Shown here in pieces: positions 1-64,000 of a stretch of 64,000 nt of DNA (position 1 is the first letter of the stretch; the number at the start of each line of letters is the position of its first letter). Below the pieces are notes generated by a model that saw only the letters and a list, made by a program, of their open reading frames with translations, ran no database searches and had not been told where the DNA came from. The DNA is from Rhizobiales bacterium Ga0077537 (lineage in GTDB: Bacteria > Pseudomonadota > Alphaproteobacteria > Rhizobiales > Hyphomicrobiaceae): the NCBI GenBank assembly GCA_001464955.1, contig LNEM01000008.1:62001-126000 (forward strand), given 5' to 3'. The position numbers and the translations under genes are program-made.

Positions 1-1
1 C

Positions 2-727
2 CGCGAGCTGAAGCCGCTGCTGCATCTCGACTGCATGACGGTCGCCGGAGAGACGCTCGGTGATCGCTTGACGGCCGACGAGGCGCTGTGGGTCGACCGG
101 CGCGTCATCAAGACGGCCGCGGACCCGATCGAGCCCGAGGGCGGGCTGGTCGCGCTCTTCGGGACGCTGGCGCCGGATGGCGCGATCATCAAGCGCTCGG
201 CGGCGACACCGGAACTCTTCGAGAAAACCGGCCGCGCGGTCGTGTTCACCGGGCTCGACGACATGAATGCGCGCGTCGACGATCCTGACCTCGACGTCAC
301 GGCCGACGATTTCCTGGTCCTCCAGAACGTCGGGCCGGCGTCGCCGGCGGCGATGCCCGAGGCCGGCTTCCTGCCTATTCCGAAGAAGCTGCTTCGGGCC
401 GGCGTGAAGGACATGGTGCGGATGTCGGACGCGCGCATGTCGGGCACCGCCTACGGCACGATCATCCTCCACATCGCGCCGGAATCGCACATCGGCGGAC
501 CGCTCGCGCTGGTCAGGACCGGCGACATGATCCGTCTCTCCGTCAAGGAGCGGCGGCTGGATCTTCTCGTCGACGAGGCGGAGCTGGCCGAGCGGCGCGC
601 CGTGTGGGCCAAGGAGGCGCGGCCGCTGCCGGAGCGCGGTTACGACCGGCTGTTTCGTGAGAACGTGCTGCAGGCTCCGAAAGGGGCCGACTTCGGCTTT
701 CTCGTTCCGAAGGCGCGCTCGACCTAG
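2..727 (+). CDS. IlvD/Edd-family dehydratase, C-terminal part
   Basis: The gene enters from the left edge, so only the last ~241 residues are present. The reading frame is already open at base 2, upstream of the first ATG at 35, so that ATG is internal. The family dehydrates sugar acids or dihydroxy acids using an Fe-S cluster and Mg. The SDARMSG motif around base 427 matches the family SDGRMSG segment, whose serine acts in catalysis. The C-terminal beta-barrel domain follows, with GPASPAAMPE and the HIAPES segment. The length past SDARMSG and the tail resemble the sugar-acid dehydratases (L-arabonate type) more than classical IlvD, but the substrate cannot be settled from this fragment. No strong terminator follows; the next gene starts 140 bases on. 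Confidence 0.85.
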   Translation, partial: RELKPLLHLDCMTVAGETLGDRLTADEALWVDRRVIKTAADPIEPEGGLVALFGTLAPDGAIIKRSAATPELFEKTGRAVVFTGLDDMNARVDDPDLDVTADDFLVLQNVGPASPAAMPEAGFLPIPKKLLRAGVKDMVRMSDARMSGTAYGTIILHIAPESHIGGPLALVRTGDMIRLSVKERRLDLLVDEAELAERRAVWAKEARPLPERGYDRLFRENVLQAPKGADFGFLVPKARST

Positions 728-867
728 GCGCTGCGGCGCACCGGGTCCCGACCCTGCTTCGGGGGGCGCGCCCAGCAACGACCGTCGCCTTTGCGGGCTC
801 GCCCCGGCGCGATATTGGTGCTTGAGCGAAAGTCACCTGTTGCCGATTCCCATGGAGCGAACCTCTC

Positions 868-2178
868 ATGATGCAATGGAGCCCCGGTAGCGACCCTGAG
901 CGGAAAGTGGCGGCGGCGCTCGCGCACGCCAAGCTCGAGGCCGTGTCGTTCGATGACGCAATCGACAAGCTCGTGAACGTCTACTACGGGTTCCGCTCGG
1001 CTTACGACGCCTGCGTCAAGGAGAAGACGGCGTTTATCGGAAAGCTCGCGACGACCGAGGCCGAGCGTGAAGGCTACAGGACGAGCTATGACGTCGTCGT
1101 GGAAGAGCGCGGCGAGCTCGTTCGCAAGCTCAGCTCGCTCGAGTCCGAGCGCGATGGATACCGGCGGAGCTACGAGGCGGTCATGGGCCAGCGCGGAGCA
1201 CTGAGGGAGAAAGTTGCGCAACTGGAGGCCGAGCTGGAGGCTTCAAGAGGGGAGACGACGCGATCCCAAGTTGCGCCAGCCGCAGACGCCGACGGAATGC
1301 GTGACGTTCTGCACAATCTGAGCCGGATCGAAACGGCGCTGTCGCTGGCTGCAGCGTCGGGTCTCGCCTCACCCGACACGGTATTTCCCGGTCGGCCACA
1401 ACCAGGCTCCGCGCCCACCTACGTCATCTGCAATTCGATACCCAAGGCGGGCACCTACCTCATCACTGAACTCGTCAAGGCCCTGGGCGGGCACACCGAC
1501 ATCGGCTACCACACCTACTCGAACTCACTCGCACGGCGCTCCGACAACGGCGTGTTCGATGCCGAGCGGCGGCTCGGCAGCGGTCTTTGGGCACGCGCCT
1601 TGCCGGCTGGCTACTATTGCGCGTCGCATGCCGAGTACGACGGGATGCTGGAACTCGCCCTGATGCAGCGACCAGAACACAAGATGCTGTTCATCATCCG
1701 AGACCCGCGTGATCTCGTCATCAGCTGGGTCGATTTCGTCTACAGTTCGGCGTCGTACAAGAAGATGCGCCGATGGAACGCCTACTCCAGTACCATGGGA
1801 GCCGCCAGCTATCCGGACGACGAGAGCCGTATCGCCAGCTCGATCGCGTCCCTCTCACGCACCGGTCTCGACGGCTACTATCCGTGGATCGACTCGCCTG
1901 CCTGTTGCGTCATCAGGTTCGAAGATCTCTACAGCGAGCTGAGTGGCATCGTCGACGAGCGCACCGCAACGCCGCATGTGGATCGCATCTGCGCCTACCT
2001 CGAACGTCCGAGGCCATCTGCCGAGCGCCTCAAGGGCATTCTGGGCTCCGGCCTGACAGCGTCCAGCCGGCGCGAAAAAGTCGACATCTACAAAAGCCGG
2101 ATGAGCCAGGCCAATTTGGCAAAGCTATCCGATCCGGCGTTCCAGAAATTGATCATCGAACTGGGGTACGACCCTTAG
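868..2178 (+). CDS. Sulfotransferase-domain protein with N-terminal coiled coil
   Basis: This 436-residue protein would transfer sulfate from PAPS to a glycan or other acceptor. The 5'-phosphosulfate loop is visible as PKAGTYL (residues 192-198), and the 3'-phosphate binding segment as RDPRDLVIS (near residue 279). Before the catalytic domain, residues 43-126 form three consecutive 28-residue units rich in E, K and R, which is exactly four heptads each, so a coiled coil is likely. There is no signal peptide or membrane segment, which suggests a cytoplasmic enzyme. The start is ATGATG at 868, with GGAGCG upstream. Methyltransferase and glycosyltransferase genes follow, which suggests modification of a surface glycan. 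The acceptor is unknown. Confidence 0.8.
   Translation: MMQWSPGSDPERKVAAALAHAKLEAVSFDDAIDKLVNVYYGFRSAYDACVKEKTAFIGKLATTEAEREGYRTSYDVVVEERGELVRKLSSLESERDGYRRSYEAVMGQRGALREKVAQLEAELEASRGETTRSQVAPAADADGMRDVLHNLSRIETALSLAAASGLASPDTVFPGRPQPGSAPTYVICNSIPKAGTYLITELVKALGGHTDIGYHTYSNSLARRSDNGVFDAERRLGSGLWARALPAGYYCASHAEYDGMLELALMQRPEHKMLFIIRDPRDLVISWVDFVYSSASYKKMRRWNAYSSTMGAASYPDDESRIASSIASLSRTGLDGYYPWIDSPACCVIRFEDLYSELSGIVDERTATPHVDRICAYLERPRPSAERLKGILGSGLTASSRREKVDIYKSRMSQANLAKLSDPAFQKLIIELGYDP
994..1245 (+). repeat. Three tandem 28-codon coiled-coil repeats inside the sulfotransferase gene
   Basis: Codons 43-70, 71-98 and 99-126 align without gaps. Each unit starts with an R-x-[AS]-Y pattern, and the first two end in an E-R-[ED]-G-Y pattern, while the third ends differently. 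The protein-level similarity is clear but the DNA copies have diverged, so this is an old duplication and not an unstable satellite. The 28-residue period equals four heptads, as expected for a parallel coiled coil. Confidence 0.75.
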
Positions 2179-2197
2179 ATCCCGCCGCGCGCCTCCA

Positions 2198-2222
2198 GGT
2201 CCGCCGAAGGGTTCGGCGGGCC
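2198..2222. terminator. GC-rich stem-loop between convergent genes
   Basis: An 11-pair stem with one G-U wobble encloses the loop GGG. It lies between the stop of the sulfotransferase gene and the stop of the opposing methyltransferase gene. There is no clear T-run on either side, so termination by this element alone is uncertain. Confidence 0.4.
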
Positions 2223-2247
2223 TTCACTGGACACGGATCGCAGCCGC

Positions 2248-3048
2248 TCACCCGATCTTGTAGGCTTCGCCGATCTCTTCCGAGACGCCGGCGTGCGATG
2301 TGGCGAGTTCGAGCCCGACGCGGAACGGCACGTCGCGCACCTTGCGCACGATCACCGTGATATTGAAGCACTGGACCTGGACCAGCAGCTGCGCGGGATC
2401 GACGCTGCGCGGAACCTGGGGCGTATAGGGGCTGCGCACGTCGATTGCGGCATGATCGAGCGTCATGTGGCGCTCGGGAACGAACCAGCGGTCGACGAGT
2501 TCGTAGTCGTTGGCCGCCACCAGATCGTCGAAGAACGTCGGGTGGTAGGTGAAATAGCCGTGATCGAGCCAGCCGACGCTCGGCACCTGATGGAAGACGA
2601 TGCCACCGGGCTTCACCGCGTCGTGCATCACGCGGAACGAGTTCATCTGGTTGATGACGTGCTCGGTCGTGCCGCAGTTCAGCACCACATCGAAGCGATT
2701 GCGGTAGGGCGCGGGGACGTCCTGCGTATTCAGATCGAAGATCTCGGTGCGCAGAGCCGGGCACACATCGTAGGACGTGTAGAAAATCTGGGGGACGAGG
2801 TCGAAGATCTCGGACAGGTAGGTCGTCCGCTCACCCGGACGCGGCGTCGAGAAATAGCTGACGCGCTCGGCTTCGTCGCGAAGCTCGCTGGGCGACATGG
2901 CGCAGCCGTGGCGCCGGGCGAACGCTTCGACCGCATCGACGGTGACGTTGAAGACGTTCTGGGAGCCGATGTCGAGCACTGCCCCCTCGCCGACCGGAAT
3001 GTGGCCGCGCTCGGACAGATACACAACGTCTGCCATGCCGATGCCCAC
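2248..3048 (-). CDS. SAM-dependent methyltransferase-like protein
   Basis: The protein (~266 residues) has a class I methyltransferase layout. VLDIGSQ corresponds to motif I, FDVVLNCGTTEHV to the acidic segment after strand 4, and VKPGGI to the post-motif that precedes strand 5. The glycine-rich loop is unusual (GSQNV in place of GxGxG), so SAM binding is likely but not certain. The start is GTG at 3048, because GGAGG lies five bases upstream; ATG at 3036 is the alternative. Longer upstream extensions lack the GC bias of coding DNA here. The gene is convergent with the sulfotransferase gene and divergent from the next methyltransferase. The substrate is unknown. Confidence 0.65.
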   Translation of the reverse strand: MGIGMADVVYLSERGHIPVGEGAVLDIGSQNVFNVTVDAVEAFARRHGCAMSPSELRDEAERVSYFSTPRPGERTTYLSEIFDLVPQIFYTSYDVCPALRTEIFDLNTQDVPAPYRNRFDVVLNCGTTEHVINQMNSFRVMHDAVKPGGIVFHQVPSVGWLDHGYFTYHPTFFDDLVAANDYELVDRWFVPERHMTLDHAAIDVRSPYTPQVPRSVDPAQLLVQVQCFNITVIVRKVRDVPFRVGLELATSHAGVSEEIGEAYKIG

Positions 3049-3308
3049 GCGCCCCTCCAATCGCAGACCTGCTCGTCTAGATCGCAAAGGCAACCGTCCA
3101 GCGCAATCAACCACAGGGTGTAGTGATCGAATTCCACTCTGACTTACGCGATCGGCCTGCAACGTCGACGGTCGTGGCGTGACGTGTGTCCGGATTCAAT
3201 GTTGCGCCCGCACGCCCGGCCACCTACACCGGCAACGGCGTGCGCACGGAAGATCCCAGATCGTTCCGATGCGATGCACCGGACTGCTTCGGGTGGGGAC
3301 CCAACGCC

Positions 3309-3971
3309 ATGAGCTATCGCGAATTCGTCAGCCTCGTGCACAAGTCCACGAAGCGCGACTACCTGGCCCGCGTGACCGAGCGCGACAAGGCCGATGTCGC
3401 CGAACTGGCACTCAAATGGGACGTCGACTACTGGGACGGCAGCCGGCAGACGGGGTACGGCGGCTACAAGTACGACGGCCGCTGGCGGAAGGTCGCGGAC
3501 GCCATGGTGGCCGCCTACGGCATCAAGCCCGGCATGCGGATTCTCGACGTCGGCGCGGGCAAGGGCTTCCTGCTGCACGATTTCCTCGAAGCCGTGCCCG
3601 GTGTCGAGGTGGCGGGGCTCGACATCTCGCGCTATGGGATCGCGCATGCGATGCCGTCGGTGAAGGACAAGATCGTGCATGGCAGCGCCGAGACGCTGCC
3701 GTTTGCCGACAAGTCGTTCGATCTCGTCGTGTCGATCAACACGCTGCACAATCTCTACATCCAGGATCTCTGGTCGGCGTTGCGCGAGATCGAGCGGGTC
3801 GGGCGCGGCAGCAAGTACCTGTGTGTCGAGGCCTACCGCAACGAGCGCGAGAAGATGAACCTGCTCTACTGGCAGCTCACGTGCCGCGCTTTCCACACGC
3901 CGGATGAATGGGCTTTCGTCTTCAAGGAGACGGGGTACACTGGCGATCACGAGTTCATTTTCTTCGAATAG
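3309..3971 (+). CDS. Class I SAM-dependent methyltransferase
   Basis: A 220-residue methyltransferase. Motif I is ILDVGAGKGF, the acidic end of strand 2 is GLDIS, and FDLVVSINTLHNL is the motif after strand 4. It resembles a conserved family seen in bacterial surface-polysaccharide loci that starts with MxYxEFV and contains YGGYxYDGRW, both present here. I chose ATG 3309 because the open frame upstream to GTG 3186 has few G or C third positions, unlike the rest, and no ribosome site. It is followed by the glycosyltransferase gene 82 bases later on the same strand. Substrate unknown; a sugar or glycan is a reasonable inference. Confidence 0.75.
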   Translation: MSYREFVSLVHKSTKRDYLARVTERDKADVAELALKWDVDYWDGSRQTGYGGYKYDGRWRKVADAMVAAYGIKPGMRILDVGAGKGFLLHDFLEAVPGVEVAGLDISRYGIAHAMPSVKDKIVHGSAETLPFADKSFDLVVSINTLHNLYIQDLWSALREIERVGRGSKYLCVEAYRNEREKMNLLYWQLTCRAFHTPDEWAFVFKETGYTGDHEFIFFE

Positions 3972-4053
3972 AGACAGTACCGTGGCGAGTGGTCCGACGA
4001 GATCGACGTGGGCCTCGCGGACCTGTGGAGTAACGGGTTGACCGGACAGGTGC

Positions 4054-6414
4054 ATGCGTTCTGACCGCACTTCCATTCTTCAGCGTCTCGGCGGAATTCG
4101 CCGAGCGACCCGGCGACTTTCCCAGAGGACCCCGCAGGGGACGGGCTGGCTCGGCCGGCTGAAGCGCGCCGCAGGCTCCCTGCGCCAACAGGCGGCGGCG
4201 GTGGCGAGGTCCGCGGCCACGGCACTGGGGATCTCGACTGCGATCCTGCAGCTTCGTCGCGTGGCGCGGTTCACGGCGGACGAGTTGCTGCCGCCAATCT
4301 CGAAGAAGGCCGGGCGGTGGCTCTGGAGGAGGCTCCGCGCGCTACCGACAGCGCTCGGCGTCGGCGATGTACGGGCGTGGGCGAAAGCCCTGCCGGGTCG
4401 GCTGCGCGATACTGTCCTGGCGTCGCTCTACCGGCTCGTGCAGCGACAGGGAGACCTGGTCCGGCGATTCGCCAAGCCGCTCGCCGATCCGAGCTGGAGG
4501 CTCGCGCGGTCGGGCCTCGGCATCCGCTACCTCGATGCGGCGACGCGGCTCGAGCGGGTGCGACCGCGGCTCGTCTCGAGGCTCATGTTCCGCGTCGCGC
4601 ATTTCGTCCACATCACGACGCTCGGCGTGCAGATCGCGGCCGGCCACACCGAGCGTTCGCTGCAGCTCGCGCGGACGCTCAACCTGATGCACCGGCACGT
4701 GGTTCGAGCACGCCAGAGGCCCGGCTGCCACATGTATTTCGAGGCGCTGTTCCGCACCATGCGCTTCGACCGCATCGTGAAGGAGATGCCGGAGATCGAG
4801 CCGCTCGAGGACCATTACCTCAACCACGAGGTCGGGACGGCGCACCTCTACGCCCTCGATGCGCCACGCGCGATCTCGTTCCTCAGGCGGGCCATCGAGA
4901 TCAACTCCGGCAGCTACATCGACCATCGGATGCTCGGCCGGGCGCATCTCGTCAACGGCGACGTCGTGCGCGCCAAACTGGCCTTCCACCGGTCGGTGCA
5001 GCTCGTCCCGGCAACGGTGATGGCCCACCAGAACTATGCCGGGCGATACGACATCCAGAACTATGAGCCGAAGCCGCTCGAGCTCGAGCGGGCCGGACAG
5101 CTCCTCGTCTACGACAACTTGGGGCAGTTCGCGGAAGACCTTTTCCTCCAAGGCCGCTTTCACGAGAGTTTCCAGTTCTACCAGCGCATGCTCGACTACC
5201 AGAAAGAGCTGGCGGTCGGCTTCGTGCTTCCGGCTGACCTCACGCGCCGGCTTGCCGCCACGGGCCCGCGCTTCGACGACAGAAAGCCCGTGCGTCTCCT
5301 CCCCTACGAGTGGGTGGTCCAGTTCGGCCATATCGGGCTGCTCGACATCTACATGAAGATGGCGAAGCTCGGGATGTATCCCGACGCCAACTTCGTCGTG
5401 CTCGCGCCCAAGGCGAAGGTCGCGAACGCGGACTATCTCGCCTATTGGGATCAGCACTACACGATCGTCCGGGATACGGCCCTCGTCGACGACCTGTTCC
5501 CCTACCAGCGCTATATCGGCGACAACTTCATGGCCTACCCGGCCGAAGGCGGTGAAGCCGAGCCGTGGACACGGGCCGGCGCGCGGGCACAGGTGCTCTG
5601 GGCCGAGCAGAAGCGGGCGCCACTCCTCACGCTCGCCGACCGGGATCGCGCGATCGGCGAGAAGGCGCTGGCCGAGCTCGGGGTGCCGCGCGACGCGTGG
5701 TACGTCGGCTTGCATGTGCGCGAAGGCGGGTTCTATGCCGAGGCGTCGACCGGCATCAGCACGCACCGCAACGCCTCGATCGAGGACTACCTTCCCGCCA
5801 TTCAGGAGATCACGGCCCGCGGCGGATGGGTCATCCGGCTCGGCGACAAGTCCATGCGGCCGATGCAGCCGATGAAGAACGTCGTCGATTATGCGGTGAG
5901 CCGGCAGAAGTCGACCGCGATGGATCTCTTCCTCCTGGCAACCAGCCGGATGGTGATCGGCACGACCTCCGGCCTGACCACGGCGTGCCTGTCGTTCGGG
6001 CGGCCGATGGTTCTCGTCAATGCCATCTCGAACGACTGGCAGCTCTGGTCCGACGACACCGACTTCATCACCAAGCGCCTCACGGACCGGCGCAGCGGGC
6101 GTATCCTGTCGTTCGGCGAGACCTACCGGCAGCCGATCCAGGGCTATCTGATCAACAACGTCGTGACGCATCGGAAGGGCTACGCCATCGTGCCCAACAC
6201 CGCCGACGAGATCCGCGAGGCCGTGGCCTACAAGCTCGATATCCTCGACGGGCGCATCGAACGGCCACAGCGCAATCATCATCTGATGGGCAGCTACTGG
6301 CGGGAGATGGCGCACAACCGGTTCATGTTCGGGGCCGCACACCCGGTGGCGCCGTTCCTCGCCCGGGCCGGCTCGCTCTCGACACCGGTGCAGCGCCTGC
6401 AGCCGGCAGCTTAG
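4054..6414 (+). CDS. Large glycosyltransferase, TIGR04372-like, with TPR region
   Basis: This 786-residue protein begins with a ~110-residue stretch rich in arginine. A TPR-like helical region follows around residues 245-335 (AISFLRRAIEINSGS, GRAHLVNGDVVRAK). The C-terminal domain, roughly residues 424-735, carries GHIGLLD, NFVVLAPK, VGLHVREGG and a late GTTSGLTT segment. That order fits the putative glycosyltransferase family TIGR04372, as I remember it; no search was run. There are no membrane segments. It ends the glycan-modification group that starts at 868, and the hairpin at 6433-6464 lies just after its stop. The sugar donor and acceptor are unknown. Confidence 0.65.
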   Translation: MRSDRTSILQRLGGIRRATRRLSQRTPQGTGWLGRLKRAAGSLRQQAAAVARSAATALGISTAILQLRRVARFTADELLPPISKKAGRWLWRRLRALPTALGVGDVRAWAKALPGRLRDTVLASLYRLVQRQGDLVRRFAKPLADPSWRLARSGLGIRYLDAATRLERVRPRLVSRLMFRVAHFVHITTLGVQIAAGHTERSLQLARTLNLMHRHVVRARQRPGCHMYFEALFRTMRFDRIVKEMPEIEPLEDHYLNHEVGTAHLYALDAPRAISFLRRAIEINSGSYIDHRMLGRAHLVNGDVVRAKLAFHRSVQLVPATVMAHQNYAGRYDIQNYEPKPLELERAGQLLVYDNLGQFAEDLFLQGRFHESFQFYQRMLDYQKELAVGFVLPADLTRRLAATGPRFDDRKPVRLLPYEWVVQFGHIGLLDIYMKMAKLGMYPDANFVVLAPKAKVANADYLAYWDQHYTIVRDTALVDDLFPYQRYIGDNFMAYPAEGGEAEPWTRAGARAQVLWAEQKRAPLLTLADRDRAIGEKALAELGVPRDAWYVGLHVREGGFYAEASTGISTHRNASIEDYLPAIQEITARGGWVIRLGDKSMRPMQPMKNVVDYAVSRQKSTAMDLFLLATSRMVIGTTSGLTTACLSFGRPMVLVNAISNDWQLWSDDTDFITKRLTDRRSGRILSFGETYRQPIQGYLINNVVTHRKGYAIVPNTADEIREAVAYKLDILDGRIERPQRNHHLMGSYWREMAHNRFMFGAAHPVAPFLARAGSLSTPVQRLQPAA

Positions 6415-6423
6415 CGACACAGC

Positions 6424-6464
6424 AAAAAAGGTGGCGCCCGCAGGTTCGTTTGCCTGCGGGCGCC
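6424..6464 (-). terminator. Intrinsic terminator of the TauD-type gene
   Basis: A perfect 12-pair stem (6433-6444 with 6453-6464) encloses an 8-base loop. Read on the minus strand it is followed, after a short spacer, by six T residues (the A-run at 6424-6429). It therefore terminates the leftward dioxygenase transcript, and may also stop the opposing glycosyltransferase transcript. Confidence 0.75.
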
Positions 6465-6514
6465 TCGTCGCTGCGGCGGCGACCCCCGCCTGCCGCTCCG
6501 CGCGACGATGCGGT

Positions 6515-7372
6515 TCAAACCGGGCGGGTACCAGAGATCTGAACGCGACGCATGTGACGGCGCGCCTGATGGCTGTCGTGCACGGCGAGGTGCTTCGACG
6601 AGCGATTGTCCCAGAATGCGATCGAGCCCTTCTGCCAACGGAACCGGCACGTGAACTCGGGGCGATGGCCGTGGGCGAGCAGGAAATCGAGGAGCGGCTT
6701 CGATTCCTCCTCGGTCATGCCTTCGAAGCCGACCGTGTAGGAGTGATTGACGTAAAGCAGCTTGCGGCCGGTCTCCGGGTGCGTCACGACGACAGGATGC
6801 AGCGAGACCGTCTCGCGCCAGGCGTCGTCTTCGCGCACCTTCGTCGAGCGAAAGGCGTTGTTGTTCGCCCGGGGGCCCGCCACCTTCCGATCCGTGTGAT
6901 AGGCCCTGAGACCGCCGATCATGCGCTGCATGCCCGGGGAGAGCGCCTCGTAGGCGGCATACTGATTGGCGAACAGCGTGTCGCCGCCGTAAGCGGGGAC
7001 GTCGAGGGCGTAGAGGATGGCGCCCATGGGCGGCTCTTCCATCATCGTCGTATCGGAATGCCACTCCTCCCCGACGATGCGCTTGTCGCCCGGCTCGCGA
7101 CGGATCTCGACGATTTCAGGATCGGGGCCCGTGCCCTTGTAGTTCGGGTGAATGAAGATCTCGCCGAAGCGACGGGCCAGCGCCTTGTGCTGCTCGACCG
7201 TCAGCGTCTGGTCCCTGAAAAAGACGACGCAATGCTCGAGCAGCGCGCGGCGAATCCCGGCGACGCTCTCGTCACTCAGCCGCTGGGAGAGATCGATGCC
7301 GAGGATTTCGGCGCCGCAGGCTCCAGCCAAGGGTCTGACGTCCAGACCTGCGATGGTGGTGTGGTCGTTCAT
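6515..7372 (-). CDS. TauD/TfdA-family Fe(II)/2-oxoglutarate dioxygenase
   Basis: The 285-residue enzyme oxidises an organic substrate at an Fe(II) centre while decarboxylating 2-oxoglutarate. The facial triad is visible as WHSD (His and Asp) and the late histidine of HLAVHD, and the 2-oxoglutarate-binding arginine lies in the following RRHMRRV segment. The start at 7372 is supported by GGAGGACGCC immediately upstream. Characterised relatives act on taurine, alkylsulfonates or aryloxyalkanoates. With a sulfur-oxidation island elsewhere in the window, a sulfonate or sulfate ester is attractive, but no sulfonate transporter lies beside it, so the substrate is open. Confidence 0.85.
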   Translation of the reverse strand: MNDHTTIAGLDVRPLAGACGAEILGIDLSQRLSDESVAGIRRALLEHCVVFFRDQTLTVEQHKALARRFGEIFIHPNYKGTGPDPEIVEIRREPGDKRIVGEEWHSDTTMMEEPPMGAILYALDVPAYGGDTLFANQYAAYEALSPGMQRMIGGLRAYHTDRKVAGPRANNNAFRSTKVREDDAWRETVSLHPVVVTHPETGRKLLYVNHSYTVGFEGMTEEESKPLLDFLLAHGHRPEFTCRFRWQKGSIAFWDNRSSKHLAVHDSHQARRHMRRVQISGTRPV

Positions 7373-7444
7373 GGCGTCCTCCGATCCGCTCTCGAGGGCG
7401 GTTGACGACACGATAAACAAGCAATGCCGCGACGCCAAGCCGCA

Positions 7445-8527
7445 TCACTGCATGCGGGCGTTTCGCACCGCGTGCAGGTGCCACAGCGCGACGGCGAGGA
7501 CGGCGAGGGCGCCCGCCTGATGGGCGACGCCGAGCGACAAGGGCACCCAGGCGAGCAATGTCCAGATGCCGAGACCCATCTGGGCGAGGAGACCCACCGC
7601 AAGCCAGGCCGAGGACCGGCGGACCCGCTCGTCGTCGGCCGTCCGCGCCAGGCGGAGAGCCTGCCAGAGCCCGAGCCCAACGATCAGATAGGCGAGCATG
7701 CGATGATTGAACTGTACCGTCGCGATGTTCTGGAAAATGTTGGACCACCACGGCGAGAACCGCAGCACACCGTCCGGAACGAAGCGGCCATCCATCAGGG
7801 GCCATGTGTTGTAAGTCAGGCCCGCCTTGTGCCCTGCGACGAGCGCCCCGGAGATCACCTGGAGATAGATGAGCGCCACGAGACCCGTCGCGAGCCACAC
7901 GTGGCCCGACGTCACAGTCGCCAGCCTGATCCGCGAAGGGTGCCGTCGCCCGTGGAGTTCGAGGGCGGTCCAGATGATCAGCGCGAAGATCAGAACAGCG
8001 CAGCCGAGATGGAGGGCGAGTTTCAGCGGGTTCACATCGACGCGGCCGACGAGGCCGGACTGGACCATCAGCCAGCCGATGCCGCCCTGGAGGCCGCCCA
8101 GCAGGAACAGCGCCACGAGGCGGGGCGCGAGCCAGCCCGGAATGCGACGCGTCGCGAGGAAGACCAGAAACGGCACCAGGAAGACGACGCCGATGGCGCG
8201 CGCGATCAGCCGGTGCGCCCATTCCCACCAGAAGATCGATTTGAACGCCGCCAGACTCATGCCGCGGTTGACTTCGATGTATTGCGGGATCTGCTTGTAT
8301 TTCGCGAAGGCGTCCTGCCAGTCGGCGTCGGAGAGCGGCGGGATCACACCCATGATCGGTTGCCACTCCGTGATCGAGAGGCCCGAGCCCGTGAGGCGGG
8401 TGGCCGCACCGACGACGGCCGTCAGGGCCACCATGGCGGCCACCACGATCAGCCAGATCTCCAGGGCCCGCGTATCCGTAGCATCGCCCGCGGCATGGCG
8501 CGGCGTGTCCGTTCCGGCAAAAGCCAC
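7445..8527 (-). CDS. ctaA: Heme A synthase
   Basis: This 360-residue COX15/CtaA protein oxidises the C8 methyl of heme O to give heme A for aa3-type cytochrome oxidase. It has about eight membrane segments. The conserved histidines are seen in WEWAHR, ALHLG, FNHRML and AHQAG. TRLTGSGLSITEW near the N-terminus is typical of the alphaproteobacterial type. GTG 8527 is chosen because AAGGAG lies six bases upstream; TTG 8533 would abut that site with no spacing. The gene lies downstream of the dioxygenase start with a 72-base gap on the same strand and is divergent from the DUF2842 gene. Confidence 0.95.
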   Translation of the reverse strand: MAFAGTDTPRHAAGDATDTRALEIWLIVVAAMVALTAVVGAATRLTGSGLSITEWQPIMGVIPPLSDADWQDAFAKYKQIPQYIEVNRGMSLAAFKSIFWWEWAHRLIARAIGVVFLVPFLVFLATRRIPGWLAPRLVALFLLGGLQGGIGWLMVQSGLVGRVDVNPLKLALHLGCAVLIFALIIWTALELHGRRHPSRIRLATVTSGHVWLATGLVALIYLQVISGALVAGHKAGLTYNTWPLMDGRFVPDGVLRFSPWWSNIFQNIATVQFNHRMLAYLIVGLGLWQALRLARTADDERVRRSSAWLAVGLLAQMGLGIWTLLAWVPLSLGVAHQAGALAVLAVALWHLHAVRNARMQ

Positions 8528-8912
8528 TCGCAACTCCTTCGCGACGGTCGATGCCTCGACCTAGGTCCGTCAGACGCCACCTGCAATGCGTTGCGATGGC
8601 GCGGCAGCGATCGACATGAGATCGCCATGGAATGCTGCTAGCGATGTGTTACGGGTCGAGAGGCCCGGTTGGTTCTGCGGGACGCTCCGTCGATGACGTC
8701 GAGCCTCGTCCCGAACGTCATGTGCTGGAGGCCGCCCCGATCGCCCTTGTGCCTCCGGCACATCGCGGGGGAGACCCACTCCCGTACACTCGGTCGCACG
8801 GCCCCGGATTCTTCCGAGACGCGTCAAATCGCGCGGGCACTGGTCCGAGACCGCCAACACAGGCTACTCAGGACACGACCAACCACCGTCGCGCCATGCG
8901 AAAAGGATTCAA
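8528..8912. other. Intergenic region between ctaA and the DUF2842 gene
   Basis: This 385-base stretch separates divergent genes and should hold both promoters. Open frames on both strands are short, lack third-position GC bias and resemble no family I know. I see no RNA gene or clear repeat. Confidence 0.5.
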
Positions 8913-9152
8913 ATGTCTGCCTCCCAGTCGCAGCGGCCCACGACCCGCGCCCTCCTCGGGACGATGGCGCTCGTCGTGTTCCTCACAATCTACGTGTTCG
9001 CCGCCATGCTGCTCGCTGCAGCTGTGCTGCCGGATGCCGGCGGTCTGGTGCAATTTCTCTACTACGCGGTCGCCGGCCTGGCGTGGGTGCCCGTCGCGGG
9101 GGTGATCGTCAGCTGGATGTATGCGCGACGCGCGAGCGCCCCGAACGGGTGA
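8913..9152 (+). CDS. DUF2842-family small membrane protein
   Basis: The 79-residue protein has two hydrophobic segments, about residues 15-39 and 46-70, separated by a short loop with LPDAGG. The second carries YYAVAGLAWVP, the pattern I associate with DUF2842. Members are small, alphaproteobacterial and of unknown function, and neighbourhood with ctaA suggests a link to cytochrome oxidase or the envelope. The start is supported by AAAAGGA five bases upstream. Its last 44 bases overlap the 3' end of the opposing deacetylase gene. Confidence 0.75.
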   Translation: MSASQSQRPTTRALLGTMALVVFLTIYVFAAMLLAAAVLPDAGGLVQFLYYAVAGLAWVPVAGVIVSWMYARRASAPNG

Positions 9153-10224
9153 GGCCGGGAATCCAACCCCGCGTCGGGCGCAGGCGACGGGCGCTGTTCA
9201 GTATCGCGAACGGCAGGCCGGACATCAAGACCTGGACGTAGCGCGCCTTCTGGTAGTCGCCGTTCAGGGACAAACGGCACAGACCGAACGGGGACGCGCT
9301 GTCGGTTGCCTGCAGTATCCCCTTCCGCGTCGTGACGGCGGTGCGAAAGCCGGCCTCGCGGACGATCTCGAAGTCGCGGGGGCCGGCGCTGGTTTCGTCG
9401 CCGTAAGGGTAGCTGAAATGATGGATCTTGCGCCCCAGTTCCTTCTCGAGGCGGGCATGGCCCTCCGCGATCTCGAGCACAGCCTCGGCGCGCGAGAGCT
9501 TGGCGAGCGCCAGATGACGGCGGGTATGGGCGCCGATGGTGACGAGCGGATCGCGGGCCATGTCCCGCAGTTCACCCCACGACAGGATCAATTCGGTGCA
9601 AAGGCTCGACAGGTCGAGGCCCGTGCGTGCGACAAGTTCGGCGACGAAGTCACGCGCGGCCTGTTCCGGAATCGCGCGCAGCCACCAATAGATGCGTGAG
9701 AACGCGGCATCCTTCTGATCGCGCGTCGACGCCGGCAGCCGATGGTGCACACCGTCCAGACGCACATCGACATGATCGAGTGCCTCGATCACAGCCTCAA
9801 GCTTGACCCACCAGAGATCGCCGCGGCCGTCCGCGAAATCGGACGGGACGAAAACGGCGAAGGGCGCCTTATGGCGCTGGAACACCGGCAGAGCGTGATC
9901 GCGGTTGTCGCGATAGCCGTCATCAAGCGTAAAGCAGGCGAACGGCCGATCGAACTCGCCCCCCTTCAGCCGCGCATGGGCCTCATCGAGAGAGACGATG
10001 TCGTAGCCGAGCCGGCGCGTCAGCACGATGGTCTCGTCCAAAAACTCGGGCGTCACCTCGAGAATCCGGTTCGGCCCCTTGGCTGCCATTTCCGCCGGCC
10101 GGACGCGATGCAGCATGAAGACGACGCCGACACCGGACGTCAGGCCCGCCATTGCCCGGTCCAGGCGCGTGACGTAGAGCCCAGTGAGGATAGCTTTCAG
10201 ACAGGAAACGACGGACAACCTCAT
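9109..10224 (-). CDS. Polysaccharide deacetylase (NodB-type, CE4)
   Basis: The 371-residue protein carries a NodB homology domain that removes acetyl groups from N-acetylated polysaccharides. Motif 1 is FTLDDGY, motif 2 is HTRRHLALA with the metal-binding histidines, and SYPYG is motif 3. GVVFMLHRV near the N-terminus is common to this branch, which is often encoded in exopolysaccharide loci. There is no clear signal peptide. ATG 10224 is preferred over longer frames because AGGAAAG lies upstream and the extension looks non-coding. It faces the exopolysaccharide genes starting at 11638, so a role in modifying that polymer is plausible. Confidence 0.85.
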   Translation of the reverse strand: MRLSVVSCLKAILTGLYVTRLDRAMAGLTSGVGVVFMLHRVRPAEMAAKGPNRILEVTPEFLDETIVLTRRLGYDIVSLDEAHARLKGGEFDRPFACFTLDDGYRDNRDHALPVFQRHKAPFAVFVPSDFADGRGDLWWVKLEAVIEALDHVDVRLDGVHHRLPASTRDQKDAAFSRIYWWLRAIPEQAARDFVAELVARTGLDLSSLCTELILSWGELRDMARDPLVTIGAHTRRHLALAKLSRAEAVLEIAEGHARLEKELGRKIHHFSYPYGDETSAGPRDFEIVREAGFRTAVTTRKGILQATDSASPFGLCRLSLNGDYQKARYVQVLMSGLPFAILNSARRLRPTRGWIPGLTRSGRSRVAHTSS

Positions 10225-10719
10225 CGCGGGTGCAACTTTCCTGGAATTCTGCTGGTTAGCCACCCCCGGCCATCCAATTTTCCTGCCGCAGGGCCGCCGG
10301 AAGCCCACCGTCGAGCCGGCGAAGTGGCAATAGCGTTAACACATCGTCGCCAGCAAGTGACAGATCCGCTGCCCCGCCGCCCCCTTGTCGGGATCTCGAG
10401 ACGGAGCACGGCCGTCACCTGCGAACTCCTGCCACAAACGACACCTCGAACGCCATCCGACAGCGTCGATTGCCGGCATTTTCCGAACAAGTCATCTGCC
10501 AATGCCCTGTTGCCAGATACGATCTGACCCCACATATGATGGAAGTACCAGTTTTGATCGACTGCTGAGGCGCCTGTGTGGGCGGGCTTGGGCAGCACCG
10601 CAGACTGTCCGTGAGCGTGCCCAGAAAGTGCAAAGCTGACTTGCTGTTATAGTATTGTCGTATGCCGCCCCGTGCTCTATAGGACCCGCTTTCTGTTCTC
10701 ACGTAAAGGGATTCTGAAA
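10225..10719. other. 495-base AT-richer intergenic region
   Basis: The stretch separates the divergent deacetylase and NYN genes and is clearly less GC-rich than its flanks, particularly 10530-10720 (for example the AT-rich run at 10641-10656). Open frames within it have no coding bias. I could not recognise an RNA gene or a mobile-element end. It may hold promoters, or be a remnant of acquired DNA. Confidence 0.4.
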
Positions 10720-11529
10720 TTGACTAATCATCGCGGCGAGCGCACCTTCGCCTTCATCGATGGGCCGAATTTGCACGCAACGGTGCGCGCCCTCGGTTTC
10801 GAAATCGATTACCGCAAGTTGCTCGAGCACCTGCGGAACCAGGGCCACTTGATCCGCGTGCTTTACTATACGGCCATCGTCGAGGATCAGGAATTCTCGA
10901 CTTTCAGGCCCTTGGCAGACTGGCTCGACTACAACGGCTACACGATGGTCACCAAGCCAGCGCGGGGCTACACCGACTCCACCGGTCGGCGCCGCTTCCG
11001 CACGAGCATGGATGTCGAACTCGCCGTCGATGCCATGCGGCTCGCCGACAAGGCCGACCACATCATCCTCTTCTCCGGTGAGCAGAGCTTCTCGAGCCTC
11101 GTGCACGCGCTGCAGCAACTGGGCAAGCGCGTCACCGTCATCTCGACGATCGAAACGCAGCCGGCCATGGTCGCGGACGACCTGCGTCGTGCCGCCGACC
11201 ACTTCATCGATATCGATACACTGCAGGCACAGATCGCGCGCGTCGGCCGCACGCCACGTCCAGCCGGTTCTGATCGGGAAGAGCGCTTCCGGCGGCAGCG
11301 AGACGCAGACGATACGATGCCGGCGATGTCATCCGACGACGACAGCGACGCCGACGCCGAGGGGCCCGAGTCCCGTTTCGAGCCGCGTCAGACGTCCGGG
11401 TCCACGCCGATCGCACCCGTCGTTCCGCCGGTGATCAGATCGGAAACGGAGACTGGCGCCAGCCTCGGCGGCGAGACGACGCCGACGGTCGTGCGCGCCA
11501 CTGTTCGACGCAAGAAGACGCAGGCCTGA
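10720..11529 (+). CDS. NYN (LabA/DUF88-type) domain protein, putative RNase
   Basis: The 269-residue protein begins with an NYN domain of the PIN-like nuclease fold. FIDGPNLH supplies the first aspartate, MDVELAVDAM the central acidic residues, and LFSGEQSF the third position, where the usual D of GDxDF is replaced (SGEQSF). The rest, about residues 185-269, is a low-complexity tail with D/E runs and a basic end. TTG 10720 is the likely start because AAGGG precedes it by nine bases; GTG 10672 is in frame but has no ribosome site and poor coding bias. It is a single-gene transcript ended by a strong terminator. Its role beside polysaccharide genes is unknown. Confidence 0.75.
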   Translation: MTNHRGERTFAFIDGPNLHATVRALGFEIDYRKLLEHLRNQGHLIRVLYYTAIVEDQEFSTFRPLADWLDYNGYTMVTKPARGYTDSTGRRRFRTSMDVELAVDAMRLADKADHIILFSGEQSFSSLVHALQQLGKRVTVISTIETQPAMVADDLRRAADHFIDIDTLQAQIARVGRTPRPAGSDREERFRRQRDADDTMPAMSSDDDSDADAEGPESRFEPRQTSGSTPIAPVVPPVIRSETETGASLGGETTPTVVRATVRRKKTQA

Positions 11530-11561
11530 CGCAGGCGTGACGCCCGCTGCCCATAATCAAG

Positions 11562-11590
11562 ACGGCGGCTCCGCCGGAGCCGCCGTTTTC
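11562..11590 (+). terminator. Intrinsic terminator after the NYN gene
   Basis: A perfect 11-pair stem (11562-11572 with 11576-11586) with a 3-base loop is followed by TTTTCATTT. It lies 33 bases after the NYN stop codon. Confidence 0.8.
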
Positions 11591-11637
11591 ATTTGCTCAC
11601 CCCGGAACGGGCGTGGGCAGGCTTCGGTTACCCGTGG

Positions 11638-13833
11638 CTAAGCTGCGCCGACGGCGCCTGACAATGCCCGGTCCACTCCCGTGGGCCGACGCCCGGCCAC
11701 GTCTCCCCGGGAATGATCAAGACGAAGGACGTCGATCTCGGACACCTCGAAGCCGAGGAAGCGTCCATCGCCATCATCACCCCCCTCGGCGGATGCAGCG
11801 GTCACCAGCACGCCGGCGTCGATACGTCCCTCGATCGCCTCGAACAAGGCGCGCACATCGGTGTGACTGCCTGTTATGACAACGTCGCCGTAGGCCTCAT
11901 CAAGCGCATCGAGGGTCAGGTTGAGGCGATTTGCGTCGAACTCGGCTCCAGCGTTGCGACGCCCTGCCGGGATGACGTGAAGCGAGCTCGCAGCCACGGT
12001 CGCGATCACATCTTCGAAGGACGCTGTGCCGGTGAGCAGTTCGGCGAAGCCCGGCGACGCACGGACGTCGAGCATGGCGGCGAGGCCCTGGCCGTCCGCG
12101 CTGCATTCCACGAGCACCACGTCCCGGCCACGCGCCGACAATGCCGTCGCGATCGAAACGGCCTCACCATACGCCGCGATGGTCGGCTCGCTCCCGACGA
12201 TGATCGTGCGATAGCCGCTCTTGCCATCGGAATTGGCGAGGAGGCGCGTGACAATGGCCGTCGTCTCGGACGGTTCCGGAGTCGGTTGCGCCACTCCTGT
12301 CGGTTCGCGTCGACGCGAAAACGCCGCGGCGAGACCGCGCTCGATATGCCGGGTCGGCTCGGTCGCGGGCGCGGCAATCGTATCCAAGCGAGGCTCGGAA
12401 ATCGCCGGGGACGCATCGGCTACGGGGCGCGGCTCCCGTCGACCGGCCGTCCTCACGTCGGGCGCGCGCGCGGCACCGAGGATGGCACGTAGCAGGACGA
12501 GCGAAAGACCGAGCACGAACGTCGCGAGGGCCGCGAGCATCGCCATCTGTGCCCGTTTCGGCCACGCCGGGCGGCTCGACGGCAGTGCGGTCGCAATCAC
12601 CTGCACCTCGACGGGGACGGCCTTCACCGTCCCCCGGGAGCGCGCGGCCTCGAAGCGCTCGCGGAGGCCGTCGAGTTCGCGACGCTTGGCGCGGGCGTCG
12701 TCCTCGAGCTGGGCCAGACGGACGCGATCGCCAGCCTTGTCGCCGAGGCGGGACTTGGCATCATCGAGCGCCCGGGAGGCCAGTTCCTCACGCAACGCCA
12801 GCGCCTTCGTCTCACGCTCGAGACCGTCGACGATGGTGCGTGCCTCGCGTTGAACATGTCGACGGATATCGTTCACATTGGCCGTCAACTGCTTCATGCG
12901 CGGATGCGCGGGCAGCAGCTGCGACGAGGCTTCTGCGAGGTCACGCTCGGCGCGTACGCGCTCGGCGATGAGGCCCTGGATCACGGGCGACTTCTGCACA
13001 TCGGGAATGGCGTCGGGCGTGCCCTTGTTCATGAGTTCACGGGCGGCGGCGGCACGTGCCTCGGCCTCGCTGCGTTGGGCGCGGGCCCGGTTCAGCTCGG
13101 CTGTCAGATCGGTCAACTGCTGCTCGGCGAGACCACTTGCCTGTCCGGTGCCGCCACGAAAGAGATTGGCCGACGTGCGGAAACGCTCGACCTCGGATTC
13201 CGCCGTGGAGAGTTCGCGGGTGCGCTTCTCGATTTCGGGCAGCAGCCAAGCATTGGCGTCGGTCGTTTCGCTGACGCCCTGCTCGCGTAGCCACTGCTGA
13301 TAAAGCTCGATCAGACGGTTCGCCGCCTTGGCCGCCAGATCGCCGTCGCGGGCGGTGAAGGCGAGCGTGATGACCCGGGTGTCCTTGACCTGATAGACCT
13401 GCAGCGCGCGATCGTAGGCCGCAAGCACGCGCTCTTCCTCCGTCTCACCGGGACGCGGGCCCGCCAAGCCGACGAGGCGCAGCACACCACCGGCGAGACC
13501 GCCGTTGTCGAGCGCGGAATTGAACTCGGGACGCCGGTTCAGCTTCAACTCGTCGATGAGCTTGCGGGCGAGATCGGGCGAACGCAATTCCTGGACGCGG
13601 CTGGCGATCGCTTCGCGGTCGGCACGGGAGGCGGCGTCGCCGATGCCACTTGAGCCACCAATGCGGATCTGGGCTTCCGAGGTGAAGTGCGACGGGACCG
13701 TCAGGAGCGCTCCGTAGACGATGCCTCCGACGAGCGCCGAAACCAGCAGCAGCGGCAGCATCGCGCGCCGCAGGACCGACGGCAGCATCGCAACGTCGAT
13801 CTCAGCGCCCGCACTCGGAGAACTGGTGGTCAT
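11638..13833 (-). CDS. Wzz/GumC-like polysaccharide co-polymerase with degenerate tyrosine-kinase domain
   Basis: The 731-residue protein sets chain length and couples synthesis to export of exopolysaccharide. A first membrane segment lies at about residues 26-46. A long periplasmic region with extended coiled coil follows (residues ~180-410), and a second membrane segment at ~428-450. Residues ~537-731 resemble the bacterial tyrosine kinase (CapB/Wzc) domain: VVLVECSADG stands where Walker A' should be and YGDVVITG where Walker B should be. The Walker A lysine is absent (VGSEPTIAAYGEA in place of a GKS/T loop), and there is no tyrosine cluster at the C-terminus. The start ATG 13833 has GGGAA upstream. 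It is divergent from the export lipoprotein. Confidence 0.85.
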   Translation of the reverse strand: MTTSSPSAGAEIDVAMLPSVLRRAMLPLLLVSALVGGIVYGALLTVPSHFTSEAQIRIGGSSGIGDAASRADREAIASRVQELRSPDLARKLIDELKLNRRPEFNSALDNGGLAGGVLRLVGLAGPRPGETEEERVLAAYDRALQVYQVKDTRVITLAFTARDGDLAAKAANRLIELYQQWLREQGVSETTDANAWLLPEIEKRTRELSTAESEVERFRTSANLFRGGTGQASGLAEQQLTDLTAELNRARAQRSEAEARAAAARELMNKGTPDAIPDVQKSPVIQGLIAERVRAERDLAEASSQLLPAHPRMKQLTANVNDIRRHVQREARTIVDGLERETKALALREELASRALDDAKSRLGDKAGDRVRLAQLEDDARAKRRELDGLRERFEAARSRGTVKAVPVEVQVIATALPSSRPAWPKRAQMAMLAALATFVLGLSLVLLRAILGAARAPDVRTAGRREPRPVADASPAISEPRLDTIAAPATEPTRHIERGLAAAFSRRREPTGVAQPTPEPSETTAIVTRLLANSDGKSGYRTIIVGSEPTIAAYGEAVSIATALSARGRDVVLVECSADGQGLAAMLDVRASPGFAELLTGTASFEDVIATVAASSLHVIPAGRRNAGAEFDANRLNLTLDALDEAYGDVVITGSHTDVRALFEAIEGRIDAGVLVTAASAEGGDDGDGRFLGFEVSEIDVLRLDHSRGDVAGRRPTGVDRALSGAVGAA

Positions 13834-14013
13834 GGTGTTTCCCGGAACCCAGGCCCGCGCGCTAACACTCAGCGCGGTGTTTCTGACTGTCCCGGATTTC
13901 AACAGGTGGCCGTAACTATTCCCTTAAACGGTCCGAAGCGGCACGCCGCCTCAGAATTTTTTAACCGGTGAGCAGTACCGTCGAGGGGTAGTTGTCATGT
14001 AGAGGATGTCTCA
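13834..14013. promoter_or_regulatory. Divergent promoter region of the exopolysaccharide genes
   Basis: This 180-base gap separates the co-polymerase gene from the export lipoprotein gene. It includes AT-rich patches at about 13913-13929 and 13952-13964, unusual for this window, so it probably holds promoters for both directions. No specific operator could be identified. Confidence 0.4.
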
Positions 14014-14688
14014 ATGTCGTGGCGTTCCGTTGCCGCTGCGCTTCTTCTGGCGGTAGGCCTGCAGGGTTGCGCGCACATCAACCACTGGGCGACGATCGTC
14101 ACACCGCATGGCGAAGGCCATGAGGGTTGGGAGGCCACCGTCAGCGCGGATGGTCCGGCAGACGTCATCAGCGAGCCGACCATCGTGCCGGTCAGCTTGC
14201 GGGGACCGCAGGCGGTCGCCGACAGCGATGGGCCGTATCTTCTGGACAGCGGCGATCGAATTCGCGTGTTCGTTTACGGGCAGCCGAACCTGTCGCGTCT
14301 CTATACGGTCGACCATGGCGGCGCGATCAGCGTGCCCCTGATCGGCCGCGTCCCGGCGCGCGGCCTCACGACCTATGCGCTGGAGAGCCGGATCAAGGCG
14401 AGGCTCGGAGCGAAGTACGTCAAGGACCCCGAAGTCACGATCGACGTCGCGCAGGCGCGGCCGTTCTTCATTCTGGGGGAAGTGCGCAGTGCCGGACAAT
14501 ATCCCTACGTCAGCGGCATGACCGTCAGAAGCGCGGTCGCGATCGCCGGGGGTTATTCCGAGCGCGCCAATCAACGCAAAATTCAGATCAGCCGGCGTAT
14601 CAATGGTCTCGTCGAGAAACTCGAAGTTCCCGACGACTATGTGGTGCAGCCGGGCGATACGCTCCTCGTTTACGAGCGCTTCCTCTAG
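14014..14688 (+). CDS. Wza-like polysaccharide export lipoprotein
   Basis: The 224-residue protein has a lipoprotein signal with lipobox LQGC (Cys19), so it should be anchored in the outer membrane. The Poly_export domain begins at about residue 75 (LLDSGDRIRVFVYGQ), followed by a SLBB-type segment with FFILGEVRSAGQYPY and AGGYSERA. It ends with QPGDTLLVYERFL, the usual terminus of short Wza/GumB-type proteins. It forms the outer-membrane part of the export channel with the Wzz-like protein encoded divergently. GAGG eight bases upstream supports the ATG at 14014. It leads the plus-strand exopolysaccharide genes. Confidence 0.9.
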   Translation: MSWRSVAAALLLAVGLQGCAHINHWATIVTPHGEGHEGWEATVSADGPADVISEPTIVPVSLRGPQAVADSDGPYLLDSGDRIRVFVYGQPNLSRLYTVDHGGAISVPLIGRVPARGLTTYALESRIKARLGAKYVKDPEVTIDVAQARPFFILGEVRSAGQYPYVSGMTVRSAVAIAGGYSERANQRKIQISRRINGLVEKLEVPDDYVVQPGDTLLVYERFL

Positions 14689-14718
14689 GGGAGGGCCCGT
14701 TGAACGGAATGCTGTCGC

Positions 14719-15897
14719 GTGATCAGGTTGCGTATCCTCCACTGTCTGCGCGCGCCCGTCGGCGGGCTGTTCCGCCATGTGCGTGATCTTGCCGTCGCTC
14801 AATCGCAGCGCGGGCATCTCGTCGGCGTTCTCTGCGACGTGCAGGCGAGCGACCCGCTGACGGCGTCGCGGCTCGATGCCCTCGTCCCCCATCTTGCGCT
14901 CGGCCTCGAGCGCATCGCGATGCCGCGCGATATCGGGCTCGACGACGCCGCCGCCGTCGCGGCGACCCGCCGCCTCGCCGCCGCGATGCGTATCGACATC
15001 CTGCACGGGCACGGAGCCAAGGGCGGCGCCTATGGGCGGCTCGCCGGCTCGATGCTGAAGCGACGCGGTCTGCCGGTCGCCAGCATCTATACGCCGCACG
15101 GCGGAAGCCTGCATTACGCGCCGAACAGCCTCAAGGGGCGCGTCTTCATGGCACTCGAGCAACGCCTCGGCCGGGTCACCGACGGGCTCCTATTCGAAAG
15201 TGCCTACGCCGCGCGCGTCTATGCCGCTCACGTCGGCACGCCGGATTGCCTTACGCGGATCGTCCACAATGGCATCGGCGACGACGAAATCCGGACGGTC
15301 GAGCACTCGGCGGGCGCCGCGGATTTCCTCTTCATCGGGGAGTTGCGCCAGCTGAAGGGTGTCGACGTGCTAATCGAGGCCGTGGCCGCGATCCAGGCCA
15401 TGGGTCGGGCCGTCACGGCGATAATCGTCGGCGCGGGGCCCGACGAGGGGGCATTCCGCGCGCTCGCGCGCGAACGCGGCGTCGAGACGTCCGTGCGGTT
15501 CGCCGGCGCCATGCCCGCTGGCGACGCCTTCCGGCTGGGTCGTGTCCTCGTCATGCCGTCGCGGGCCGAAAGCCTGCCTTACGTCGCGATCGAAGCTGGA
15601 GGCGCGGGACTGCCCCTCGTGGCGACGGATGTGGGCGGCGTCGGGGAGATCGTGGAGGGCACCGGCACGCGACTGGTCGCACCCGGCGACGCGGCCGCTC
15701 TTGCGGAGCGGATGCTCGAATGCCTCGATCGGCCGGAAGAGAGCCTCAGGATCGCGCTCGCGCTGCAGGCCCGGATCGCCGCGCGCTTTTCGGTCGGCGT
15801 GATGGCGGACGGGGTGCTCGATGCCTACGCCGTGGCACGCGGCACGCTCTCGCAACCGTTCACCGTCCCGGCGCGCGGCGCCGGCCACGCTGCCTGA
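14719..15897 (+). CDS. GT4-family glycosyltransferase
   Basis: The 392-residue GT-B fold enzyme adds a sugar to the lipid-linked repeat unit of the exopolysaccharide. The N-terminal half has HGHGAKGG and YTPHGGSLHY, and the donor half has FIGELRQLKGVDVLIEA followed by the EX7E motif ESLPYVAIE and GLPLVATDVGG. It is cytoplasmic, with no membrane segments. The start is GTG 14719; a stop at 14701 blocks a longer frame, and there is no strong ribosome site. It lies 30 bases after the export gene and ahead of the initiating transferase, so co-transcription is likely. Confidence 0.9.
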   Translation: MIRLRILHCLRAPVGGLFRHVRDLAVAQSQRGHLVGVLCDVQASDPLTASRLDALVPHLALGLERIAMPRDIGLDDAAAVAATRRLAAAMRIDILHGHGAKGGAYGRLAGSMLKRRGLPVASIYTPHGGSLHYAPNSLKGRVFMALEQRLGRVTDGLLFESAYAARVYAAHVGTPDCLTRIVHNGIGDDEIRTVEHSAGAADFLFIGELRQLKGVDVLIEAVAAIQAMGRAVTAIIVGAGPDEGAFRALARERGVETSVRFAGAMPAGDAFRLGRVLVMPSRAESLPYVAIEAGGAGLPLVATDVGGVGEIVEGTGTRLVAPGDAAALAERMLECLDRPEESLRIALALQARIAARFSVGVMADGVLDAYAVARGTLSQPFTVPARGAGHAA

Positions 15898-15906
15898 TCG
15901 GGATGG

Positions 15907-15954
15907 GTCGTGTCCAAGCGTCTCGCCGCGACACGTCCCAGAACGGGACACGAC
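15907..15954. repeat. Inverted repeat in the leader of the sugar transferase gene
   Basis: GTCGTGTCC at 15907-15915 is the exact reverse complement of GGACACGAC at 15946-15954, with a 30-base spacer that carries another GACACG. It sits between the GT4 stop and the next start. It could be an RNA hairpin or a binding site; nothing further is visible. Confidence 0.45.
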
Positions 15955-16074
15955 ATTAACACTCCGGTCCGGATCCGACGGCATCTCCCGCCGTCACGGA
16001 CATTGGTTAAACTGGCACGCTCCGTGCTCCTCGTCCGGCAACCCAGTCGACGTTCCCGGATGAGGCGCACGCCC

Positions 16075-17580
16075 ATGCTGCAAGCCCCGATCTCCATCGC
16101 CCAATTCGACGAGCATCATGCGCCCGAGCGGCAGCCGGCGGCGGGTCAGCGAGCACGTCCCGGGCGCAGCCGCCGCATCTCACCGCTGCTGATCACCACG
16201 ATCGCGGGGGGCTGCGAGTTCCTCGTGCTCGCGTTCACCGGCATGGTAACGGCAGCGCTCTGGGTCGATCGGGCGGATGCCGTCGCCGACGCGCGCTATC
16301 TGGTCGTCATCGCGGCAACGGCCCTCGGTGCGGTGCTCGCGGCCGATCGTCTGCAGCTTTATTCCGCCGCACGGCTGCTCGCTCCGCTCCGAGCCCTCGC
16401 GCCGCTCGCCGGAGCCTGGCTCATGACGCTCGGCGTCCTCGTCGCGGCGATCTTTCTCTTCAAGTCCGGCGCCGACTTCTCGCGTGGCTGGCTGCTGCTC
16501 TGGGCGGTCAGCGGACTCGCCGGCGCGCTGGTTGTCAGGTTCGGCGCGCGGCTCGTCCTTCGGCGACTGGCGGAGGCGGGCCGGCTGTCGCGCCGTGCCG
16601 TCGTGTTCGGCGCGGGCGAAGCCGGCGCGGCGCTCGTCAAGCGGCTCGAGACCGATCCCGACAGCGACGTGCGTATCGCGGGGCTGTTCGACGACCGCGG
16701 CGAGGACCGAGTGCCCGCGAGCCTCAAGGGCTATCCCCTGCTCGGCAATGTGGATCAGCTCGTCGCGTTCTGCCGCCAGAACGAGATCGATCTCCTGATC
16801 CTGTCGCTGCCGCTGACGGCGGAACGCCGGCTTCTGGATGTCATGAAGAAGCTTTGGGTGCTGCCGATCGACATCCGGCTCGCAGCCCATGCCAGCGGCA
16901 TCAAGTTCCGGCCGCGCACCTACAGTCATGTCGGCTCGGTGCCGCTGCTCGACGTGGTCGACAGGCCGCTCGGCGATCTCGATCGTGTCGTGAAGGCCGT
17001 GTTCGATCGGATCGTCGCGGGCCTCGCCATCGTCCTGCTCGCGCCCGTGATGGCGGCGGTGGCGCTCGCCGTGAAGCTCGACAGCCGCGGTCCGATCCTC
17101 TTTCGCCAGAAGCGGCTCGGTTTCAACAACGAACTGATCGACGTCTGGAAGTTCCGCTCGATGTATGTCGAGGCGAGCGACCAGACGGCCGCGAAGCTCG
17201 TGACCAAAGGCGATCCGCGCGTCACCCGCGTCGGGCGCTTCATCCGCAAGACCTCGCTCGACGAGTTGCCGCAGCTCTTCAACGTGCTCGGCGGATCGCT
17301 GTCGCTCGTCGGTCCGCGCCCGCATGCGCTCCATGCCAAGGCCGCCGACCGGCTCTATCACGACGTCATCGACGGCTACTTCGCGCGCCACAAGGTGAAG
17401 CCCGGCATCACGGGACTGGCGCAGATCCGCGGCTGGCGCGGGGAAACCGATACGACGGAGAAGCTCGAGGGCCGCATCCAGTCCGATCTCGAATACATCG
17501 AGAACTGGTCGCTGCTCCTCGACATCATGATCCTTGCGCGGACGCCGCTGGCGCTGCTCAAGACCGACAACGCCTACTGA
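16075..17580 (+). CDS. Undecaprenyl-phosphate glucose phosphotransferase-like initiating enzyme
   Basis: About 501 residues. It starts polymer synthesis by moving a sugar-1-phosphate (usually glucose or galactose) onto undecaprenyl phosphate in the inner membrane. Four membrane segments come first, then a CoA-binding-like Rossmann domain (VVFGAGEAGAA), then a further membrane helix. The conserved sugar-transferase domain closes it: FRQKRLGFN, WKFRSMY, TSLDELPQLFNVL, SLVGPRPHA, VKPGITGLAQIRGWRGETDT. This is the WcaJ/PssY/ExoY architecture. ATG 16075 (GAGG nine bases upstream) or ATG 16060 are the likely starts; the frame continues to GTG 15910 but that part lacks coding bias and contains an inverted repeat. 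Confidence 0.9.
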   Translation: MLQAPISIAQFDEHHAPERQPAAGQRARPGRSRRISPLLITTIAGGCEFLVLAFTGMVTAALWVDRADAVADARYLVVIAATALGAVLAADRLQLYSAARLLAPLRALAPLAGAWLMTLGVLVAAIFLFKSGADFSRGWLLLWAVSGLAGALVVRFGARLVLRRLAEAGRLSRRAVVFGAGEAGAALVKRLETDPDSDVRIAGLFDDRGEDRVPASLKGYPLLGNVDQLVAFCRQNEIDLLILSLPLTAERRLLDVMKKLWVLPIDIRLAAHASGIKFRPRTYSHVGSVPLLDVVDRPLGDLDRVVKAVFDRIVAGLAIVLLAPVMAAVALAVKLDSRGPILFRQKRLGFNNELIDVWKFRSMYVEASDQTAAKLVTKGDPRVTRVGRFIRKTSLDELPQLFNVLGGSLSLVGPRPHALHAKAADRLYHDVIDGYFARHKVKPGITGLAQIRGWRGETDTTEKLEGRIQSDLEYIENWSLLLDIMILARTPLALLKTDNAY

Positions 17581-17593
17581 GAGCCGGGAGACC

Positions 17594-18871
17594 ATGACGT
17601 CCGCCGCGCCGCCACTTGCCGCCAGCCCCCTTCCGATCGCGTTCGCGGGCGGACACGGGACGGCGCGTGGCGGTCTCACCGTCAGCCTCTCGACGCTCGG
17701 CGCGTTCGCCGTCTACTGGGCGATGGCGGCTTCAGGCGTGGTGTTCAGCGAGCCGGCGCCCATCGATCTCCTGATGATGGGGCTCGTCGTGCTGCTGCCG
17801 GTGGCGGGCCTGCAGCGGTCCTCGCCGGGACTGGTGTTGCAGCTCCTTCTCTGGCTCGTGTGCGGGGCCGGCGCGCTGGTCGCGTCGGGCATGTCGCTCG
17901 ACGCGGGGGATTCGGCCCGGCACACCGCGATCTCGTTCTATCTCTACGCCTCGTTCTTCGTGCTCGCGGCCTACATCGCCAACGATCCGGTGACGAACGG
18001 CCGCATCGTGCTCAGGGGCTGGGTGCTGGCAGCCCTGATCGCGGCCGTCGCCGGCCTCGCCGGCTATTTCCGTCTCGCACCCGGGGCCTTCGATCTCTTC
18101 ACGCGCTTCGGCCGGGCGGCCGGCACGTTCAAGGACCCGAACGTCTTCGGCGCATTCCTGGTGCCACCGATCCTTTTCCTCGCGCATCGCATCCTGCATC
18201 GCGAGTCGCGTTGGCTCGCGCTCGACATCGGGGCAGCGGGGCTTCTCACGCTGGCGCTGCTGCTCAGCTTCTCGCGCGGGGCATGGATCAATCTCGCGCT
18301 CGGGATCGCGATCTTCGGCCTCCTCTCGCTGGTCACGCTGGCCACGCCGGCCCAGCGCGCACGGCTCATTGCCATCGCCCTCCTCGGGGTCGCGCTCGGC
18401 ACGGCGACGATCGTCGCGGCGCTGCAGATCGACGAGGTGGCGAAGCTTCTTGCCGAGCGCTCAGCGCTGACGCAGGGCTACGATGTCGGGCCGGAAGGCC
18501 GATTCGGTGGTCAGGAGAAGGCCTTCGGCTTGATGCTCGCCAATCCGCTGGGCCTCGGCGCCAAGCAGTTCGCGGAACACTTTCACCCGGAAGACGTCCA
18601 CAACGTCTATCTCTCGATGTTCCTCAATGCCGGCTGGCTCGGCGGCCTGTTCTATCTCGCGGCCGTCCTGTCGACCCTCGTCGTGGGCCTCGCCGCCGTG
18701 GCGCGTCCGACGCCCGCCCGGCCGATCCTGCTCGTCGCCTACGCGGCGTTCGTCGCGACCGTGGTCGAGGGCATCGTCATCGACACCGACCACTGGCGGC
18801 ACTTCTATGTGCTGCTCGCGCTCGTCTGGGGCCTCGTCGTCAGGCCGCGCGCTCAGCCGGGCGGCGGCTGA
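17594..18871 (+). CDS. O-antigen ligase/polymerase family membrane protein
   Basis: The 425-residue protein has about ten to twelve hydrophobic segments. The Wzy_C/WaaL region is recognisable from LSFSRGAWINLALG near the middle, and from HPEDVHNVYLSMFLNAGWLGGLF with its conserved histidine in the periplasmic loop. It either polymerises the repeat units or joins the polymer to an acceptor; sequence alone does not separate the two, but its place next to the initiating transferase and Wzz favours polymerase. It starts 13 bases after the previous stop. Its last 19 bases overlap the convergent antiporter gene. Confidence 0.8.
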   Translation: MTSAAPPLAASPLPIAFAGGHGTARGGLTVSLSTLGAFAVYWAMAASGVVFSEPAPIDLLMMGLVVLLPVAGLQRSSPGLVLQLLLWLVCGAGALVASGMSLDAGDSARHTAISFYLYASFFVLAAYIANDPVTNGRIVLRGWVLAALIAAVAGLAGYFRLAPGAFDLFTRFGRAAGTFKDPNVFGAFLVPPILFLAHRILHRESRWLALDIGAAGLLTLALLLSFSRGAWINLALGIAIFGLLSLVTLATPAQRARLIAIALLGVALGTATIVAALQIDEVAKLLAERSALTQGYDVGPEGRFGGQEKAFGLMLANPLGLGAKQFAEHFHPEDVHNVYLSMFLNAGWLGGLFYLAAVLSTLVVGLAAVARPTPARPILLVAYAAFVATVVEGIVIDTDHWRHFYVLLALVWGLVVRPRAQPGGG

Positions 18872-20661
18872 TCAGGCCGGCGGCTGCTTTTGCGGAGCGC
18901 ACGGATGCCGTTGCGCCGGCTCGTACCCATCGCCTTCTGCAGTTCGTGCCGGAACTCGTCGCGACGCTCGTGGATCGAGGCGATGACGGGGCCCGTGGCA
19001 AGCCCGATGCCGACGAGGGCCGCCTCCGACAGCTGCAGGCTCGCCTCGATGGTCTCGGGCACCGCGTCCGTGACGCCGATGGCGTAGAGGTGGCGCGCGT
19101 GCTCGGCGTCCCTGGCGCGGGCGACGATCGTGACGTCCGGGCGCGACGCTCGCACCGCTTCCACGATGCGATCGATCGCGGCGCGATCGTGGATAGTGAC
19201 GACGACGGCCTTGGCATGCTCGAGCCCGCAGCGATCCAGAAAGCCCGGCTGCGTGGCGTCGCCGAAATAGACCGGTCTGCCGGCCTTGCGTTCGGCGGAC
19301 ACGGTCGACGCGCTGCTGTCGGTCGCAAGATAGATTTCGTTGTGGCGACCCAACATGTCGGCGACGGTCCGGCCCATGCGTCCGAAGCCGACGACGATCG
19401 TATGGCCCCGCTCGGCACCGGGTGGTTCCGGGGGCTCGTGCCAGACGGGTTCCGTCAATTTGCCGGCGAAGTGGCGACCGAGTGCGTTGAGGCCCGGAAT
19501 GAGGGCCATGCCGAGTGACGTGACGGCCAGCACGAAGCTCGCATCTCGCGCCCCGATCAGGCCCGCCGCGGTTGCAAGCCCGATGCCGACGAAGGCGAAC
19601 TCACCGCCCGGCGCCAGCGTCAGGCCCGTCTCGATCGCGGCCGGTCTGGGGATGCGGTAGAGGCGCGCCACGAGGACAATGATGGACGCCTTCAGCACGA
19701 GAAGTACGGCCACCGCCGCTCCAATGGCGAGGGGATTTGCGATCAACTCGCGCACGTCGATGCGCATGCCGATCGTGAAGAAGAAGACGCCGAGCAGCAG
19801 CGCCTTGAACGGCTCGATCAACGTCTCGACGGTCTTCCTGAATTCGGTCTCGGCGAGGATCAGTCCCGCGAGGAAGGCCCCGAGCGCCATCGACAGGCCG
19901 GCAAGCGACGCCACCAGCCCCGCGCCCAGGATGATGAACAGGATGGCGGCGATGAAGAGCTCCGTCGAACCTGTGCCGGCGACGCTGTGCAGGATCGGGC
20001 GCAACAGATAGCGGCCCAACAGGTAGATGACGGCGATCGCCAGCCCGGCCTGAAGCAAGGCCACGAAGAGGCCGACCATCACGGAACCGTTGCCGCTCGC
20101 CGAGAGAATGGCGATCAGCAGGAACAGCGGAATGACCGCGAGGTCCTGCGCCAGCAGGATGGAGAAGCTCGCGCGGCCCGCGCCGGTGGCGAGGCGACGC
20201 TGCTGCGAGAGCAATTCGAGCACGATTGCGGTCGACGACAGCGCCAGGCTCAGCGCCAGAACGACGGCGGCCGCGGGCTTCTGTCCCAGGGCGAGAAGGC
20301 CCGCATAGAGGACCAGCGAGGTGAGCGCGACCTGCATGCCGCCAAGGCCGAAGACGAGGCGGCGCATCGTCTTCAGGCGCTCGAAGGAGAGTTCGAGGCC
20401 GATCAGGAACAGAAGAAAGACCACACCGAACTCGGCGATGACCGCCACGTTGTCGGCTTCGACGACGGTCAGCCAGCGGAGAACCGGAAACTCGGCCTTG
20501 AACGTGCCGAGCCCCAGCGGGCCGAGCACCGCGCCGGCCACCAGATAGCCGAGGACCGGGCTGATGCCGAAACGACGGACCACGGGCACGACGATGCCGG
20601 CAGTGCCCAGCACCAGCATCGCATCCGTGTAGGCCTCGTAGTTGATGCTTGCCGCCGCCAA
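18853..20661 (-). CDS. CPA2-type cation:proton antiporter with RCK domain
   Basis: The 602-residue inner-membrane protein resembles KefB/KefC/YbaL. The first ~390 residues hold about 12 membrane segments with FLLFLIGLELS, SLALSSTAIVLELL and LAPGGEFAFVG, which are CPA2 hallmarks. The next part is a TrkA-N domain (VVGFGRMGRTVADML, YFGDATQPGFLDRCG) that binds nucleotide and gates transport. The start is TTG 20661 with GGGGA upstream; ATG 20622 is the fallback. It likely exports K+ or Na+ in exchange for protons. No KefF/KefG-like ancillary gene lies beside it. Confidence 0.9.
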   Translation of the reverse strand: MAAASINYEAYTDAMLVLGTAGIVVPVVRRFGISPVLGYLVAGAVLGPLGLGTFKAEFPVLRWLTVVEADNVAVIAEFGVVFLLFLIGLELSFERLKTMRRLVFGLGGMQVALTSLVLYAGLLALGQKPAAAVVLALSLALSSTAIVLELLSQQRRLATGAGRASFSILLAQDLAVIPLFLLIAILSASGNGSVMVGLFVALLQAGLAIAVIYLLGRYLLRPILHSVAGTGSTELFIAAILFIILGAGLVASLAGLSMALGAFLAGLILAETEFRKTVETLIEPFKALLLGVFFFTIGMRIDVRELIANPLAIGAAVAVLLVLKASIIVLVARLYRIPRPAAIETGLTLAPGGEFAFVGIGLATAAGLIGARDASFVLAVTSLGMALIPGLNALGRHFAGKLTEPVWHEPPEPPGAERGHTIVVGFGRMGRTVADMLGRHNEIYLATDSSASTVSAERKAGRPVYFGDATQPGFLDRCGLEHAKAVVVTIHDRAAIDRIVEAVRASRPDVTIVARARDAEHARHLYAIGVTDAVPETIEASLQLSEAALVGIGLATGPVIASIHERRDEFRHELQKAMGTSRRNGIRALRKSSRRPDQPPPG

Positions 20662-20703
20662 CTCTTCCCCGCCCCCTGATTGCAGGATCGATGAATAACA
20701 CGG

Positions 20704-21393
20704 CTATTCGGCGAGGATGAACGCCGTCAACTCGTCCGGCGTCGACAGCATCGGATAGTGCCCCGTCGGGATCACGTGCCAGCGACCGCCGAGGCGCTCG
20801 TGCGCGCGCCGGATGTGCGCCTCGCCGGGATTGGGGGCGCCGGAGCAGTAGAGCACCGAGGCTTTCCAGGGCATGTCCCAGAAGCGTTGCAGCTTCACAG
20901 GTTGATGGAACACGGCATGGGGATGCAGCGTCATGCGCGCGGCCGCCCACTGCTTCGTCGTCTCGTCGAGGCCGGCGAACAGCCGGTTGGTCGCGTCCTC
21001 GACGGAGGGGCCGAGACCCAGATCGGTATTGATGGCGGCTGGCTGCTTGACGAAGTCCCTGATCTTCTCACCGTCGAAAAGCGCGAGTGCGTCGGCAAAG
21101 ACGACACGGGCGACGCGCTCGGGCGCGCGCTCGGCGGCGGCGGCCATCACCATGCCGCCGCTCGACGTGCCGACCAGGACCACGTCGCGGAGGTCCTCGA
21201 AATGCAACAGCTGGGCGATCTCGTCACCGTGGGTCTCGGTGGTGATGCCGGGACGCAGGCTGCCGCGCCGCTCGGCGCACCCGTCGAGGGTCGGGGCGTA
21301 GACGGCGTGTCCGGCGGCGCGCAACCGGGCAGCCACGCGTTGCCAGATCCATCCGCCCTGATAGGCGCCGTGAATGAGAACAAAAGTCGTCAT
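20704..21393 (-). CDS. Alpha/beta hydrolase
   Basis: A 229-residue enzyme of the short alpha/beta hydrolase group related to plant salicylate esterases. The oxyanion-loop segment is LIHGAYQGGW, the nucleophile elbow is GTSSGG (Ser near residue 78), and the catalytic histidine is in PTGHYPM near the C-terminus. There is no signal peptide. It is divergent from the methyltransferase gene across 120 bases, so it may be co-regulated with that module. The substrate is unknown. Confidence 0.85.
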   Translation of the reverse strand: MTTFVLIHGAYQGGWIWQRVAARLRAAGHAVYAPTLDGCAERRGSLRPGITTETHGDEIAQLLHFEDLRDVVLVGTSSGGMVMAAAAERAPERVARVVFADALALFDGEKIRDFVKQPAAINTDLGLGPSVEDATNRLFAGLDETTKQWAAARMTLHPHAVFHQPVKLQRFWDMPWKASVLYCSGAPNPGEAHIRRAHERLGGRWHVIPTGHYPMLSTPDELTAFILAE

Positions 21394-21513
21394 GCCGTTC
21401 CTCCGGTGGTCTTGTTGGCGTCCGTTGCGTGTTCAGGCCGGGCGATTGCGCCTCAGCATTGCACTGGTCGGGGAGGTGGGAAACAATCACGTCAACAAAC
21501 GAGGAGACGGCCC

Positions 21514-22524
21514 ATGACGACGCAGCCCGAACGCCCCACGGTGACAACCGTGAGATTGCAGAACATCGCCCAGTCCTATGGCCAATCCGCGGCCCTGATG
21601 GCCGCCGTCGAACTCGGCGTCTTCACGGCCATTGCCAAGGGAGCCGGGACGTTCGACGAAATCGCGCGCGCCGTCGGCATCCTGCCGACCAACGCGGAGC
21701 GGCTCGTCGTGCTGCTGGCGGCGGCCGGTCTCGTCGAGAAAGCGGGCGGGCGCTTCCGGAACGCCGCCGACGTCGAGCGGTTCCTGGTCGAGGGCGAAGC
21801 CGGCTACATGGGGCCATGGATCACCTTCACGAAGCCGCAGTGGAACGAGTGGGGCCGGCTCGCGGAGCACCTCAGGGTGCCACGCCTCAAACGCATGGGT
21901 TCGATCGGCGACTTCACGGTCGAGGACGCGCGCCGCTATCACAAGGCCACCTACTCGATCGGCATGGGCGCGGGGCGTCGCTTCGTGCGCCAGGTAGACC
22001 TCTCGGGCCGCGCCAAGATCATGGATATCGGCGGCGGATCGGGCGCCTATTGCATCCAGGCCGCCAAGGCGCACGCCCACATCCGGGGCGAGGTGCTCGA
22101 TCTCGCGCCCGTCTGCACCGTGGCGCGCGAATTCCTCGCCGAGAACGGCGTTGCTGACCGCGTGACGGCGACGCCCTGCAATTTCGTCACCGACCCGTTC
22201 CCGACCGATTGCGACGTCGCCATCATGGCGTCCAACCTGCCGATGTACAGCCGCGAGGTCATCGCCTCGGTGATCGCCAAGACGCATGCCGCGCTGCTCT
22301 CCGGCGGACAGATGCACCTCATCGGCGAGACCACCAACGACGAGCGGACCGGACCTTGGGGGCCGGCCTACTGGGGTCTCGGACAGGCGATCTCGGAGTC
22401 GGAGGGCCTCGCGCACTCGGAAGCCGACGTCATCGGCTATTTCGAGGCGGCCGGCTTCAAGGATATCCGCGTCGAGGAGTTCATTCCCGGCTCCCTCAGC
22501 CGGATCTTCGGCACCAAGGCCTGA
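21514..22524 (+). CDS. O-methyltransferase-type SAM methyltransferase
   Basis: The 336-residue protein has the two-part architecture of small-molecule O-methyltransferases. An N-terminal winged-helix dimerisation region (ELGVFTAIAKG, LPTNAERLVVLL) precedes the SAM fold with motif I IMDIGGGSGAYCIQ and the acidic residue in LDLAPV. The usual catalytic histidine region is replaced by NLPMYS, so catalysis may be atypical. GAGGAGACGGCCC supports ATG 21514. Two flavin-oxidoreductase genes follow at 16- and 52-base gaps, suggesting one pathway for a secondary metabolite or xenobiotic. Confidence 0.85.
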   Translation: MTTQPERPTVTTVRLQNIAQSYGQSAALMAAVELGVFTAIAKGAGTFDEIARAVGILPTNAERLVVLLAAAGLVEKAGGRFRNAADVERFLVEGEAGYMGPWITFTKPQWNEWGRLAEHLRVPRLKRMGSIGDFTVEDARRYHKATYSIGMGAGRRFVRQVDLSGRAKIMDIGGGSGAYCIQAAKAHAHIRGEVLDLAPVCTVAREFLAENGVADRVTATPCNFVTDPFPTDCDVAIMASNLPMYSREVIASVIAKTHAALLSGGQMHLIGETTNDERTGPWGPAYWGLGQAISESEGLAHSEADVIGYFEAAGFKDIRVEEFIPGSLSRIFGTKA

Positions 22525-22540
22525 GCCGGAGGACGACGCC

Positions 22541-23491
22541 ATGTTCCACACGGCCATCTGCGATCTCCTGTCGATCCGCTATCCGATCCTGCAAGGCGCA
22601 ATGCAGGGGGGCGGCGGCGTGGACCTCGTCGCCGCCGTCTCGGAAGCAGGCGGCCTCGGTGTGCTGCCGACATTCGGGGGTACAGACGGAAAGCTCAGGT
22701 CCGACATCGCGGCGGTGCGCGAGCGGACGAGCCGGCCCTTCGGCGTCAACATCATGCCGATGGGGCGCGGCATCACGGAGCGGTGCGTCGGGACCTGCAT
22801 CGAGCTCGGCGTCCCCATCGTGACCACGGGGCGCGCTGATCCCGGCGAGGAGGCCGTGCGCAAGCTCAAGGACGCGGGCATCAAGGTCGTCTCGGTGATC
22901 CCGACCGTCGAGCACGCGCGGCGCATGGAGGGCGAGGGCGTCGACGCGGTGGTCGCGTCCGGGACGGAGGCCGGCGGGCACGTGGGCACCGTCGCCACGA
23001 TGCCGCTCGTTCCGATGGTGGTCGATGCGGTGCGCATCCCGGTCGTGGCGGGCGGCGGCATCGGAGACGCGCGCGGCATGCTGGCGGCGTTCGCGCTCGG
23101 CGCCAGCGGCATCCAGATGGGGACGCGGTTCATGGCGACGGTCGAATCCGACATGAACGCGTGGGGCCAGGAACAGCTCGTCGCCATGCGCGAGACCGAT
23201 ACGCTCGTCACCCGCTCCATGACCGGCGCAACGGTGCGGTGCATTCGCACACCCGAGATCGCGGCTTACGAGGAGGCGTTGGCGCGGCATGCGCCCGAAG
23301 CCGAGGTCACGGAATTGATGCGGGCCGTTCGCGCCTCGCGCAACGAGGAAAAGCCGCTGCGGCGACAATCGGCTGCGGGGCAGATCGCGGGCATGATCCG
23401 GGACGTGCCGACCGTGAAGGATCTGATCGAAGGCATGGTCGGCGAGGCCGCCCGGCTCGCACGACGCCTGCCGGCGATCGCCGACGCCTGA
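22541..23491 (+). CDS. Nitronate monooxygenase-like FMN protein
   Basis: The 316-residue TIM-barrel protein belongs to the 2-nitropropane dioxygenase/enoyl reductase II superfamily. It shows YPILQGAMQGGGG at the start, the ASGTEAGGHVG segment with the conserved histidine, and the FMN phosphate-binding VVAGGGIGDARG and GASGIQMGTRF. The family oxidises alkyl nitronates, but many members have other redox substrates. ATG 22541 follows GGAGG closely. It sits between a methyltransferase and an LLM flavin enzyme in what looks like one operon. Confidence 0.85.
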   Translation: MFHTAICDLLSIRYPILQGAMQGGGGVDLVAAVSEAGGLGVLPTFGGTDGKLRSDIAAVRERTSRPFGVNIMPMGRGITERCVGTCIELGVPIVTTGRADPGEEAVRKLKDAGIKVVSVIPTVEHARRMEGEGVDAVVASGTEAGGHVGTVATMPLVPMVVDAVRIPVVAGGGIGDARGMLAAFALGASGIQMGTRFMATVESDMNAWGQEQLVAMRETDTLVTRSMTGATVRCIRTPEIAAYEEALARHAPEAEVTELMRAVRASRNEEKPLRRQSAAGQIAGMIRDVPTVKDLIEGMVGEAARLARRLPAIADA

Positions 23492-23543
23492 CGGCACCCG
23501 ATCTCGCGCCGGCATACCATCCGAAGACAACAGGGGTTCACCC

Positions 23544-24452
23544 ATGCCCGATCAAATGCCTGCCATCAGCCTCGTCGCCGTCCCGGGACGGCGGCGCGCG
23601 ACACTCGAGGCCGCGCGCGTCATCGAGGACGCCGGCTTCACCGGCATCTGGTCGCCGAGCATGTTCTCGAACGTGGCGCTCGCCGAAGCCCTGGCGCTCA
23701 CCACCGAGCGCATCCCGTTCGCGACCTCGATCGCGCCCATCTACATGCGGACCGTCACCGACTTCGCGCAGAGTGCAGCGTTCATTCACGAGGTGTCGGG
23801 CGGACGCTTCCGGCTCGGCGTCGGGGTGAGCCACGCGCCGAGCCATGTCCGCATGGGCGTGACGCCCGGCAAGCCGCTCGCCGACATGCGCGCCTTCGTC
23901 GAGAAGTACCGCGCCAGCGAAGGGCTCGGACCGCTGGCGCCGGTGGTGCTCGCCGCGCTCCGGCAGAACATGGTGCGGCTCGCCGGCGAGATCGGCGACG
24001 GCGTCGTCTTCGCCAACGCCTCGCGCTCGCACATGGGTGCGAGCCTCGCGGCGCTGCCCGACGCCAAGCGCCGGGACGAGGCCTTCTCGATCGCCAACAT
24101 GATCCCGACCTGCATCTCGGAGGACCGGGAGGCGGCGAAGGCCGTGCTGCGCAAGATGCTCGTCCACTACGCGCTTCTTCCCAACTATCGGAACTACTGG
24201 AAGGAAGCCGGGTACAAGGACGAAATGACGGCGGTCGAGACGGCCGTCACCGAAGGCCGCCAAGGGGACGTGCCGAAGTATCTCTCCGACAGATGGCTTG
24301 CCGACTGCACGCTATTCGGGACGGCGCGCGAGGTGCGGGACGGCGTCGCCGCGTGGTACGCGTCGGGCGTCAGGACGCCGATCGTCGTGCCGTCTTCGGC
24401 TGCGGGAAACCAGATGAAGGCCATCGAGGAAATCATCGCCGCGTTTCGGTGA
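23544..24452 (+). CDS. LLM-class flavin-dependent oxidoreductase
   Basis: A 302-residue luciferase-like TIM-barrel protein using FMNH2 or F420H2. Recognisable segments are AARVIEDAGFTGIWSPSM, TSIAPIYMRT, SGGRFRLGVGVSH and the late LFGTAREVRDGVAAW. It closes the methyltransferase-nitronate monooxygenase-LLM run. Members oxidise or reduce a wide range of small molecules, so the substrate cannot be given. A 9-pair stem-loop follows 15 bases after the stop. Confidence 0.85.
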   Translation: MPDQMPAISLVAVPGRRRATLEAARVIEDAGFTGIWSPSMFSNVALAEALALTTERIPFATSIAPIYMRTVTDFAQSAAFIHEVSGGRFRLGVGVSHAPSHVRMGVTPGKPLADMRAFVEKYRASEGLGPLAPVVLAALRQNMVRLAGEIGDGVVFANASRSHMGASLAALPDAKRRDEAFSIANMIPTCISEDREAAKAVLRKMLVHYALLPNYRNYWKEAGYKDEMTAVETAVTEGRQGDVPKYLSDRWLADCTLFGTAREVRDGVAAWYASGVRTPIVVPSSAAGNQMKAIEEIIAAFR

Positions 24453-24467
24453 CGGGCGACAGCGCAA

Positions 24468-24496
24468 CGGCGGATCTCCGTCCGGATGATCCGCCG
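24468..24496. terminator. Stem-loop between convergent genes
   Basis: A perfect 9-pair stem (24468-24476 with 24488-24496) encloses an 11-base loop. No T-run follows on either strand, so it is only a candidate terminator for the LLM gene and its convergent neighbour. Confidence 0.4.
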
Positions 24497-24530
24497 CGCG
24501 CCAATCTCGATTCGGGCCCCTGACGCGCCG

Positions 24531-25199
24531 TCAATGGCGTGTCGAGGGCTCCCACGCGGCCAGCGTCTCGGCGGTCATCGGGCCGATAGGCGACGTGGTG
24601 CAATCGACCGCGCCGACGTCGTCCGGATCGGGGTGCGCGACCCCCGAGAAGGAACCGGACGAGGCCGAACTCGCCGTCACGACAACAGCAGATACGCCGG
24701 CGTTGCGATAGATTGAGCTCGCACGCTGCCACAGGTGGCCGAACGCAAAGCGGCCCTGGCGAGCCAGGTCGGGCGCATCGGCTGCGAAGCTCGAATAGGC
24801 GTCGCGTTTCGACGGATCGCGGCGCATGCAGTCGCCAAACCACACCGCGTGATCGCCGACGATGATCTGTTCATGACCATCGAGAATGCGGGGAGACGAC
24901 GTCAGCCGGATCTCGTGGACGAAATTGCCGCTGAACGACAGACTCCAGGTTTCGTCCTCACGCGCCACCGCGCCGCCAGCCAGAACGATGCGGGCGCCTT
25001 TTCCGCATGCCGCCAGATCGGACGACAGGTCGAGGATGGCCCGGACGATCGCACTCTCGGGAGACCGTGCGACCAGGAGAATGGCGTCGTCCCGCGCCGT
25101 CGGACATGCGCCAATCGCTTGTTGAATGAAGGCCTTAAGTCGGGCTTCGCGCTCCTCGAGTGTTTCGAATGGTCTGAAAGGAGGGGTCTTGGCGCGCAT
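24531..25199 (-). CDS. Conserved-looking protein of unknown function
   Basis: I do not recognise this 222-residue protein. It has no signal peptide or membrane segment. The N-terminal part is charged (EEREARLKAF), then come alternating hydrophobic and glycine-rich segments (AILLVAR, ARIVLAGGAV), and a section rich in W, H and D (DHAVWFGDCMRRDP). The last 25 residues look disordered. GC bias and GAGGG ahead of ATG 25199 support a real gene. An AT-rich patch upstream (around 25250-25285) probably carries its promoter. The 797-residue membrane protein gene lies just upstream on the same strand. Confidence 0.7.
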   Translation of the reverse strand: MRAKTPPFRPFETLEEREARLKAFIQQAIGACPTARDDAILLVARSPESAIVRAILDLSSDLAACGKGARIVLAGGAVAREDETWSLSFSGNFVHEIRLTSSPRILDGHEQIIVGDHAVWFGDCMRRDPSKRDAYSSFAADAPDLARQGRFAFGHLWQRASSIYRNAGVSAVVVTASSASSGSFSGVAHPDPDDVGAVDCTTSPIGPMTAETLAAWEPSTRH

Positions 25200-25353
25200 A
25201 TGGTTTTCCCTCGTGGCGCGGGTGTGGCCCCCGCGCTCCTCGTTGCCCGCATATTAGGCGTCACTCGGGTTAATTAAACGCTTAAGGCCAAGCCGTTCTG
25301 AGACGATCGCAGGGCCAGATCGTGGCAATCGGGCGGTCATGCCGAGGCGGCTC

Positions 25354-27747
25354 TCAAGCGTCCGGGGCGACATAGCCGGCCGCAGCTGCGGGAGGCATCG
25401 TGACGTCGTCGCTTTCACGCTCGGAGGTTGCGGGGGCAGGGACCGGATGGTCCGTTCTGGTGGCGAGACCGGCAGTGACCAACAGCGAGGGCGGCAGGGT
25501 GGCCTCCGAGACGATGAGCTGGGCGCGGGGCTCCGAAGACGGGGCCGAGGGGACGCGCGGCGCAGGCACAAGTTCAGGCCGCAGCGGCACGATGGGCTGA
25601 TCAGCATCGAGCGGCAGAGCCGTTACGCGCTCGGGCGCCGGCCCGACCTCGACGAGGGCTTCAGCCTGGCGCGTCATGGCGGGGTGGAGGACGACATTCT
25701 CCCGGACGGCCGGAAGAGGCAGATCGGGTTCGGCCATGTCGAAGTCCGGCTCGCGGCGATCGGCCGCCGATGCCGCGCCCGTCACAATGCGGGGCATGAA
25801 CTGCGGCCGCGGCACAGGGCCACGACGGCTGCCGGCCACATCGAATTTTGGCGGCATCGGCTCAATCGGGCCCGACATCGCGTGAGCGGGGTCAGGGCCG
25901 GGACGAGCATCATTTGGCTCCGGTGCGGCCGGGGCCGGCGCAGGGTAGGGCAACGATGGCTCGGCCCCACGGAGGGCGTCTTCCACCGCGCGACGGCGGT
26001 GCTCGCCCTCGACGCGGCGGGCCGCGCCCATCACGGCGCCGAGAATGATGTCCGACCACGCGCCGTCGCGGAAGCGATAGATGCGAAACGCCTCGGCGTG
26101 GGCGAACTTGCTGCCCTGACGGCGCAACAGCTTCTGGATGGCGCCGGTCGTCAGGAACGGATTGTGGACGCGGGAGAAGATCTTTTCCCGCTCGAAGCTC
26201 GCGAACAGGTTCGAGAGGAGGTGCGCCTCCTGCACCAGCGCCTCGGCATCGCCGACGCCGTAGCCCTGGGCCTGACGGCCGTTGCGAGGATTGCCGCGGA
26301 ACGGCGCGTTGAGGGGAATGGCGGCGTAGTAGGCGCCGTGGAAATCGAAGACGACGTGACGGAACACCTCGAAGTTCTCGCGGATGTCCCGGTCGCGATG
26401 GATCTCGTTGAAGCGGGAGAGGATCTGGATGACCGGCCCGTGCTCCGCCGCCCGCATCTTCGGCACCAGCCGTTCGAGGGGGCTCGCGGGCTTCTTGATC
26501 GACACGAGCAGCAGGCAGAGATCGACGAAAATCGCGATCGCGAGGGGAATGTAGTCGCGCTTCGAGAGGCCAGCCTCGGCGGCCATGGCGTTCAGGCGAG
26601 CCTGCGTCTGCGGCGAGGCCTCGGCGGACTGGACGGCCTTCTTCTGCAGCTCGCGCAATTCCTCGGCGCTCGGCGGCATCTTCAGGGTCAGTGCGCCGAA
26701 GAGGCTCGCGGTCAGGCGCCGGAACGCCTCGATGACGGCCTCCGAGCCCTCGACGGCGGCGATGCGGGGCTTCTCCATCAGGGGCAGTTCGTCAATGGCC
26801 CGCACGACACCTTTCAGCGCCGTCGTCAACTGGGCGTCGGGGCAGAGGAACGTGCCGCCCCTTGTATCGGCGAACGAGACCTTGTCGGCGCGCTCGGCGA
26901 GGTCGGCACGGATCTGGCGAAGCTGTGGGTCGGAGCGGAACGTGTTGAAGCCGGTCACGGTCATGTCCAGGCGACGGTTGAGGCCGCGCATGAACTCGTT
27001 GCGGGTGCCGGTCGCCTTGTCGACCGTCGAGTCGTCCTTGGCGCCGACGCGCGCCAGATCACCGGTCAGCGAGGACAGCTCGGTGCGGATCGCGGCAATA
27101 CGGCCGCTGACGAATTCGCCAGCGAAGCGGAAGCGGCCGGCGTCGTCGTCACGCAACTGTCGGCGAGGGCCGTCACCGGGACGCGAATTGGGACAGGTGG
27201 TTCCGTTCTGGCGCTCCTGCGCCGCCTTCTGGGTCGAGAGCGCGGTCAGGGAGGTCAACGTCGACTGGAGCTGTTCGAGGCGCGTGACGCCGGCGTGGAG
27301 CGAGTTCTGGACCTGGCCGACAGCCGACTCGGCCGACCGCGACGCCTCACCGCGGCTCTCGAGAACCTTCCAGTAGAATCCGAAGCCGAATCCGACCGAA
27401 ATGCCGGTCAGCAGCAGATAGCCGGACACGTAAAGGAGCCGCGTGGTCCAGCCGATCTCGGAGAAGATCTGGTCGAGGAGCCACACGATCATGATCATCA
27501 GCATGGCGACCGAGAACATGATGATCAGCCGGTTGACGAACGAGAGTTCGCCGACGTTGGCCTCGATCAGCTCCAGCATGCCGACGAAAGTCGCAACCCA
27601 GGACAGCGCGCCGAGACCGATCACCAGCAGGAGCCGCTTCCAATCGCGCCGCGGACGCGGTGGCGCGCCGTCGGAGGGGGCGTCCCAATCGGCCCCTGCC
27701 AGCAGCCGGCTCCGCGATGCCTTCACTGCCTCGCCACGATCCGCCAT
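25354..27747 (-). CDS. Large unrecognised membrane protein (four membrane segments)
   Basis: I cannot place this 797-residue protein in a family. Three hydrophobic segments lie at about residues 38-61, 73-94 and 103-126. A region of ~270 residues with helical, coiled-coil-like character follows (130-395), then a fourth segment at ~398-417. The C-terminal half (418-797) begins with charged helical sequence and ends in a proline/alanine-rich, acidic tail of ~200 residues. The 130-395 region holds two cysteines (C185, C302) that could pair if it is periplasmic. It is transcribed in the same direction as soeABC but 192 bases downstream, so it may be independent. Confidence 0.75.
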   Translation of the reverse strand: MADRGEAVKASRSRLLAGADWDAPSDGAPPRPRRDWKRLLLVIGLGALSWVATFVGMLELIEANVGELSFVNRLIIMFSVAMLMIMIVWLLDQIFSEIGWTTRLLYVSGYLLLTGISVGFGFGFYWKVLESRGEASRSAESAVGQVQNSLHAGVTRLEQLQSTLTSLTALSTQKAAQERQNGTTCPNSRPGDGPRRQLRDDDAGRFRFAGEFVSGRIAAIRTELSSLTGDLARVGAKDDSTVDKATGTRNEFMRGLNRRLDMTVTGFNTFRSDPQLRQIRADLAERADKVSFADTRGGTFLCPDAQLTTALKGVVRAIDELPLMEKPRIAAVEGSEAVIEAFRRLTASLFGALTLKMPPSAEELRELQKKAVQSAEASPQTQARLNAMAAEAGLSKRDYIPLAIAIFVDLCLLLVSIKKPASPLERLVPKMRAAEHGPVIQILSRFNEIHRDRDIRENFEVFRHVVFDFHGAYYAAIPLNAPFRGNPRNGRQAQGYGVGDAEALVQEAHLLSNLFASFEREKIFSRVHNPFLTTGAIQKLLRRQGSKFAHAEAFRIYRFRDGAWSDIILGAVMGAARRVEGEHRRRAVEDALRGAEPSLPYPAPAPAAPEPNDARPGPDPAHAMSGPIEPMPPKFDVAGSRRGPVPRPQFMPRIVTGAASAADRREPDFDMAEPDLPLPAVRENVVLHPAMTRQAEALVEVGPAPERVTALPLDADQPIVPLRPELVPAPRVPSAPSSEPRAQLIVSEATLPPSLLVTAGLATRTDHPVPAPATSERESDDVTMPPAAAAGYVAPDA

Positions 27748-27939
27748 ACCCTGACGCCCCTCGATCGACCGCTCGCGGCAACGCTCCGCCGCATGGCGGC
27801 GCCGCCCCCGATCCGGGACGCACGCGCACAGATGAAAGCGTTAACCGGCGAGAGCGGCGTCAGTGCGGCCGGGAGATGTCGGGACGTTCAGGATCGCCGC
27901 GAGACGGCCACCCGCACGACACAAAGTGGGGAGGTGCGC

Positions 27940-28890
27940 TCAGGCGTTCTCGGCGCCGTAGAAGAGCGTCACCACGTGCTGGGCTTCCGCGAAGAAGAGC
28001 CAGCGTTCGACGATGACGCCGAGACCGACGCCGAGGGTCGCGATCGCCACGGCGAACAGTCCGGCGCCCGACGGCAACTGAGAGGCGAGAAGCAACAGAG
28101 CCGCCGGCGCGAGGAAACCCACGCCCGTCGCCAGCAGGCGGAGCGAATGTGCGTGCTTGCGCGCTACGACGTAGCCCATCTCGCGCATCACGAAGTTCGC
28201 TTGCGTGTGCGGCCCGTCGAGCGGACGCACCCGTCCGAAGCGGCCGAGGCCCGTGGCGCCGCCGGCCGTCCACGTGCGTGGCGCGCCGTCGATGCGGCTC
28301 CAGTAGAGCCACTTGACGGCGGCGGCCGCGAGCAGGAGGGCACCGGCGACGAGGAGCAACGGCCGCCATGGGGCCGACGAGAGCGCCATCACGAGAGCCA
28401 GGAGCACGCCGCCGCTTGCGATGGAAAGGACGACATAGACCGGTGCCACCAGCGGCTCCGACCAGGTGCGGATCGTCGGCAGCGACTGGTAGATCATGCC
28501 CGTGGTCCAGACGGTGGCCATGGCTCCGACGCCAGCGAGCAGCGCCAGCACCGCCGGCACGATCCACCAGACGCCGGACGCGAGAACCTGCACCAGAAGC
28601 AGCAGCCCGGAAGGGACGTAGGTGGCGACCGCCAGCACGCCCTCGCGCGAGAGCCACGACGTTTCCCACTGGCTCAATGCCCGCCAGGCGCGCTCCGGGC
28701 GGCCGAGGTGGAGCGTCGACGACAGGAGACCGACCGTGACGAGGCCCAGCGCCAGTACCAGCGCGACGATGGCCGGCGCACCCGTCGGCGCCAGAGCGCC
28801 GAGCCAGATCGCAACGGCCAGCCAGGCTAGCAGGCCGTAGCCGGCGCCCGAGGCCGTGGTGAAGAGAATGACGGAATAGGCGGGATGCAT
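27940..28890 (-). CDS. soeC: Membrane anchor subunit, DmsC family; SoeC of sulfite dehydrogenase
   Basis: A 316-residue protein with about eight to nine membrane segments. It matches the DmsC-type anchor that carries electrons between the iron-sulfur subunit and the quinone pool. The N-terminus MHPAYSVILFTTASGAGYGL and the LHLGRPERAWRA segment are typical. ATG 28890 is the first good start and fits the usual N-terminus. It is the third gene of the minus-strand soeA-soeB-soeC run. DmsC itself is an alternative name, but the sox genes next door favour SoeC. Confidence 0.8.
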   Translation of the reverse strand: MHPAYSVILFTTASGAGYGLLAWLAVAIWLGALAPTGAPAIVALVLALGLVTVGLLSSTLHLGRPERAWRALSQWETSWLSREGVLAVATYVPSGLLLLVQVLASGVWWIVPAVLALLAGVGAMATVWTTGMIYQSLPTIRTWSEPLVAPVYVVLSIASGGVLLALVMALSSAPWRPLLLVAGALLLAAAAVKWLYWSRIDGAPRTWTAGGATGLGRFGRVRPLDGPHTQANFVMREMGYVVARKHAHSLRLLATGVGFLAPAALLLLASQLPSGAGLFAVAIATLGVGLGVIVERWLFFAEAQHVVTLFYGAENA

Positions 28891-28954
28891 GCGGTGGGGT
28901 TCCAGTCGGGCCGTGACGTGTCGGGGTAGCGGGCGTGACGTGCGCTGGCGGAGG

Positions 28955-29701
28955 TCAGGTGGAGAGCACGCGGTCGACCCAGGCGAAAAGGCGCTCGGCC
29001 GCCGATCCGTCGGGCCGCGGCACGCTTTCGGCGACCGGGCCGACGGCCTTCGCCTCGAACGTGCGCGGACGCGGCGGCAGGTACTTGTTGGTCGGCTTGT
29101 AGTCCATCTCGGGGAGGAGATCGAAGCCACCGCGGTCGGCCACCAGCTTCGATACGGCGCTCTCCGCATCGGCGAGATCGCCGAAGTGGCGGGCGCCGGT
29201 CGGACAGGCGCGGACACAGGCGGGCTGGCGGTCTTCCGGCGCGAGCGTCTCGTTGTAGATCCGGTCGACGCAGAGCGTGCACTTCTTCATGACGCCGTGG
29301 GTGTAATCATACTCGCGCGCGCCGTAGGGGCAGGCCCACGAGCAGAGCTTGCAGCCGATGCACGTGTCCGGATTGACCAGCACGATGCCGTCCTCGGCGC
29401 GCTTGTAGCTGGCGCCGGTCGGGCAGACCGTGACGCAGGCCGGCGTTTCGCAGTGGAGGCACGAACGAGGGAAGTTGACCGTGCGGCTCTCGGCCCCCTC
29501 CCCCACCTCGTAGGAGTGGACGCGGTTGAGCCATGCGCCGTGCGGGTCGGCGCCGTAGGCGTCCTCGTCGGTGAGCGGGCCGGAATAGCCGCCCGCGTTC
29601 CATTCCTTGCAGCTCGTCGCGCACGCGTGACACCCGACGCAGGTGTCGAGGTCGATGACGAGGCCGAGCTTCTTCCTGGTCGTCGCGGGAAGGGCGGTCA
29701 T
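28955..29701 (-). CDS. soeB: Iron-sulfur subunit; SoeB of sulfite dehydrogenase
   Basis: A 248-residue ferredoxin-like electron-transfer subunit. Four cysteine clusters are visible: CVGCHACATSC, CLHCETPACVTVC, CIGCKLCSWACP and CTLC paired with the late CVRACP, enough for four [4Fe-4S] centres. It passes electrons from the molybdenum subunit to the membrane anchor. Its ATG overlaps the soeA stop codon in an ATGA arrangement, so translation is probably coupled. DmsB and related subunits share this layout. Confidence 0.85.
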   Translation of the reverse strand: MTALPATTRKKLGLVIDLDTCVGCHACATSCKEWNAGGYSGPLTDEDAYGADPHGAWLNRVHSYEVGEGAESRTVNFPRSCLHCETPACVTVCPTGASYKRAEDGIVLVNPDTCIGCKLCSWACPYGAREYDYTHGVMKKCTLCVDRIYNETLAPEDRQPACVRACPTGARHFGDLADAESAVSKLVADRGGFDLLPEMDYKPTNKYLPPRPRTFEAKAVGPVAESVPRPDGSAAERLFAWVDRVLST

Positions 29702-32559
29702 TTGCGCCTCCCGGCGACGGAACGTGGCATCGTGAGCGGCTCGAAGCGTGGACTGGTGCCGGGTGGCTCGGCGTCGGCCTTCTCGATGCGCACGCGGAGA
29801 TCGTACCAGGCGGCCTGGCCCGTCACCGGATCGCTGTTGGAGAAGCGGTAGCCGCCGTCGCGCTCCGGCAGGAGTTCGCCGATCAGGTGGTTCAAGAGGA
29901 AGCCCTTCTCCGCCTCCGGAGCATCCTTGTCGAGTGCCCAGGCGCCGGAGCGCTTGCCGATGGCGTTCCACGTCCAGACGGTCTCGGAGTTGACGCCGTC
30001 CATGAGTTTCACCTGCGCCTTGACGCGCCCCTGATGGCTGGTGATCCAGACCCAATCGTCGTCGGCGACGCCGATCTCGGCGCCCTTGGCGCGTGCCATG
30101 TAGAGGCGGTTCGCCGCCGTGATCTGGCGGAGCCACGCGTTCTGCGAGCCCCACGAGTGGTACATGTGCATCGGCCGCTGCGTGATGGCGTGCATGGGGA
30201 ACTTCGAGAGGTCGACGAGCTGACCCTCGAAGGGCTCGTACCAGAACGGGATCGGATCGAAGTAAGTGGCGATCCGCTCGCGATGGCTCGCCGGCGGCTG
30301 CACCGCGCCATGGCCGTCAGCCGCGAGACGGAAGCGCTGCAGCGGCTCGCAGTAGAGTTGCATGACCAGACGGTCGGTGCTCTCGAGAAAGCCGGACTTG
30401 TGGGCCCAGTCGACATAGCCCCGGTTCCAGAGCTTGAAGTAGCGCTGATCGTGCGGCAGCGGGTGGTGGTGGAACCCGCCATTGGCGATGTAGCGGTCGA
30501 GCTGGCCCTTGTTCGGCTCGCCCTTGGCGAAGCTTTCGCCATCCTTGCCGCGCCAGCCGGCGAGCGGGCCGACGCCGGGGCCGCGCTCGTGGTTGACGAT
30601 GTAGTCCGGGTAGCCTCCCGGATAGCGGCGCGAGCCGTCCGGATTGGTGAGGCCGGGGAGCGCGAGGCGCCAACCGAGGTCGAGCAGCACGTCCTGGAAG
30701 GGGCGCACGTCGCGGTCCGGCTCGACGACCGGGTGGCGAATGGCGTCGGCCGGACCGTCGGCATCGGAGATCGGCCGGTCGAGGAGCGAGATGCAGTCCC
30801 AGCGCTCGAGATAGGTCGTGTCCGGCAGGATGAGGTCGGCGTACGGCACCATCTCGGAGAAATAGGCGTCCGAATAGATGATGTGGGGAATGCGGTATTC
30901 GCCCGTCGCCTCGTCGATCGCCGTCAGGTGGTCCATCACCGCCGGCACGTTCATCGACGAGTTCCAGCTCATGTTGGCCATGTACATGAACAGGGTGTCG
31001 ATCGGGTACGGATCACCGTTGGCCGCATTGGTGATGACCATGTGCATCAGGCCGTGGGCCGCGATCGGCGCATCCCACGAATAGGCCTTGTCGATGCGCT
31101 GCGGCGTGCCGGCGTCGTCGATCAGCAGATCCTCGGGCGCCAGCGGGAAGCCGAGCTGCGGACCCGGCAACGGCGTATTCGGCTTCACTTCGCCGGGCTT
31201 GCCGCGCGGCTTGATACGCGGTGGATTGGACTTCGGATAGGGCGGCTTGATGCGGAAGGAACCGGGCGTCTCGATGGCGCCGAGCAGCATCTGCAGGACG
31301 TGCATCATGCGGCACGTCTGGAAGCCGTTGGCGTGGGCCGAGATGCCGCGCATCGCATGCATGGCGACCGGGCGGCCGACCATCTTCTCGTGACGCCGGC
31401 CGTGCCAGTCGGTCCAGGGCTGATCGATCACGACCGGATTGTCGAAGGCGGCGGCGGCGAGTTCGGTGGCGATGCGGCGGATCTGGGAGGCGGGCAAGCC
31501 GGTGCGCTTCGCCACCTCGTCGGGCGCGAACTCGGGCGCGAGGTAGCGCCGCGCGATCATCTCGAAGACGGGGCGGGCCTTGCGGCCGTCCGGCAGCTCG
31601 ACCTCGCCCTGCAGGACCGGCGACAGGTCGGGGCTGTCGATGCCGACGAGCACGCCGGTTCGGCGGTCCTTGACCAGAACCTCGCCGCCTTCGCCGCGCG
31701 CCAACAGGCCGTGATCGGCGCTGCCGGGGCTCTCGATGACGAGGGCCGGCGCGTTCGTGTAGCGCACCAGATAGTCGAGGTCGATGCGCTGGCTCGAGAG
31801 CAGCTCGTGGATCAGCGCGCCGACGAAGAGGCCGTCGGTGCCGGGCTTGATGCCGATCCATTCATCGGCGATTGCGCCATAGCCGGTGCGCACAGGATTG
31901 ACGACGACCACCTTGGCGCCGCGCGCCTTCATCTTGCCGAGCCCGATCTTGATCGGGTTCGATGCGTGATCCTCGGCGACGCCGAACATCAGGAAATAGC
32001 GGGCGTGGTCCCAGTCCGGCTCGCCGAACTCCCAGAACGAGCCGCCGAAGGTGTAGAGGCCGGCCGCCGCCATGTTGACCGAGCAAAAGCCGCCATGGGC
32101 CGCGAAGTTCGGCGTCCCGAACTGGATCGCCCACCAGCCGGTCAGCGATTGCGACTGATCGCGGCCGGTGAAGAAGGCGAGCTTCTTCGGGTCCGTGGCG
32201 CGGATGCGCGACAACCAGCCGGTGGCGATGCCCAGCGCTTCCTCCCAGCCGATCTCCTTGTATTCACCGGAGCCGCGCGGGCCGACGCGCAGCAACGGGG
32301 TCCGCAGCCGCGACGGCGCGTAATGCTGCATGATGCCGGCCGCACCCTTGCCGCAGATCACGCCCCGGTTGACCGGGTGGTCCCGGTTGCCCTCGATGTA
32401 GCGGACGCGACCGTCCTTCAGGTGAACCTTGATGCCGCAACGGCAGGCGCACATGTAGCAGGTCGTCGTCTTGACCTCGTCGCCAACGGGAACCGACAGC
32501 GGCACCTGGGGCTCGTCGAGTTGGCGGGGCTGGCCCGGGGCGGTGAGCTTCTGCTGCAC
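29698..32559 (-). CDS. soeA: Molybdopterin oxidoreductase subunit; SoeA of cytoplasmic sulfite dehydrogenase
   Basis: The 953-residue subunit belongs to the DMSO reductase family (bis-MGD molybdenum). An N-terminal [4Fe-4S] site is seen as C34-x2-C37-x3-C41 and C69. Later come WEEALGIA, NPVRTGYGAIADEW and a C-terminal MopB domain around HSWGSQNAWLRQI. There is no twin-arginine signal, so it should stay in the cytoplasm. SoeA is the cytoplasmic sulfite-oxidising member with this gene order, whereas DmsA and thiosulfate reductases are normally exported. Adjacent sox genes strengthen the sulfite call. Polysulfide or DMSO reductase activity cannot be excluded from sequence. Confidence 0.8.
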   Translation of the reverse strand: MQQKLTAPGQPRQLDEPQVPLSVPVGDEVKTTTCYMCACRCGIKVHLKDGRVRYIEGNRDHPVNRGVICGKGAAGIMQHYAPSRLRTPLLRVGPRGSGEYKEIGWEEALGIATGWLSRIRATDPKKLAFFTGRDQSQSLTGWWAIQFGTPNFAAHGGFCSVNMAAAGLYTFGGSFWEFGEPDWDHARYFLMFGVAEDHASNPIKIGLGKMKARGAKVVVVNPVRTGYGAIADEWIGIKPGTDGLFVGALIHELLSSQRIDLDYLVRYTNAPALVIESPGSADHGLLARGEGGEVLVKDRRTGVLVGIDSPDLSPVLQGEVELPDGRKARPVFEMIARRYLAPEFAPDEVAKRTGLPASQIRRIATELAAAAFDNPVVIDQPWTDWHGRRHEKMVGRPVAMHAMRGISAHANGFQTCRMMHVLQMLLGAIETPGSFRIKPPYPKSNPPRIKPRGKPGEVKPNTPLPGPQLGFPLAPEDLLIDDAGTPQRIDKAYSWDAPIAAHGLMHMVITNAANGDPYPIDTLFMYMANMSWNSSMNVPAVMDHLTAIDEATGEYRIPHIIYSDAYFSEMVPYADLILPDTTYLERWDCISLLDRPISDADGPADAIRHPVVEPDRDVRPFQDVLLDLGWRLALPGLTNPDGSRRYPGGYPDYIVNHERGPGVGPLAGWRGKDGESFAKGEPNKGQLDRYIANGGFHHHPLPHDQRYFKLWNRGYVDWAHKSGFLESTDRLVMQLYCEPLQRFRLAADGHGAVQPPASHRERIATYFDPIPFWYEPFEGQLVDLSKFPMHAITQRPMHMYHSWGSQNAWLRQITAANRLYMARAKGAEIGVADDDWVWITSHQGRVKAQVKLMDGVNSETVWTWNAIGKRSGAWALDKDAPEAEKGFLLNHLIGELLPERDGGYRFSNSDPVTGQAAWYDLRVRIEKADAEPPGTSPRFEPLTMPRSVAGRRK

Positions 32560-32736
32560 GATATCTCCACAATCAGGTGCGCCAGGCCGTGACGACGGGT
32601 TGACGACGGTGAGGCACGGCCGAATAGTTCCGGGGTCGGCGCCGACTTGTCAACGCGGGCGACCGAACGACCTTTCGGCTCCCGCCGACAACCGGCGGTT
32701 TGGGCCACATCCGGCACCTGGAGCCTCTGAGCGACG
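32560..32736. promoter_or_regulatory. Divergent promoter region between soeA and soxA
   Basis: This 177-base region must drive both the soe and the sox genes if they are regulated as one locus. GTTGAC near 32600 and GTCAAC near 32655 form an inverted pair about 40 bases apart, which could be operator half-sites, though this is short enough to be chance. No soxR-like repressor gene lies beside it. Confidence 0.4.
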
Positions 32737-33597
32737 ATGCGGTATCGCCGGCACGCCCTGTCACTATCGGTCAGGCGCCTCGCCGGGGTGGCGATCACGG
32801 TCGCCTGGCTCGCGTGGGGGACCATGGGAGCGCTCGCCGCCGGGCCGGACGAGATCGACCGGGGCCTCGAGCAGTTCCGGCAGATGATGACGGCCGACCC
32901 TTGGGCCAATCCCGCGCTCCTCGACGCGGACCGGGGGGCGGCGCTCTGGCGGCGGAGGGCGGGTCCGCGCAACGTTTCGCTCGAGCGGTGCGACCTCGGG
33001 AAGGGTCCCGGCGTGGTCGACGGCGCCTTCGCGGCGTTGCCGCGCTATTTCCGCGACGCCGGCCGGGTCATGGACACGGAGACGCGGCTCATCTGGTGCA
33101 TGGAGCACCTGCAGGGCATCCCCGCGGCACAACTCACGGAGACGCCGCATCCGGCATCGGGGCAGCCCGTGCGCGACCTCGGCGCGATTACCACTTGGAT
33201 CGCCTCGCGATCGGACGGCAAGTCGTTCGGCGCACCGTTCCGCCACCCGCGGGAAAAGGCGACGCTGGCGCTCGGGCGGGAGTTGTTCTTCCGGCGCTCG
33301 GGGCCGTTCGATTTCTCCTGCGCCACCTGCCACGGGACCGAGAACAAGCGTATCCGGCGGCAAGGGCTCGCCATGCTGATCGATCCGGCCGAAGCTCGGA
33401 AGGTGGTCGGCGAGTGGCCCGCCTACCGGGTCTCTTCGACACATGTCATGACGCTCCAGCACCGGCTGTACGACTGCTTCTGGCAAATGCGCATGCCGGA
33501 ACTCAAACTCGGCTCGGAGCTGGCGGTGGCGTTGACCGCCTACCTCGTGAAGCAGGCCGAAGGCGGTGTCATTGCGGCCCCCGGGATCAAACGATGA
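32737..33597 (+). CDS. soxA: SoxA, c-type cytochrome of the SoxAX thiosulfate enzyme
   Basis: The 286-residue periplasmic protein, together with SoxX, joins thiosulfate to the carrier SoxYZ. A signal peptide ends near residue 35 (GALAA). There is one c-heme site, C195-x2-C198-H199 (CATCH), and the C247 of LYDCFWQMRMPE is the expected active-site cysteine that also ligates heme. C85 and C121 lie where a structural disulfide replaces the first heme of diheme SoxA. It is therefore a monoheme form. It starts the soxA-soxX-soxB run, and ATG 32737 has GAG five bases upstream. Confidence 0.9.
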   Translation: MRYRRHALSLSVRRLAGVAITVAWLAWGTMGALAAGPDEIDRGLEQFRQMMTADPWANPALLDADRGAALWRRRAGPRNVSLERCDLGKGPGVVDGAFAALPRYFRDAGRVMDTETRLIWCMEHLQGIPAAQLTETPHPASGQPVRDLGAITTWIASRSDGKSFGAPFRHPREKATLALGRELFFRRSGPFDFSCATCHGTENKRIRRQGLAMLIDPAEARKVVGEWPAYRVSSTHVMTLQHRLYDCFWQMRMPELKLGSELAVALTAYLVKQAEGGVIAAPGIKR

Positions 33598-33607
33598 AAG
33601 CATCGCC

Positions 33608-34339
33608 ATGAGGCCGCTCATCGCCATCGGCTTCCTGCTCGCAATCGGTGTGCTGCTGGTCGCGCCCGCGCCAATGGTCATGGCGGACAGCGGTCGGTCG
33701 GCCGGGCCCGTGATCGGCGAGCGGCAGGTCCGCCGCGTGCTGCGGAGCGGCTTTCCGGCGCTGCCGGCCGGCTGGGAAACGCGGCTCGTCCCCGACGAGA
33801 CGATGGCGACCTGTGCGGACATCCGGGGCGAGGTTCCGAAAGAGATCGGCGAGCGGATCAAGGCGCGGGAGCGGGCACGGATCGTCTATCCGCAGGACGG
33901 ACAGTTCCTCGGCGACTGGAGGCGGGGAGAGGCGATCGCCCAGTCGGGCTACGGAATGCGCTTCACCGATACGACCGCTCAGCGCCCGAACGGCGGCAAC
34001 TGCTATGCCTGCCATCAGCTTTCGCCCGACGAGGTCAGCTACGGGACGATCGGGGCCAGTCTCAAGGGGTTCGGGCGGATTCACAAATTCCGGCCCGAGG
34101 ACGCCCGGATCGCCTACGAGAAGATCTACAACAGCCAAGCCATCGTGGCGTGCTCGATGATGCCGAGGTTCGGCGCCAACGGGATCCTGAGCATCGAGCA
34201 GATCAAGGATCTCGTGGCACTGCTGATGGACCCGGCAAGCCCCGTCAATCGGGAGGAGCCTGCAGGCGGCAGTGCATCGAGCGCCCAGCCGGAGCCAACC
34301 CAGCCTGCGCCGCTCCCCCAGGGCAAGGCGCGTCCGTGA
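33608..34339 (+). CDS. soxX: SoxX, c-type cytochrome partner of SoxA
   Basis: A 243-residue periplasmic monoheme cytochrome. A signal peptide covers residues ~1-26 (cleavage after VMA). The heme site is C132-YA-C135-H136 (NCYACH), and the distal methionine is in CSMMPRFG (M184 or M185). SoxX receives electrons from SoxA during thiosulfate-SoxY coupling. It is longer than many SoxX proteins because of an N-terminal region (30-125) and a proline-rich tail. It starts 10 bases after soxA. ATG 33608 is the start; GTG 33566 would overlap soxA and is unlikely. Confidence 0.88.
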   Translation: MRPLIAIGFLLAIGVLLVAPAPMVMADSGRSAGPVIGERQVRRVLRSGFPALPAGWETRLVPDETMATCADIRGEVPKEIGERIKARERARIVYPQDGQFLGDWRRGEAIAQSGYGMRFTDTTAQRPNGGNCYACHQLSPDEVSYGTIGASLKGFGRIHKFRPEDARIAYEKIYNSQAIVACSMMPRFGANGILSIEQIKDLVALLMDPASPVNREEPAGGSASSAQPEPTQPAPLPQGKARP

Positions 34340-34387
34340 GTCGGCTCCGGCCGTAATCCCGCCGCATCGATAGTGAAACGGAGACCG

Positions 34388-36097
34388 ATGCTCACCCGCC
34401 GCGACTTCACGACCGTCGCCGCCGCCACCGCCGCCGTCTCGGGGCTCGGTGCAGCGTTCGGACGCGTCGCTGCGCAGGGGCGCATCGGGCTCGAGCATCT
34501 GCTTCGCTTCGAGGCCAAGGGCCAGCTCACCCTGCTGCACATGACCGACTGTCATGCGCAGCTCCGTCCCCTCTACTTTCGCGAACCCTCGATCAACATC
34601 GGGGTCGGGGAAATGGACGGCCAGCCGCCCCACCTCACCGGTTCGGAGATGCTCGATGCGTATGGCATCGCGCCGGGCACACCGGAGGCCTATGCACTCT
34701 CGTCGCACGACTTCGAGGCCCTCGCCCGGCGCTATGGGCGGGTCGGCGGCATGGACCGCATGGCGACGCTCGTCCGCGCCATTCGGGCCGAGCGCGGCGA
34801 CGGGCGCTGCCTGTTCCTCGATGGGGGCGATGCGCTGCAGGGCTCCTTCACGGCGCTTCAATCCGCCGGCGGTGACATGGTCCGCGTGCTCGACGGGCTC
34901 GGTGTCGCCGCGACGACGGGGCACTGGGAGTTCACGCTCGGACAGGCCCGCCTGCAGGAGATCTACGGCAACCGGTACGGGGCCGGCGCCGCCCCGTTCG
35001 ACTTTCTCGCGACCAACGTTCGCGATACCGAATTCGAGGAGCCAGTCTTCCGGGGATGGAAGATCTACGAGCGGGGCGGCCTCGCAGTCGGTGTCATCGG
35101 GCAGGCATTCCCCTACACCGCGGTCGCCAATCCGCGCTGGATGGTGCCGAAATGGTGGTTCGGCATCCGCGAGGCGCACATGGCGCGCACCGTCGCCGAG
35201 GTGCGGCGCGCCGGCGCGGACATCGTGGTTCTCCTGTCGCACAACGGCTTTGCGGTCGATCGCAAGCTCGCCGGTCGCGTTCCCGGGATCGACGTCATCC
35301 TGTCGGGCCACACCCACGATGCGCTCCCACGGCCGGCGCGGGTCGGGCGGACACTGATCATCGCCTCAGGATCGCACGGCAAATTCCTGTCGCGGCTCGA
35401 TGTGGAGATGCGGCGCGGCGAGATCGTGGACTGGACCTATGCGCTCATCCCGGTGCTGGCTGCCGCCATTCCGCCGGACCCCGAGATGGCGCGGCTCATC
35501 GCCGAGATCCGCGCGCCCCATGCCGACATGCTGGCGACGGAACTCGCCCGGACCGAGACGGCACTCTGGCGGCGCGGCAACCTCGGCGGCACGCTCGACG
35601 ATCTCATCTGCGACGCGCTGCTGGCCGAGCGCGACGCGGAGATCGCGCTGTCGCCCGGGTTTCGCTGGGGCGGCTCGCTGATCGCCGGCGATCCGATCAC
35701 GTGGGACGACATCTACAATGCCACGGCGATCACCTATCCCGCAGCCTACAGGACGCCGATACGGGGCGCCTTCATCAAGACCATCCTCGAGGACGTGGCC
35801 GACAACCTGTTCAACCCAGATCCCTACTATCAACAGGGCGGCGACATGGTGCGGGTCGGTGGCATGAGCTTCGTCGTCCGGCCGGATGCACCGGTGGGGG
35901 AACGCATCTCCGAGATGACACTGGCGCGAACCGGCGAGCCCATCGACGCGACGCGCACCTACGTCGTCGCCGGCTGGGGCTCGGTCAACGAGGGCGTTTC
36001 GGGCCCGCCGGTCTGGGACGTCGTGGCGCGGCACCTCAAGGCCCGCAAGGTGGTCAACGGCCTCGCACGCCGAACGGTCATGCTGAAGCGTGGCTGA
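34388..36097 (+). CDS. soxB: SoxB, thiosulfohydrolase
   Basis: The 569-residue enzyme hydrolyses sulfate from the SoxYZ-bound S-sulfonate in the periplasm, using two manganese ions. A twin-arginine signal lies at the N-terminus (TRRDF then a hydrophobic run to AAQG). Metal ligands are seen in MTDCHAQ, LDGGDALQG, TGHWEF, SHNGFAVD and SGHTHD, and the SoxB-specific QQGGDMVRVGG is present. ATG 34388 with CGGAG upstream is preferred; GTG 34373 adds five residues. It follows soxX and is convergent with the metallophosphoesterase gene. No soxYZ or soxCD follows. Confidence 0.92.
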   Translation: MLTRRDFTTVAAATAAVSGLGAAFGRVAAQGRIGLEHLLRFEAKGQLTLLHMTDCHAQLRPLYFREPSINIGVGEMDGQPPHLTGSEMLDAYGIAPGTPEAYALSSHDFEALARRYGRVGGMDRMATLVRAIRAERGDGRCLFLDGGDALQGSFTALQSAGGDMVRVLDGLGVAATTGHWEFTLGQARLQEIYGNRYGAGAAPFDFLATNVRDTEFEEPVFRGWKIYERGGLAVGVIGQAFPYTAVANPRWMVPKWWFGIREAHMARTVAEVRRAGADIVVLLSHNGFAVDRKLAGRVPGIDVILSGHTHDALPRPARVGRTLIIASGSHGKFLSRLDVEMRRGEIVDWTYALIPVLAAAIPPDPEMARLIAEIRAPHADMLATELARTETALWRRGNLGGTLDDLICDALLAERDAEIALSPGFRWGGSLIAGDPITWDDIYNATAITYPAAYRTPIRGAFIKTILEDVADNLFNPDPYYQQGGDMVRVGGMSFVVRPDAPVGERISEMTLARTGEPIDATRTYVVAGWGSVNEGVSGPPVWDVVARHLKARKVVNGLARRTVMLKRG

Positions 36098-36106
36098 GAC
36101 GCGCGC

Positions 36107-37036
36107 TCAGGCAATCGGTGGACCGAGATCGACGACGACGATTTCCGGCGGCACCCCGATCCGGACCGGCAGGCGCGCCACGCCGAGGCCGCCCGATACG
36201 ACGAGGTGGCGGCCGCGCTCGATCACGTGGCCGTAGGCATAGCGATTGCCGTACTCCGACGGGACGATCGGCGAATAGCCGAAGAGACGAACCTGGCCGC
36301 CGTGGGTGTGGCCCGAGATGGTGAGCGCCACCCGCGCCGGAACCTTCGGAAAGATGTCCGGTTCGTGCGCCATCAGGATCACGGGCTCGCCAGCCGGAAC
36401 TTTCGCCAGCGTTCCGGGGAGGTCGTCGACGCCGCGGAACTGCCGGTAGCGGCCGATCTTCTGGCCGAAGAGCGCGATCTGGTCGCCGAGCCCGGCGAGC
36501 CAGACCGGCTGGCCGTCCTTCAGCAGGCGGACCGCATCGTTCTCGTAGACGGGGATGCCGGCGCGCTCCAGTTCTCGCCGGCCTTCGACGGGACCGCGAC
36601 CCCGAACCTGCGCGGCGTGGTCGTCCCACCAGTCATGATTGCCGAGGACCGCGTGGACACCCAACGGAGCCTTGAGACGGGCCAGTTCGGCCGCCCACTC
36701 GCGCGCCGGCACCCGCCGGGTGAGAATCCTGTGGCTGGCGCCATAGTCCCCGAGCAAGAGGACGGCGTCGGCACCGAGCCCGTTCGTCCGATCGACGATC
36801 TCGGCGATCCGGGACGGCGGCATGTAGGGCTCGCCCGCATGTAGGTCTGCGAGGACCGCGAGACGCAACCGCACACCGCGGGGCCAGGCGGGCGGCGAAG
36901 GGTTGTAACGCCTCACGCCGAGCCGAAAGCGGGGCTCGATCGCCAGCGCATAGCCGCCGAGACCGAAGCCCGTCAATCCGAGGGCGGCGACGCCCTTCAG
37001 CAGCATGCGTCTCGTCAGTCCCGAGCGTGACGGCAA
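36107..37036 (-). CDS. Secreted metallophosphoesterase (calcineurin-like)
   Basis: A ~309-residue phosphoesterase of the YaeI type. The N-terminus LTRRMLLKG resembles a twin-arginine signal, followed by a hydrophobic run; the likely start is TTG 37036, with GGGAG six bases upstream. Two-metal ligands are visible as LADLHAG, LLGDYG, GNHDWW, LMAHEPD and SGHTHGGQ. The family includes UDP-2,3-diacylglucosamine pyrophosphatase-like and general phosphodiesterase enzymes, so the substrate is uncertain. It is divergent from gatC. Confidence 0.8.
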   Translation of the reverse strand: MPSRSGLTRRMLLKGVAALGLTGFGLGGYALAIEPRFRLGVRRYNPSPPAWPRGVRLRLAVLADLHAGEPYMPPSRIAEIVDRTNGLGADAVLLLGDYGASHRILTRRVPAREWAAELARLKAPLGVHAVLGNHDWWDDHAAQVRGRGPVEGRRELERAGIPVYENDAVRLLKDGQPVWLAGLGDQIALFGQKIGRYRQFRGVDDLPGTLAKVPAGEPVILMAHEPDIFPKVPARVALTISGHTHGGQVRLFGYSPIVPSEYGNRYAYGHVIERGRHLVVSGGLGVARLPVRIGVPPEIVVVDLGPPIA

Positions 37037-37145
37037 ATGGCGTCTCCCGACAACGAGGCACGGTCCGGCCCGCACGCCTCATAGACAGATGGTTGCCCGG
37101 TCAGTATCACGGGGCACCTAAACAATGTCTCAGCCGAGGTTTGCC

Positions 37146-37433
37146 ATGCAGGTCGACGAGGCGACGGTCAAGCGCATCGCGCGACTGGCGCGCATCCGGA
37201 TCACCGACGACGAGGCGAAGGGCCTCGAAGCCGAGCTGACGAGCATCATGGCCTGGGTCGAGCAGCTCGACGAGGTCGACACGGATGGCGTCGAGCCGAT
37301 GACCCGGGTCGTGCCGATCAAACTGCGGATGCGCGACGACATTGTGACCGATGGTGGCATCGCCGACGACGTGACCCGCAACGCACCCCTCTCGGACGAC
37401 CACTTCTACGTCGTCCCGAAGGTCGTCGAATAG
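37146..37433 (+). CDS. gatC: Glutamyl/aspartyl-tRNA amidotransferase subunit C
   Basis: A 95-residue GatC subunit of the GatCAB amidotransferase that corrects mischarged Glu-tRNA(Gln) or Asp-tRNA(Asn). The pattern [15 protein letters not shown], the tail of [20 protein letters not shown] and the C-terminal ending PKVVE are typical. ATG 37146 is preferred because GAGG lies six bases upstream and it matches the family N-terminus; ATG 37125 is in frame. It is followed by gatA after 65 bases. Confidence 0.93.
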
Positions 37434-37498
37434 TCGAGCCGCCACCCGGCACATCATCGGGCGCGCAGGCTGCCGTTCCATATCGAGCATTCCGAACC

Positions 37499-38989
37499 AT
37501 GACCGAACTGACCAAGCTGACGCTCGCCGAGGCCCGCAAGGGACTTGTCGCCAAATCGTTCTCGGCGGTCGAGTTGACCGAGGCCTTCATTGCGGCCATC
37601 GAAGCCGCCAACCCGCATCTCAACGCCTACGTGCTGCCGACGCCGGAGCACGCGCTCGCCCAGGCCCGCGCGAGCGATGCGCGTATCGCCGCCGGCACGG
37701 CGCGGCCCCTCGAGGGCCTGCCCATCGGGCACAAGGACCTCTTCTGCACCAAGGACGTGCGCACCACGGCGTGCTCGCGCGTGCTCGGCGACTTCAAGCC
37801 GACCTACGAATCGACCGTCGGGCAGAACCTCTGGGATGCCGGGGCGATCATGCTCGGCAAGCTCAACAACGACGAATTCGCCATGGGCTCGTCGAACGAG
37901 ACGAGTTGCTTCGGCCCCGTGGTGTCGCCGTGGCGGCGGATGCGGAACGGGCAGGCCGACAACGCCAAGCTGGTGCCCGGCGGATCGTCGGGTGGATCGT
38001 CGTCGGCGGTGTCGGCGGATCTCTGCCTCGCGGCGACGGCCACCGATACCGGCGGCTCGATCCGGCAGCCGGCAGCCCTCACAGGGACGGTCGGCATCAA
38101 GCCGACCTACGGGCGTTGCTCGCGCTGGGGGATCGTGGCGTTCGCCTCGTCACTCGACCAGGCGGGGCCGATCGCCAAGACCGTCGAGGATGCGGCACTG
38201 ATGCTGCGGCACATGGCGAGCTTCGACGCGAAGGATTCGACCAGCGTCGATGCGCCGGTGCCGGACTACACGGCGGCGCTCGGCAAGGGCGTCAAGGGCC
38301 TTCGGGTCGGCATTCCGAAGGAGTACCGGGTCGACGGCATGTCGGCGGAAGCCGAAGCGCTCTGGCAGAAGGGCATCGACTGGCTGAGAAGCGCCGGCGC
38401 GACCATCCACGACATCTCATTGCCGCATACCAAATACGCGCTGCCGGCCTACTACATCGTCGCGCCGGCCGAATGCTCGTCGAACCTCGCGCGCTACGAC
38501 GGCGTGCGCTACGGGCTGCGCGTGCCCGGCAAGGACCTGATCGACACCTACGAGGCGACGCGGGCCGCGGGCTTCGGCAAGGAAGTGCGCCGGCGCGTGC
38601 TGATCGGCACCTATGTGCTGTCGGCGGGCTACTACGACGCCTACTACCTCAAGGCCCAGAAGGTGCGCACGCTCATCAAGCGCGATTTCGACGAGGCGTG
38701 GAACTCGGTCGACGTGGTACTGACGCCGACGACGCCGTCGCCCGCCTTCGCGCAGGGCGAGAAGTCGGGCGATCCGGTGGCGATGTATCTCGAGGACATC
38801 TTCACCGTCACGGTGAACATGGCCGGCCTGCCGGGCATCTCGGTGCCGGCCGGGCTTTCGGGCGAGGGAACGCCGCTCGGCCTGCAGCTCATCGGCAAGC
38901 CGTTCGACGAGGCGACGCTGTTCCAGGCCGGGCACGTGATCGAAGAGGCCGCCGGGCATTTCCGCGTGCCTGCGAAGTGGTGGCGCTGA
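37499..38989 (+). CDS. gatA: Glutamyl/aspartyl-tRNA amidotransferase subunit A
   Basis: The 496-residue amidase produces ammonia from glutamine for tRNA transamidation. The amidase signature is complete: the catalytic lysine in GHKDLFC (K79), the cis-serine of [10 protein letters not shown] and the nucleophile serine of [10 protein letters not shown]. Length is normal for GatA. It follows gatC. A GatB gene is not adjacent; a cupin gene on the opposite strand comes next. Confidence 0.96.
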
Positions 38990-39028
38990 ACGCCACCACG
39001 CCGTGCAGCTCACCGGCAGATCACGGGA

Positions 39029-39817
39029 TCAGGTGAGACGGCTCGGGCCGCCGGACAGGGTCTCGCCCATGCGCGGGAACTGCAGGACGAGCAGCTCGAG
39101 GCCTTCGGCGCCGGCGCTGGCTGCGTAGGTCGCCTCTTCCGGCGAGATGAACACCGTCGACAGCCGTTCGAGGGCGCGGTCACCGGTTGCGAGTGCGCCG
39201 GCTGCCACGATCAGGTACTGGCCGCCACTGCGCGAGGGATCGGGCAAGGTGAAGCTTGCAGATGGCGGCAGGCGCCACATCCAGGCGGCAAGGCCGTCCG
39301 CCTCCTCGGGCATGAGGACGTCGACGACCGTCTCGGTGCGTGCGCGGCGCTCTTCATCGGTGGAGACGCCGACGCCGCTTTTCAGACGCGTCCGTTGGCC
39401 ACCCTTGCGAAGGAGATCCTTGGACGCCGGCAGGTACTTCGCGCCGGGGTCCCAGCGCTGGCGCAGCGTGAAATACTGCACGCCCTCGTCGCCCGCGACG
39501 ATGGGACCATAGGGCGTGTGGCCGTTGGCGTACTGGATCGTGAGCGGCTTCGCCGGGGCCGCGCCCATGCGGCCGCTGCCGCCGACGAAGACCTGGAACT
39601 GGTTCGGCTCGTGGAAGTGGGCGGGGGTCACTGCATTGGGCGGCTGGTGGACCAGAAAGCCCTGCGGCCGGCCGTCGTCGTTGGCCTCGTTGCCGGCGAC
39701 GTAGTGGCCCTTCTTGGGTGCCGCGCCCACGTACTCGTCGAGCCGGTAGTCGCGGCCGTTGACATGAACCTGACGGCTGCGCGCGGCAGCCTCGCTCGCG
39801 CTGGTCACGATCAGCAT
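39029..39817 (-). CDS. Cupin-domain protein of unknown substrate
   Basis: A 262-residue protein with a cupin-type beta-barrel. The likely metal site is HFHEPNQFQVFV near the middle (residues ~75-88), and GEEGVQYFTL-like sequence follows. No catalytic family could be fixed. GGAGG six bases ahead of ATG 39817 supports the start. It shares its strand with the hydroxypyruvate isomerase gene upstream and may be co-transcribed with it. Confidence 0.65.
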   Translation of the reverse strand: MLIVTSASEAAARSRQVHVNGRDYRLDEYVGAAPKKGHYVAGNEANDDGRPQGFLVHQPPNAVTPAHFHEPNQFQVFVGGSGRMGAAPAKPLTIQYANGHTPYGPIVAGDEGVQYFTLRQRWDPGAKYLPASKDLLRKGGQRTRLKSGVGVSTDEERRARTETVVDVLMPEEADGLAAWMWRLPPSASFTLPDPSRSGGQYLIVAAGALATGDRALERLSTVFISPEEATYAASAGAEGLELLVLQFPRMGETLSGGPSRLT

Positions 39818-39902
39818 GGAGGACCTCCGATGAATTCGTCCGGACAACGTGCCAAGATCCGCCGCCGCCTGCAAGGCTCCGGGCCGCAGGCCGAGCGAGC
39901 GC

Positions 39903-40676
39903 CTACAGGCTCACACCCAGCGCCTTGACCCACTTCAGGCCCTCGACCGTCCCGTTTCTCGGCTTGTATTCGCACCCGACCCAGCCATCGAAGCCCGACT
40001 GGTCGATGAGCTTGAACAGGTAGGCGTAGTTCATCTCGCCGTCGTCGGGTTCGCCGCGGTCCGGCGGCGAGGCGATCTGGTAGTGGCGTGCAAGGGGGCC
40101 GAACTCGCAGATGGCCGTCGCGACGTCGCCTTCCATGATCTGGCGGTGATAGAGGTCGAACTGAAGCCCGATGTTGGGCGCGCCGACCTCGTGGATGATG
40201 GATCGCGCCTCGCCGGTCGTGTTCAGGAAATAGCCCGGGATGTCGCGGGTGTTGATCGGCTCGATGATGACGTCGATGCCGGAGCCCGCGAGCATGCGGG
40301 CCGCGGTCTTCAGGTTCTTGACGTAGGTAGCGCGATTGGCGCCGTGGTGGCGGAGCCCGGCCATGGCGAACAGGCGCTTGCAGCCCGTCGCCTCGGCATA
40401 GTCGAGGGCGGCTGCGACGGCCTTCTCGAACTCGGCCTCGCGCCCCGGAATGGCGGACATGCCGCGCTCGCCCTTGGCAAAGTCGCCGTGGGCCATGTTG
40501 AACAGCGCCTGGGTCAGGCCGTTGCCGCGCAGGCGGGCTGCGAGATCGTCCTTCGGCAACTCGAACGGGTTGAGGAACTCGACGGCGCGGAAGCCGGCCT
40601 TGGCCGCCGCCTCGAACCGATCGGCGAAGGGAACCTCGGTGAACATGAACGACAGATTGGCGGCAAACTTCGGCAT
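39903..40676 (-). CDS. hyi: Hydroxypyruvate isomerase
   Basis: A 257-residue sugar-isomerase TIM barrel that converts hydroxypyruvate to tartronate semialdehyde in glyoxylate use. The start MPKFAANLSFMFTEVPF is typical of Hyi, as are EFLNPFE, FAMAGLR, IIEPINTRDIPGYFL, LQFDLYHRQ and GCEYKPRN. Glutamate and histidine residues for the metal lie in those segments. ATG 40676 has GGAG six bases upstream. Together with the unlinked glcDEF genes it fits glycolate-glyoxylate metabolism. Confidence 0.9.
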   Translation of the reverse strand: MPKFAANLSFMFTEVPFADRFEAAAKAGFRAVEFLNPFELPKDDLAARLRGNGLTQALFNMAHGDFAKGERGMSAIPGREAEFEKAVAAALDYAEATGCKRLFAMAGLRHHGANRATYVKNLKTAARMLAGSGIDVIIEPINTRDIPGYFLNTTGEARSIIHEVGAPNIGLQFDLYHRQIMEGDVATAICEFGPLARHYQIASPPDRGEPDDGEMNYAYLFKLIDQSGFDGWVGCEYKPRNGTVEGLKWVKALGVSL

Positions 40677-41004
40677 GGACGGCTCCTCGTATCGCAGACG
40701 GTCCAGCATAGCGACCGCGGCGACGTTGCCCAGCCGCCTCGCGCATTCCGATTGACGGGTGCGCTGCAACATGAGAGAAGGGCGAGGCTCCATAGTGAGC
40801 TTGATGGCGCTCCAGCCGCGTGAAGGGGATGTGTCGGCCTACCGTTTGTCGTGGCCCACCCTGTCCCAACCTGTTGAGCGCCCCTGAAACGACCCAACCG
40901 ACAACCCAGGGCACGCGGGGTGTCACCGACCCTCGCGCCAATAGCGCGCCTCGCCGGGAAAGCCCCGTGCGCGGGCACTCGGCGCATGTTCAGAAAGCTA
41001 CAAC
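40677..41004. other. Intergenic region between hyi and the DEAD-box helicase gene
   Basis: This 328-base stretch separates divergent genes and must contain both promoters. No open frame here has coding bias. I see no RNA gene or strong hairpin. A long helicase leader is possible. Confidence 0.4.
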
Positions 41005-42681
41005 GTGACAACGTTCAACGACCTCGGCCTCGCTGCGCCGCTCCTGAAGGCGCTCGAGTCCGAAGGCTACACCACACCGACCCCGATCCAGGCCCAGGCC
41101 ATTCCGTCGCTGATGACGGGCCGGGACCTGCTCGGCATCGCCCAGACGGGTACCGGCAAGACGGCGGCCTTCGCGCTGCCGATCCTGCACCGGCTGCAGG
41201 CCGATCCGAAACCGGCGCCACGCCGGGGCGCGCGCGTCCTCGTTCTTTCGCCGACGCGTGAGCTCGCCTCGCAGATCGCCGAGAGCTTCGAGACCTATGG
41301 CCGCCACCTCCGTCTCCGCGTCGCCGTGATCTTCGGCGGCGTCGGCTACCGGCCGCAGATCGATGCGCTCAATCGCGGCCTCGACGTGCTCGTCGCGACG
41401 CCCGGGCGGCTCCTCGACCATATCGGCGAGCGCAACTGCGACCTCCGCAACACCGAGGTCCTGGTGCTCGACGAGGCCGACCAGATGCTCGATCTCGGCT
41501 TCATCAAGCCGATCCGGCAGATCGTCGCCGACATGCCGTCGACCCGTCAGAACCTGCTGTTCTCGGCGACCATGCCGCGCGAGATCGCGAGCCTGGCCGA
41601 TCAGCTTCTCACCAACCCGGTGAAGGTCGCGGTGACGCCAGTCGCCACGACCGTGGACCGGGTGGCACAGCGGGTCATCCACGTCGACGCCTCGCGGAAG
41701 CGGGCGCTGCTCGCCGAACTCCTCAGCGATGCCGCGCTGACGCGCGCCCTCGTCTTCACGCGGACCAAGCGTGGCGCCGACCGCGTTGCCCAGCATCTCG
41801 AGAGCTGCGGCATCAAGGTAGCCTCGATCCACGGCAACAAGAGCCAACGCCAGCGCGAGATCGCGCTCGACGACTTCAAGGACGGCAAGATCCGGGTGCT
41901 GGTCGCGACCGACATCGCGGCCCGGGGCATCGACGTCGACCAGGTGTCGCACGTTGTCAACTTCGAGCTGCCGGACGTGCCGGAAGCCTACGTGCACCGC
42001 ATCGGCCGGACGGCACGCGCAGGTGCCACGGGCATCGCCATCTCGCTCTGTGCTCCTGACGAGCGGGACCAACTCCGCCAGATCGAGCGTACGACGCGGC
42101 AGACCATCCCGTCCGAAGACCGGCGCAACGATCAGGCCCTCGAAGCGGACGCCCATGTGCCGCGCGAGCGCAACGATCGCCGGCCGAAGAACGGCGGACG
42201 TCCGGAGCGCGATACCTCGCGCGCCGGCGGCCGGGGACCGCATCGGGGTGGTGATCGCGGTGGCCAGCGGGGCGATCAGCCGCGTCGCCCGGACGAGCGC
42301 CGGGAGGCCCGCGGGCCGGCCGATGCGAGCCGACGCGATGGCGCGAGACCGGCTCGGGCTGCCGGGGACGGCGCACGGCGCGACGATCGCCGCGACAGCC
42401 GGCCGACGGATGGTGCCGGACGGCGTGATGATCGCCGCCCGCGCGCTGCCGGCGAAGGCGAGACGACGGGGGCCAACCTCGGGCACATGCGCTTCATGAG
42501 CGGCGGCTCCTCGCAGCGGGGTGATGCCCCGCGTGGCGGTGGACGCGACCGTGGCGACGCGCGCCCGGCCCGCAATGCCGCCAGCAACGGTGGCGGTGGT
42601 GGTGGCGGCCCGCGCAAGCGGCACCGGAAAGGCCAGCGTCCGCCGGGCGCTCAGAGCAATACCGCTCCAGTGACCAACTGA
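41005..42681 (+). CDS. DEAD-box RNA helicase, RhlE-like, with RGG-rich tail
   Basis: The 558-residue protein unwinds structured RNA using ATP. All main motifs are present: the Q motif (PTPIQAQAI), motif I AQTGTGKT, Ia [29 protein letters not shown] and [12 protein letters not shown]. From about residue 375 to the end there is a disordered tail rich in R, G, D and P, with several RGG-type runs; it would bind RNA or help ribosome assembly or cold adaptation. GTG 41005 begins [10 protein letters not shown] 9-pair stem-loop follows the stop. RhlE is the nearest group; DeaD/CsdA is less likely because its C-terminal domain is missing. Confidence 0.92.
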
Positions 42682-42686
42682 GGCGG

Positions 42687-42709
42687 GGCGCGGGACCCGT
42701 TCCCGCGCC
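42687..42709 (+). terminator. Stem-loop after the helicase gene
   Basis: A perfect 9-pair stem (42687-42695 with 42701-42709) with a 5-base loop begins six bases after the stop codon. There is no T-run, so this may be a Rho-assisted site or mRNA 3' protection. Confidence 0.4.
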
Positions 42710-42811
42710 GACATACGCCTGCAGCTTTCAACGACGGACATCGTCCCGATCGGCGCGCCTTGACGAGCGGGCCGGTGCGGGACGACGTTCGCAGTGATGG
42801 AGACGCGGCCC

Positions 42812-43039
42812 ATGGCCCGCAAGAAGCCAACCGGCAAGCAGGAATACGTGCTGTTCAACGTGGTCTACGAGGACGGCACCATGACGTCCAATCGCAAGGT
42901 CCCGTCAGAGGCCATCGGCGGGTTCGAGGGCGACGAGCCGGCACGTGCCCTGTTCGAGGCCCAGGATCGCGAAATCGCGGAGAGGTCCGGCCGGCCACGC
43001 GCCGCGATCAAATCGTTCGAGCGCGCGCCGACCCGGTAA
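42812..43039 (+). CDS. Small protein of unknown function
   Basis: A 75-residue soluble protein that I do not recognise. It is basic at both ends (ARKKPTGKQ; FERAPTR), with a compact middle YVLFNVVYEDGTMTSNRKV followed by an acidic helix with two alanine-rich stretches. The first ~25 residues could form beta strands and the rest a helix, but no fold is certain. ATG 42812 has GGAG nine bases upstream; GTG 42794 and ATG 42797 are in frame but add poorly conserved-looking residues. It stands alone between two larger genes. Confidence 0.6.
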   Translation: MARKKPTGKQEYVLFNVVYEDGTMTSNRKVPSEAIGGFEGDEPARALFEAQDREIAERSGRPRAAIKSFERAPTR

Positions 43040-43056
43040 GTGCGCTTGCGGTCCGT

Positions 43057-44010
43057 TCAGAACGAGAAGCTGGCCACGACGGCCGCGTGATACGACCCGG
43101 CTGCCTCGAGGCCTTTGCCGTAAGCAATGGCGGCGTCCCCGAGCGCCTCGTTGTGGACCTCGATCGAACGGAACTCGCCGAAAAGTGCATGGCTCGCCAG
43201 GATGTGATCGAGCATCTGGGGCTGGCCCATATGGATGGCGCTGAAGCGTCGCGACGTGTCGAGCGCCCGGTCGAGAACAACCAGCGAGCGGGATGCCAGC
43301 GCCATGTTGCCCGTGTCCTCGGGTGAGCCCGCCAGAAGCCGGAGCGGCGTCTCGTTCAGCTCGCAATTGAAGTCGCCCGCGATCAGCACGAGGGCCTCCG
43401 GCTCGGCGTCGAAGATACGGTCGACCAGAAGGCGAAGTTCGAGTGCCTGACCGATGCGCTTCAGGCCCGAGACGTAGTAGCCCTCCGCCCAGCCCATCAC
43501 GGTCCGCCAGACGAACGGGCTCTGCTTCTGTCCCGGCACCGGCGAGGCGATGGGGGCCCGGAAGTGGACGTTCACGACGTGCAGCCGGGCAGGCCCCAGA
43601 TCGATCACCGCATGTAGGACCGGTCGTTCGAAGCGCACCGGCGAGACCGATTCCGAGGGCGGCTCCGCCGTGAGAACACGCCGCTCGAGTGCGGGCATCA
43701 GGTCGTGCTGGATCTGAGCGTGCGACAGAACGGGATACCGCGACAAGGTCACGAGATTGTGGACCTCGGCTGGCCCCTCGCCAATCACGCGCTCGGTCGC
43801 GGCGCGATGGTAGGTCTCGTAGCGGGTGCCCTCGAGCAGGCGGTCGAGCGCCTTCAGACTGCGGGCGCGCTCGCCGGGGCCACGCTGGCCGTTCACCTCC
43901 TGCAAACATACGATGTCGGCCTCGAGGCGCTCGAGCGCGGGGCGGAGAACCGGCAGTCGCGCCTCCACCGGCAGATCGAGGTTCTCGATGTTGAAGGTCG
44001 CCATCCGCAT
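43057..44010 (-). CDS. Endonuclease/exonuclease/phosphatase-family protein
   Basis: A 317-residue protein of the EEP fold, which includes ExoIII and DNase I-like nucleases and phosphatases. The metal and catalytic residues are seen in ATFNIENLD, CLQEVNG, VNVHFRAP, IAGDFNCEL and MLDHILAS. No signal peptide is present. GAGGGG seven bases ahead of ATG 44010 supports the start, just 11 bases downstream of the fmt stop, so it is likely in the def-fmt operon. Its substrate (nucleic acid or phospholipid) cannot be told. Confidence 0.8.
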   Translation of the reverse strand: MRMATFNIENLDLPVEARLPVLRPALERLEADIVCLQEVNGQRGPGERARSLKALDRLLEGTRYETYHRAATERVIGEGPAEVHNLVTLSRYPVLSHAQIQHDLMPALERRVLTAEPPSESVSPVRFERPVLHAVIDLGPARLHVVNVHFRAPIASPVPGQKQSPFVWRTVMGWAEGYYVSGLKRIGQALELRLLVDRIFDAEPEALVLIAGDFNCELNETPLRLLAGSPEDTGNMALASRSLVVLDRALDTSRRFSAIHMGQPQMLDHILASHALFGEFRSIEVHNEALGDAAIAYGKGLEAAGSYHAAVVASFSF

Positions 44011-44021
44011 GGTGGTGCCCC

Positions 44022-44945
44022 TCACGCCAGGCGGCCGAGATCGAAGCCGCGCGTCAGGTCCGGGCCGGGCATGGGCTTGCGGCCGGCGCGCTGGACTTCG
44101 ACGAGCCGGATGGCGCCCGTCCCGCAGGCGATGACGGGGCCCGACGGGTCGAGGATGGCGCCTGGAGCACCGGAGCCCTCTGCGCGTGCCGAACGCAGCA
44201 CCTTGACACGTTCCCGCTTGCCGTCCGGTCCGGCCTCGAACCACGCCCCGGGAAACGGGGACAAGCCCCGGATGCGATTGTGGACCGTCTCGGCCGGCTC
44301 GGTGAAATCGATCCGGGCCTCGGCCTTGTCGATCTTGGCGGCGTAGGTGACGCCTTCGGCCGGCTGAGGCGTCGCGGCGAGGCTCCCCCGCTCGAGCGCA
44401 GCCAGGGCCCGCACCACGAGGCCTGCCCCGATCAGCATCATCGCGTCATGCAGTTCGCCGGCCGTCATGTCCGGGCCGATCCTGATGCGCTCGGCAAGGC
44501 AGACCGGGCCGGTGTCGAGGCCTTCATCCATGCGCATGACCATGGCGGCCGTCTCGGCATCGCCGGCCATCACGGCCCGCTGGATGGGGGCTGCGCCGCG
44601 CCAGCGGGGCAACGCCGAGCCATGGAGATTGAGACAACCGTGGCGCGGGGCTTCGAGCACGGGCTTCGGCAACAGGAGGCCGTAGGCGACGACCACGGCC
44701 ACGTCGGCCTCAAAAGCCGCGAACCGTGCCTGCTCCTCGGCGTCCCTCAGGCTCTTCGGGGTCAGGACCGGGATCGCGGTCGCCTCGGCGAAGGTGTGGA
44801 CCGGCGATTTCCGCACGTCCATGCCACGGCCAGCCGGCCGGGGCGGCTGGGAGTAGACGGCCACCACGTCGTGGCCGGCCGCTAGGATCTCGGAGAGCGT
44901 CGGCACCGCGAAGTCCGGCGTCCCCATGAAAACGACGCGCAACAT
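44022..44945 (-). CDS. fmt: Methionyl-tRNA formyltransferase
   Basis: The 307-residue enzyme formylates initiator Met-tRNA with 10-formyl-tetrahydrofolate. [10 protein letters not shown] opens the N-terminal domain, and the catalytic motif is [18 protein letters not shown] with Asp in LDTGPV. The C-terminal tRNA-binding domain is present ([13 protein letters not shown]). GGAG seven bases upstream of ATG 44945 gives the start. It follows def on the same strand, the classical order. Confidence 0.97.
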
Positions 44946-44998
44946 CCGTACTCTCCCTCCAGGTCCCGGACGTCCGCGTCAGACGTCAGCCGCCTGCC

Positions 44999-45505
44999 TC
45001 AGGTTCGGGCCGACTTGCGAAAGCGTCGGACGATGATGTCGCGTTTCAGCCGCGACAGGAAATCGATGATCAGGCGGCCGTCCAGATGGTCGATCTCGTG
45101 CTGGATGGCCGTCGCGAGGAGGCCGTCCGCGTCGAGTTGCTGGCGCACACCGTCCCGGTCGAGGTAGGCGACCGTCAGCGTCGAGGGGCGCTCGATCTCG
45201 ACCTTCACGTCCGGGATCGACAGGCAGCCTTCCTCGTAGCTGCGCCGCCCGTCGCCGAGATGCAGGATCTCGGGGTTGATCATCACCAACGGCCGAGCCG
45301 CGCCGTCGTCGTCGGACACGTCGAGTACAATGAGGCGGCGGGAGATGCCGACCTGGGGGGCGGCAAGGCCGATACCCGGTGCGTCGTACATCGTCGCCAG
45401 CATGTCGTCGGCCAGACGGCGCACCTCGCCGTCGACGCGCTCGACGCGGGCCGCGACGTCGCGAAGGATGGGATCAGGTAGGGTCAGGATGGGCAAGAGG
45501 GCCAT
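44999..45505 (-). CDS. def: Peptide deformylase
   Basis: A 168-residue metalloenzyme that removes the formyl group from nascent proteins. All three motifs are present: GIGLAAPQVG, EGCLSIP and HEIDHLDG with the metal-binding histidines. MALLPILTLPDPILR is a normal N-terminus. It is upstream of fmt, 53 bases apart, in one transcription unit with the EEP-family gene. Confidence 0.97.
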   Translation of the reverse strand: MALLPILTLPDPILRDVAARVERVDGEVRRLADDMLATMYDAPGIGLAAPQVGISRRLIVLDVSDDDGAARPLVMINPEILHLGDGRRSYEEGCLSIPDVKVEIERPSTLTVAYLDRDGVRQQLDADGLLATAIQHEIDHLDGRLIIDFLSRLKRDIIVRRFRKSART

Positions 45506-45597
45506 GTGTCGGGCTTCGGCTGGTGCAGGCTTTCTGGCTACGAAATGGCGATCCGGCCCGCCTTGCGCAAGCGCGCCCGACGCCGGAACGGCTCTGT

Positions 45598-46476
<879 letters not shown>

Positions 46477-46800
46477 GCCTGCCTCGTCGAATCCGCGCCG
46501 CGAATCGCCGCGAACCTGACTGCGCAGCGATCCGGCCACCTCTCCATATCCCGAAAGTCGGCTCAGTGCGAGCCGGGTGCACCGGATCGACAATGCGGGG
46601 GACGGTCGAATGGGGCTTGTGGCCTCGCGTCGATTTATTTATCGGTTTTGCCGAATTGGTTACAGGTTCCGCCACAGCTCGACACGCTCCGTTCACCGCC
46701 TCAGGGACAGGCGGCCCCCCATCTCGCCACAGCCGCGCCGACCCATAGGTCGCCAGTCCCTTGGCTCACCTACGGCCGCGGCCCATCGCAAGAGGTTCGT
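46477..46800. other. Intergenic region between mtnP and the TerC-family gene
   Basis: This 324-base stretch separates divergent genes. An AT-rich patch at about 46630-46666 probably carries a promoter, and the TerC-family gene would then have a leader of over 100 bases. No open frame has coding bias. TerC leaders elsewhere can contain the yybP-ykoY manganese riboswitch; I see an isolated CCTACGG at about 46768 but not the other conserved half, so I do not call it. Confidence 0.4.
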
Positions 46801-47490
46801 ATGGATTGGATTACGACCGCCGACATGATCGCGCTCGGCAAGGTCATCTTCATCGACCTGGTGCTGGCCGGCGACAACGCCATCGTCGTCGGGCTCGCCG
46901 CCTCGCGCGTGGCGCCGCATCTCAGGGCCAAGGTCATTTTCTGGGGCATCGCGGGGGCCGTCGTCCTGCGCATCCTTTTCGCAGCGGTCACGGCTCAGCT
47001 CCTCGCCATCGTCGGGCTGACGTTCGCGGGCGGCGTGTTGCTGCTCTACGTGTGCTGGAAGATGTTCCGCGAACTCCAGCACGGCATGGCTGAGCCGCCC
47101 GACCTCTCGAGCGATGCGGCCACGTCCGATGGCAAAGACAGCGCCGAGCACAACGCCGGCTTCTGGCCCGCCTTGATGCAGATCATCATCGCCGACGTCT
47201 CGATGTCGTTGGATAACGTGCTCGCCGTCGCGGGCGCCGCGAAGGGCAGCACGTGGATCCTGGTCGTCGGTCTTCTGGTCGCTATCATCCTGATGGCCGT
47301 CGCCGCGACCTATATCGCGAAGCTTCTGGTCAAGTATCCGTTCATCGCCTGGCTGGGTCTCCTCGTGATCCTTTACGTGGCGGTCGAGATGATGTGGCGG
47401 GGCGGACACGAGATCGCGTGCGCCTATGTTTCGAAGGACGTCTGCAGCCAGGGCTTCGTCGCGAGCCTGAAAGTCCTGCTTGGCCGATAG
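46801..47490 (+). CDS. TerC-family membrane protein (YjbE-type)
   Basis: A 229-residue inner-membrane protein with about seven segments. The TerC hallmark is the two acidic sites FIDLVLAGDNAIVV and IADVSMSLDNVLAVAG, which probably bind a metal ion. Members are linked to manganese efflux or loading of metal into exported enzymes, though not shown for this subgroup. AGAGG five bases before ATG 46801 supports the start. The universal stress gene follows after 52 bases, on the same strand. Confidence 0.88.
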   Translation: MDWITTADMIALGKVIFIDLVLAGDNAIVVGLAASRVAPHLRAKVIFWGIAGAVVLRILFAAVTAQLLAIVGLTFAGGVLLLYVCWKMFRELQHGMAEPPDLSSDAATSDGKDSAEHNAGFWPALMQIIIADVSMSLDNVLAVAGAAKGSTWILVVGLLVAIILMAVAATYIAKLLVKYPFIAWLGLLVILYVAVEMMWRGGHEIACAYVSKDVCSQGFVASLKVLLGR

Positions 47491-47542
47491 CCGGGCGTTT
47501 CAGCCCGGTCTCCCGGCCTTTCGCAACACAAGGAGCACTGTC

Positions 47543-47983
47543 ATGTACGCTCACGTTCTCGTCGCCGTCGACGGCTCGCCCTACTCCCTGAAGGCCGCGC
47601 GCCATGGCCTCGGCGTCGCAAAAGCGATCGGCGCCAAGGTCACGGCTGTTTATGTCACGCCGCCGTGGAACGCGATCGCGCTCAGCGAGATCGCCATCGG
47701 CCACAGCGAGGCCCAGTTCGACGCCCAGATGAAGGCCGTCGCGGCGAAGACGCTCGGCGAGGTCGCGACGATGGCGGGCCAGGTCGGCGTCGCATGCACC
47801 AGCGTGCACATGGTCGGCGATCCGCCCTACGAATCCATCATCAAGGCCGCAGCCGACAACGGTTGCGACCTCATCGTCGTCGGCTCGCACGGCCGGCGTG
47901 GCGTGGCGGGTCTGATCCTCGGCAGCCAGACGACGAAGCTGCTGTCGCACAGCAAGCTGCCCGTCATCGTCTATCGCGAGTAG
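47543..47983 (+). CDS. UspA-family universal stress protein
   Basis: A 146-residue single-domain protein of the UspA fold. The N-terminal strand HVLVAVDGSP and the nucleotide-binding motif GSHGRRGVAGLILGSQTTKLL (G-2x-G-9x-G-S/T pattern) mark it as an ATP-binding member. AAGGAG upstream of ATG 47543 is a strong ribosome site. It lies directly after the TerC-family gene, and co-transcription is likely. Confidence 0.92.
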   Translation: MYAHVLVAVDGSPYSLKAARHGLGVAKAIGAKVTAVYVTPPWNAIALSEIAIGHSEAQFDAQMKAVAAKTLGEVATMAGQVGVACTSVHMVGDPPYESIIKAAADNGCDLIVVGSHGRRGVAGLILGSQTTKLLSHSKLPVIVYRE

Positions 47984-48076
47984 AGGCCGGGGCTGCCGGG
48001 CGCTGCAAACGCAGTGGATCGGCGGCGCCCGGTAGGCTAGCCTCCGCCCGAACAGGACTTCGGGAGAGCCAGTCTC

Positions 48077-49018
48077 ATGCAAGAACGCAATCTCGGCGGC
48101 TCGGGCCTCCGCGTCTCGGCCGTCGGCATCGGCTGCAACAACTTCGGCGGCCGTATCGATACGGCGGCCACCGGGCGCGTCATCGACCGCGCCATCGACC
48201 TCGGCATCACGCTGTTCGACACCGCCGACATGTATTCGAACCGCGGTGGTTCCGAGACGGCCATGGGCGAGGTGCTCAAGGGCGGCAAGCGCAAGCGCAT
48301 CGTGCTCGCCACCAAGTGCGGCATGCAGATGGACGATGCCGGAAAGATGAAGGGCGCGTCGCGGCGCTACATCATGAGTGCCCTTGACGACAGCCTGCGG
48401 CGGCTCCAGACCGACTACATCGATCTCTACCAGGTGCATCAGGTCGACCCGCTCACTCCCATGGAGGAGACGCTGCGGGCTCTCGACGACCTCGTTCGCG
48501 CGGGCAAGGTGCGCTACATCGGGCTTTCGAATCATCCGGCGTGGATGGTGGTCGAGGCGCAGGAGACGGCGCGGCGCTGCAATCTCAACGCGTTCGTCTC
48601 CAGCCAGGACGAGTACAGCCTGCTCATTCGTGACGCCGACCGCGAACTCATTCCGATGCTTTCGCGGTACCGCATGGGCCTGCTGCCCTATTTCCCGCTC
48701 GCGTGCGGCCTGCTCACGGGCAAATACGCTCGCAATGCGATGCCACAGGGCGCGCGTCTCACCGAGACCCAGCGGTGGGCCGACAAGTATCTGAACGAGC
48801 GCAACTGGCGCGTCACGGAAGCGCTCACGGCGTTCGCCAAGGAGCGCGGCCACACGTTGCTGGAGCTCGCCTTCTCGTGGCTGCTCGCGCGGCCCGCCGT
48901 CTCGAGCGTCATCGCGGGGGCGACCAGCGTCGAGCAGGTCGAGGCCAATGCCCATGCCGCGGGCTGGCAGCTCAGTGCCGAGGATCTCGCGGAGGTCGAC
49001 CGGATCACGAAGAGCTGA
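48077..49018 (+). CDS. Aldo/keto reductase
   Basis: A 313-residue NADPH-dependent TIM-barrel oxidoreductase. The catalytic Asp and Tyr are in LFDTADMYSN, the Lys in VLATKCG, and the substrate His in YQVHQVD. NADPH phosphate contacts lie in the SVIAGATSVEQVEANA segment near the end. It most resembles the YhdN/tas-like group acting on sugars or aldehydes. The Gfo/Idh/MocA gene follows after 52 bases. Confidence 0.93.
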   Translation: MQERNLGGSGLRVSAVGIGCNNFGGRIDTAATGRVIDRAIDLGITLFDTADMYSNRGGSETAMGEVLKGGKRKRIVLATKCGMQMDDAGKMKGASRRYIMSALDDSLRRLQTDYIDLYQVHQVDPLTPMEETLRALDDLVRAGKVRYIGLSNHPAWMVVEAQETARRCNLNAFVSSQDEYSLLIRDADRELIPMLSRYRMGLLPYFPLACGLLTGKYARNAMPQGARLTETQRWADKYLNERNWRVTEALTAFAKERGHTLLELAFSWLLARPAVSSVIAGATSVEQVEANAHAAGWQLSAEDLAEVDRITKS

Positions 49019-49070
49019 GCGATCGATCGCGGGCGGATCGCGCTCGCCGGCCCCCCGAGGAGGATTGCGC

Positions 49071-50102
49071 ATGCCGCCACGGATCGCGATCGTCGGGCTC
49101 GGCATGGCGGTAACGCCGCACTCGCGTGGGCTGATGGACCTTGTCGCGGATGGTCGTTGCGAGGTCGTCGCCGCCGTGGCGCCCAGCGCCAGCCGGAGGC
49201 AGGCGTTTGCTGCGACCTACCCGTTTCCGACGACCGACGACCTCGACGCGGTGCTCGGCGATCCGCGCCTCGTCGCGATCGGCATCCTGACGCCACCGAA
49301 CACGCATCTCGAAGTGGTGCAGCGGGCCGCCTCGGCCGGAAAGCACGTCCTGCTCGAGAAGCCGCTCGAAATTTCGACGGCGCGGGCCGAGCGGCTGGTC
49401 GAGACCGTGGAAAGCTCAGGGCTCACCATGGCGGTGACATTGCAGCACCGCTTCCGGCCGGCCGGCGAACGGCTACGCCAGCTTCTCGCCGAAGGTGCGC
49501 TCGGCGACATCGTCAACTGCTCGACGTCGATCCGCCTGTGGCGACCACAGAGCTACTACGACGAGCCGGGACGCGGCACACGGGCCCGCGACGGCGGCGG
49601 CGTCCTGCTCACCCAGGCCATCCATACGCTCGACCTGATGCTCTCGCTGGCGGGACCGATCGTGGAGGTCAGGGGCTTTGCGGCGACGTCACCGGTGCAC
49701 CGCATGGAGACCGAGGACATGGTCGTCGCGGCCGTGCGGTTCCGGTCCGGTGCGCTCGGCGTGATCGAGGCGACGACGGCGGCCTATCCCGGCGCCCCCG
49801 AGCGGATCGACATCGCCGGCACCCGTGGCTCGGCGAGCCTCGCCGGCACGGCACTCGCAGTTCAGTTCGCGGATGGCCGGCGCGAAACGCTGGATGCCGA
49901 TGGCTCCGCCGGTGGCACCGGCGCCGATCCGATGGCGTTTCCACACGACTATCACCGGGCGGTGTGGCGCGACTTTCTCGATGCCTTGGCCGAGGGGCGG
50001 CGCCCGCGCGTCGACGGACGCGAGGCCCTCCGCGTGCACCGGCTGATCGACGCATTGCTCGAAGCGGGCGCCAGTGGATCGAGTGTCCCGCTCAACGCCT
50101 GA
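49071..50102 (+). CDS. Gfo/Idh/MocA-family dehydrogenase
   Basis: A 343-residue NAD(P)-dependent sugar or inositol dehydrogenase-like enzyme. The Rossmann start is AIVGLGMA, and the conserved lysine is in LLEKPLE, followed by the HRFRPAGE segment. The C-terminal domain carries GGGVLLTQAIHTLD. GAGGAGG ahead of ATG 49071 is a strong ribosome site. It probably forms an operon with the aldo/keto reductase gene. Substrate unknown. Its last 11 bases overlap the opposing small secreted protein gene. Confidence 0.9.
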   Translation: MPPRIAIVGLGMAVTPHSRGLMDLVADGRCEVVAAVAPSASRRQAFAATYPFPTTDDLDAVLGDPRLVAIGILTPPNTHLEVVQRAASAGKHVLLEKPLEISTARAERLVETVESSGLTMAVTLQHRFRPAGERLRQLLAEGALGDIVNCSTSIRLWRPQSYYDEPGRGTRARDGGGVLLTQAIHTLDLMLSLAGPIVEVRGFAATSPVHRMETEDMVVAAVRFRSGALGVIEATTAAYPGAPERIDIAGTRGSASLAGTALAVQFADGRRETLDADGSAGGTGADPMAFPHDYHRAVWRDFLDALAEGRRPRVDGREALRVHRLIDALLEAGASGSSVPLNA

Positions 50103-50514
50103 GGGCGAATTGGGCCGAGCCGCCGCCACCGCTGAGCGACGCATCGAGCCGGCTGCCCTTCACCTCGATGCGAATGGAGCCCGAGACGCCGAACTCGGCA
50201 TTCGTGAACTCGCCGCGATAGCGGTTGGACAGCACGCGCGAGAGGGTCGCGGTCTGCTGAACGCGGGCCGAGGCAGTAGCGCAGATGGCACTCATGCCGT
50301 AGCTGTTGCCGCCGGTCCGCCGGAAGGTGGCCCGACAGCGTGCCTTCTCCTTCTCGCCCGATGGGAACACGACGTGGCCGAAGCCGCTCCACGATCCCTC
50401 GAGCGCGGCTGGTTCCGCCGCTGCCGGGACGACACCCAGCCCCGCCACGAAAGCGATGGCCAAGAGGCCGGATCTGGTCCGACACTTGCGGTCTGGTCTA
50501 ACATCATGGGACAT
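50092..50514 (-). CDS. Small secreted protein of unknown function
   Basis: A ~140-residue protein with a signal peptide (basic start, hydrophobic LLAIAFVAGLGVV, cleavage near PAAAEP). The mature part looks like a small beta-rich domain (SWSGFGHVVFPSG, RYRGEFTNAEFGVSG) with two cysteines (in ARCRAT and SAICATA) that could pair. ATG 50514 is preferred because GAGG lies nine bases upstream; ATG 50523 and TTG 50535 are in frame. I do not recognise the family, although similar small exported proteins occur in Hyphomicrobiales. Confidence 0.65.
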   Translation of the reverse strand: MSHDVRPDRKCRTRSGLLAIAFVAGLGVVPAAAEPAALEGSWSGFGHVVFPSGEKEKARCRATFRRTGGNSYGMSAICATASARVQQTATLSRVLSNRYRGEFTNAEFGVSGSIRIEVKGSRLDASLSGGGGSAQFALRR

Positions 50515-50671
50515 GGGGTTCATCCTCACTGGCAATGCCGCTAGCTAGGGCCGGGGCTGCGCTCCCTGTCAATCGGACACTTGTTCAATTCCATGTCAGC
50601 GTGGCGCTTCTGCCCGTGCTGCCGGTAGACTGGGCTGCCGTTGCCTGAGCCCTCGGGAGAGACATCGATCC

Positions 50672-51616
50672 ATGACGACGCTGCTCATCACGCATCCTGC
50701 GTTCGTGGCACACGACACGGGAACCGGTCATCCCGAACGTGCCGACCGGATGCGGGCGCTCGACAAGGTGATGGGGCACGAGATGTTCGCCGGACTGGAG
50801 CGGATGGAGGCGCCACTACGCGACGACAGCCGCCGCTGGATCGCGCTGGCGCATCCGGAAGCCTATATCGATGCGATCGAGAACGCGCGGCCCGGCCCCG
50901 ACCAGTTCCCGGTCCGGCTCGATCCGGATACGGTCATGTCGCCGGGAACCTTCGAGGCTGCCATGCGGGCCGTCGGCGCGGGGCTGCTCGCGGTCGACGA
51001 GGTGATGGCGCGCCGCGCGCACAACGCGTTCTGTCAGGTCCGGCCACCGGGCCACCATGCCGAGGCCGCGCGGGCCATGGGTTTCTGTCTTTTCAACAGC
51101 ATCGCGGTGGCGGCCCATTATGCGCGCGCCGCGCACGGGGCGGAGCGGGTCGCCGTCGTCGACTTCGACGTGCATCACGGCAACGGCACGCAGGACATCT
51201 TCTGGGGCGACAAGAACCTGTTCTTCGCCTCGACACACCAGATGCCCCTCTATCCGGGCACGGGCGCGCTCTCCGAGACGGGTGTCGGCAACATCTGGAA
51301 TGCGCCGCTCCGCCCTGGCGACGGGGGTGAGCCCTTCCGCGACGCGTTCGAAAGCCGGATCCTGCCAGCCCTCGGCAACTTCGCGCCGGACCTGATCCTC
51401 GTGTCGGCGGGCTTCGATGCGCACCGCGACGATCCGCTCGCCAATCTGGAACTCGTCGAGCAGGATTTCGCCTGGGCGACGCGCAAGATCGCCGAGGCGG
51501 CCGACCGGCATTGTGGCGGGCGGCTCGTCTCGATGCTGGAGGGCGGCTACAATCTCACCGCGCTGGCGCGCTCGGCGGCGGCCCATGTGGGCGTGCTCAT
51601 GGATGCCGGGAGCTGA
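50672..51616 (+). CDS. Histone deacetylase-family amidohydrolase
   Basis: A 314-residue zinc enzyme. In bacteria, relatives remove acetyl groups from polyamines or other small amides. The active site is complete: [19 protein letters not shown] (zinc ligands) and [12 protein letters not shown], followed by MLEGGYN. It resembles class II deacetylases. It begins the run that continues with xseB and dxs, so it may be co-transcribed with them. Confidence 0.9.
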
Positions 51617-51674
51617 GACGACCAATCCGGTGCGGCGCCGACAGGCCCGCACCGCAAAGCCACAGGGACTGGAC

Positions 51675-51941
51675 ATGCAGGGACAAAAGCCGGCAACAAA
51701 ATTGGCCGATATCAATGACATGACGTTTGAACGGGCGCTGAAGGAACTCGAGGCGATCGTCGGGCGGCTCGAGCGGGGCGATGTGGAACTCGAGGAATCG
51801 ATCGCGATCTACGAACGCGGCGACGCGCTGAAGGCCCATTGCGACCGCCTCCTGAAGCAGGCCGAAGCCAAGGTCGAGCGGCTGACGTTCGGACCGGACG
51901 GCGCACCCAAGGCGACGGAACCGTTCGACCCCGAAGGCTGA
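51675..51941 (+). CDS. xseB: Exodeoxyribonuclease VII small subunit
   Basis: An 88-residue helical protein that binds the XseA large subunit to degrade single-stranded DNA. The signature [28 protein letters not shown] is near complete, followed by [30 protein letters not shown] six bases before ATG 51675 gives the start. xseA is not nearby. dxs follows after 175 bases. Confidence 0.95.
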
Positions 51942-52116
51942 GGCCGCCACCGTCCCCCGCAGCCAGATACGGCCGTTTTCCGCACCCGCGACCGAACGAC
52001 CGGCGCATACGGCGCGAAGAGTGCCTATATGTAAGGCGAGTGACAGATCATTCCGGGTTCGCTTCAAGGCCGAAACGCCTAGAGAGGGAACCTCAGACCT
52101 TTGACAGCGGTGCACG

Positions 52117-54030
52117 ATGAGCACGCCCAGCAAGACCCCACTGCTCGACCAGATCCAGTCCCCCGCCGATCTCCGGTGCCTGCCGGAGAAGGATCTCTCC
52201 GTCGTGGCCGCCGAGCTTCGCCAGGAGACCATCGATGCGGTCTCGGTCACAGGTGGCCATCTCGGCGCCGGACTGGGCGTGATCGAACTGACTGTCGCGC
52301 TCCACTACGTGTTCAATACCCCGGATGATCGGCTCATCTGGGACGTCGGGCATCAGGCCTATCCGCACAAGATCCTGACCGGGCGGCGCAATCGCATCCG
52401 GACGCTCAGACAGGGCGGTGGTCTTTCCGGGTTCACCAAGCGTACGGAGAGCCCTTACGATCCGTTCGGGGCGGCCCATTCCTCGACGTCGATCTCCGCC
52501 GGCCTCGGCATGGCGGTCGCGCGCGACCTCGACGGGCGCGACAACAACGTCGTGGCCGTGATCGGCGATGGCGCGATGAGCGCCGGGATGGCCTACGAGG
52601 CCATGAACAACGCTGGCGTGCGCAACGAGCGGCTGATCGTCATCCTCAACGACAACGACATGTCGATCGCACCGCCGGTCGGGGCGCTGTCGCATTATCT
52701 GGCGCGCATCACGTCGTCCGGCGCGTATCTCCAGCTCCGGGAGTCGGCGAAGCAGCTCGCCAAGCGGCTCCCCAAGCACTGGGAGCGGCGGGCTGCGCGC
52801 ATGGAGGAGTATACGCGCCACCTCTGGCAGGGCGGGGCGTGGTTCGAGGACCTCGGCTTCTATTACGTTGGGCCCATCGACGGGCACGACCTCGACATCC
52901 TGCTCGCGGTCCTCAAGAACGCACGGGACGCCCGCAAGGGTCCGATCCTCGTTCATGTCGTGACCAAGAAGGGCAAGGGATACCCCCCCGCGGAGGCCGC
53001 CGCCGACAAGTACCACGGCGTGAACCAGTTCAACGTCATCACCGGGGCGCAGGCGAAGCCGAAGGCCAATGCGCCGAGCTACACGAAAGTGTTCGCGGAA
53101 AGCTTGATCCAGTCGGCCCGGAAGGACCCGAAGATCGTCGCCGTCACCGCCGCGATGCCGTCGGGGACCGGGCTCGATCTCTTCGGCAAGGAATTCCCGG
53201 ACCGGACCTTCGACGTCGGCATCGCCGAGCAGCACGGCGTCACCTTCGCGGCTGGTCTCGCGACAGAGGGCTTCAAGCCGTTCACGGCCATCTACTCCAC
53301 GTTCCTGCAGCGTGCCTACGATCAGGTCGTGCACGACGTCGCCATCCAGCGCCTGCCGGTGCGGTTCGCGATCGACCGGGCCGGGCTCGTCGGGGCCGAC
53401 GGGCCGACACATGCGGGCGCCTTCGATCTCTGCTATCTCGGATCGCTCCCGGACTTCGTGATCATGGCGGCCGCCGACGAGGCGGAACTCGCGCACATGG
53501 TGGCGACGGCCGTCGCCATCGACGACCGGCCGTCGGCGTTTCGCTATCCACGCGGCGAAGGGGTCGGCGTCGAAATGCCTATCGAGGGCCAGCCGCTCGA
53601 GATCGGGCGCGGCCGCATCGTGCGTGAGGGATCCGCCGTCGCGATCCTCTCGCTCGGAACACGCCTCGCGGAGAGCCTCGCCGCCGCCGAGCAACTGAGC
53701 CTGTTCGGCCTGCCGACGACAGTCGCGGACGCCCGCTTCATGAAGCCCCTGGATACGGCGCTCATCGACCGTCTGGCGCGGGAACACGAGGTTCTCGTCA
53801 CGGTGGAGGAAGGTTCGATCGGCGGCTTCGGCAGCCACGTGTTGCAGTACCTTGCCATGAATGGGCGGCTGGACCGCGGGCTCAAGGTGCGGCCCATCGT
53901 GCTACCGGACGCGTTCATGGATCACGACAAGCCGGAAAAGATGTACGAGCGGGCGGGGCTCAATGCCTCGGGTATCGTGCAGACCGTGCTCGGAGCGCTC
54001 GGTCGCGGCGTACAGGCCAACGAGATCTGA
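52117..54030 (+). CDS. dxs: 1-deoxy-D-xylulose-5-phosphate synthase
   Basis: The 637-residue thiamine-diphosphate enzyme condenses pyruvate and glyceraldehyde-3-phosphate in the first step of the MEP isoprenoid pathway. The ThDP motif begins with [16 protein letters not shown]. Catalytic histidines appear in [19 protein letters not shown] and [18 protein letters not shown], and the C-terminal domain has DARFMKPLD. The length is normal. Ribosome binding is weak at ATG 52117. The sRNA gene follows about 100 bases after the stop. Confidence 0.97.
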
Positions 54031-54094
54031 CAGCGCCGCTGTCAACGAGTTTTTCCACAGGCCCGGGCAAGACAGCAGTTGTTCCGTGCAAGCA

Positions 54095-54124
54095 TTGGAC
54101 CGCGGCCATCCCAGTTCGTATCTT
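54095..54124 (+). promoter_or_regulatory. Promoter of the small RNA gene (candidate)
   Basis: TTGGAC at 54095-54100 as a -35 element is separated by 18 bases from TATCTT at 54119-54124 as a -10 element. Transcription would begin at about 54131-54135, just ahead of the first hairpin. It is distinct from the dxs gene, so the RNA could be made independently. Confidence 0.5.
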
Positions 54125-54130
54125 ATGCTC

Positions 54131-54228
54131 CATAGTGTGCGTACCTGACGATCCGCTTTCCCCCATCCCCCCCGCGGAAATCAGGATTTTGCAGCTCCGG
54201 CAGCGCGTCTGCCGGAGCTGTTTTTTTT
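54131..54228 (+). ncRNA. Candidate small regulatory RNA, two-hairpin C-rich type
   Basis: A compact transcription unit of ~95 nt fills part of the gap between dxs and tlyA. Hairpin one is CCTGA-cgat-CCGC paired with GCGG-aaa-TCAGG (54144-54185). It presents a 17-base loop (54157-54173) that is almost all C, preceded by TTT, and so could pair with Shine-Dalgarno sequences. Hairpin two is an intrinsic terminator. From memory, this layout matches the alphaproteobacterial suhB/MmgR (alpha-r8) RNA family, but the match needs a covariance search. A leader or dxs 3'-UTR fragment is the alternative. Confidence 0.65.
54192..54228 (+). terminator. Strong intrinsic terminator
   Basis: A perfect 12-pair stem (54192-54203 with 54209-54220) with a 5-base loop is followed at once by eight T residues (54221-54228). 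It ends the small RNA and any read-through from dxs, and lies 95 bases before the tlyA start. Confidence 0.9.
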
Positions 54229-54323
54229 GGTGTTCGAAGCCGCTCGTGGCATGTAGCGCCCATGCTGCCTTCCGGCAGCCGCCAGATCGCGTTGCATCGC
54301 GCGCGCGCCCAACCCTTCGAGCC

Positions 54324-55076
54324 ATGAGCACAGACACGCCACGCCAGCGATTGGATCAGGCCCTGGTCAGCCAGGGGCTCGCGCCGACAAGGGCACGGGC
54401 GCGCGATCTCGTGCTCAGGGGCGAAGTGCTCGTCGGCGGCCAGCCGGCCTCGAAGCCCGCAATGATGGTGGCGGGAACAGCGGCGCTGGCGCTGGTTTCG
54501 GGGCCGGCGGACTATGTTTCGCGGGGGGCGCTGAAGCTTCGAGCCGCGCTCCGGCACTTCGGGTTCGAGGCCGACGGCCGTGTCGGGATCGATGTCGGCG
54601 CCTCGACCGGCGGATTCACCGAGGTTCTGCTCGCAGCCGGCGCGCGGCGGGTCCATGCCGTCGAGAACGGCCGGGGCCAATTGCATGCGCGGCTTGCGGC
54701 CGATCCGCGCGTCGTCTCGATGGAAGCGTTCGACGCGCGCCGGATCGACGCCGTCGCCGTGCCGGACGCGGTCGGCGCCATCGTCGCCGACGTGAGCTTT
54801 CTCTCGGCGACTGCCGTGCTTCCTGCTGCCCTGGACCGGGCCGAGCGCGGCTGCTGGCTCGTGGTGCTGGTGAAGCCGCAGTTCGAGGCGCCGGCCGGGA
54901 CGGTGCCGCGTGACGGCATCGTGAAGGACGACCACGTGCGGCAGGCGGCGGTCGCCAGGATCGAGAGCTGGATCGCTTCCCGACCCGGCTGGCGGCTCGT
55001 CGGGACGATCCCGTCGCCCATTCACGGCGGCGACGGCAATGTGGAATTCCTCACGGGAGCGGTCTTCGATGGCTGA
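54324..55076 (+). CDS. tlyA: TlyA-family rRNA 2'-O-methyltransferase
   Basis: A 250-residue protein with an N-terminal S4 RNA-binding domain (RLDQALVSQGLAPTRARARDLVLRGEVLV) and a FtsJ-like SAM domain (GIDVGASTGGFTEVLLAAGA, VADVSFLS, LVKPQFEA). The family methylates ribose of rRNA (16S and 23S in actinobacteria); earlier it was called hemolysin. ATG 54324 precedes the family N-terminus; the longer frame passes through the terminator and is not coding. Its last 8 bases overlap the start of the next gene. Confidence 0.9.
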   Translation: MSTDTPRQRLDQALVSQGLAPTRARARDLVLRGEVLVGGQPASKPAMMVAGTAALALVSGPADYVSRGALKLRAALRHFGFEADGRVGIDVGASTGGFTEVLLAAGARRVHAVENGRGQLHARLAADPRVVSMEAFDARRIDAVAVPDAVGAIVADVSFLSATAVLPAALDRAERGCWLVVLVKPQFEAPAGTVPRDGIVKDDHVRQAAVARIESWIASRPGWRLVGTIPSPIHGGDGNVEFLTGAVFDG

Positions 55077-56301
55077 CGACGCCCTGCACCAGATCGTGCG
55101 CCTCGGCGCCCAGGGAGACGGAGTCGCCGACGGCCCCGACGGCGATCTCTTCGTGCCCGGGATCCTTCCCGGCGAGACGGCGCGACGGACCGGCGACAAT
55201 TCCTGGTCGTTCGTCGGCGCACCGAGCCCACACCGGCGGCCGATCCCGCTCTGTCCGCACGTGGCAGCCTGCGGCGGCTGTCGCGTCCAGCACATGTCCG
55301 ATGACCTCTACCGGACATGGAAGAGTTCACTCCTCGTGCAGGCACTCGCCATGGGCGGCCTCTCGGTCCGGCCCGATCCGATGTTGAGCGTGCCGCTCGG
55401 CTCCCGGAGACGGGCGACGTTCGGCGGGGTATGGGAAGACGGGCGGGTGGAACTCGGGTTCCATGGGCCGTCCAGCCACACACTCGAGCGGATCACCGCC
55501 TGTGCCGTCCTGCTGCCGGAGGTCGTCGACGCACTCCCTGTTCTCGAAGCCATCGCCCAGCGGGTCTCGGCCCGCTCGACAGCGCCACGGGTCACGGTGC
55601 TCGCGGCCGACAACGGGCTCGACGTCGCGATCGAGGGGCGCGCACTCGCGGCGGGGAAGATCGACCTGGCGGAAATCGCCAAGACGGCGCGGCGCGCGCG
55701 CATCGTTCGCATCACCGTCGGCGGCGCGCCGTTTCTGATGCTGGAGCCCCCGGTCGTCCGCTTCGGCGGGGTCGACGTGTCACCGCCGCCGGGCGCGTTC
55801 CTCCAGGCCACGCGCGCGACGGACGAGGTGCTTGCCGGCCTCGTGATGACGGGCATCGGCAAGGCGCGGCGGGTCGCCGACCTCTTCGCCGGGCTCGGCA
55901 CGCTCAGCCTTCCGATGGCGTCGCAGGCGCGCGTGCTTGCGGTCGACAGCGATCCGGACCTGCTGAAGGCGCTCGGCGACGGCGTCGCCCGTGCCCAGGG
56001 GCTCAAGCCCGTCGATCGGCTCCGGCGCGATCTCTTTCGCGATCCACTGTCACCGCGCGAACTCGACGCCTTCGACGCCGTGGTCCTGGATCCGCCCCGT
56101 GCGGGGGCGAGCACCCAGAGCGCGGCTCTGGTGCGCTCGAAGGTCAAGCGCGTGGTGATGGTCTCGTGCAACCCCGGTACGCTGCAGCGGGATCTCGCGA
56201 CGCTGGTCGGCGGCGGCTTCCGGCTGGAGCGCGCGGTCGCCATCGACCAGTTCCTGTTCACGCCCCATCTCGAGGCGGTCGCCGTCCTCAGCCGGCGCTG
56301 A
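55069..56301 (+). CDS. RNA m5U methyltransferase of the TrmA/RlmD class
   Basis: A 410-residue SAM-dependent enzyme methylating a uridine C5 in rRNA or tRNA. The [4Fe-4S] cysteines are C62-x5-C68-x2-C71 (CPHVAACGGC) and a fourth near C145 (ITACAVLL). The SAM fold has DLFAGLGTLSLPMA and VVLDPPRAGA, and the catalytic cysteine is C367 in VSCNPGTLQRD. The N-terminal TRAM-like region is short. Its ATG sits in the overlap ATGGCTGA with the tlyA stop, indicating coupled translation. RlmD, RlmC and TrmA cannot be told apart here, though RumA/RlmD-like is favoured. Confidence 0.88.
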   Translation: MADDALHQIVRLGAQGDGVADGPDGDLFVPGILPGETARRTGDNSWSFVGAPSPHRRPIPLCPHVAACGGCRVQHMSDDLYRTWKSSLLVQALAMGGLSVRPDPMLSVPLGSRRRATFGGVWEDGRVELGFHGPSSHTLERITACAVLLPEVVDALPVLEAIAQRVSARSTAPRVTVLAADNGLDVAIEGRALAAGKIDLAEIAKTARRARIVRITVGGAPFLMLEPPVVRFGGVDVSPPPGAFLQATRATDEVLAGLVMTGIGKARRVADLFAGLGTLSLPMASQARVLAVDSDPDLLKALGDGVARAQGLKPVDRLRRDLFRDPLSPRELDAFDAVVLDPPRAGASTQSAALVRSKVKRVVMVSCNPGTLQRDLATLVGGGFRLERAVAIDQFLFTPHLEAVAVLSRR

Positions 56302-56313
56302 GGACGGCGACCG
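56276..56313. terminator. 17-pair perfect hairpin across the end of the RNA methyltransferase gene
   Basis: Bases 56276-56292 and 56297-56313 are perfect reverse complements with a 4-base loop CGGC. The right arm contains the TGA stop of the gene. It lies just before the convergent LysR stop at 56323 and could serve both transcripts. No T-run is attached. Confidence 0.6.
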
Positions 56314-56322
56314 AACCCGGCG

Positions 56323-57297
56323 TCACGCGTCGGCGGCGGCCTTCTTCCGTGCGGGCTTTGCCGCGGTCCGGCCATCGCCCACCGGCAGCTCGAGGCCCTG
56401 GTTCCAATAGGGCTCCGGACCATAGAGACCAGCCAGATACTCGATGAAGACGTTGACCTTCTCGGGCATGAAATCGCGGCACGGATAGACGGCGTAGATC
56501 GCGGCGTTGGCCGAGCCACGATATTCGGGCAGCACCACCTGCAAGGCGCCGCTCTTCAGCTCGGGGCCGATGTCCCACGTGGAGCGCAGCCCGAGGCCGA
56601 GACCTGAAAGCAGAACGTCGCGCATGAACTCGAAGGAGTTCGAGCGGATGTTGCCCTTCACCCGCAGCTGATGCTGACCGTCGGGGCCTTCGAGCCGCCA
56701 GTAGTCCTGGGCGCCGGCGGACAGGCAGTTGTGGAAATCGAGGTCGGCCAACGAGGTCGGGATGCCGACCGTGCCGTTGGCGAGATACTTCGGGCTGGCG
56801 CAGATGACACGCGTGTCGGCCGCCAGCTTGCGCTGCACGAGCGAGCTGTCCTGCAGTTCGCCGATCCGGATCGCGAGATCGAAGCCCTCGCGTATGATGT
56901 CGACGAAATTGTCGGTCAGATGAAACTCGAGTTCGATCTCGGGATACTTCTCGGCAAACGCCGGCAGGAAAGGCGCGATGTGGAGCCGGCTGAACGAGGT
57001 CGGCGCCGTCACCTTCAACAAACCGCGCGGCGTCGTGTTGCGGCGATTGACGAAATTCTCCGCTTCTTCGATCAGATTCAGGATATCGACGACACGCTTG
57101 AAGTAGCCTTCGCCCGTTTCCGTGAGCGTCAACTGGCGAGTGGTCCGCTGGAACAGGCGCACATTCAGCCGCTCTTCGAGCAGACTGACGCGCTTCGAAA
57201 CCACGGCGGGCGACAGTCCCATCTCGCGGCCGGCCGCAGACATGTTGCCGGTGCGGGCGACACGTGCGAATATTTCAAGATCGGTGATGGCGGTCAC
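56323..57297 (-). CDS. LysR-family transcriptional regulator
   Basis: A 324-residue regulator. The winged helix-turn-helix lies at residues ~19-43 (NMSAAGREMGLSPAVVSKRV), followed by LEERLNVRLFQRTTRQ, and a substrate-binding domain with FSRLHIAPFLPAFAEKYP and DLAIRIG. A basic tail (TAAKPARKKAAA) closes it. GTG 57297 is chosen because AGGAG lies six bases upstream; in-frame ATGs at 57333 and 57375 would place extra residues ahead of the usual start. It is divergent from glcDEF across 259 bases, so it is the likely regulator of glycolate use. Confidence 0.9.
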   Translation of the reverse strand: MTAITDLEIFARVARTGNMSAAGREMGLSPAVVSKRVSLLEERLNVRLFQRTTRQLTLTETGEGYFKRVVDILNLIEEAENFVNRRNTTPRGLLKVTAPTSFSRLHIAPFLPAFAEKYPEIELEFHLTDNFVDIIREGFDLAIRIGELQDSSLVQRKLAADTRVICASPKYLANGTVGIPTSLADLDFHNCLSAGAQDYWRLEGPDGQHQLRVKGNIRSNSFEFMRDVLLSGLGLGLRSTWDIGPELKSGALQVVLPEYRGSANAAIYAVYPCRDFMPEKVNVFIEYLAGLYGPEPYWNQGLELPVGDGRTAAKPARKKAAADA

Positions 57298-57432
57298 GGA
57301 GGACTCCTCACGGGTTCTACGACGCGGGAACATCAAGACTTTCTCCAAAACGTAGATTGTGCTCTCTCGTGACAATAGAGTGTCCCGGGCCTCGAACGTT
57401 CAGGAATAGAGATGTTCCCGAACGTGTCAAAT

Positions 57433-57455
57433 CAATCACGGTGTTGATGTGATTG
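57433..57455. promoter_or_regulatory. Inverted repeat upstream of glcD, candidate operator
   Basis: CAATCAC at 57433-57439 and GTGATTG at 57449-57455 are exact reverse complements, 9 bases apart. They lie between the divergent LysR and glcDEF genes. The spacing allows a dimeric regulator to bind on one DNA face, and a LysR-type site is the first guess. Confidence 0.45.
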
Positions 57456-57556
57456 GTGGATTTCAACGTGACGCGTGACCGACGGCTCCGGTGAACGAGG
57501 GCCGCGCGCGGGCCGGCCGGGCCAGCGCCAGACCATGTTGGGGAGGGTCCAGAGAC

Positions 57557-58999
57557 GTGTCCATGATCGCCATGCCGGAGCCGGACCGCGCGGTCCTCGC
57601 GCGCCGCGACCAAATCGTCGCAGATCTCACGCGGCTCGTCGGTGGCGCGCAAGTCGTGGCCGACCGGGACGGCCGGCGTGCCTTCGAGACGGACGGGCTC
57701 ACGGCCTATCGCTGCATGCCGCTGGCCGTCGTGCTCGCCCGCTCGACCGAGGACGTGTCGAAGGTGCTCGCCTATTGCCACCGGGCCGGCATCAAGGTCA
57801 TTGCGCGGGGCGCGGGTACGTCGCTCTCCGGCGGGGCACTTCCGACCGAAGACGCGATCGTGCTGGGCCTGTCGCGGATGAACCGCGTGCTCGAGATCGA
57901 CTACGCAAACCGGACGGCACGCGTCGAAGCCGGCATCACGAACCTCGGGATCACGGGTGCCGTGGCCCCCAAGGGCTTTTTCTACGCGCCCGACCCGTCG
58001 AGCCAGCTCGCCTGCTCGCTCGGCGGCAACATCGCGTTCAACTCCGGCGGCGCGCACTGCCTGAAATACGGCGTCACGACCAACAACGTGCTCGGCCTCA
58101 AGGTGGTCATGGTCGACGGCGAGATCGTCGATATCGGCGGCGCGTGGCTCGATCAGCCGGGCTACGACCTGCTCGGGTTGCTGATCGGCTCCGAAGGCCA
58201 GCTCGGTATCGTGACCGAGGCGACCGTGCGCATCCTCAGGCAGGCCGAGGGCGCGCGGCCGATGCTGCTCGGCTTTTCCTCGAGCGAGGCTGCGAGCCGC
58301 GCCGTCGCCGCCATCATCGGCGCCGGCATCATCCCGGTCGCCATGGAATTCATGGACAAACCTGCCATCGAGGTGTGCGAGGCCTTCGCCAAGGCCGGCT
58401 ATCCGCTCGACGTCGAAGCCCTGCTCATCATCGAGGTGGAGGGTTCGCCGGAGGAGATGTCGATGCTGCTCGGACGGATCGTCGAGACCGTCGAGCCGTT
58501 CGCGCCGAGCGTGGTGCGGGTGAGCGAGAGCGCCGAACAGAGTGCCGCGATCTGGAAGGGCCGCAAGTCGGCTTTCGGCGCCATCGGGCGCATCGCCGAC
58601 TACTACTGCATGGATGGCACCATCCCGCTCGGGCGGATGCCCGAGGTGCTCGTCCGGATCGGCGAGATCTGCGCCAGCCAGGGCCTGCGCGTGGCCAACA
58701 TCTTCCATGCGGGCGACGGCAACCTGCACCCGCTGATCCTCTACAATGCCAATGACCCGGACGAGATGATGCGCGCGGAACACTGCGGCGCGGAAATCCT
58801 CAAGCTGTGCGTCGATGTCGGCGGCTGCCTCACCGGCGAGCACGGCGTCGGCATCGAGAAGCGCGACCTCATGCGCGTCCAGTTCACGGAGACCGAGCTC
58901 GCCTTGCAAATGAGCATCAAGACCGCGCTCGATCCGCAATGGCTGCTCAATCCGGCCAAGGTGTTTCCGCTCGACGGCCGGCCGGCCGAAGCCGCCTGA
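57557..58999 (+). CDS. glcD: Glycolate oxidase subunit GlcD, FAD-binding
   Basis: The 480-residue FAD-linked oxidase oxidises glycolate to glyoxylate with the partners GlcE and GlcF. The FAD-binding PCMH region has IARGAGTSLSGGALP and SLGGNIAFNSGGAH, and the C-terminal domain has HAGDGNLHPLI and GCLTGEHGVGIEKR, typical of D-lactate/glycolate dehydrogenases. GTG 57557 follows GGAGGG at nine bases; ATG 57563 is next. D-lactate dehydrogenase is the main alternative, but GlcE and GlcF follow. Confidence 0.94.
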   Translation: MSMIAMPEPDRAVLARRDQIVADLTRLVGGAQVVADRDGRRAFETDGLTAYRCMPLAVVLARSTEDVSKVLAYCHRAGIKVIARGAGTSLSGGALPTEDAIVLGLSRMNRVLEIDYANRTARVEAGITNLGITGAVAPKGFFYAPDPSSQLACSLGGNIAFNSGGAHCLKYGVTTNNVLGLKVVMVDGEIVDIGGAWLDQPGYDLLGLLIGSEGQLGIVTEATVRILRQAEGARPMLLGFSSSEAASRAVAAIIGAGIIPVAMEFMDKPAIEVCEAFAKAGYPLDVEALLIIEVEGSPEEMSMLLGRIVETVEPFAPSVVRVSESAEQSAAIWKGRKSAFGAIGRIADYYCMDGTIPLGRMPEVLVRIGEICASQGLRVANIFHAGDGNLHPLILYNANDPDEMMRAEHCGAEILKLCVDVGGCLTGEHGVGIEKRDLMRVQFTETELALQMSIKTALDPQWLLNPAKVFPLDGRPAEAA

Positions 59000-59011
59000 G
59001 GAGGCGTACCC

Positions 59012-60238
59012 GTGGACAATCCGACCGTGCTCCGGCCCGCCACCGAGTGGGAGCTGCAGCGGCTGCTGACAGAAGCGACGCAGACCAACACGACGATCGA
59101 AGTCGTCGGCGCGGGTACGAAGCGCGACATCGGACGCCCGACCGTTGCGAGCGCCGTCATGACGACGACGTCGCTCACCGGCGTCCGCCTCTATGAGCCG
59201 ACGGAACTCGTGATGGCGGCGCGGGCCGGGACGCCGCTGGCGCGCATAGAGAGCGATCTCGCGGCGCAGGGCCAGATGCTCGCGTTCGAACCCGTGGACC
59301 TCGCGCCGGTCGTCGGACAGGAGGCCGGCTACGCCTCGATCGGCGGCGTCTTCGCCATGAACATCTCGGGCTCGCGGCGCATCGCCGTCGGCGCCGGACG
59401 TGACCACCTGCTCGGCGTCACGGCCATCTCGGGGGCGGGCACGGCGTTCCGGTCCGGCGGGCGCGTGATGAAGAACGTAACGGGCCTCGATCTGGCGCGG
59501 ACGCTATCGGGAAGCTGGGGCACGCTCGGGGTGCTGACGGAGGTCACGTTCAAGGTGATGCCGCGCCCCGAGGACGTCGCGACGCTGATCCTGCTCGGCC
59601 TCGACGATGCGATCGCCATCGAAGCCCTGACGACCGCGCTCGGCTCGCCCTACGAAGTTTCGGGCGCGGTGCATCTCCAGAAGGAACTCGCGGGGCGGCT
59701 CTGGCATCAGGGCCTGAAAGACGAGCACAGCGCCGTCACGGCGATTCGCATCGAGAACTTCACGCCGTCGGTCGCCTATCGCTGCGAGCGCCTGAAACAG
59801 GATCTCAAACTCTTCGGCGACGTGCATGTGCTCGGCACCGAGAGTTCCACCGCGCTCTGGCACGAGTTGCGCATGCTGTCGGTGCTGCAGGGCACGACTG
59901 CGCCACTCTGGCGGATCTCGACGTCACCACAAAACGGCCCCAAGGTCGTCCGGGCGATCACCAGCTTCATGACGTGCCACGCGTGGTACGACTGGGGCGG
60001 CGGTCTCGTCTGGGCGGAGGTGCTCCCGACGTCGGACGCAGGCGCCGCCGACATCCGGCGCGTCATGGCGAGCCACGGCGGACACGCCACGCTCATTCGC
60101 GCGGATGCTGCCGTGCGCGGCTCGATCGACGTGTTCCATCCGCTGGAGCCCGGCGTCGCGCGCATCACGTCGCGCCTCAAGACGGTGTTCGATCCCGCCG
60201 GCATCCTCAATCGCGGGCGCATGTACGCGGCGAGCTAG
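59012..60238 (+). CDS. glcE: Glycolate oxidase subunit GlcE, FAD-binding
   Basis: A 408-residue protein with an N-terminal PCMH-type FAD region (VVGAGTKRDIGRP, ARAGTPLARIESDLAAQGQMLAFEPVD, and IGGVFAMNISGSRR) and the VMKNVTGLDLARTLSGSWGTLGVLTEVTFKV segment typical of GlcE. It is an essential partner of GlcD. GTG 59012 has GGAGG seven bases upstream, and the gene starts 12 bases after glcD. glcF follows after 15 bases. Confidence 0.93.
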   Translation: MDNPTVLRPATEWELQRLLTEATQTNTTIEVVGAGTKRDIGRPTVASAVMTTTSLTGVRLYEPTELVMAARAGTPLARIESDLAAQGQMLAFEPVDLAPVVGQEAGYASIGGVFAMNISGSRRIAVGAGRDHLLGVTAISGAGTAFRSGGRVMKNVTGLDLARTLSGSWGTLGVLTEVTFKVMPRPEDVATLILLGLDDAIAIEALTTALGSPYEVSGAVHLQKELAGRLWHQGLKDEHSAVTAIRIENFTPSVAYRCERLKQDLKLFGDVHVLGTESSTALWHELRMLSVLQGTTAPLWRISTSPQNGPKVVRAITSFMTCHAWYDWGGGLVWAEVLPTSDAGAADIRRVMASHGGHATLIRADAAVRGSIDVFHPLEPGVARITSRLKTVFDPAGILNRGRMYAAS

Positions 60239-60253
60239 ACCTGGAAAGACCCC

Positions 60254-61600
60254 ATGCAGACCAATTTCAGGCCGGAGGCTCTCGACAATCCGCGTCTCGC
60301 GGAGGCCGAGAGCATTCTCAGACGGTGCGTGCACTGCGGGCTATGTACGGCCACGTGCTCGACGTACGTCCTCCTCGGCGACGAGCGTGACAGTCCGCGC
60401 GGCCGCATCTACCTGATGAAGGACATGTTCGAGCGGGAGGCGCCAGCGAGCCCCGAGGTTCAGCATCACGTCGACCGCTGCCTGTCGTGCCTCTCGTGCA
60501 TGACGACGTGTCCGTCGGGCGTCGACTACATGCACCTCGTCGACCTGGCGCGGGCCCATATCGAGGAGACCGGACGGCGGAGCCTCCCGGACCGGGCCAT
60601 CCGCTGGCTGCTGGCGAGCCTCATCCCTTACCCGGACCGTTTCCGGAAAGCTTTGGCACTGGCGCCGCTGGGGCGTCCGTTCGCGCCCCTGCTCGCGCGC
60701 CTCGGCCTGCCGCAGGTCCAGGCCATGCTCGACCTGGCGCCGAAGCGCAAGGTCGCGGCGGGCAAATACGCGGGCCCCGGAACCGCGATGCCGAGCGACG
60801 AGCGGCGGAAGCGGGTGATCCTCCTCGCCGGATGCGCGCAACAGGTGCTTCGCCCGGAGATCAACGACGCCACGATCCGCCTTCTCGCCCGGCGTGGCGT
60901 CGACGTCGAGGTGGCGGCGGGCGCGGGCTGCTGTGGCGCGCTCGTCCATCACATGGGGAAGGAAGCCGCCGCCATCGAGCAGGCCAAGGCCAACGTCGAC
61001 GCCTGGGTGAAGACCATGAGCCGGGCGCCGGTCGACGCCATCATCGTCAATGCGTCGGGCTGCGGGACGATGCTCAAGGACTACGGGCATCTCCTCAAGG
61101 CGCATCCCGGACACGCGCGACGGGCCGCCGAGATCTCGGCGCTCGCCAAGGACGTCACCGAATTCCTGTCGAGCTTCGACTTCGGCGCGCCGAACCGCTG
61201 GTCGAGCCTGCGGGTCGCCTACCATTCAGCGTGCTCCATGCAGCACGGCCAGCGCATCACCGAAGCGCCGAAGACACTCCTGCGGAATGCCGGCTTCACC
61301 GTGCTCGATATTCCGGAGAGCCACATCTGCTGCGGCTCGGCGGGGGTCTACAATATCCTGCAGCCGGACCTCGCGGGCCAGCTTCGCCAGCGCAAGGTGG
61401 ACAACATCGAGAGTGTGAGGCCGGACATCATCGCCGCCGGCAACCTCGGTTGCATCTCCCAGATCCAGCTCGGCACGCCGATTCCCGTCGTGCACACGAT
61501 CGAGCTTCTGGACTGGGCGTGCGGCGGACCGGTGCCGCAAGGGCTCGAGCGCTTCGCCGGCTCCGTCACGGATGTTCCGGAACCGGCGGGCGCAGCCTGA
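60254..61600 (+). CDS. glcF: Glycolate oxidase iron-sulfur subunit GlcF
   Basis: The 448-residue protein carries electrons from GlcDE. Two [4Fe-4S] ferredoxin motifs are present: C25-x2-C28-x2-C31-x3-C35 (CVHCGLCTATC) and C76-x2-C79-x2-C82-x3-C86 (CLSCLSCMTTC). Two cysteine-rich CCG domains follow, AGAGCCGALVHH and HICCGSAGVYN with their partner cysteines upstream. It ends the glcDEF operon. Confidence 0.94.
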   Translation: MQTNFRPEALDNPRLAEAESILRRCVHCGLCTATCSTYVLLGDERDSPRGRIYLMKDMFEREAPASPEVQHHVDRCLSCLSCMTTCPSGVDYMHLVDLARAHIEETGRRSLPDRAIRWLLASLIPYPDRFRKALALAPLGRPFAPLLARLGLPQVQAMLDLAPKRKVAAGKYAGPGTAMPSDERRKRVILLAGCAQQVLRPEINDATIRLLARRGVDVEVAAGAGCCGALVHHMGKEAAAIEQAKANVDAWVKTMSRAPVDAIIVNASGCGTMLKDYGHLLKAHPGHARRAAEISALAKDVTEFLSSFDFGAPNRWSSLRVAYHSACSMQHGQRITEAPKTLLRNAGFTVLDIPESHICCGSAGVYNILQPDLAGQLRQRKVDNIESVRPDIIAAGNLGCISQIQLGTPIPVVHTIELLDWACGGPVPQGLERFAGSVTDVPEPAGAA

Positions 61601-61634
61601 TCGCTGGCCGCGCAGCACGTCGAAGGTGACCGCC

Positions 61635-62360
61635 TCAGCGGCGTGGGCAGCCCATGGCGTCCGCCACGCCCGTGAAGCTGTCGGTCACGACATCCCAGTC
61701 GCGGCTCGCGGCAAGGTCCTTCTTCTGATCGGGACCGTACTCGGTCGGGCGCAGCACGAACGCCGTCCGATAGCCGACGCTCGCCGCCGCCGCGAGGTCG
61801 TCGTTGTGGGCCGCAACCAGCATCACTTCTTGCGGCTCGAGGTTCAGGAGAGCTGCATTGCGCAGATAGCACTCGGGCATCGGCTTGTAGGCACGGGCCG
61901 ATTCTGCGCCGAGGATCAAGTCCCACGGCAGACCGGCCCGCTTCGCCATGCGCACGAGGAGCCCGGTGTTGCCGTTCGACAGCGTGGAGATGATGTAGCG
62001 GCGCTTCAGGCGCAGCAGGCCTTCGATGGCGTCCGGCCACGGATCGAGGCGATGCCAGATGCGCGTCAGATGCTCGATCTCGTGCGTCGAGAGGCCTTCG
62101 ACGCCGTTCCGCTCGAGCAGCTTCTTCAGGCTTTCGCGATGCAGATCGTCGAGGATCGCCCAGCTGCGGCGCCCCGAACGCACCTCCTCCATGGCCGGCT
62201 GATAGAGGCCGCGCCAGTCGTCGGCGAAGCGGGTCCAGTCGACGCCGAGCCCCTTCGCGTTGCCGAACGCCGTCAACTCGCGGATGACGCTGCCGCGCCA
62301 GTCGACCACGGTTCCGAAGACGTCGAACACCAGAGCCTTCACATTCTCTTTCGCAACCAT
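61635..62360 (-). CDS. Haloacid dehalogenase, type II
   Basis: A ~241-residue HAD-superfamily enzyme of the L-2-haloacid dehalogenase type. The nucleophile aspartate is in ALVFDVFGTVVDW, the second motif is ISTLSNGNT, and a later lysine and aspartates complete the site (LGAESARAYKP, VAAHNDDL). It would hydrolyse 2-haloacids, or another small substrate of the group. ATG 62360 is chosen; GTG 62369 lies too close to the GAGGAG. It lies convergent to glcF, with its stop 34 bases after glcF ends. Confidence 0.88.
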   Translation of the reverse strand: MVAKENVKALVFDVFGTVVDWRGSVIRELTAFGNAKGLGVDWTRFADDWRGLYQPAMEEVRSGRRSWAILDDLHRESLKKLLERNGVEGLSTHEIEHLTRIWHRLDPWPDAIEGLLRLKRRYIISTLSNGNTGLLVRMAKRAGLPWDLILGAESARAYKPMPECYLRNAALLNLEPQEVMLVAAHNDDLAAAASVGYRTAFVLRPTEYGPDQKKDLAASRDWDVVTDSFTGVADAMGCPRR

Positions 62361-62467
62361 CGAGATCACTACTCCTCGGTCTCGCCCCGCGGCACGGTCG
62401 CCAACAGAGCGGGTTCGTCAAGCATGGCGCGGCGACATGGTTTCGATCGCAGGGGTTCAGGCCCGCC

Positions 62468-63559
62468 TCAGGGCCCGCCCACCTGCGCGCGATGCCGCAA
62501 TTTGTGATCGGCCAGCACCAGCGCCATCATGGCTTCGCCGACCGGGACCGCACGGATCCCCACGCAAGGGTCGTGGCGGCCCTTGGTGACGATCTCGGTG
62601 TCGCGTCCTCCGGTGTCGATCGTGCGGCGGGGCTGGAGGATCGACGAGGTCGGCTTCACGGCGAAGCGGACGACGATCTGCTGGCCGCTCGAGATGCCGC
62701 CGACGATGCCGCCGGCGTGGTTCGAGAGAAACACCGGCCGGCCGTCGTTGCCGATGCGCATCTCGTCGGCGTTCGCCTCGCCGGAGAGTTCAGCGGCTGC
62801 AAAGCCGTCGCCGATCTCGACGGCCTTCACGGCGTTGATGCTCATCATCGCGGATGCGAGATCCTGGTCGAGCTTGCCGTAGAGCGGCGCGCCCCAGCCG
62901 GGGGGCACGCCATCGGCGACGACCTCGATCACGGCGCCGGCCGAGGAACCGGCCTTCCGGACGCCGTCGAGATAACCTTCCCAGGCGGCGGCCGCCATGG
63001 GGTCGGGGCAGAAAAAGGGATTGCGGGCGACCTCGGCCCAGTCCCAACGGCTCCGGTCGATCCGGTGCGGCCCGATCTGCACGAGGGCGGCCCGGACGCT
63101 CACCCTGTCGATGATCTTCCGCGCCACGGCACCGCCGGCGACGCGCATGGCCGTCTCGCGGGCCGACGAGCGCCCCCCACCCCGATAGTCCCGGATGCCG
63201 TACTTCTGGAGGTAGGTGTAGTCGGCGTGGCCGGGCCGGAACTTGGAGGCGATGTCGCCGTAGTCCTTGGAACGCTGATCGACATTCTCGATCACGAGGG
63301 CGATCGGCGTTCCCGTCGTCACCTGGCGGCCGGTTGCGTCCGGGAACACGCCGGACAGAATGCGCACCTCGTCGGGCTCGCGGCGCTGGGTCGTGTGTCG
63401 CGACTGGCCCGGCCGGCGACGATCCAGTTCAGCCTGGATCTCGGAGGCCTCGAGCGGCAAACCGGGGGGGCAACCGTCCACGACGCAGCCGATGGCCGAA
63501 CCGTGGCTCTCGCCCCAGGTCGTCAGGCGGAGGGCTTGGCCGAAGGTATTGAAGGACAT
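62468..63559 (-). CDS. aroC: Chorismate synthase
   Basis: The 363-residue flavin-dependent enzyme makes chorismate from EPSP at the end of the shikimate pathway. The start [24 protein letters not shown], the segment [24 protein letters not shown], and [20 protein letters not shown] are all conserved, as are [15 protein letters not shown] and [14 protein letters not shown]. Length is typical. ATG 63559 fits the family N-terminus. Confidence 0.97.
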
Positions 63560-64000
63560 TCTCTCGATCTTCCGTCGTTCTGGGCTGAGGTGCGGCAGCC
63601 GGACGTGGAACTAGTGACCTCGCCGCCACTACGGCTGAGGCGAAGTAGCCGCGCCGCGAGTCGCAGTGGCCGTCAAGCCCCGGTGCGTCAGTGACAAGGC
63701 CCCGAAGCACAGTTTATCACCGGAGTGTCGTATCTCGTGATTCACGTTCCACACGCGAAAAAGGAGAAAACCACAACCTGCTGGTGCACGTCCGGGTCGG
63801 GACCTCGCGGTCCAGCCTGTGTAGTGTCAGCATTCTACAATCCGGCGCAAGGGTGCGTCCGCTGCGAGCAAAACACAAAACGAAGGGGCTCGCAGCGTCG
63901 ATGTGTTTGCCGATGAGACCGGACAGAAGCCGGTAGACGAGTGCGTCACAGGGTCAGCTTGGAGCTCGCCAGAGGACGACGCGGATGCGTCCCCTCGACT
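63560..64000. other. Region upstream of aroC to the window edge
   Basis: This 441-base stretch carries the aroC promoter. Bases ~63700-63900 are less GC-rich. Two short plus-strand frames (around 63691-63936 and 63725-63916) lack coding bias and ribosome sites, and I do not call them genes. No RNA gene is evident. Confidence 0.4.

Follow-up and report, generated by a model that had tools for sequence, protein, structure and literature searches.

An undescribed, conserved membrane protein family encoded in a cell-wall gene cassette alongside a putative divergent class A penicillin-binding protein

Results

The C0 gene and its product

The window, by which we mean the whole 64,000-nucleotide stretch of DNA analysed here, encodes on its minus strand a 797-residue membrane protein (25354..27747; ATG at 27747, stop at 25354), which we labelled C0. 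Directly downstream, after a 154 bp gap and on the same strand, lies the gene for a soluble partner of 222 residues, C1 (24531..25199), which carries the motif HEQ...W.GDCMRRDP; a third label, C2, denotes a predicted divergent class A penicillin-binding protein (PBP) described below. Upstream are soeC, soeB and soeA-type genes (27940..32559, minus strand), and soeC itself spans 28890-27940, minus strand; the sequence-only reading, from which the name soe was taken, thus correctly placed C0 after soeC in the same orientation. These genes are ordinary of their kind, encoding molybdopterin, Fe-S and DmsC-type proteins.

The coordinates and length previously given for C0 were also correct, and its minus-strand frame is supported by both a codon-usage gene caller and homologues. 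Across it, in a G+C-rich region, runs a long antisense open frame on the plus strand (25339-28830, 1163 residues), which could be taken for the true gene, with C0 as an artefact. However, the gene caller selects the C0 frame over the plus-strand one, and the minus-strand protein has relatives at 50-70% identity, with a conserved core, in dozens of genomes; the artefact explanation is thereby refuted and retains practically no probability, and the C0 reading frame is real. A promoter search around C0 returned no promoter-like site, and the one terminator-like site found there lies inside C1, with no excess over shuffled sequences.

Hydropathy bore out the proposed layout of four membrane segments, a cysteine-holding loop and a Pro/Ala-rich acidic tail. 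In 19-residue windows, the peaks fall at residues 37-61, 65-100, about 104-122 and 397-422, the third being weak (a single window above 1.5), and a 273-residue loop (125-397) separates the third and fourth segments. From hydropathy and the positive-inside rule, we predict an N-in topology with a cytoplasmic N-terminus of 37 residues, TM1-TM3 at about 38-124, a periplasmic helical domain at 125-397, TM4 at about 398-417, a cytoplasmic domain at 418-590 and a disordered tail at 591-797. Cysteines at positions 185 and 302 in the loop and 411 inside the fourth segment are invariant in 50/50 aligned C0 homologues. The Cys185 codon (27193..27195, minus strand) belongs to the motif GTTCPNSRPGDGP and the Cys302 codon (26842..26844, minus strand) to FLCPDAQL; these two residues probably form a disulfide that would hold the periplasmic domain.

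The structure model of C0 is poor (mean pLDDT 55), with a better helical loop at about 135-325 (pLDDT mostly 70-88 by block), and shows a single long helix from TM3 into the loop. A Foldseek search with this poor model returned mostly long-helix proteins at E 0.11 or worse, which is uninformative and silent on whether the fold is new.

The tail (25354..25977 including the stop, minus strand) contains 20% Pro and 17% Ala and has a net charge of -10. Most relatives share 50-70% identity over the core of the protein (about residues 20-600), and the tail varies, including in length. Tails of many relatives carry the short conserved motifs RETA.F and FGPY, and many also have an end motif after acidic residues (e.g. 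ISRRFRP, IAKRLRP or IRRIAPPAAE), which is retained in same-genus copies (ALRFGPATRE in L054 and L055, AMRLAPEKRE in L005). In a nucleotide alignment, the window's copy has lost this conserved C-terminal motif, with a two-codon gap and substitutions (25354-25420, minus strand). This pattern points to a binding partner of the tail and to decay of that interaction in the window's strain.

C0 represents a conserved family with a paralogue

C0 had been assigned to no recognised family, and this holds in searches of Pfam, NCBIfam and PDB sequences. Its best Pfam match, DUF2157 (PF09925), scored 12.4 bits against a gathering cut-off of 32.4 (E 0.13), and the best NCBIfam match, NapH/MauN (TIGR02163), 9.8 bits against 213.05, so that C0 belongs to neither family; no PDB sequence matched below E 0.1, the best being at E 0.14 or worse.

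Some C0 match is present in 90/99 genomes of the window's family, which split into 80 with C0 (E 3.3e-31 or better), 10 with paralogue-level matches only and 9 with none. Across the order, 35/199 genomes matched C0, 34 of them strongly, and in a class-wide draw of 385 genomes the C0 profile matched the window's own genome only. The titles of named relatives are Hyphomicrobiaceae, Hyphomicrobium, Filomicrobium, one 'Proteobacteria bacterium' and three 'Devosia equisanguinis'; the C0 genes of the last three (L039, L040 and L043) are nevertheless Hyphomicrobiaceae-like, and these titles may be wrong.

Most family genomes also contain a paralogue frame of about 600-660 residues with roughly 23-37% identity to C0. 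Members of this family (e.g. L050:8058-9908 and L073:7479-9278) share with C0 three segments, a helical two-cysteine loop, a fourth segment and a cytoplasmic part. Comparison of the two profiles with hhalign gave a probability of 99.1% and E 1.3e-18 over 346 columns, the match stopping after the fourth segment, and both loop cysteines are kept in 12/12 paralogues as in the 50/50 C0 homologues, which places C0 and the paralogue in one superfamily. Unlike C0, the paralogue lacks the long tail and is linked to neither C1 nor C2 outside a single genus, g57. It matches no Pfam family, has no common neighbours among the loci read, and no copy was detected in the window's genome. In genus g57 (G130, G171, G205, G262 and G284; L044-L048), the paralogue is encoded on the opposite strand, about 1.4-1.5 kb past C1; no other linkage between the two families was found. 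In a wider, class-level draw, 1/372 genomes matched the paralogue; the match lay inside an ABC-transporter frame and was dropped.

The usual context of C0 is a cell-wall gene cassette

From 33 neighbourhood records we obtained 29 C0 neighbourhoods; three records (L044, L047 and L048; 43% G+C) had no usable gene calls and L050 concerns the paralogue. C1 follows C0 in 21/29 neighbourhoods, and the eight others comprise four contig ends (L034, L038, L041 and L043) and four loci of family f30 (L059-L062). C2, a gene for about 820 residues, lies directly upstream of C0 in 16/29 neighbourhoods and at some distance in two more. An alpha-2-macroglobulin gene follows C1 in 10/29 and a PBP1C-type gene does so in seven; for the copies in the window's genome, the identity of both was verified with Pfam and NCBIfam. 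Even in the most distant relative found (L074, 33% identity), the order C2-C0-C1 is kept with one gene inserted.

Two further features accompany these loci. In L074, the gene that separates C2 from C0 (L074:4260-5354) encodes 364 residues without a Pfam match. A moeA-like gene, recognised by eye, and a HerA-like ATPase gene often lie further upstream of the cassette; in several relatives (L053:13083-17643, L051:210-3605), the HerA-like protein, a double-P-loop ATPase, has about 1120 residues and is accompanied by a protein of about 380 residues, both encoded upstream of C2-C0-C1.

The usual context of C0 is accordingly a cell-wall gene cassette, which is broken up in the window's genus. In the window's genome, C0 is on contig C8, C2 on C23 and the macroglobulin/PBP1C pair on C3; because these are separate contigs, no operon joins them there.

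The adjoining sulfur genes are chance neighbours

Since C0 follows soeC on the same strand after 192 bp, and adjoins the soe genes in two same-genus genomes too, it could be an accessory of the SoeABC sulfite dehydrogenase, a link at which the sequence-only reading had hinted in proposing a co-occurrence check. That check revealed no association: among the 99 family genomes, C0 and soeA occur together in 31, C0 alone in 49, soeA alone in 8 and neither in 11 (odds ratio 0.87, p 0.80). Among the neighbourhoods read, C0-soe adjacency occurs only in the window's own genus (the window, L054 and L055), where soeABC occupies the place that C2 has in other genera, and in those other genera C0 sits in the cell-wall cassette. 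The accessory reading is therefore close to refuted and very improbable; soeABC is a chance upstream neighbour of C0 that stands outside its system.

In the window, soxA, soxX and soxB (32737-36097, plus strand) lie divergently beside the soe genes and pass the NCBIfam equivalog cut-offs. In the window, a sulfur-oxidation island thus adjoins what remains of the cell-wall cassette.

C2 is a putative divergent class A PBP

C2 contains a GT51 transglycosylase domain by Pfam (Transgly, PF00912; 53.0 and 53.3 bits, cut-off 27). The glycosyltransferase motifs EDR, GGST..Q and RK..E are kept wherever the sequence reaches (18/18, 19/19 and 20/20), and the transpeptidase motifs SxxK and KTG are present in 21/21 aligned sequences; SxN is found in 17/21, with S-x-S in the other four, the window's genome included. 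We take SxxK, SxN and KTG, together with the glycosyltransferase motifs, to be the catalytic motifs of class A PBPs. C2 has no Pfam Transpeptidase match at E 0.1, lies far below the NCBIfam PBP cut-offs (36.7 versus 494 bits for PBP1C) and matches no PDB sequence at E 0.001. Judged by its motifs, C2 is a divergent class A PBP.

C1 may be a phospholipase D-like pseudoenzyme

The C1 family, of about 200 residues, is soluble-looking and conserves the HEQ...W.GDCMRRDP motif in an alignment of 41 homologues. The C1 model has a mean pLDDT of 65, with much of the core at 80-89. In VIA-align, the phospholipase D (PLD) superfamily dominates the list, with Z 11.0 to Nuc (1byr; 133 residues, rmsd 3.4), so that the C1 model resembles the superfamily (Nuc, TrmB, Zucchini, FAM83) in predicted fold. 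Foldseek with the same model gave a best E of 0.025 and nothing at or below 0.001. A profile-profile comparison with PLD domains lent the fold no support, giving a probability of 1.7%, against 0.1-0.4% for control alignments of C0, C2 and the paralogue; this is a test that is weak in both directions, with a small PLD alignment, built from 20 PF13091 segments from relatives of which only those bearing HxK/HxR were kept and some were extracted from the wrong strand.

The catalytic motif of the PLD superfamily is HxK(x)4D...GS. In C1, by contrast, the HxK lysine is absent (Gln in 35/41), no Asp is conserved at the D position, and GD replaces GS across the 41 homologues, so that the catalytic motif is not present. 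Because the catalytic lysine is missing and GS has become GD, C1 would be a pseudoenzyme if the predicted fold is right.

Co-occurrence ties C0 to C1 and C2

Among the 199 order genomes, C0 is found in 34, C2 in 29 and C1 in 39. C0 and C2 occur together in 29 genomes and C0 without C2 in five, and C2 is absent from all 165 genomes lacking C0; the 14 families of the draw in which C2 is found all contain C0 as well. C0 and C1 are both present in 33, C0 alone in one (G261, a partial C0 match) and C1 alone in six. The Fisher p of about 1e-30 for this co-occurrence is overstated, as the genomes come from one order and are related, not phylogenetically independent. In 25/33 genomes, C0 and C1 share a strand and are within 4 kb of each other; in six they are on different contigs and in two far apart. 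For C0 and C2, with a limit of 10 kb, the figures are 21/29 on the same strand, seven on different contigs and one far apart. C0 is genetically associated with C2. The six genomes with C1 but neither C0 nor C2 (G128, G169, G170, G204, G234 and G283) belong to two families, so a separate function for C1 is possible.

The five C0 genomes without C2 all belong to family f30 and keep C0 and C1 apart, and C1 occurs without C2 in 11 genomes. Such cases also fit a role for C0 as a transmembrane envelope or redox sensor, in which sensing would fall to the periplasmic disulfide domain and signalling, via C1, to the cytoplasmic domain; the synthase, macroglobulin and PBP1C would then not be direct partners of C0 but its downstream targets, or else its neighbours in a cassette for envelope stress. 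The long helix running from TM3 into the helical periplasmic domain, the invariant cysteine pair, the nearby alpha-2-macroglobulin and PBP1C genes and a weak C0 profile match to a HAMP-containing construct (E 0.14) are in keeping with a sensor, but kinase, cyclase, HAMP and methyl-accepting domains are all unmatched in C0 in Pfam, even at E 5. We regard this role as rather unlikely.

We are equally doubtful of a third possibility, that C0 is a structural scaffold or polar membrane organiser with the paralogue as its sister, and that its linkage to wall genes reflects a common cell location and no direct regulation of C2. The paralogue family of the same layout without common neighbours in the loci read, the retention of C0 without C2 in family f30, and the flexible tail of variable length would suit a scaffold; that C2 never occurs without C0 in 199 genomes argues against it.

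Discussion

C0 is a real, conserved and undescribed family with a new cell-wall context, and it is probably part of cell-wall synthesis, not of the adjoining sulfite-oxidation genes. As for the mechanism, the reading we prefer, with less than even confidence, makes C0 an adaptor or regulator in the inner membrane that serves a dedicated class A PBP, C2, and acts with the small cytoplasmic C1. The helical periplasmic domain of C0 would contact or gate the C2 synthase or its substrate. On the other side of the membrane, C0 would use its cytoplasmic domain and flexible tail to recruit C1 and positioning factors, and wall synthesis might thereby be tied to a cytoplasmic signal or to cell geometry. 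We infer both the physical contacts and the direction of regulation. The split cassette in the window's genome, the C2-less genomes of family f30, the occurrence of C1 without C0 in six genomes and the poor C0 model count against this regulator of C2.

A broader proposal, which we consider unlikely as a whole, is a new kind of dedicated peptidoglycan synthase complex in Hyphomicrobium-type and related bacteria, where C0 and C1, the latter a cytoplasmic pseudoenzyme with a PLD-like fold, would control C2 across the inner membrane. Alpha-2-macroglobulin and PBP1C would form the repair arm of this complex, which may take part in zonal growth (budding, hypha formation).

In alphaproteobacteria that bud or grow from a pole, class A PBPs need cues that set the place and time of their action. 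The three-gene module of synthase, membrane protein and soluble partner, both conserved and undescribed, is a concrete, testable candidate for a controller. The cassette also gives context to the C0, paralogue and C1 families, all of which are without a Pfam or NCBIfam model. A literature search at the level of abstracts returned nothing on the C0 protein, which may still be in print, and named no inner-membrane controller of this kind for class A PBPs.

Known class A PBP activators such as LpoA, LpoB and CpoB are outer-membrane lipoproteins or periplasmic proteins. C0 would resemble them in its proposed role as partner of a bifunctional peptidoglycan synthase. Unlike them, it is a predicted inner-membrane protein with a large cytoplasmic part and no N-terminal lipobox cysteine; its first cysteine is residue 185 and its first hydrophobic segment begins at about 37, and C0 is accordingly not an Lpo-type lipoprotein. 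In Rhizobiales, polar growth is PBP1a-dependent and this class A PBP is the key wall synthase, according to the parts of PMC8546619 covered here, which name PBP1a, PBP1b and PBP1c homologues and no C0-like partner. C2 differs in scoring far below the NCBIfam PBP cut-offs (36.7 bits against 494 for PBP1C). As far as those parts of the source extend, the Rhizobiales PBP1a system (PMC8546619) and the C0-C2 pair belong to the same broad bacterial group, and a class A PBP, in C2's case a putative one, is central to both.

Follow-up and report, generated by a model that had tools for sequence, protein, structure and literature searches.

On the evidence of sequence and fold, the interval between dxs and tlyA in the 64-kb stretch of DNA analysed here (the window) holds a real sRNA gene, which is previously undescribed as far as Rfam and the literature go. 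We are fairly confident that this gene stands on its own and codes for a trans-acting sRNA of about 90 nt, the loop of which would pair with G-tracts in mRNAs. A compact sRNA gene had already been proposed at this position by a sequence-only reading, and this proposal is well supported, as eight genomes have retained both hairpins and the UCCCCC loop at one locus.

Structure of the sRNA gene

The predicted transcript covers positions 54141–54228 on the + strand, as derived from the fold z-score and the homologues, with an uncertain 5′ end between 54131 and 54141. Its first hairpin (54144–54185) consists of an outer helix, in which CCUGA (54144–54148) pairs with UCAGG (54181–54185), and an inner helix of UCCGC (54152–54156) with GCGGA (54174–54178). 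It exposes the loop UUUCCCCCAUCCCCCCC at 54157–54173, which confirms the first hairpin with a C-rich loop of 17 bases in the sequence-only reading and represents the putative target-pairing site. Both C-runs of the loop are fully unpaired across the ensemble. The hairpin is followed by an intrinsic terminator (54191–54228) with a loop of 5 nt and a stem at 54191–54221; the eight T residues expected there are present at 54221–54228, whereas the expected 12 pairs need to be corrected to 13, including a terminal G-U pair. The gene shows by sequence a conserved exposed candidate seed and a U-rich tail after the terminator. Compared to dinucleotide shuffles, the whole unit reached a z-score of −5.2 with none of 200 shuffles as good, and hairpin 1 of the window copy alone a p of 0.006. 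Across the 64 kb, the pattern C5-N(1–4)-C5 has two matches on the + strand and none on the − strand.

The promoter-like pair assigned previously, TTGGAC (54095–54100) and TATCTT (54119–54124), is weak and was not confirmed: the hexamers are separated by an 18-bp spacer and match only 3/6 and 4/6 consensus bases, and a promoter consensus scan listed no sigma-70-like site at the sRNA, where no −35 element is recognisable either. Alignment with the relatives (alignment A1, complemented by reading) favours CATAGT at 54131–54136 on the + strand, which occupies the position of TGTAAT and CGTAAT in the other copies. This is the more likely −10 element, with transcription expected to start near 54138–54141. 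With this start, derived from the alignment with relatives, the transcript would be about 88–92 nt long and not 95 nt as proposed before.

Homologues and neighbouring genes

Homologues of the sRNA are present in eight genomes of two related genera, including the window copy. Three belong to the same genus as the window (G001, G002 and G003) and four to a second genus of the family (G004, G006, G008 and G010), where the copies are located downstream of dxs. Within the window's genus, two of the three other genomes yielded the element in a DNA search, and the copy of G003 was obtained by a model search and reading. The motif UCCCCC is present in the loops of all eight copies. The stems differ wholly between the genera (CCUGA/UCAGG and CUCCGC/GCGGAG vs. 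CUUUCC/GGAAAG and GCUGCC/GGCAGC), but the hairpin, its internal bulge and the large loop are kept in both. Conservation of loop and stems in related genomes, the lack of which had been named among the grounds for rejecting the gene, was observed for the loop in 8/8 and for stem pairing in 7/8 homologues, the latter being the seven with a readable hairpin 1; because the helices were taken from the own fold of each sequence, pairing is given by construction and indicates persistence of the hairpin rather than independent covariation. Hairpin 1 outperformed its shuffles in each of the eight copies individually (p 0.0005 to 0.03), although the stem of G003 is weak (p 0.02) and competes with an alternative fold, and the G004 copy prefers a different fold. 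A formal covariation count on the three-sequence alignment A1 yielded three compensated pairs in the terminator, all from within the window's genus, and none in hairpin 1.

Outside the two genera, the sRNA was not found after dxs in the loci examined, which came from more than 12 other genera of this family and from several additional families of the order; this absence is uncertain because some of the assemblies break off at this point or have a different dxs copy. In Bradyrhizobium, the regions examined downstream of dxs consist of a different sequence. When 397 genomes of the order were searched with a model, the window was the only strong match, using filters which lose weak matches. The weak matches of the covariance models R1 and R2 in the family and the order proved to be mostly plain G+C-rich terminators (those read as terminator-only being L012, L013, L132, L200–L202, L224, L225 and L227), so that an E-value of about 1e-5 obtained with R1 or R2 does not indicate homology. 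The genome of the window contains a second dxs copy (G000:C9:106145-106720, L165), which is not followed by such an RNA; by reading, the next gene there resembles one for a type 2 isopentenyl-diphosphate isomerase.

The upstream neighbour in the window is dxs, coding for 1-deoxy-D-xylulose-5-phosphate synthase (52117–54030, +; PF13292, PF02779, PF02780), and the downstream neighbour is a gene for a tlyA-like S4/FtsJ rRNA methyltransferase (54324–55076, +; PF01728, PF01479). The sRNA starts about 110 nt past the dxs stop codon on the same strand and ends 95 nt upstream of tlyA. The order dxs-sRNA-tlyA, as read previously, holds for the window, whereas the usual layout in the relatives is dxs-sRNA-sod-tlyA with sod on the opposite strand (G001, G002, G006, G008 and G010); tlyA was seen after sod wherever the examined sequence extends that far. 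The sod gene codes for a superoxide dismutase, which is of the iron/manganese type by Pfam for G001 and by reading for the others. It is convergent with the sRNA, which faces its 3′ end, in these five genomes and in G003. The proteins encoded by the convergent sod genes (L009, L010, L146, L169, L174, L207) start with MNRR, resembling a twin-arginine signal. The window locus is devoid of sod, the sole SOD of the genome being encoded elsewhere and distant in sequence (39% identity), and G004 carries other genes at the position of sod. In G003, no dxs is present upstream, and a divergent gene for a luciferase-like oxidoreductase takes its place, while sod and tlyA follow downstream. A mechanical GTG reading frame extends from the sRNA region into tlyA (54135–55076) and was taken as a chance frame because sod separates the two in the relatives. 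A literature search retrieved no description of an sRNA between dxs and tlyA.

DnaA-box-like sites and further C-loop hairpins

Between dxs and the sRNA, about 90 bp before the inferred start, lies the DnaA-box-like element TTTTCCACAGG (54051–54061, +). It contains the only TTWTCCACA of the window, against 0.12 expected, and TTWTCCACAGG is present three times in the whole genome of 4.84 Mb. In all eight homologues, TTATNCACA with at most one mismatch starts 90–98 bp before the inferred RNA start, whereas shuffled upstream sequences contained the box in a mean of 0.38 out of eight cases and a maximum of three; as the eight homologues are related, their boxes do not represent eight independent events. 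The sequence around the box aligns poorly between the two genera. In G003, two perfect inverted boxes are present, and the box stays with the sRNA despite the missing dxs gene. Exact copies of TTATNCACA are rare, being present in 10 of the 235 loci examined, seven of which are sRNA loci or overlap with them (L028, L136, L207 and L230–L233), while L219 had been taken for the motif itself.

A weak model match at an unrelated locus of G030, which belongs to a third genus (g8), turned out to be another C-loop hairpin with the loop UUCCCCCUCUCCCCC and a terminator, and this element is conserved in G027, G028 and G031 (loci L233 for G030, L230 for G027, L231 for G028 and L232 for G031). All four species of this second group carry TGTGGATAA at −76 and CGTGGATAA at −32, one box being perfect and the other near-perfect. 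That a box and a C-loop coincide at two loci is the most unusual result of the analysis; this was noticed post hoc and not predicted. C-loop hairpins followed by terminators were also seen in other genera of the family (L025:1501-1596 and L026:1501-1594, both on the − strand), and no DnaA boxes were seen upstream of these.

The conserved box at a fixed distance suggests, as a working hypothesis, a transcription factor site, possibly one for DnaA, and DnaA-linked transcription of the sRNA is possible. A more far-reaching reading, which we regard as doubtful although conceivable, unites the C-loop sRNAs of the two unrelated loci and three genera in one class under the control of DnaA. The initiator would bind the boxes at their fixed distances, the level of an sRNA binding to G-tracts would follow DnaA activity, and its targets would thereby be translated in step with the cell cycle. 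A search of the open-access literature retrieved no described sRNA linked directly to DnaA.

Alternative readings, related RNAs and likely function

Because the sRNA persists when dxs or sod changes, its location argues against a main role as dxs 3′ UTR, tlyA leader or sod antisense RNA. The element might represent the terminal part of the dxs transcript, that is, a terminator after a stabilising hairpin and perhaps a processed 3′ UTR-derived RNA, in line with the shared strand, the short distance to the dxs stop codon and the lack of an obvious own dxs terminator in several relatives by reading. Yet it persists in G003 next to the oxidoreductase gene, a terminator would not need the conserved UCCCCC loop, and the dxs gene of the window has a terminator-like hairpin of its own (54028–54044), so we consider this explanation unlikely. 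The hairpin in question overlaps the dxs stop codon and is followed by a T-rich stretch. Even less credit is due to a role as tlyA leader or attenuator acting in cis, as the short distance to this gene in the window might indicate, or to an antisense RNA against the 3′ end of sod, as the convergent arrangement in six relatives might; an opposite-strand gene lies between the element and tlyA in these same six genomes, so that by synteny a leader function is not general, and an adjacent sod is missing in the window and in G004. Either role has a very slim chance of being correct. With the sRNA kept and dxs gone, G003 speaks for a gene in its own right and against both a dxs 3′ end and a tlyA leader.

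The conserved boxes of both groups would also fit an element acting mainly as DNA, bound by DnaA or linked to replication, in which the hairpins would be no more than a terminator. However, there are only one or two boxes per locus, no turn in GC skew and hence no sign of an origin was detected at the sRNA site, and a DNA site requires no constraint on an exposed RNA loop and paired stems, which makes this reading quite improbable. Almost no credence is left for membership in the suhB/MmgR (alpha-r8) family, to which the sequence-only reading had likened the gene. Both are short RNAs of alphaproteobacteria that end in a terminator and carry a C-rich stretch of unpaired bases, but the covariance model RF00519 (gathering cut-off 41 bits) gave no match at E ≤ 10 in positions 53800–54500 and none at E ≤ 1 in the seven homologues. 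As a positive control, the genuine suhB/MmgR of the same genome was detected at G000:C25:115610-115684 (L014, L133) with 67.3 bits. It carries TTTCCTCCC, and by reading, its UUUCCUCCC segment sits between two hairpins, whereas the C-tracts of the window sRNA are located in a hairpin loop. CCTCCC is absent from the 3 kb around the sRNA gene, and no 10-mer of the UUUCCUCCC type was found. The empty search, the separate real suhB and the missing UUUCCUCCC together leave the alpha-r8 assignment unsupported, and as far as the covariance model goes it is refuted.

Returning to the reading as an independent trans-acting sRNA, we compared the gene with other known RNAs. The window produced no match to any Rfam 15 family at or above the gathering cut-off, and Rfam scans of the homologues likewise gave none above it. 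BjrC68 (RF02353) shares the layout of hairpin and terminator, and the G003 homologue aligns over the full model; this best score among the homologues amounts to 20.9 bits (E 0.25, gathering cut-off 39), many unrelated Rfam models reach similar scores on this short stretch, and the window itself gave no match at E ≤ 10. In GsrN of Caulobacter, the most conserved part is the C-rich loop exposed by its 5′ hairpin, and this loop was shown to pair with a G-tract of the katG leader (PMC5869019), which is thereby activated. The window sRNA also exposes a C-rich loop in its 5′ hairpin but is devoid of a sigma-EcfG promoter (GGAAC-N-CGTT); GGAAC-N15–18-CGTT occurs in the window at 21760 and 57395 only, corresponding to chance level. 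None of the flanking genes read beside the sRNA is ecfG, nepR or phyR, and no sequence link to GsrN was found. PmaR of Agrobacterium forms a spoon-like structure of a long stem with a C-rich terminal loop, regulates many mRNAs and is reported only from Agrobacterium and one close Rhizobium (PMC6234868); the similarity to the window sRNA lies in the C-rich terminal loop, as compared by description. NfeR1/alpha-r14 and other cuckoo RNAs contain three hairpins with hypervariable stems and unpaired anti-Shine-Dalgarno loops (PMC7143759). They resemble the window sRNA as small RNAs with unpaired loops on variable stems, but have several loops of the CUCCUCCC type, whereas the window sRNA has one C-loop hairpin without CCUCC.

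In the proposed mode of action, a hairpin of 10–11 pairs would hold open the loop with its two C-tracts, and the terminator hairpin with its U-tail would end the RNA and probably serve as Hfq or stability element. The loop would pair with G-tracts (GGGGGA-like) in or near the ribosome-binding sites of several mRNAs and alter their translation in one direction or the other, by analogy to the C-rich loops of GsrN and PmaR. Targets are expected among G-tract mRNAs because the loop carries a double C-tract in place of the common CCUCC anti-Shine-Dalgarno motif; the suggestion that the C-run pairs with Shine-Dalgarno sequences is thus tenable for G-tract sites and falls for the CCUCC-type core, which the loop does not contain. 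Apart from the sRNA itself, only two sites of the genome match the exact complement of the loop, GGGGGATGGGG; neither is a sense translation start or a convincing target, indicating that real targets would pair partially.

The sRNA probably regulates G-rich messages. It is a conserved sRNA without an Rfam entry, from an alphaproteobacterial group in which few sRNAs have been characterised. If the upstream site is functional, it would provide a direct link between an sRNA and the replication initiator.
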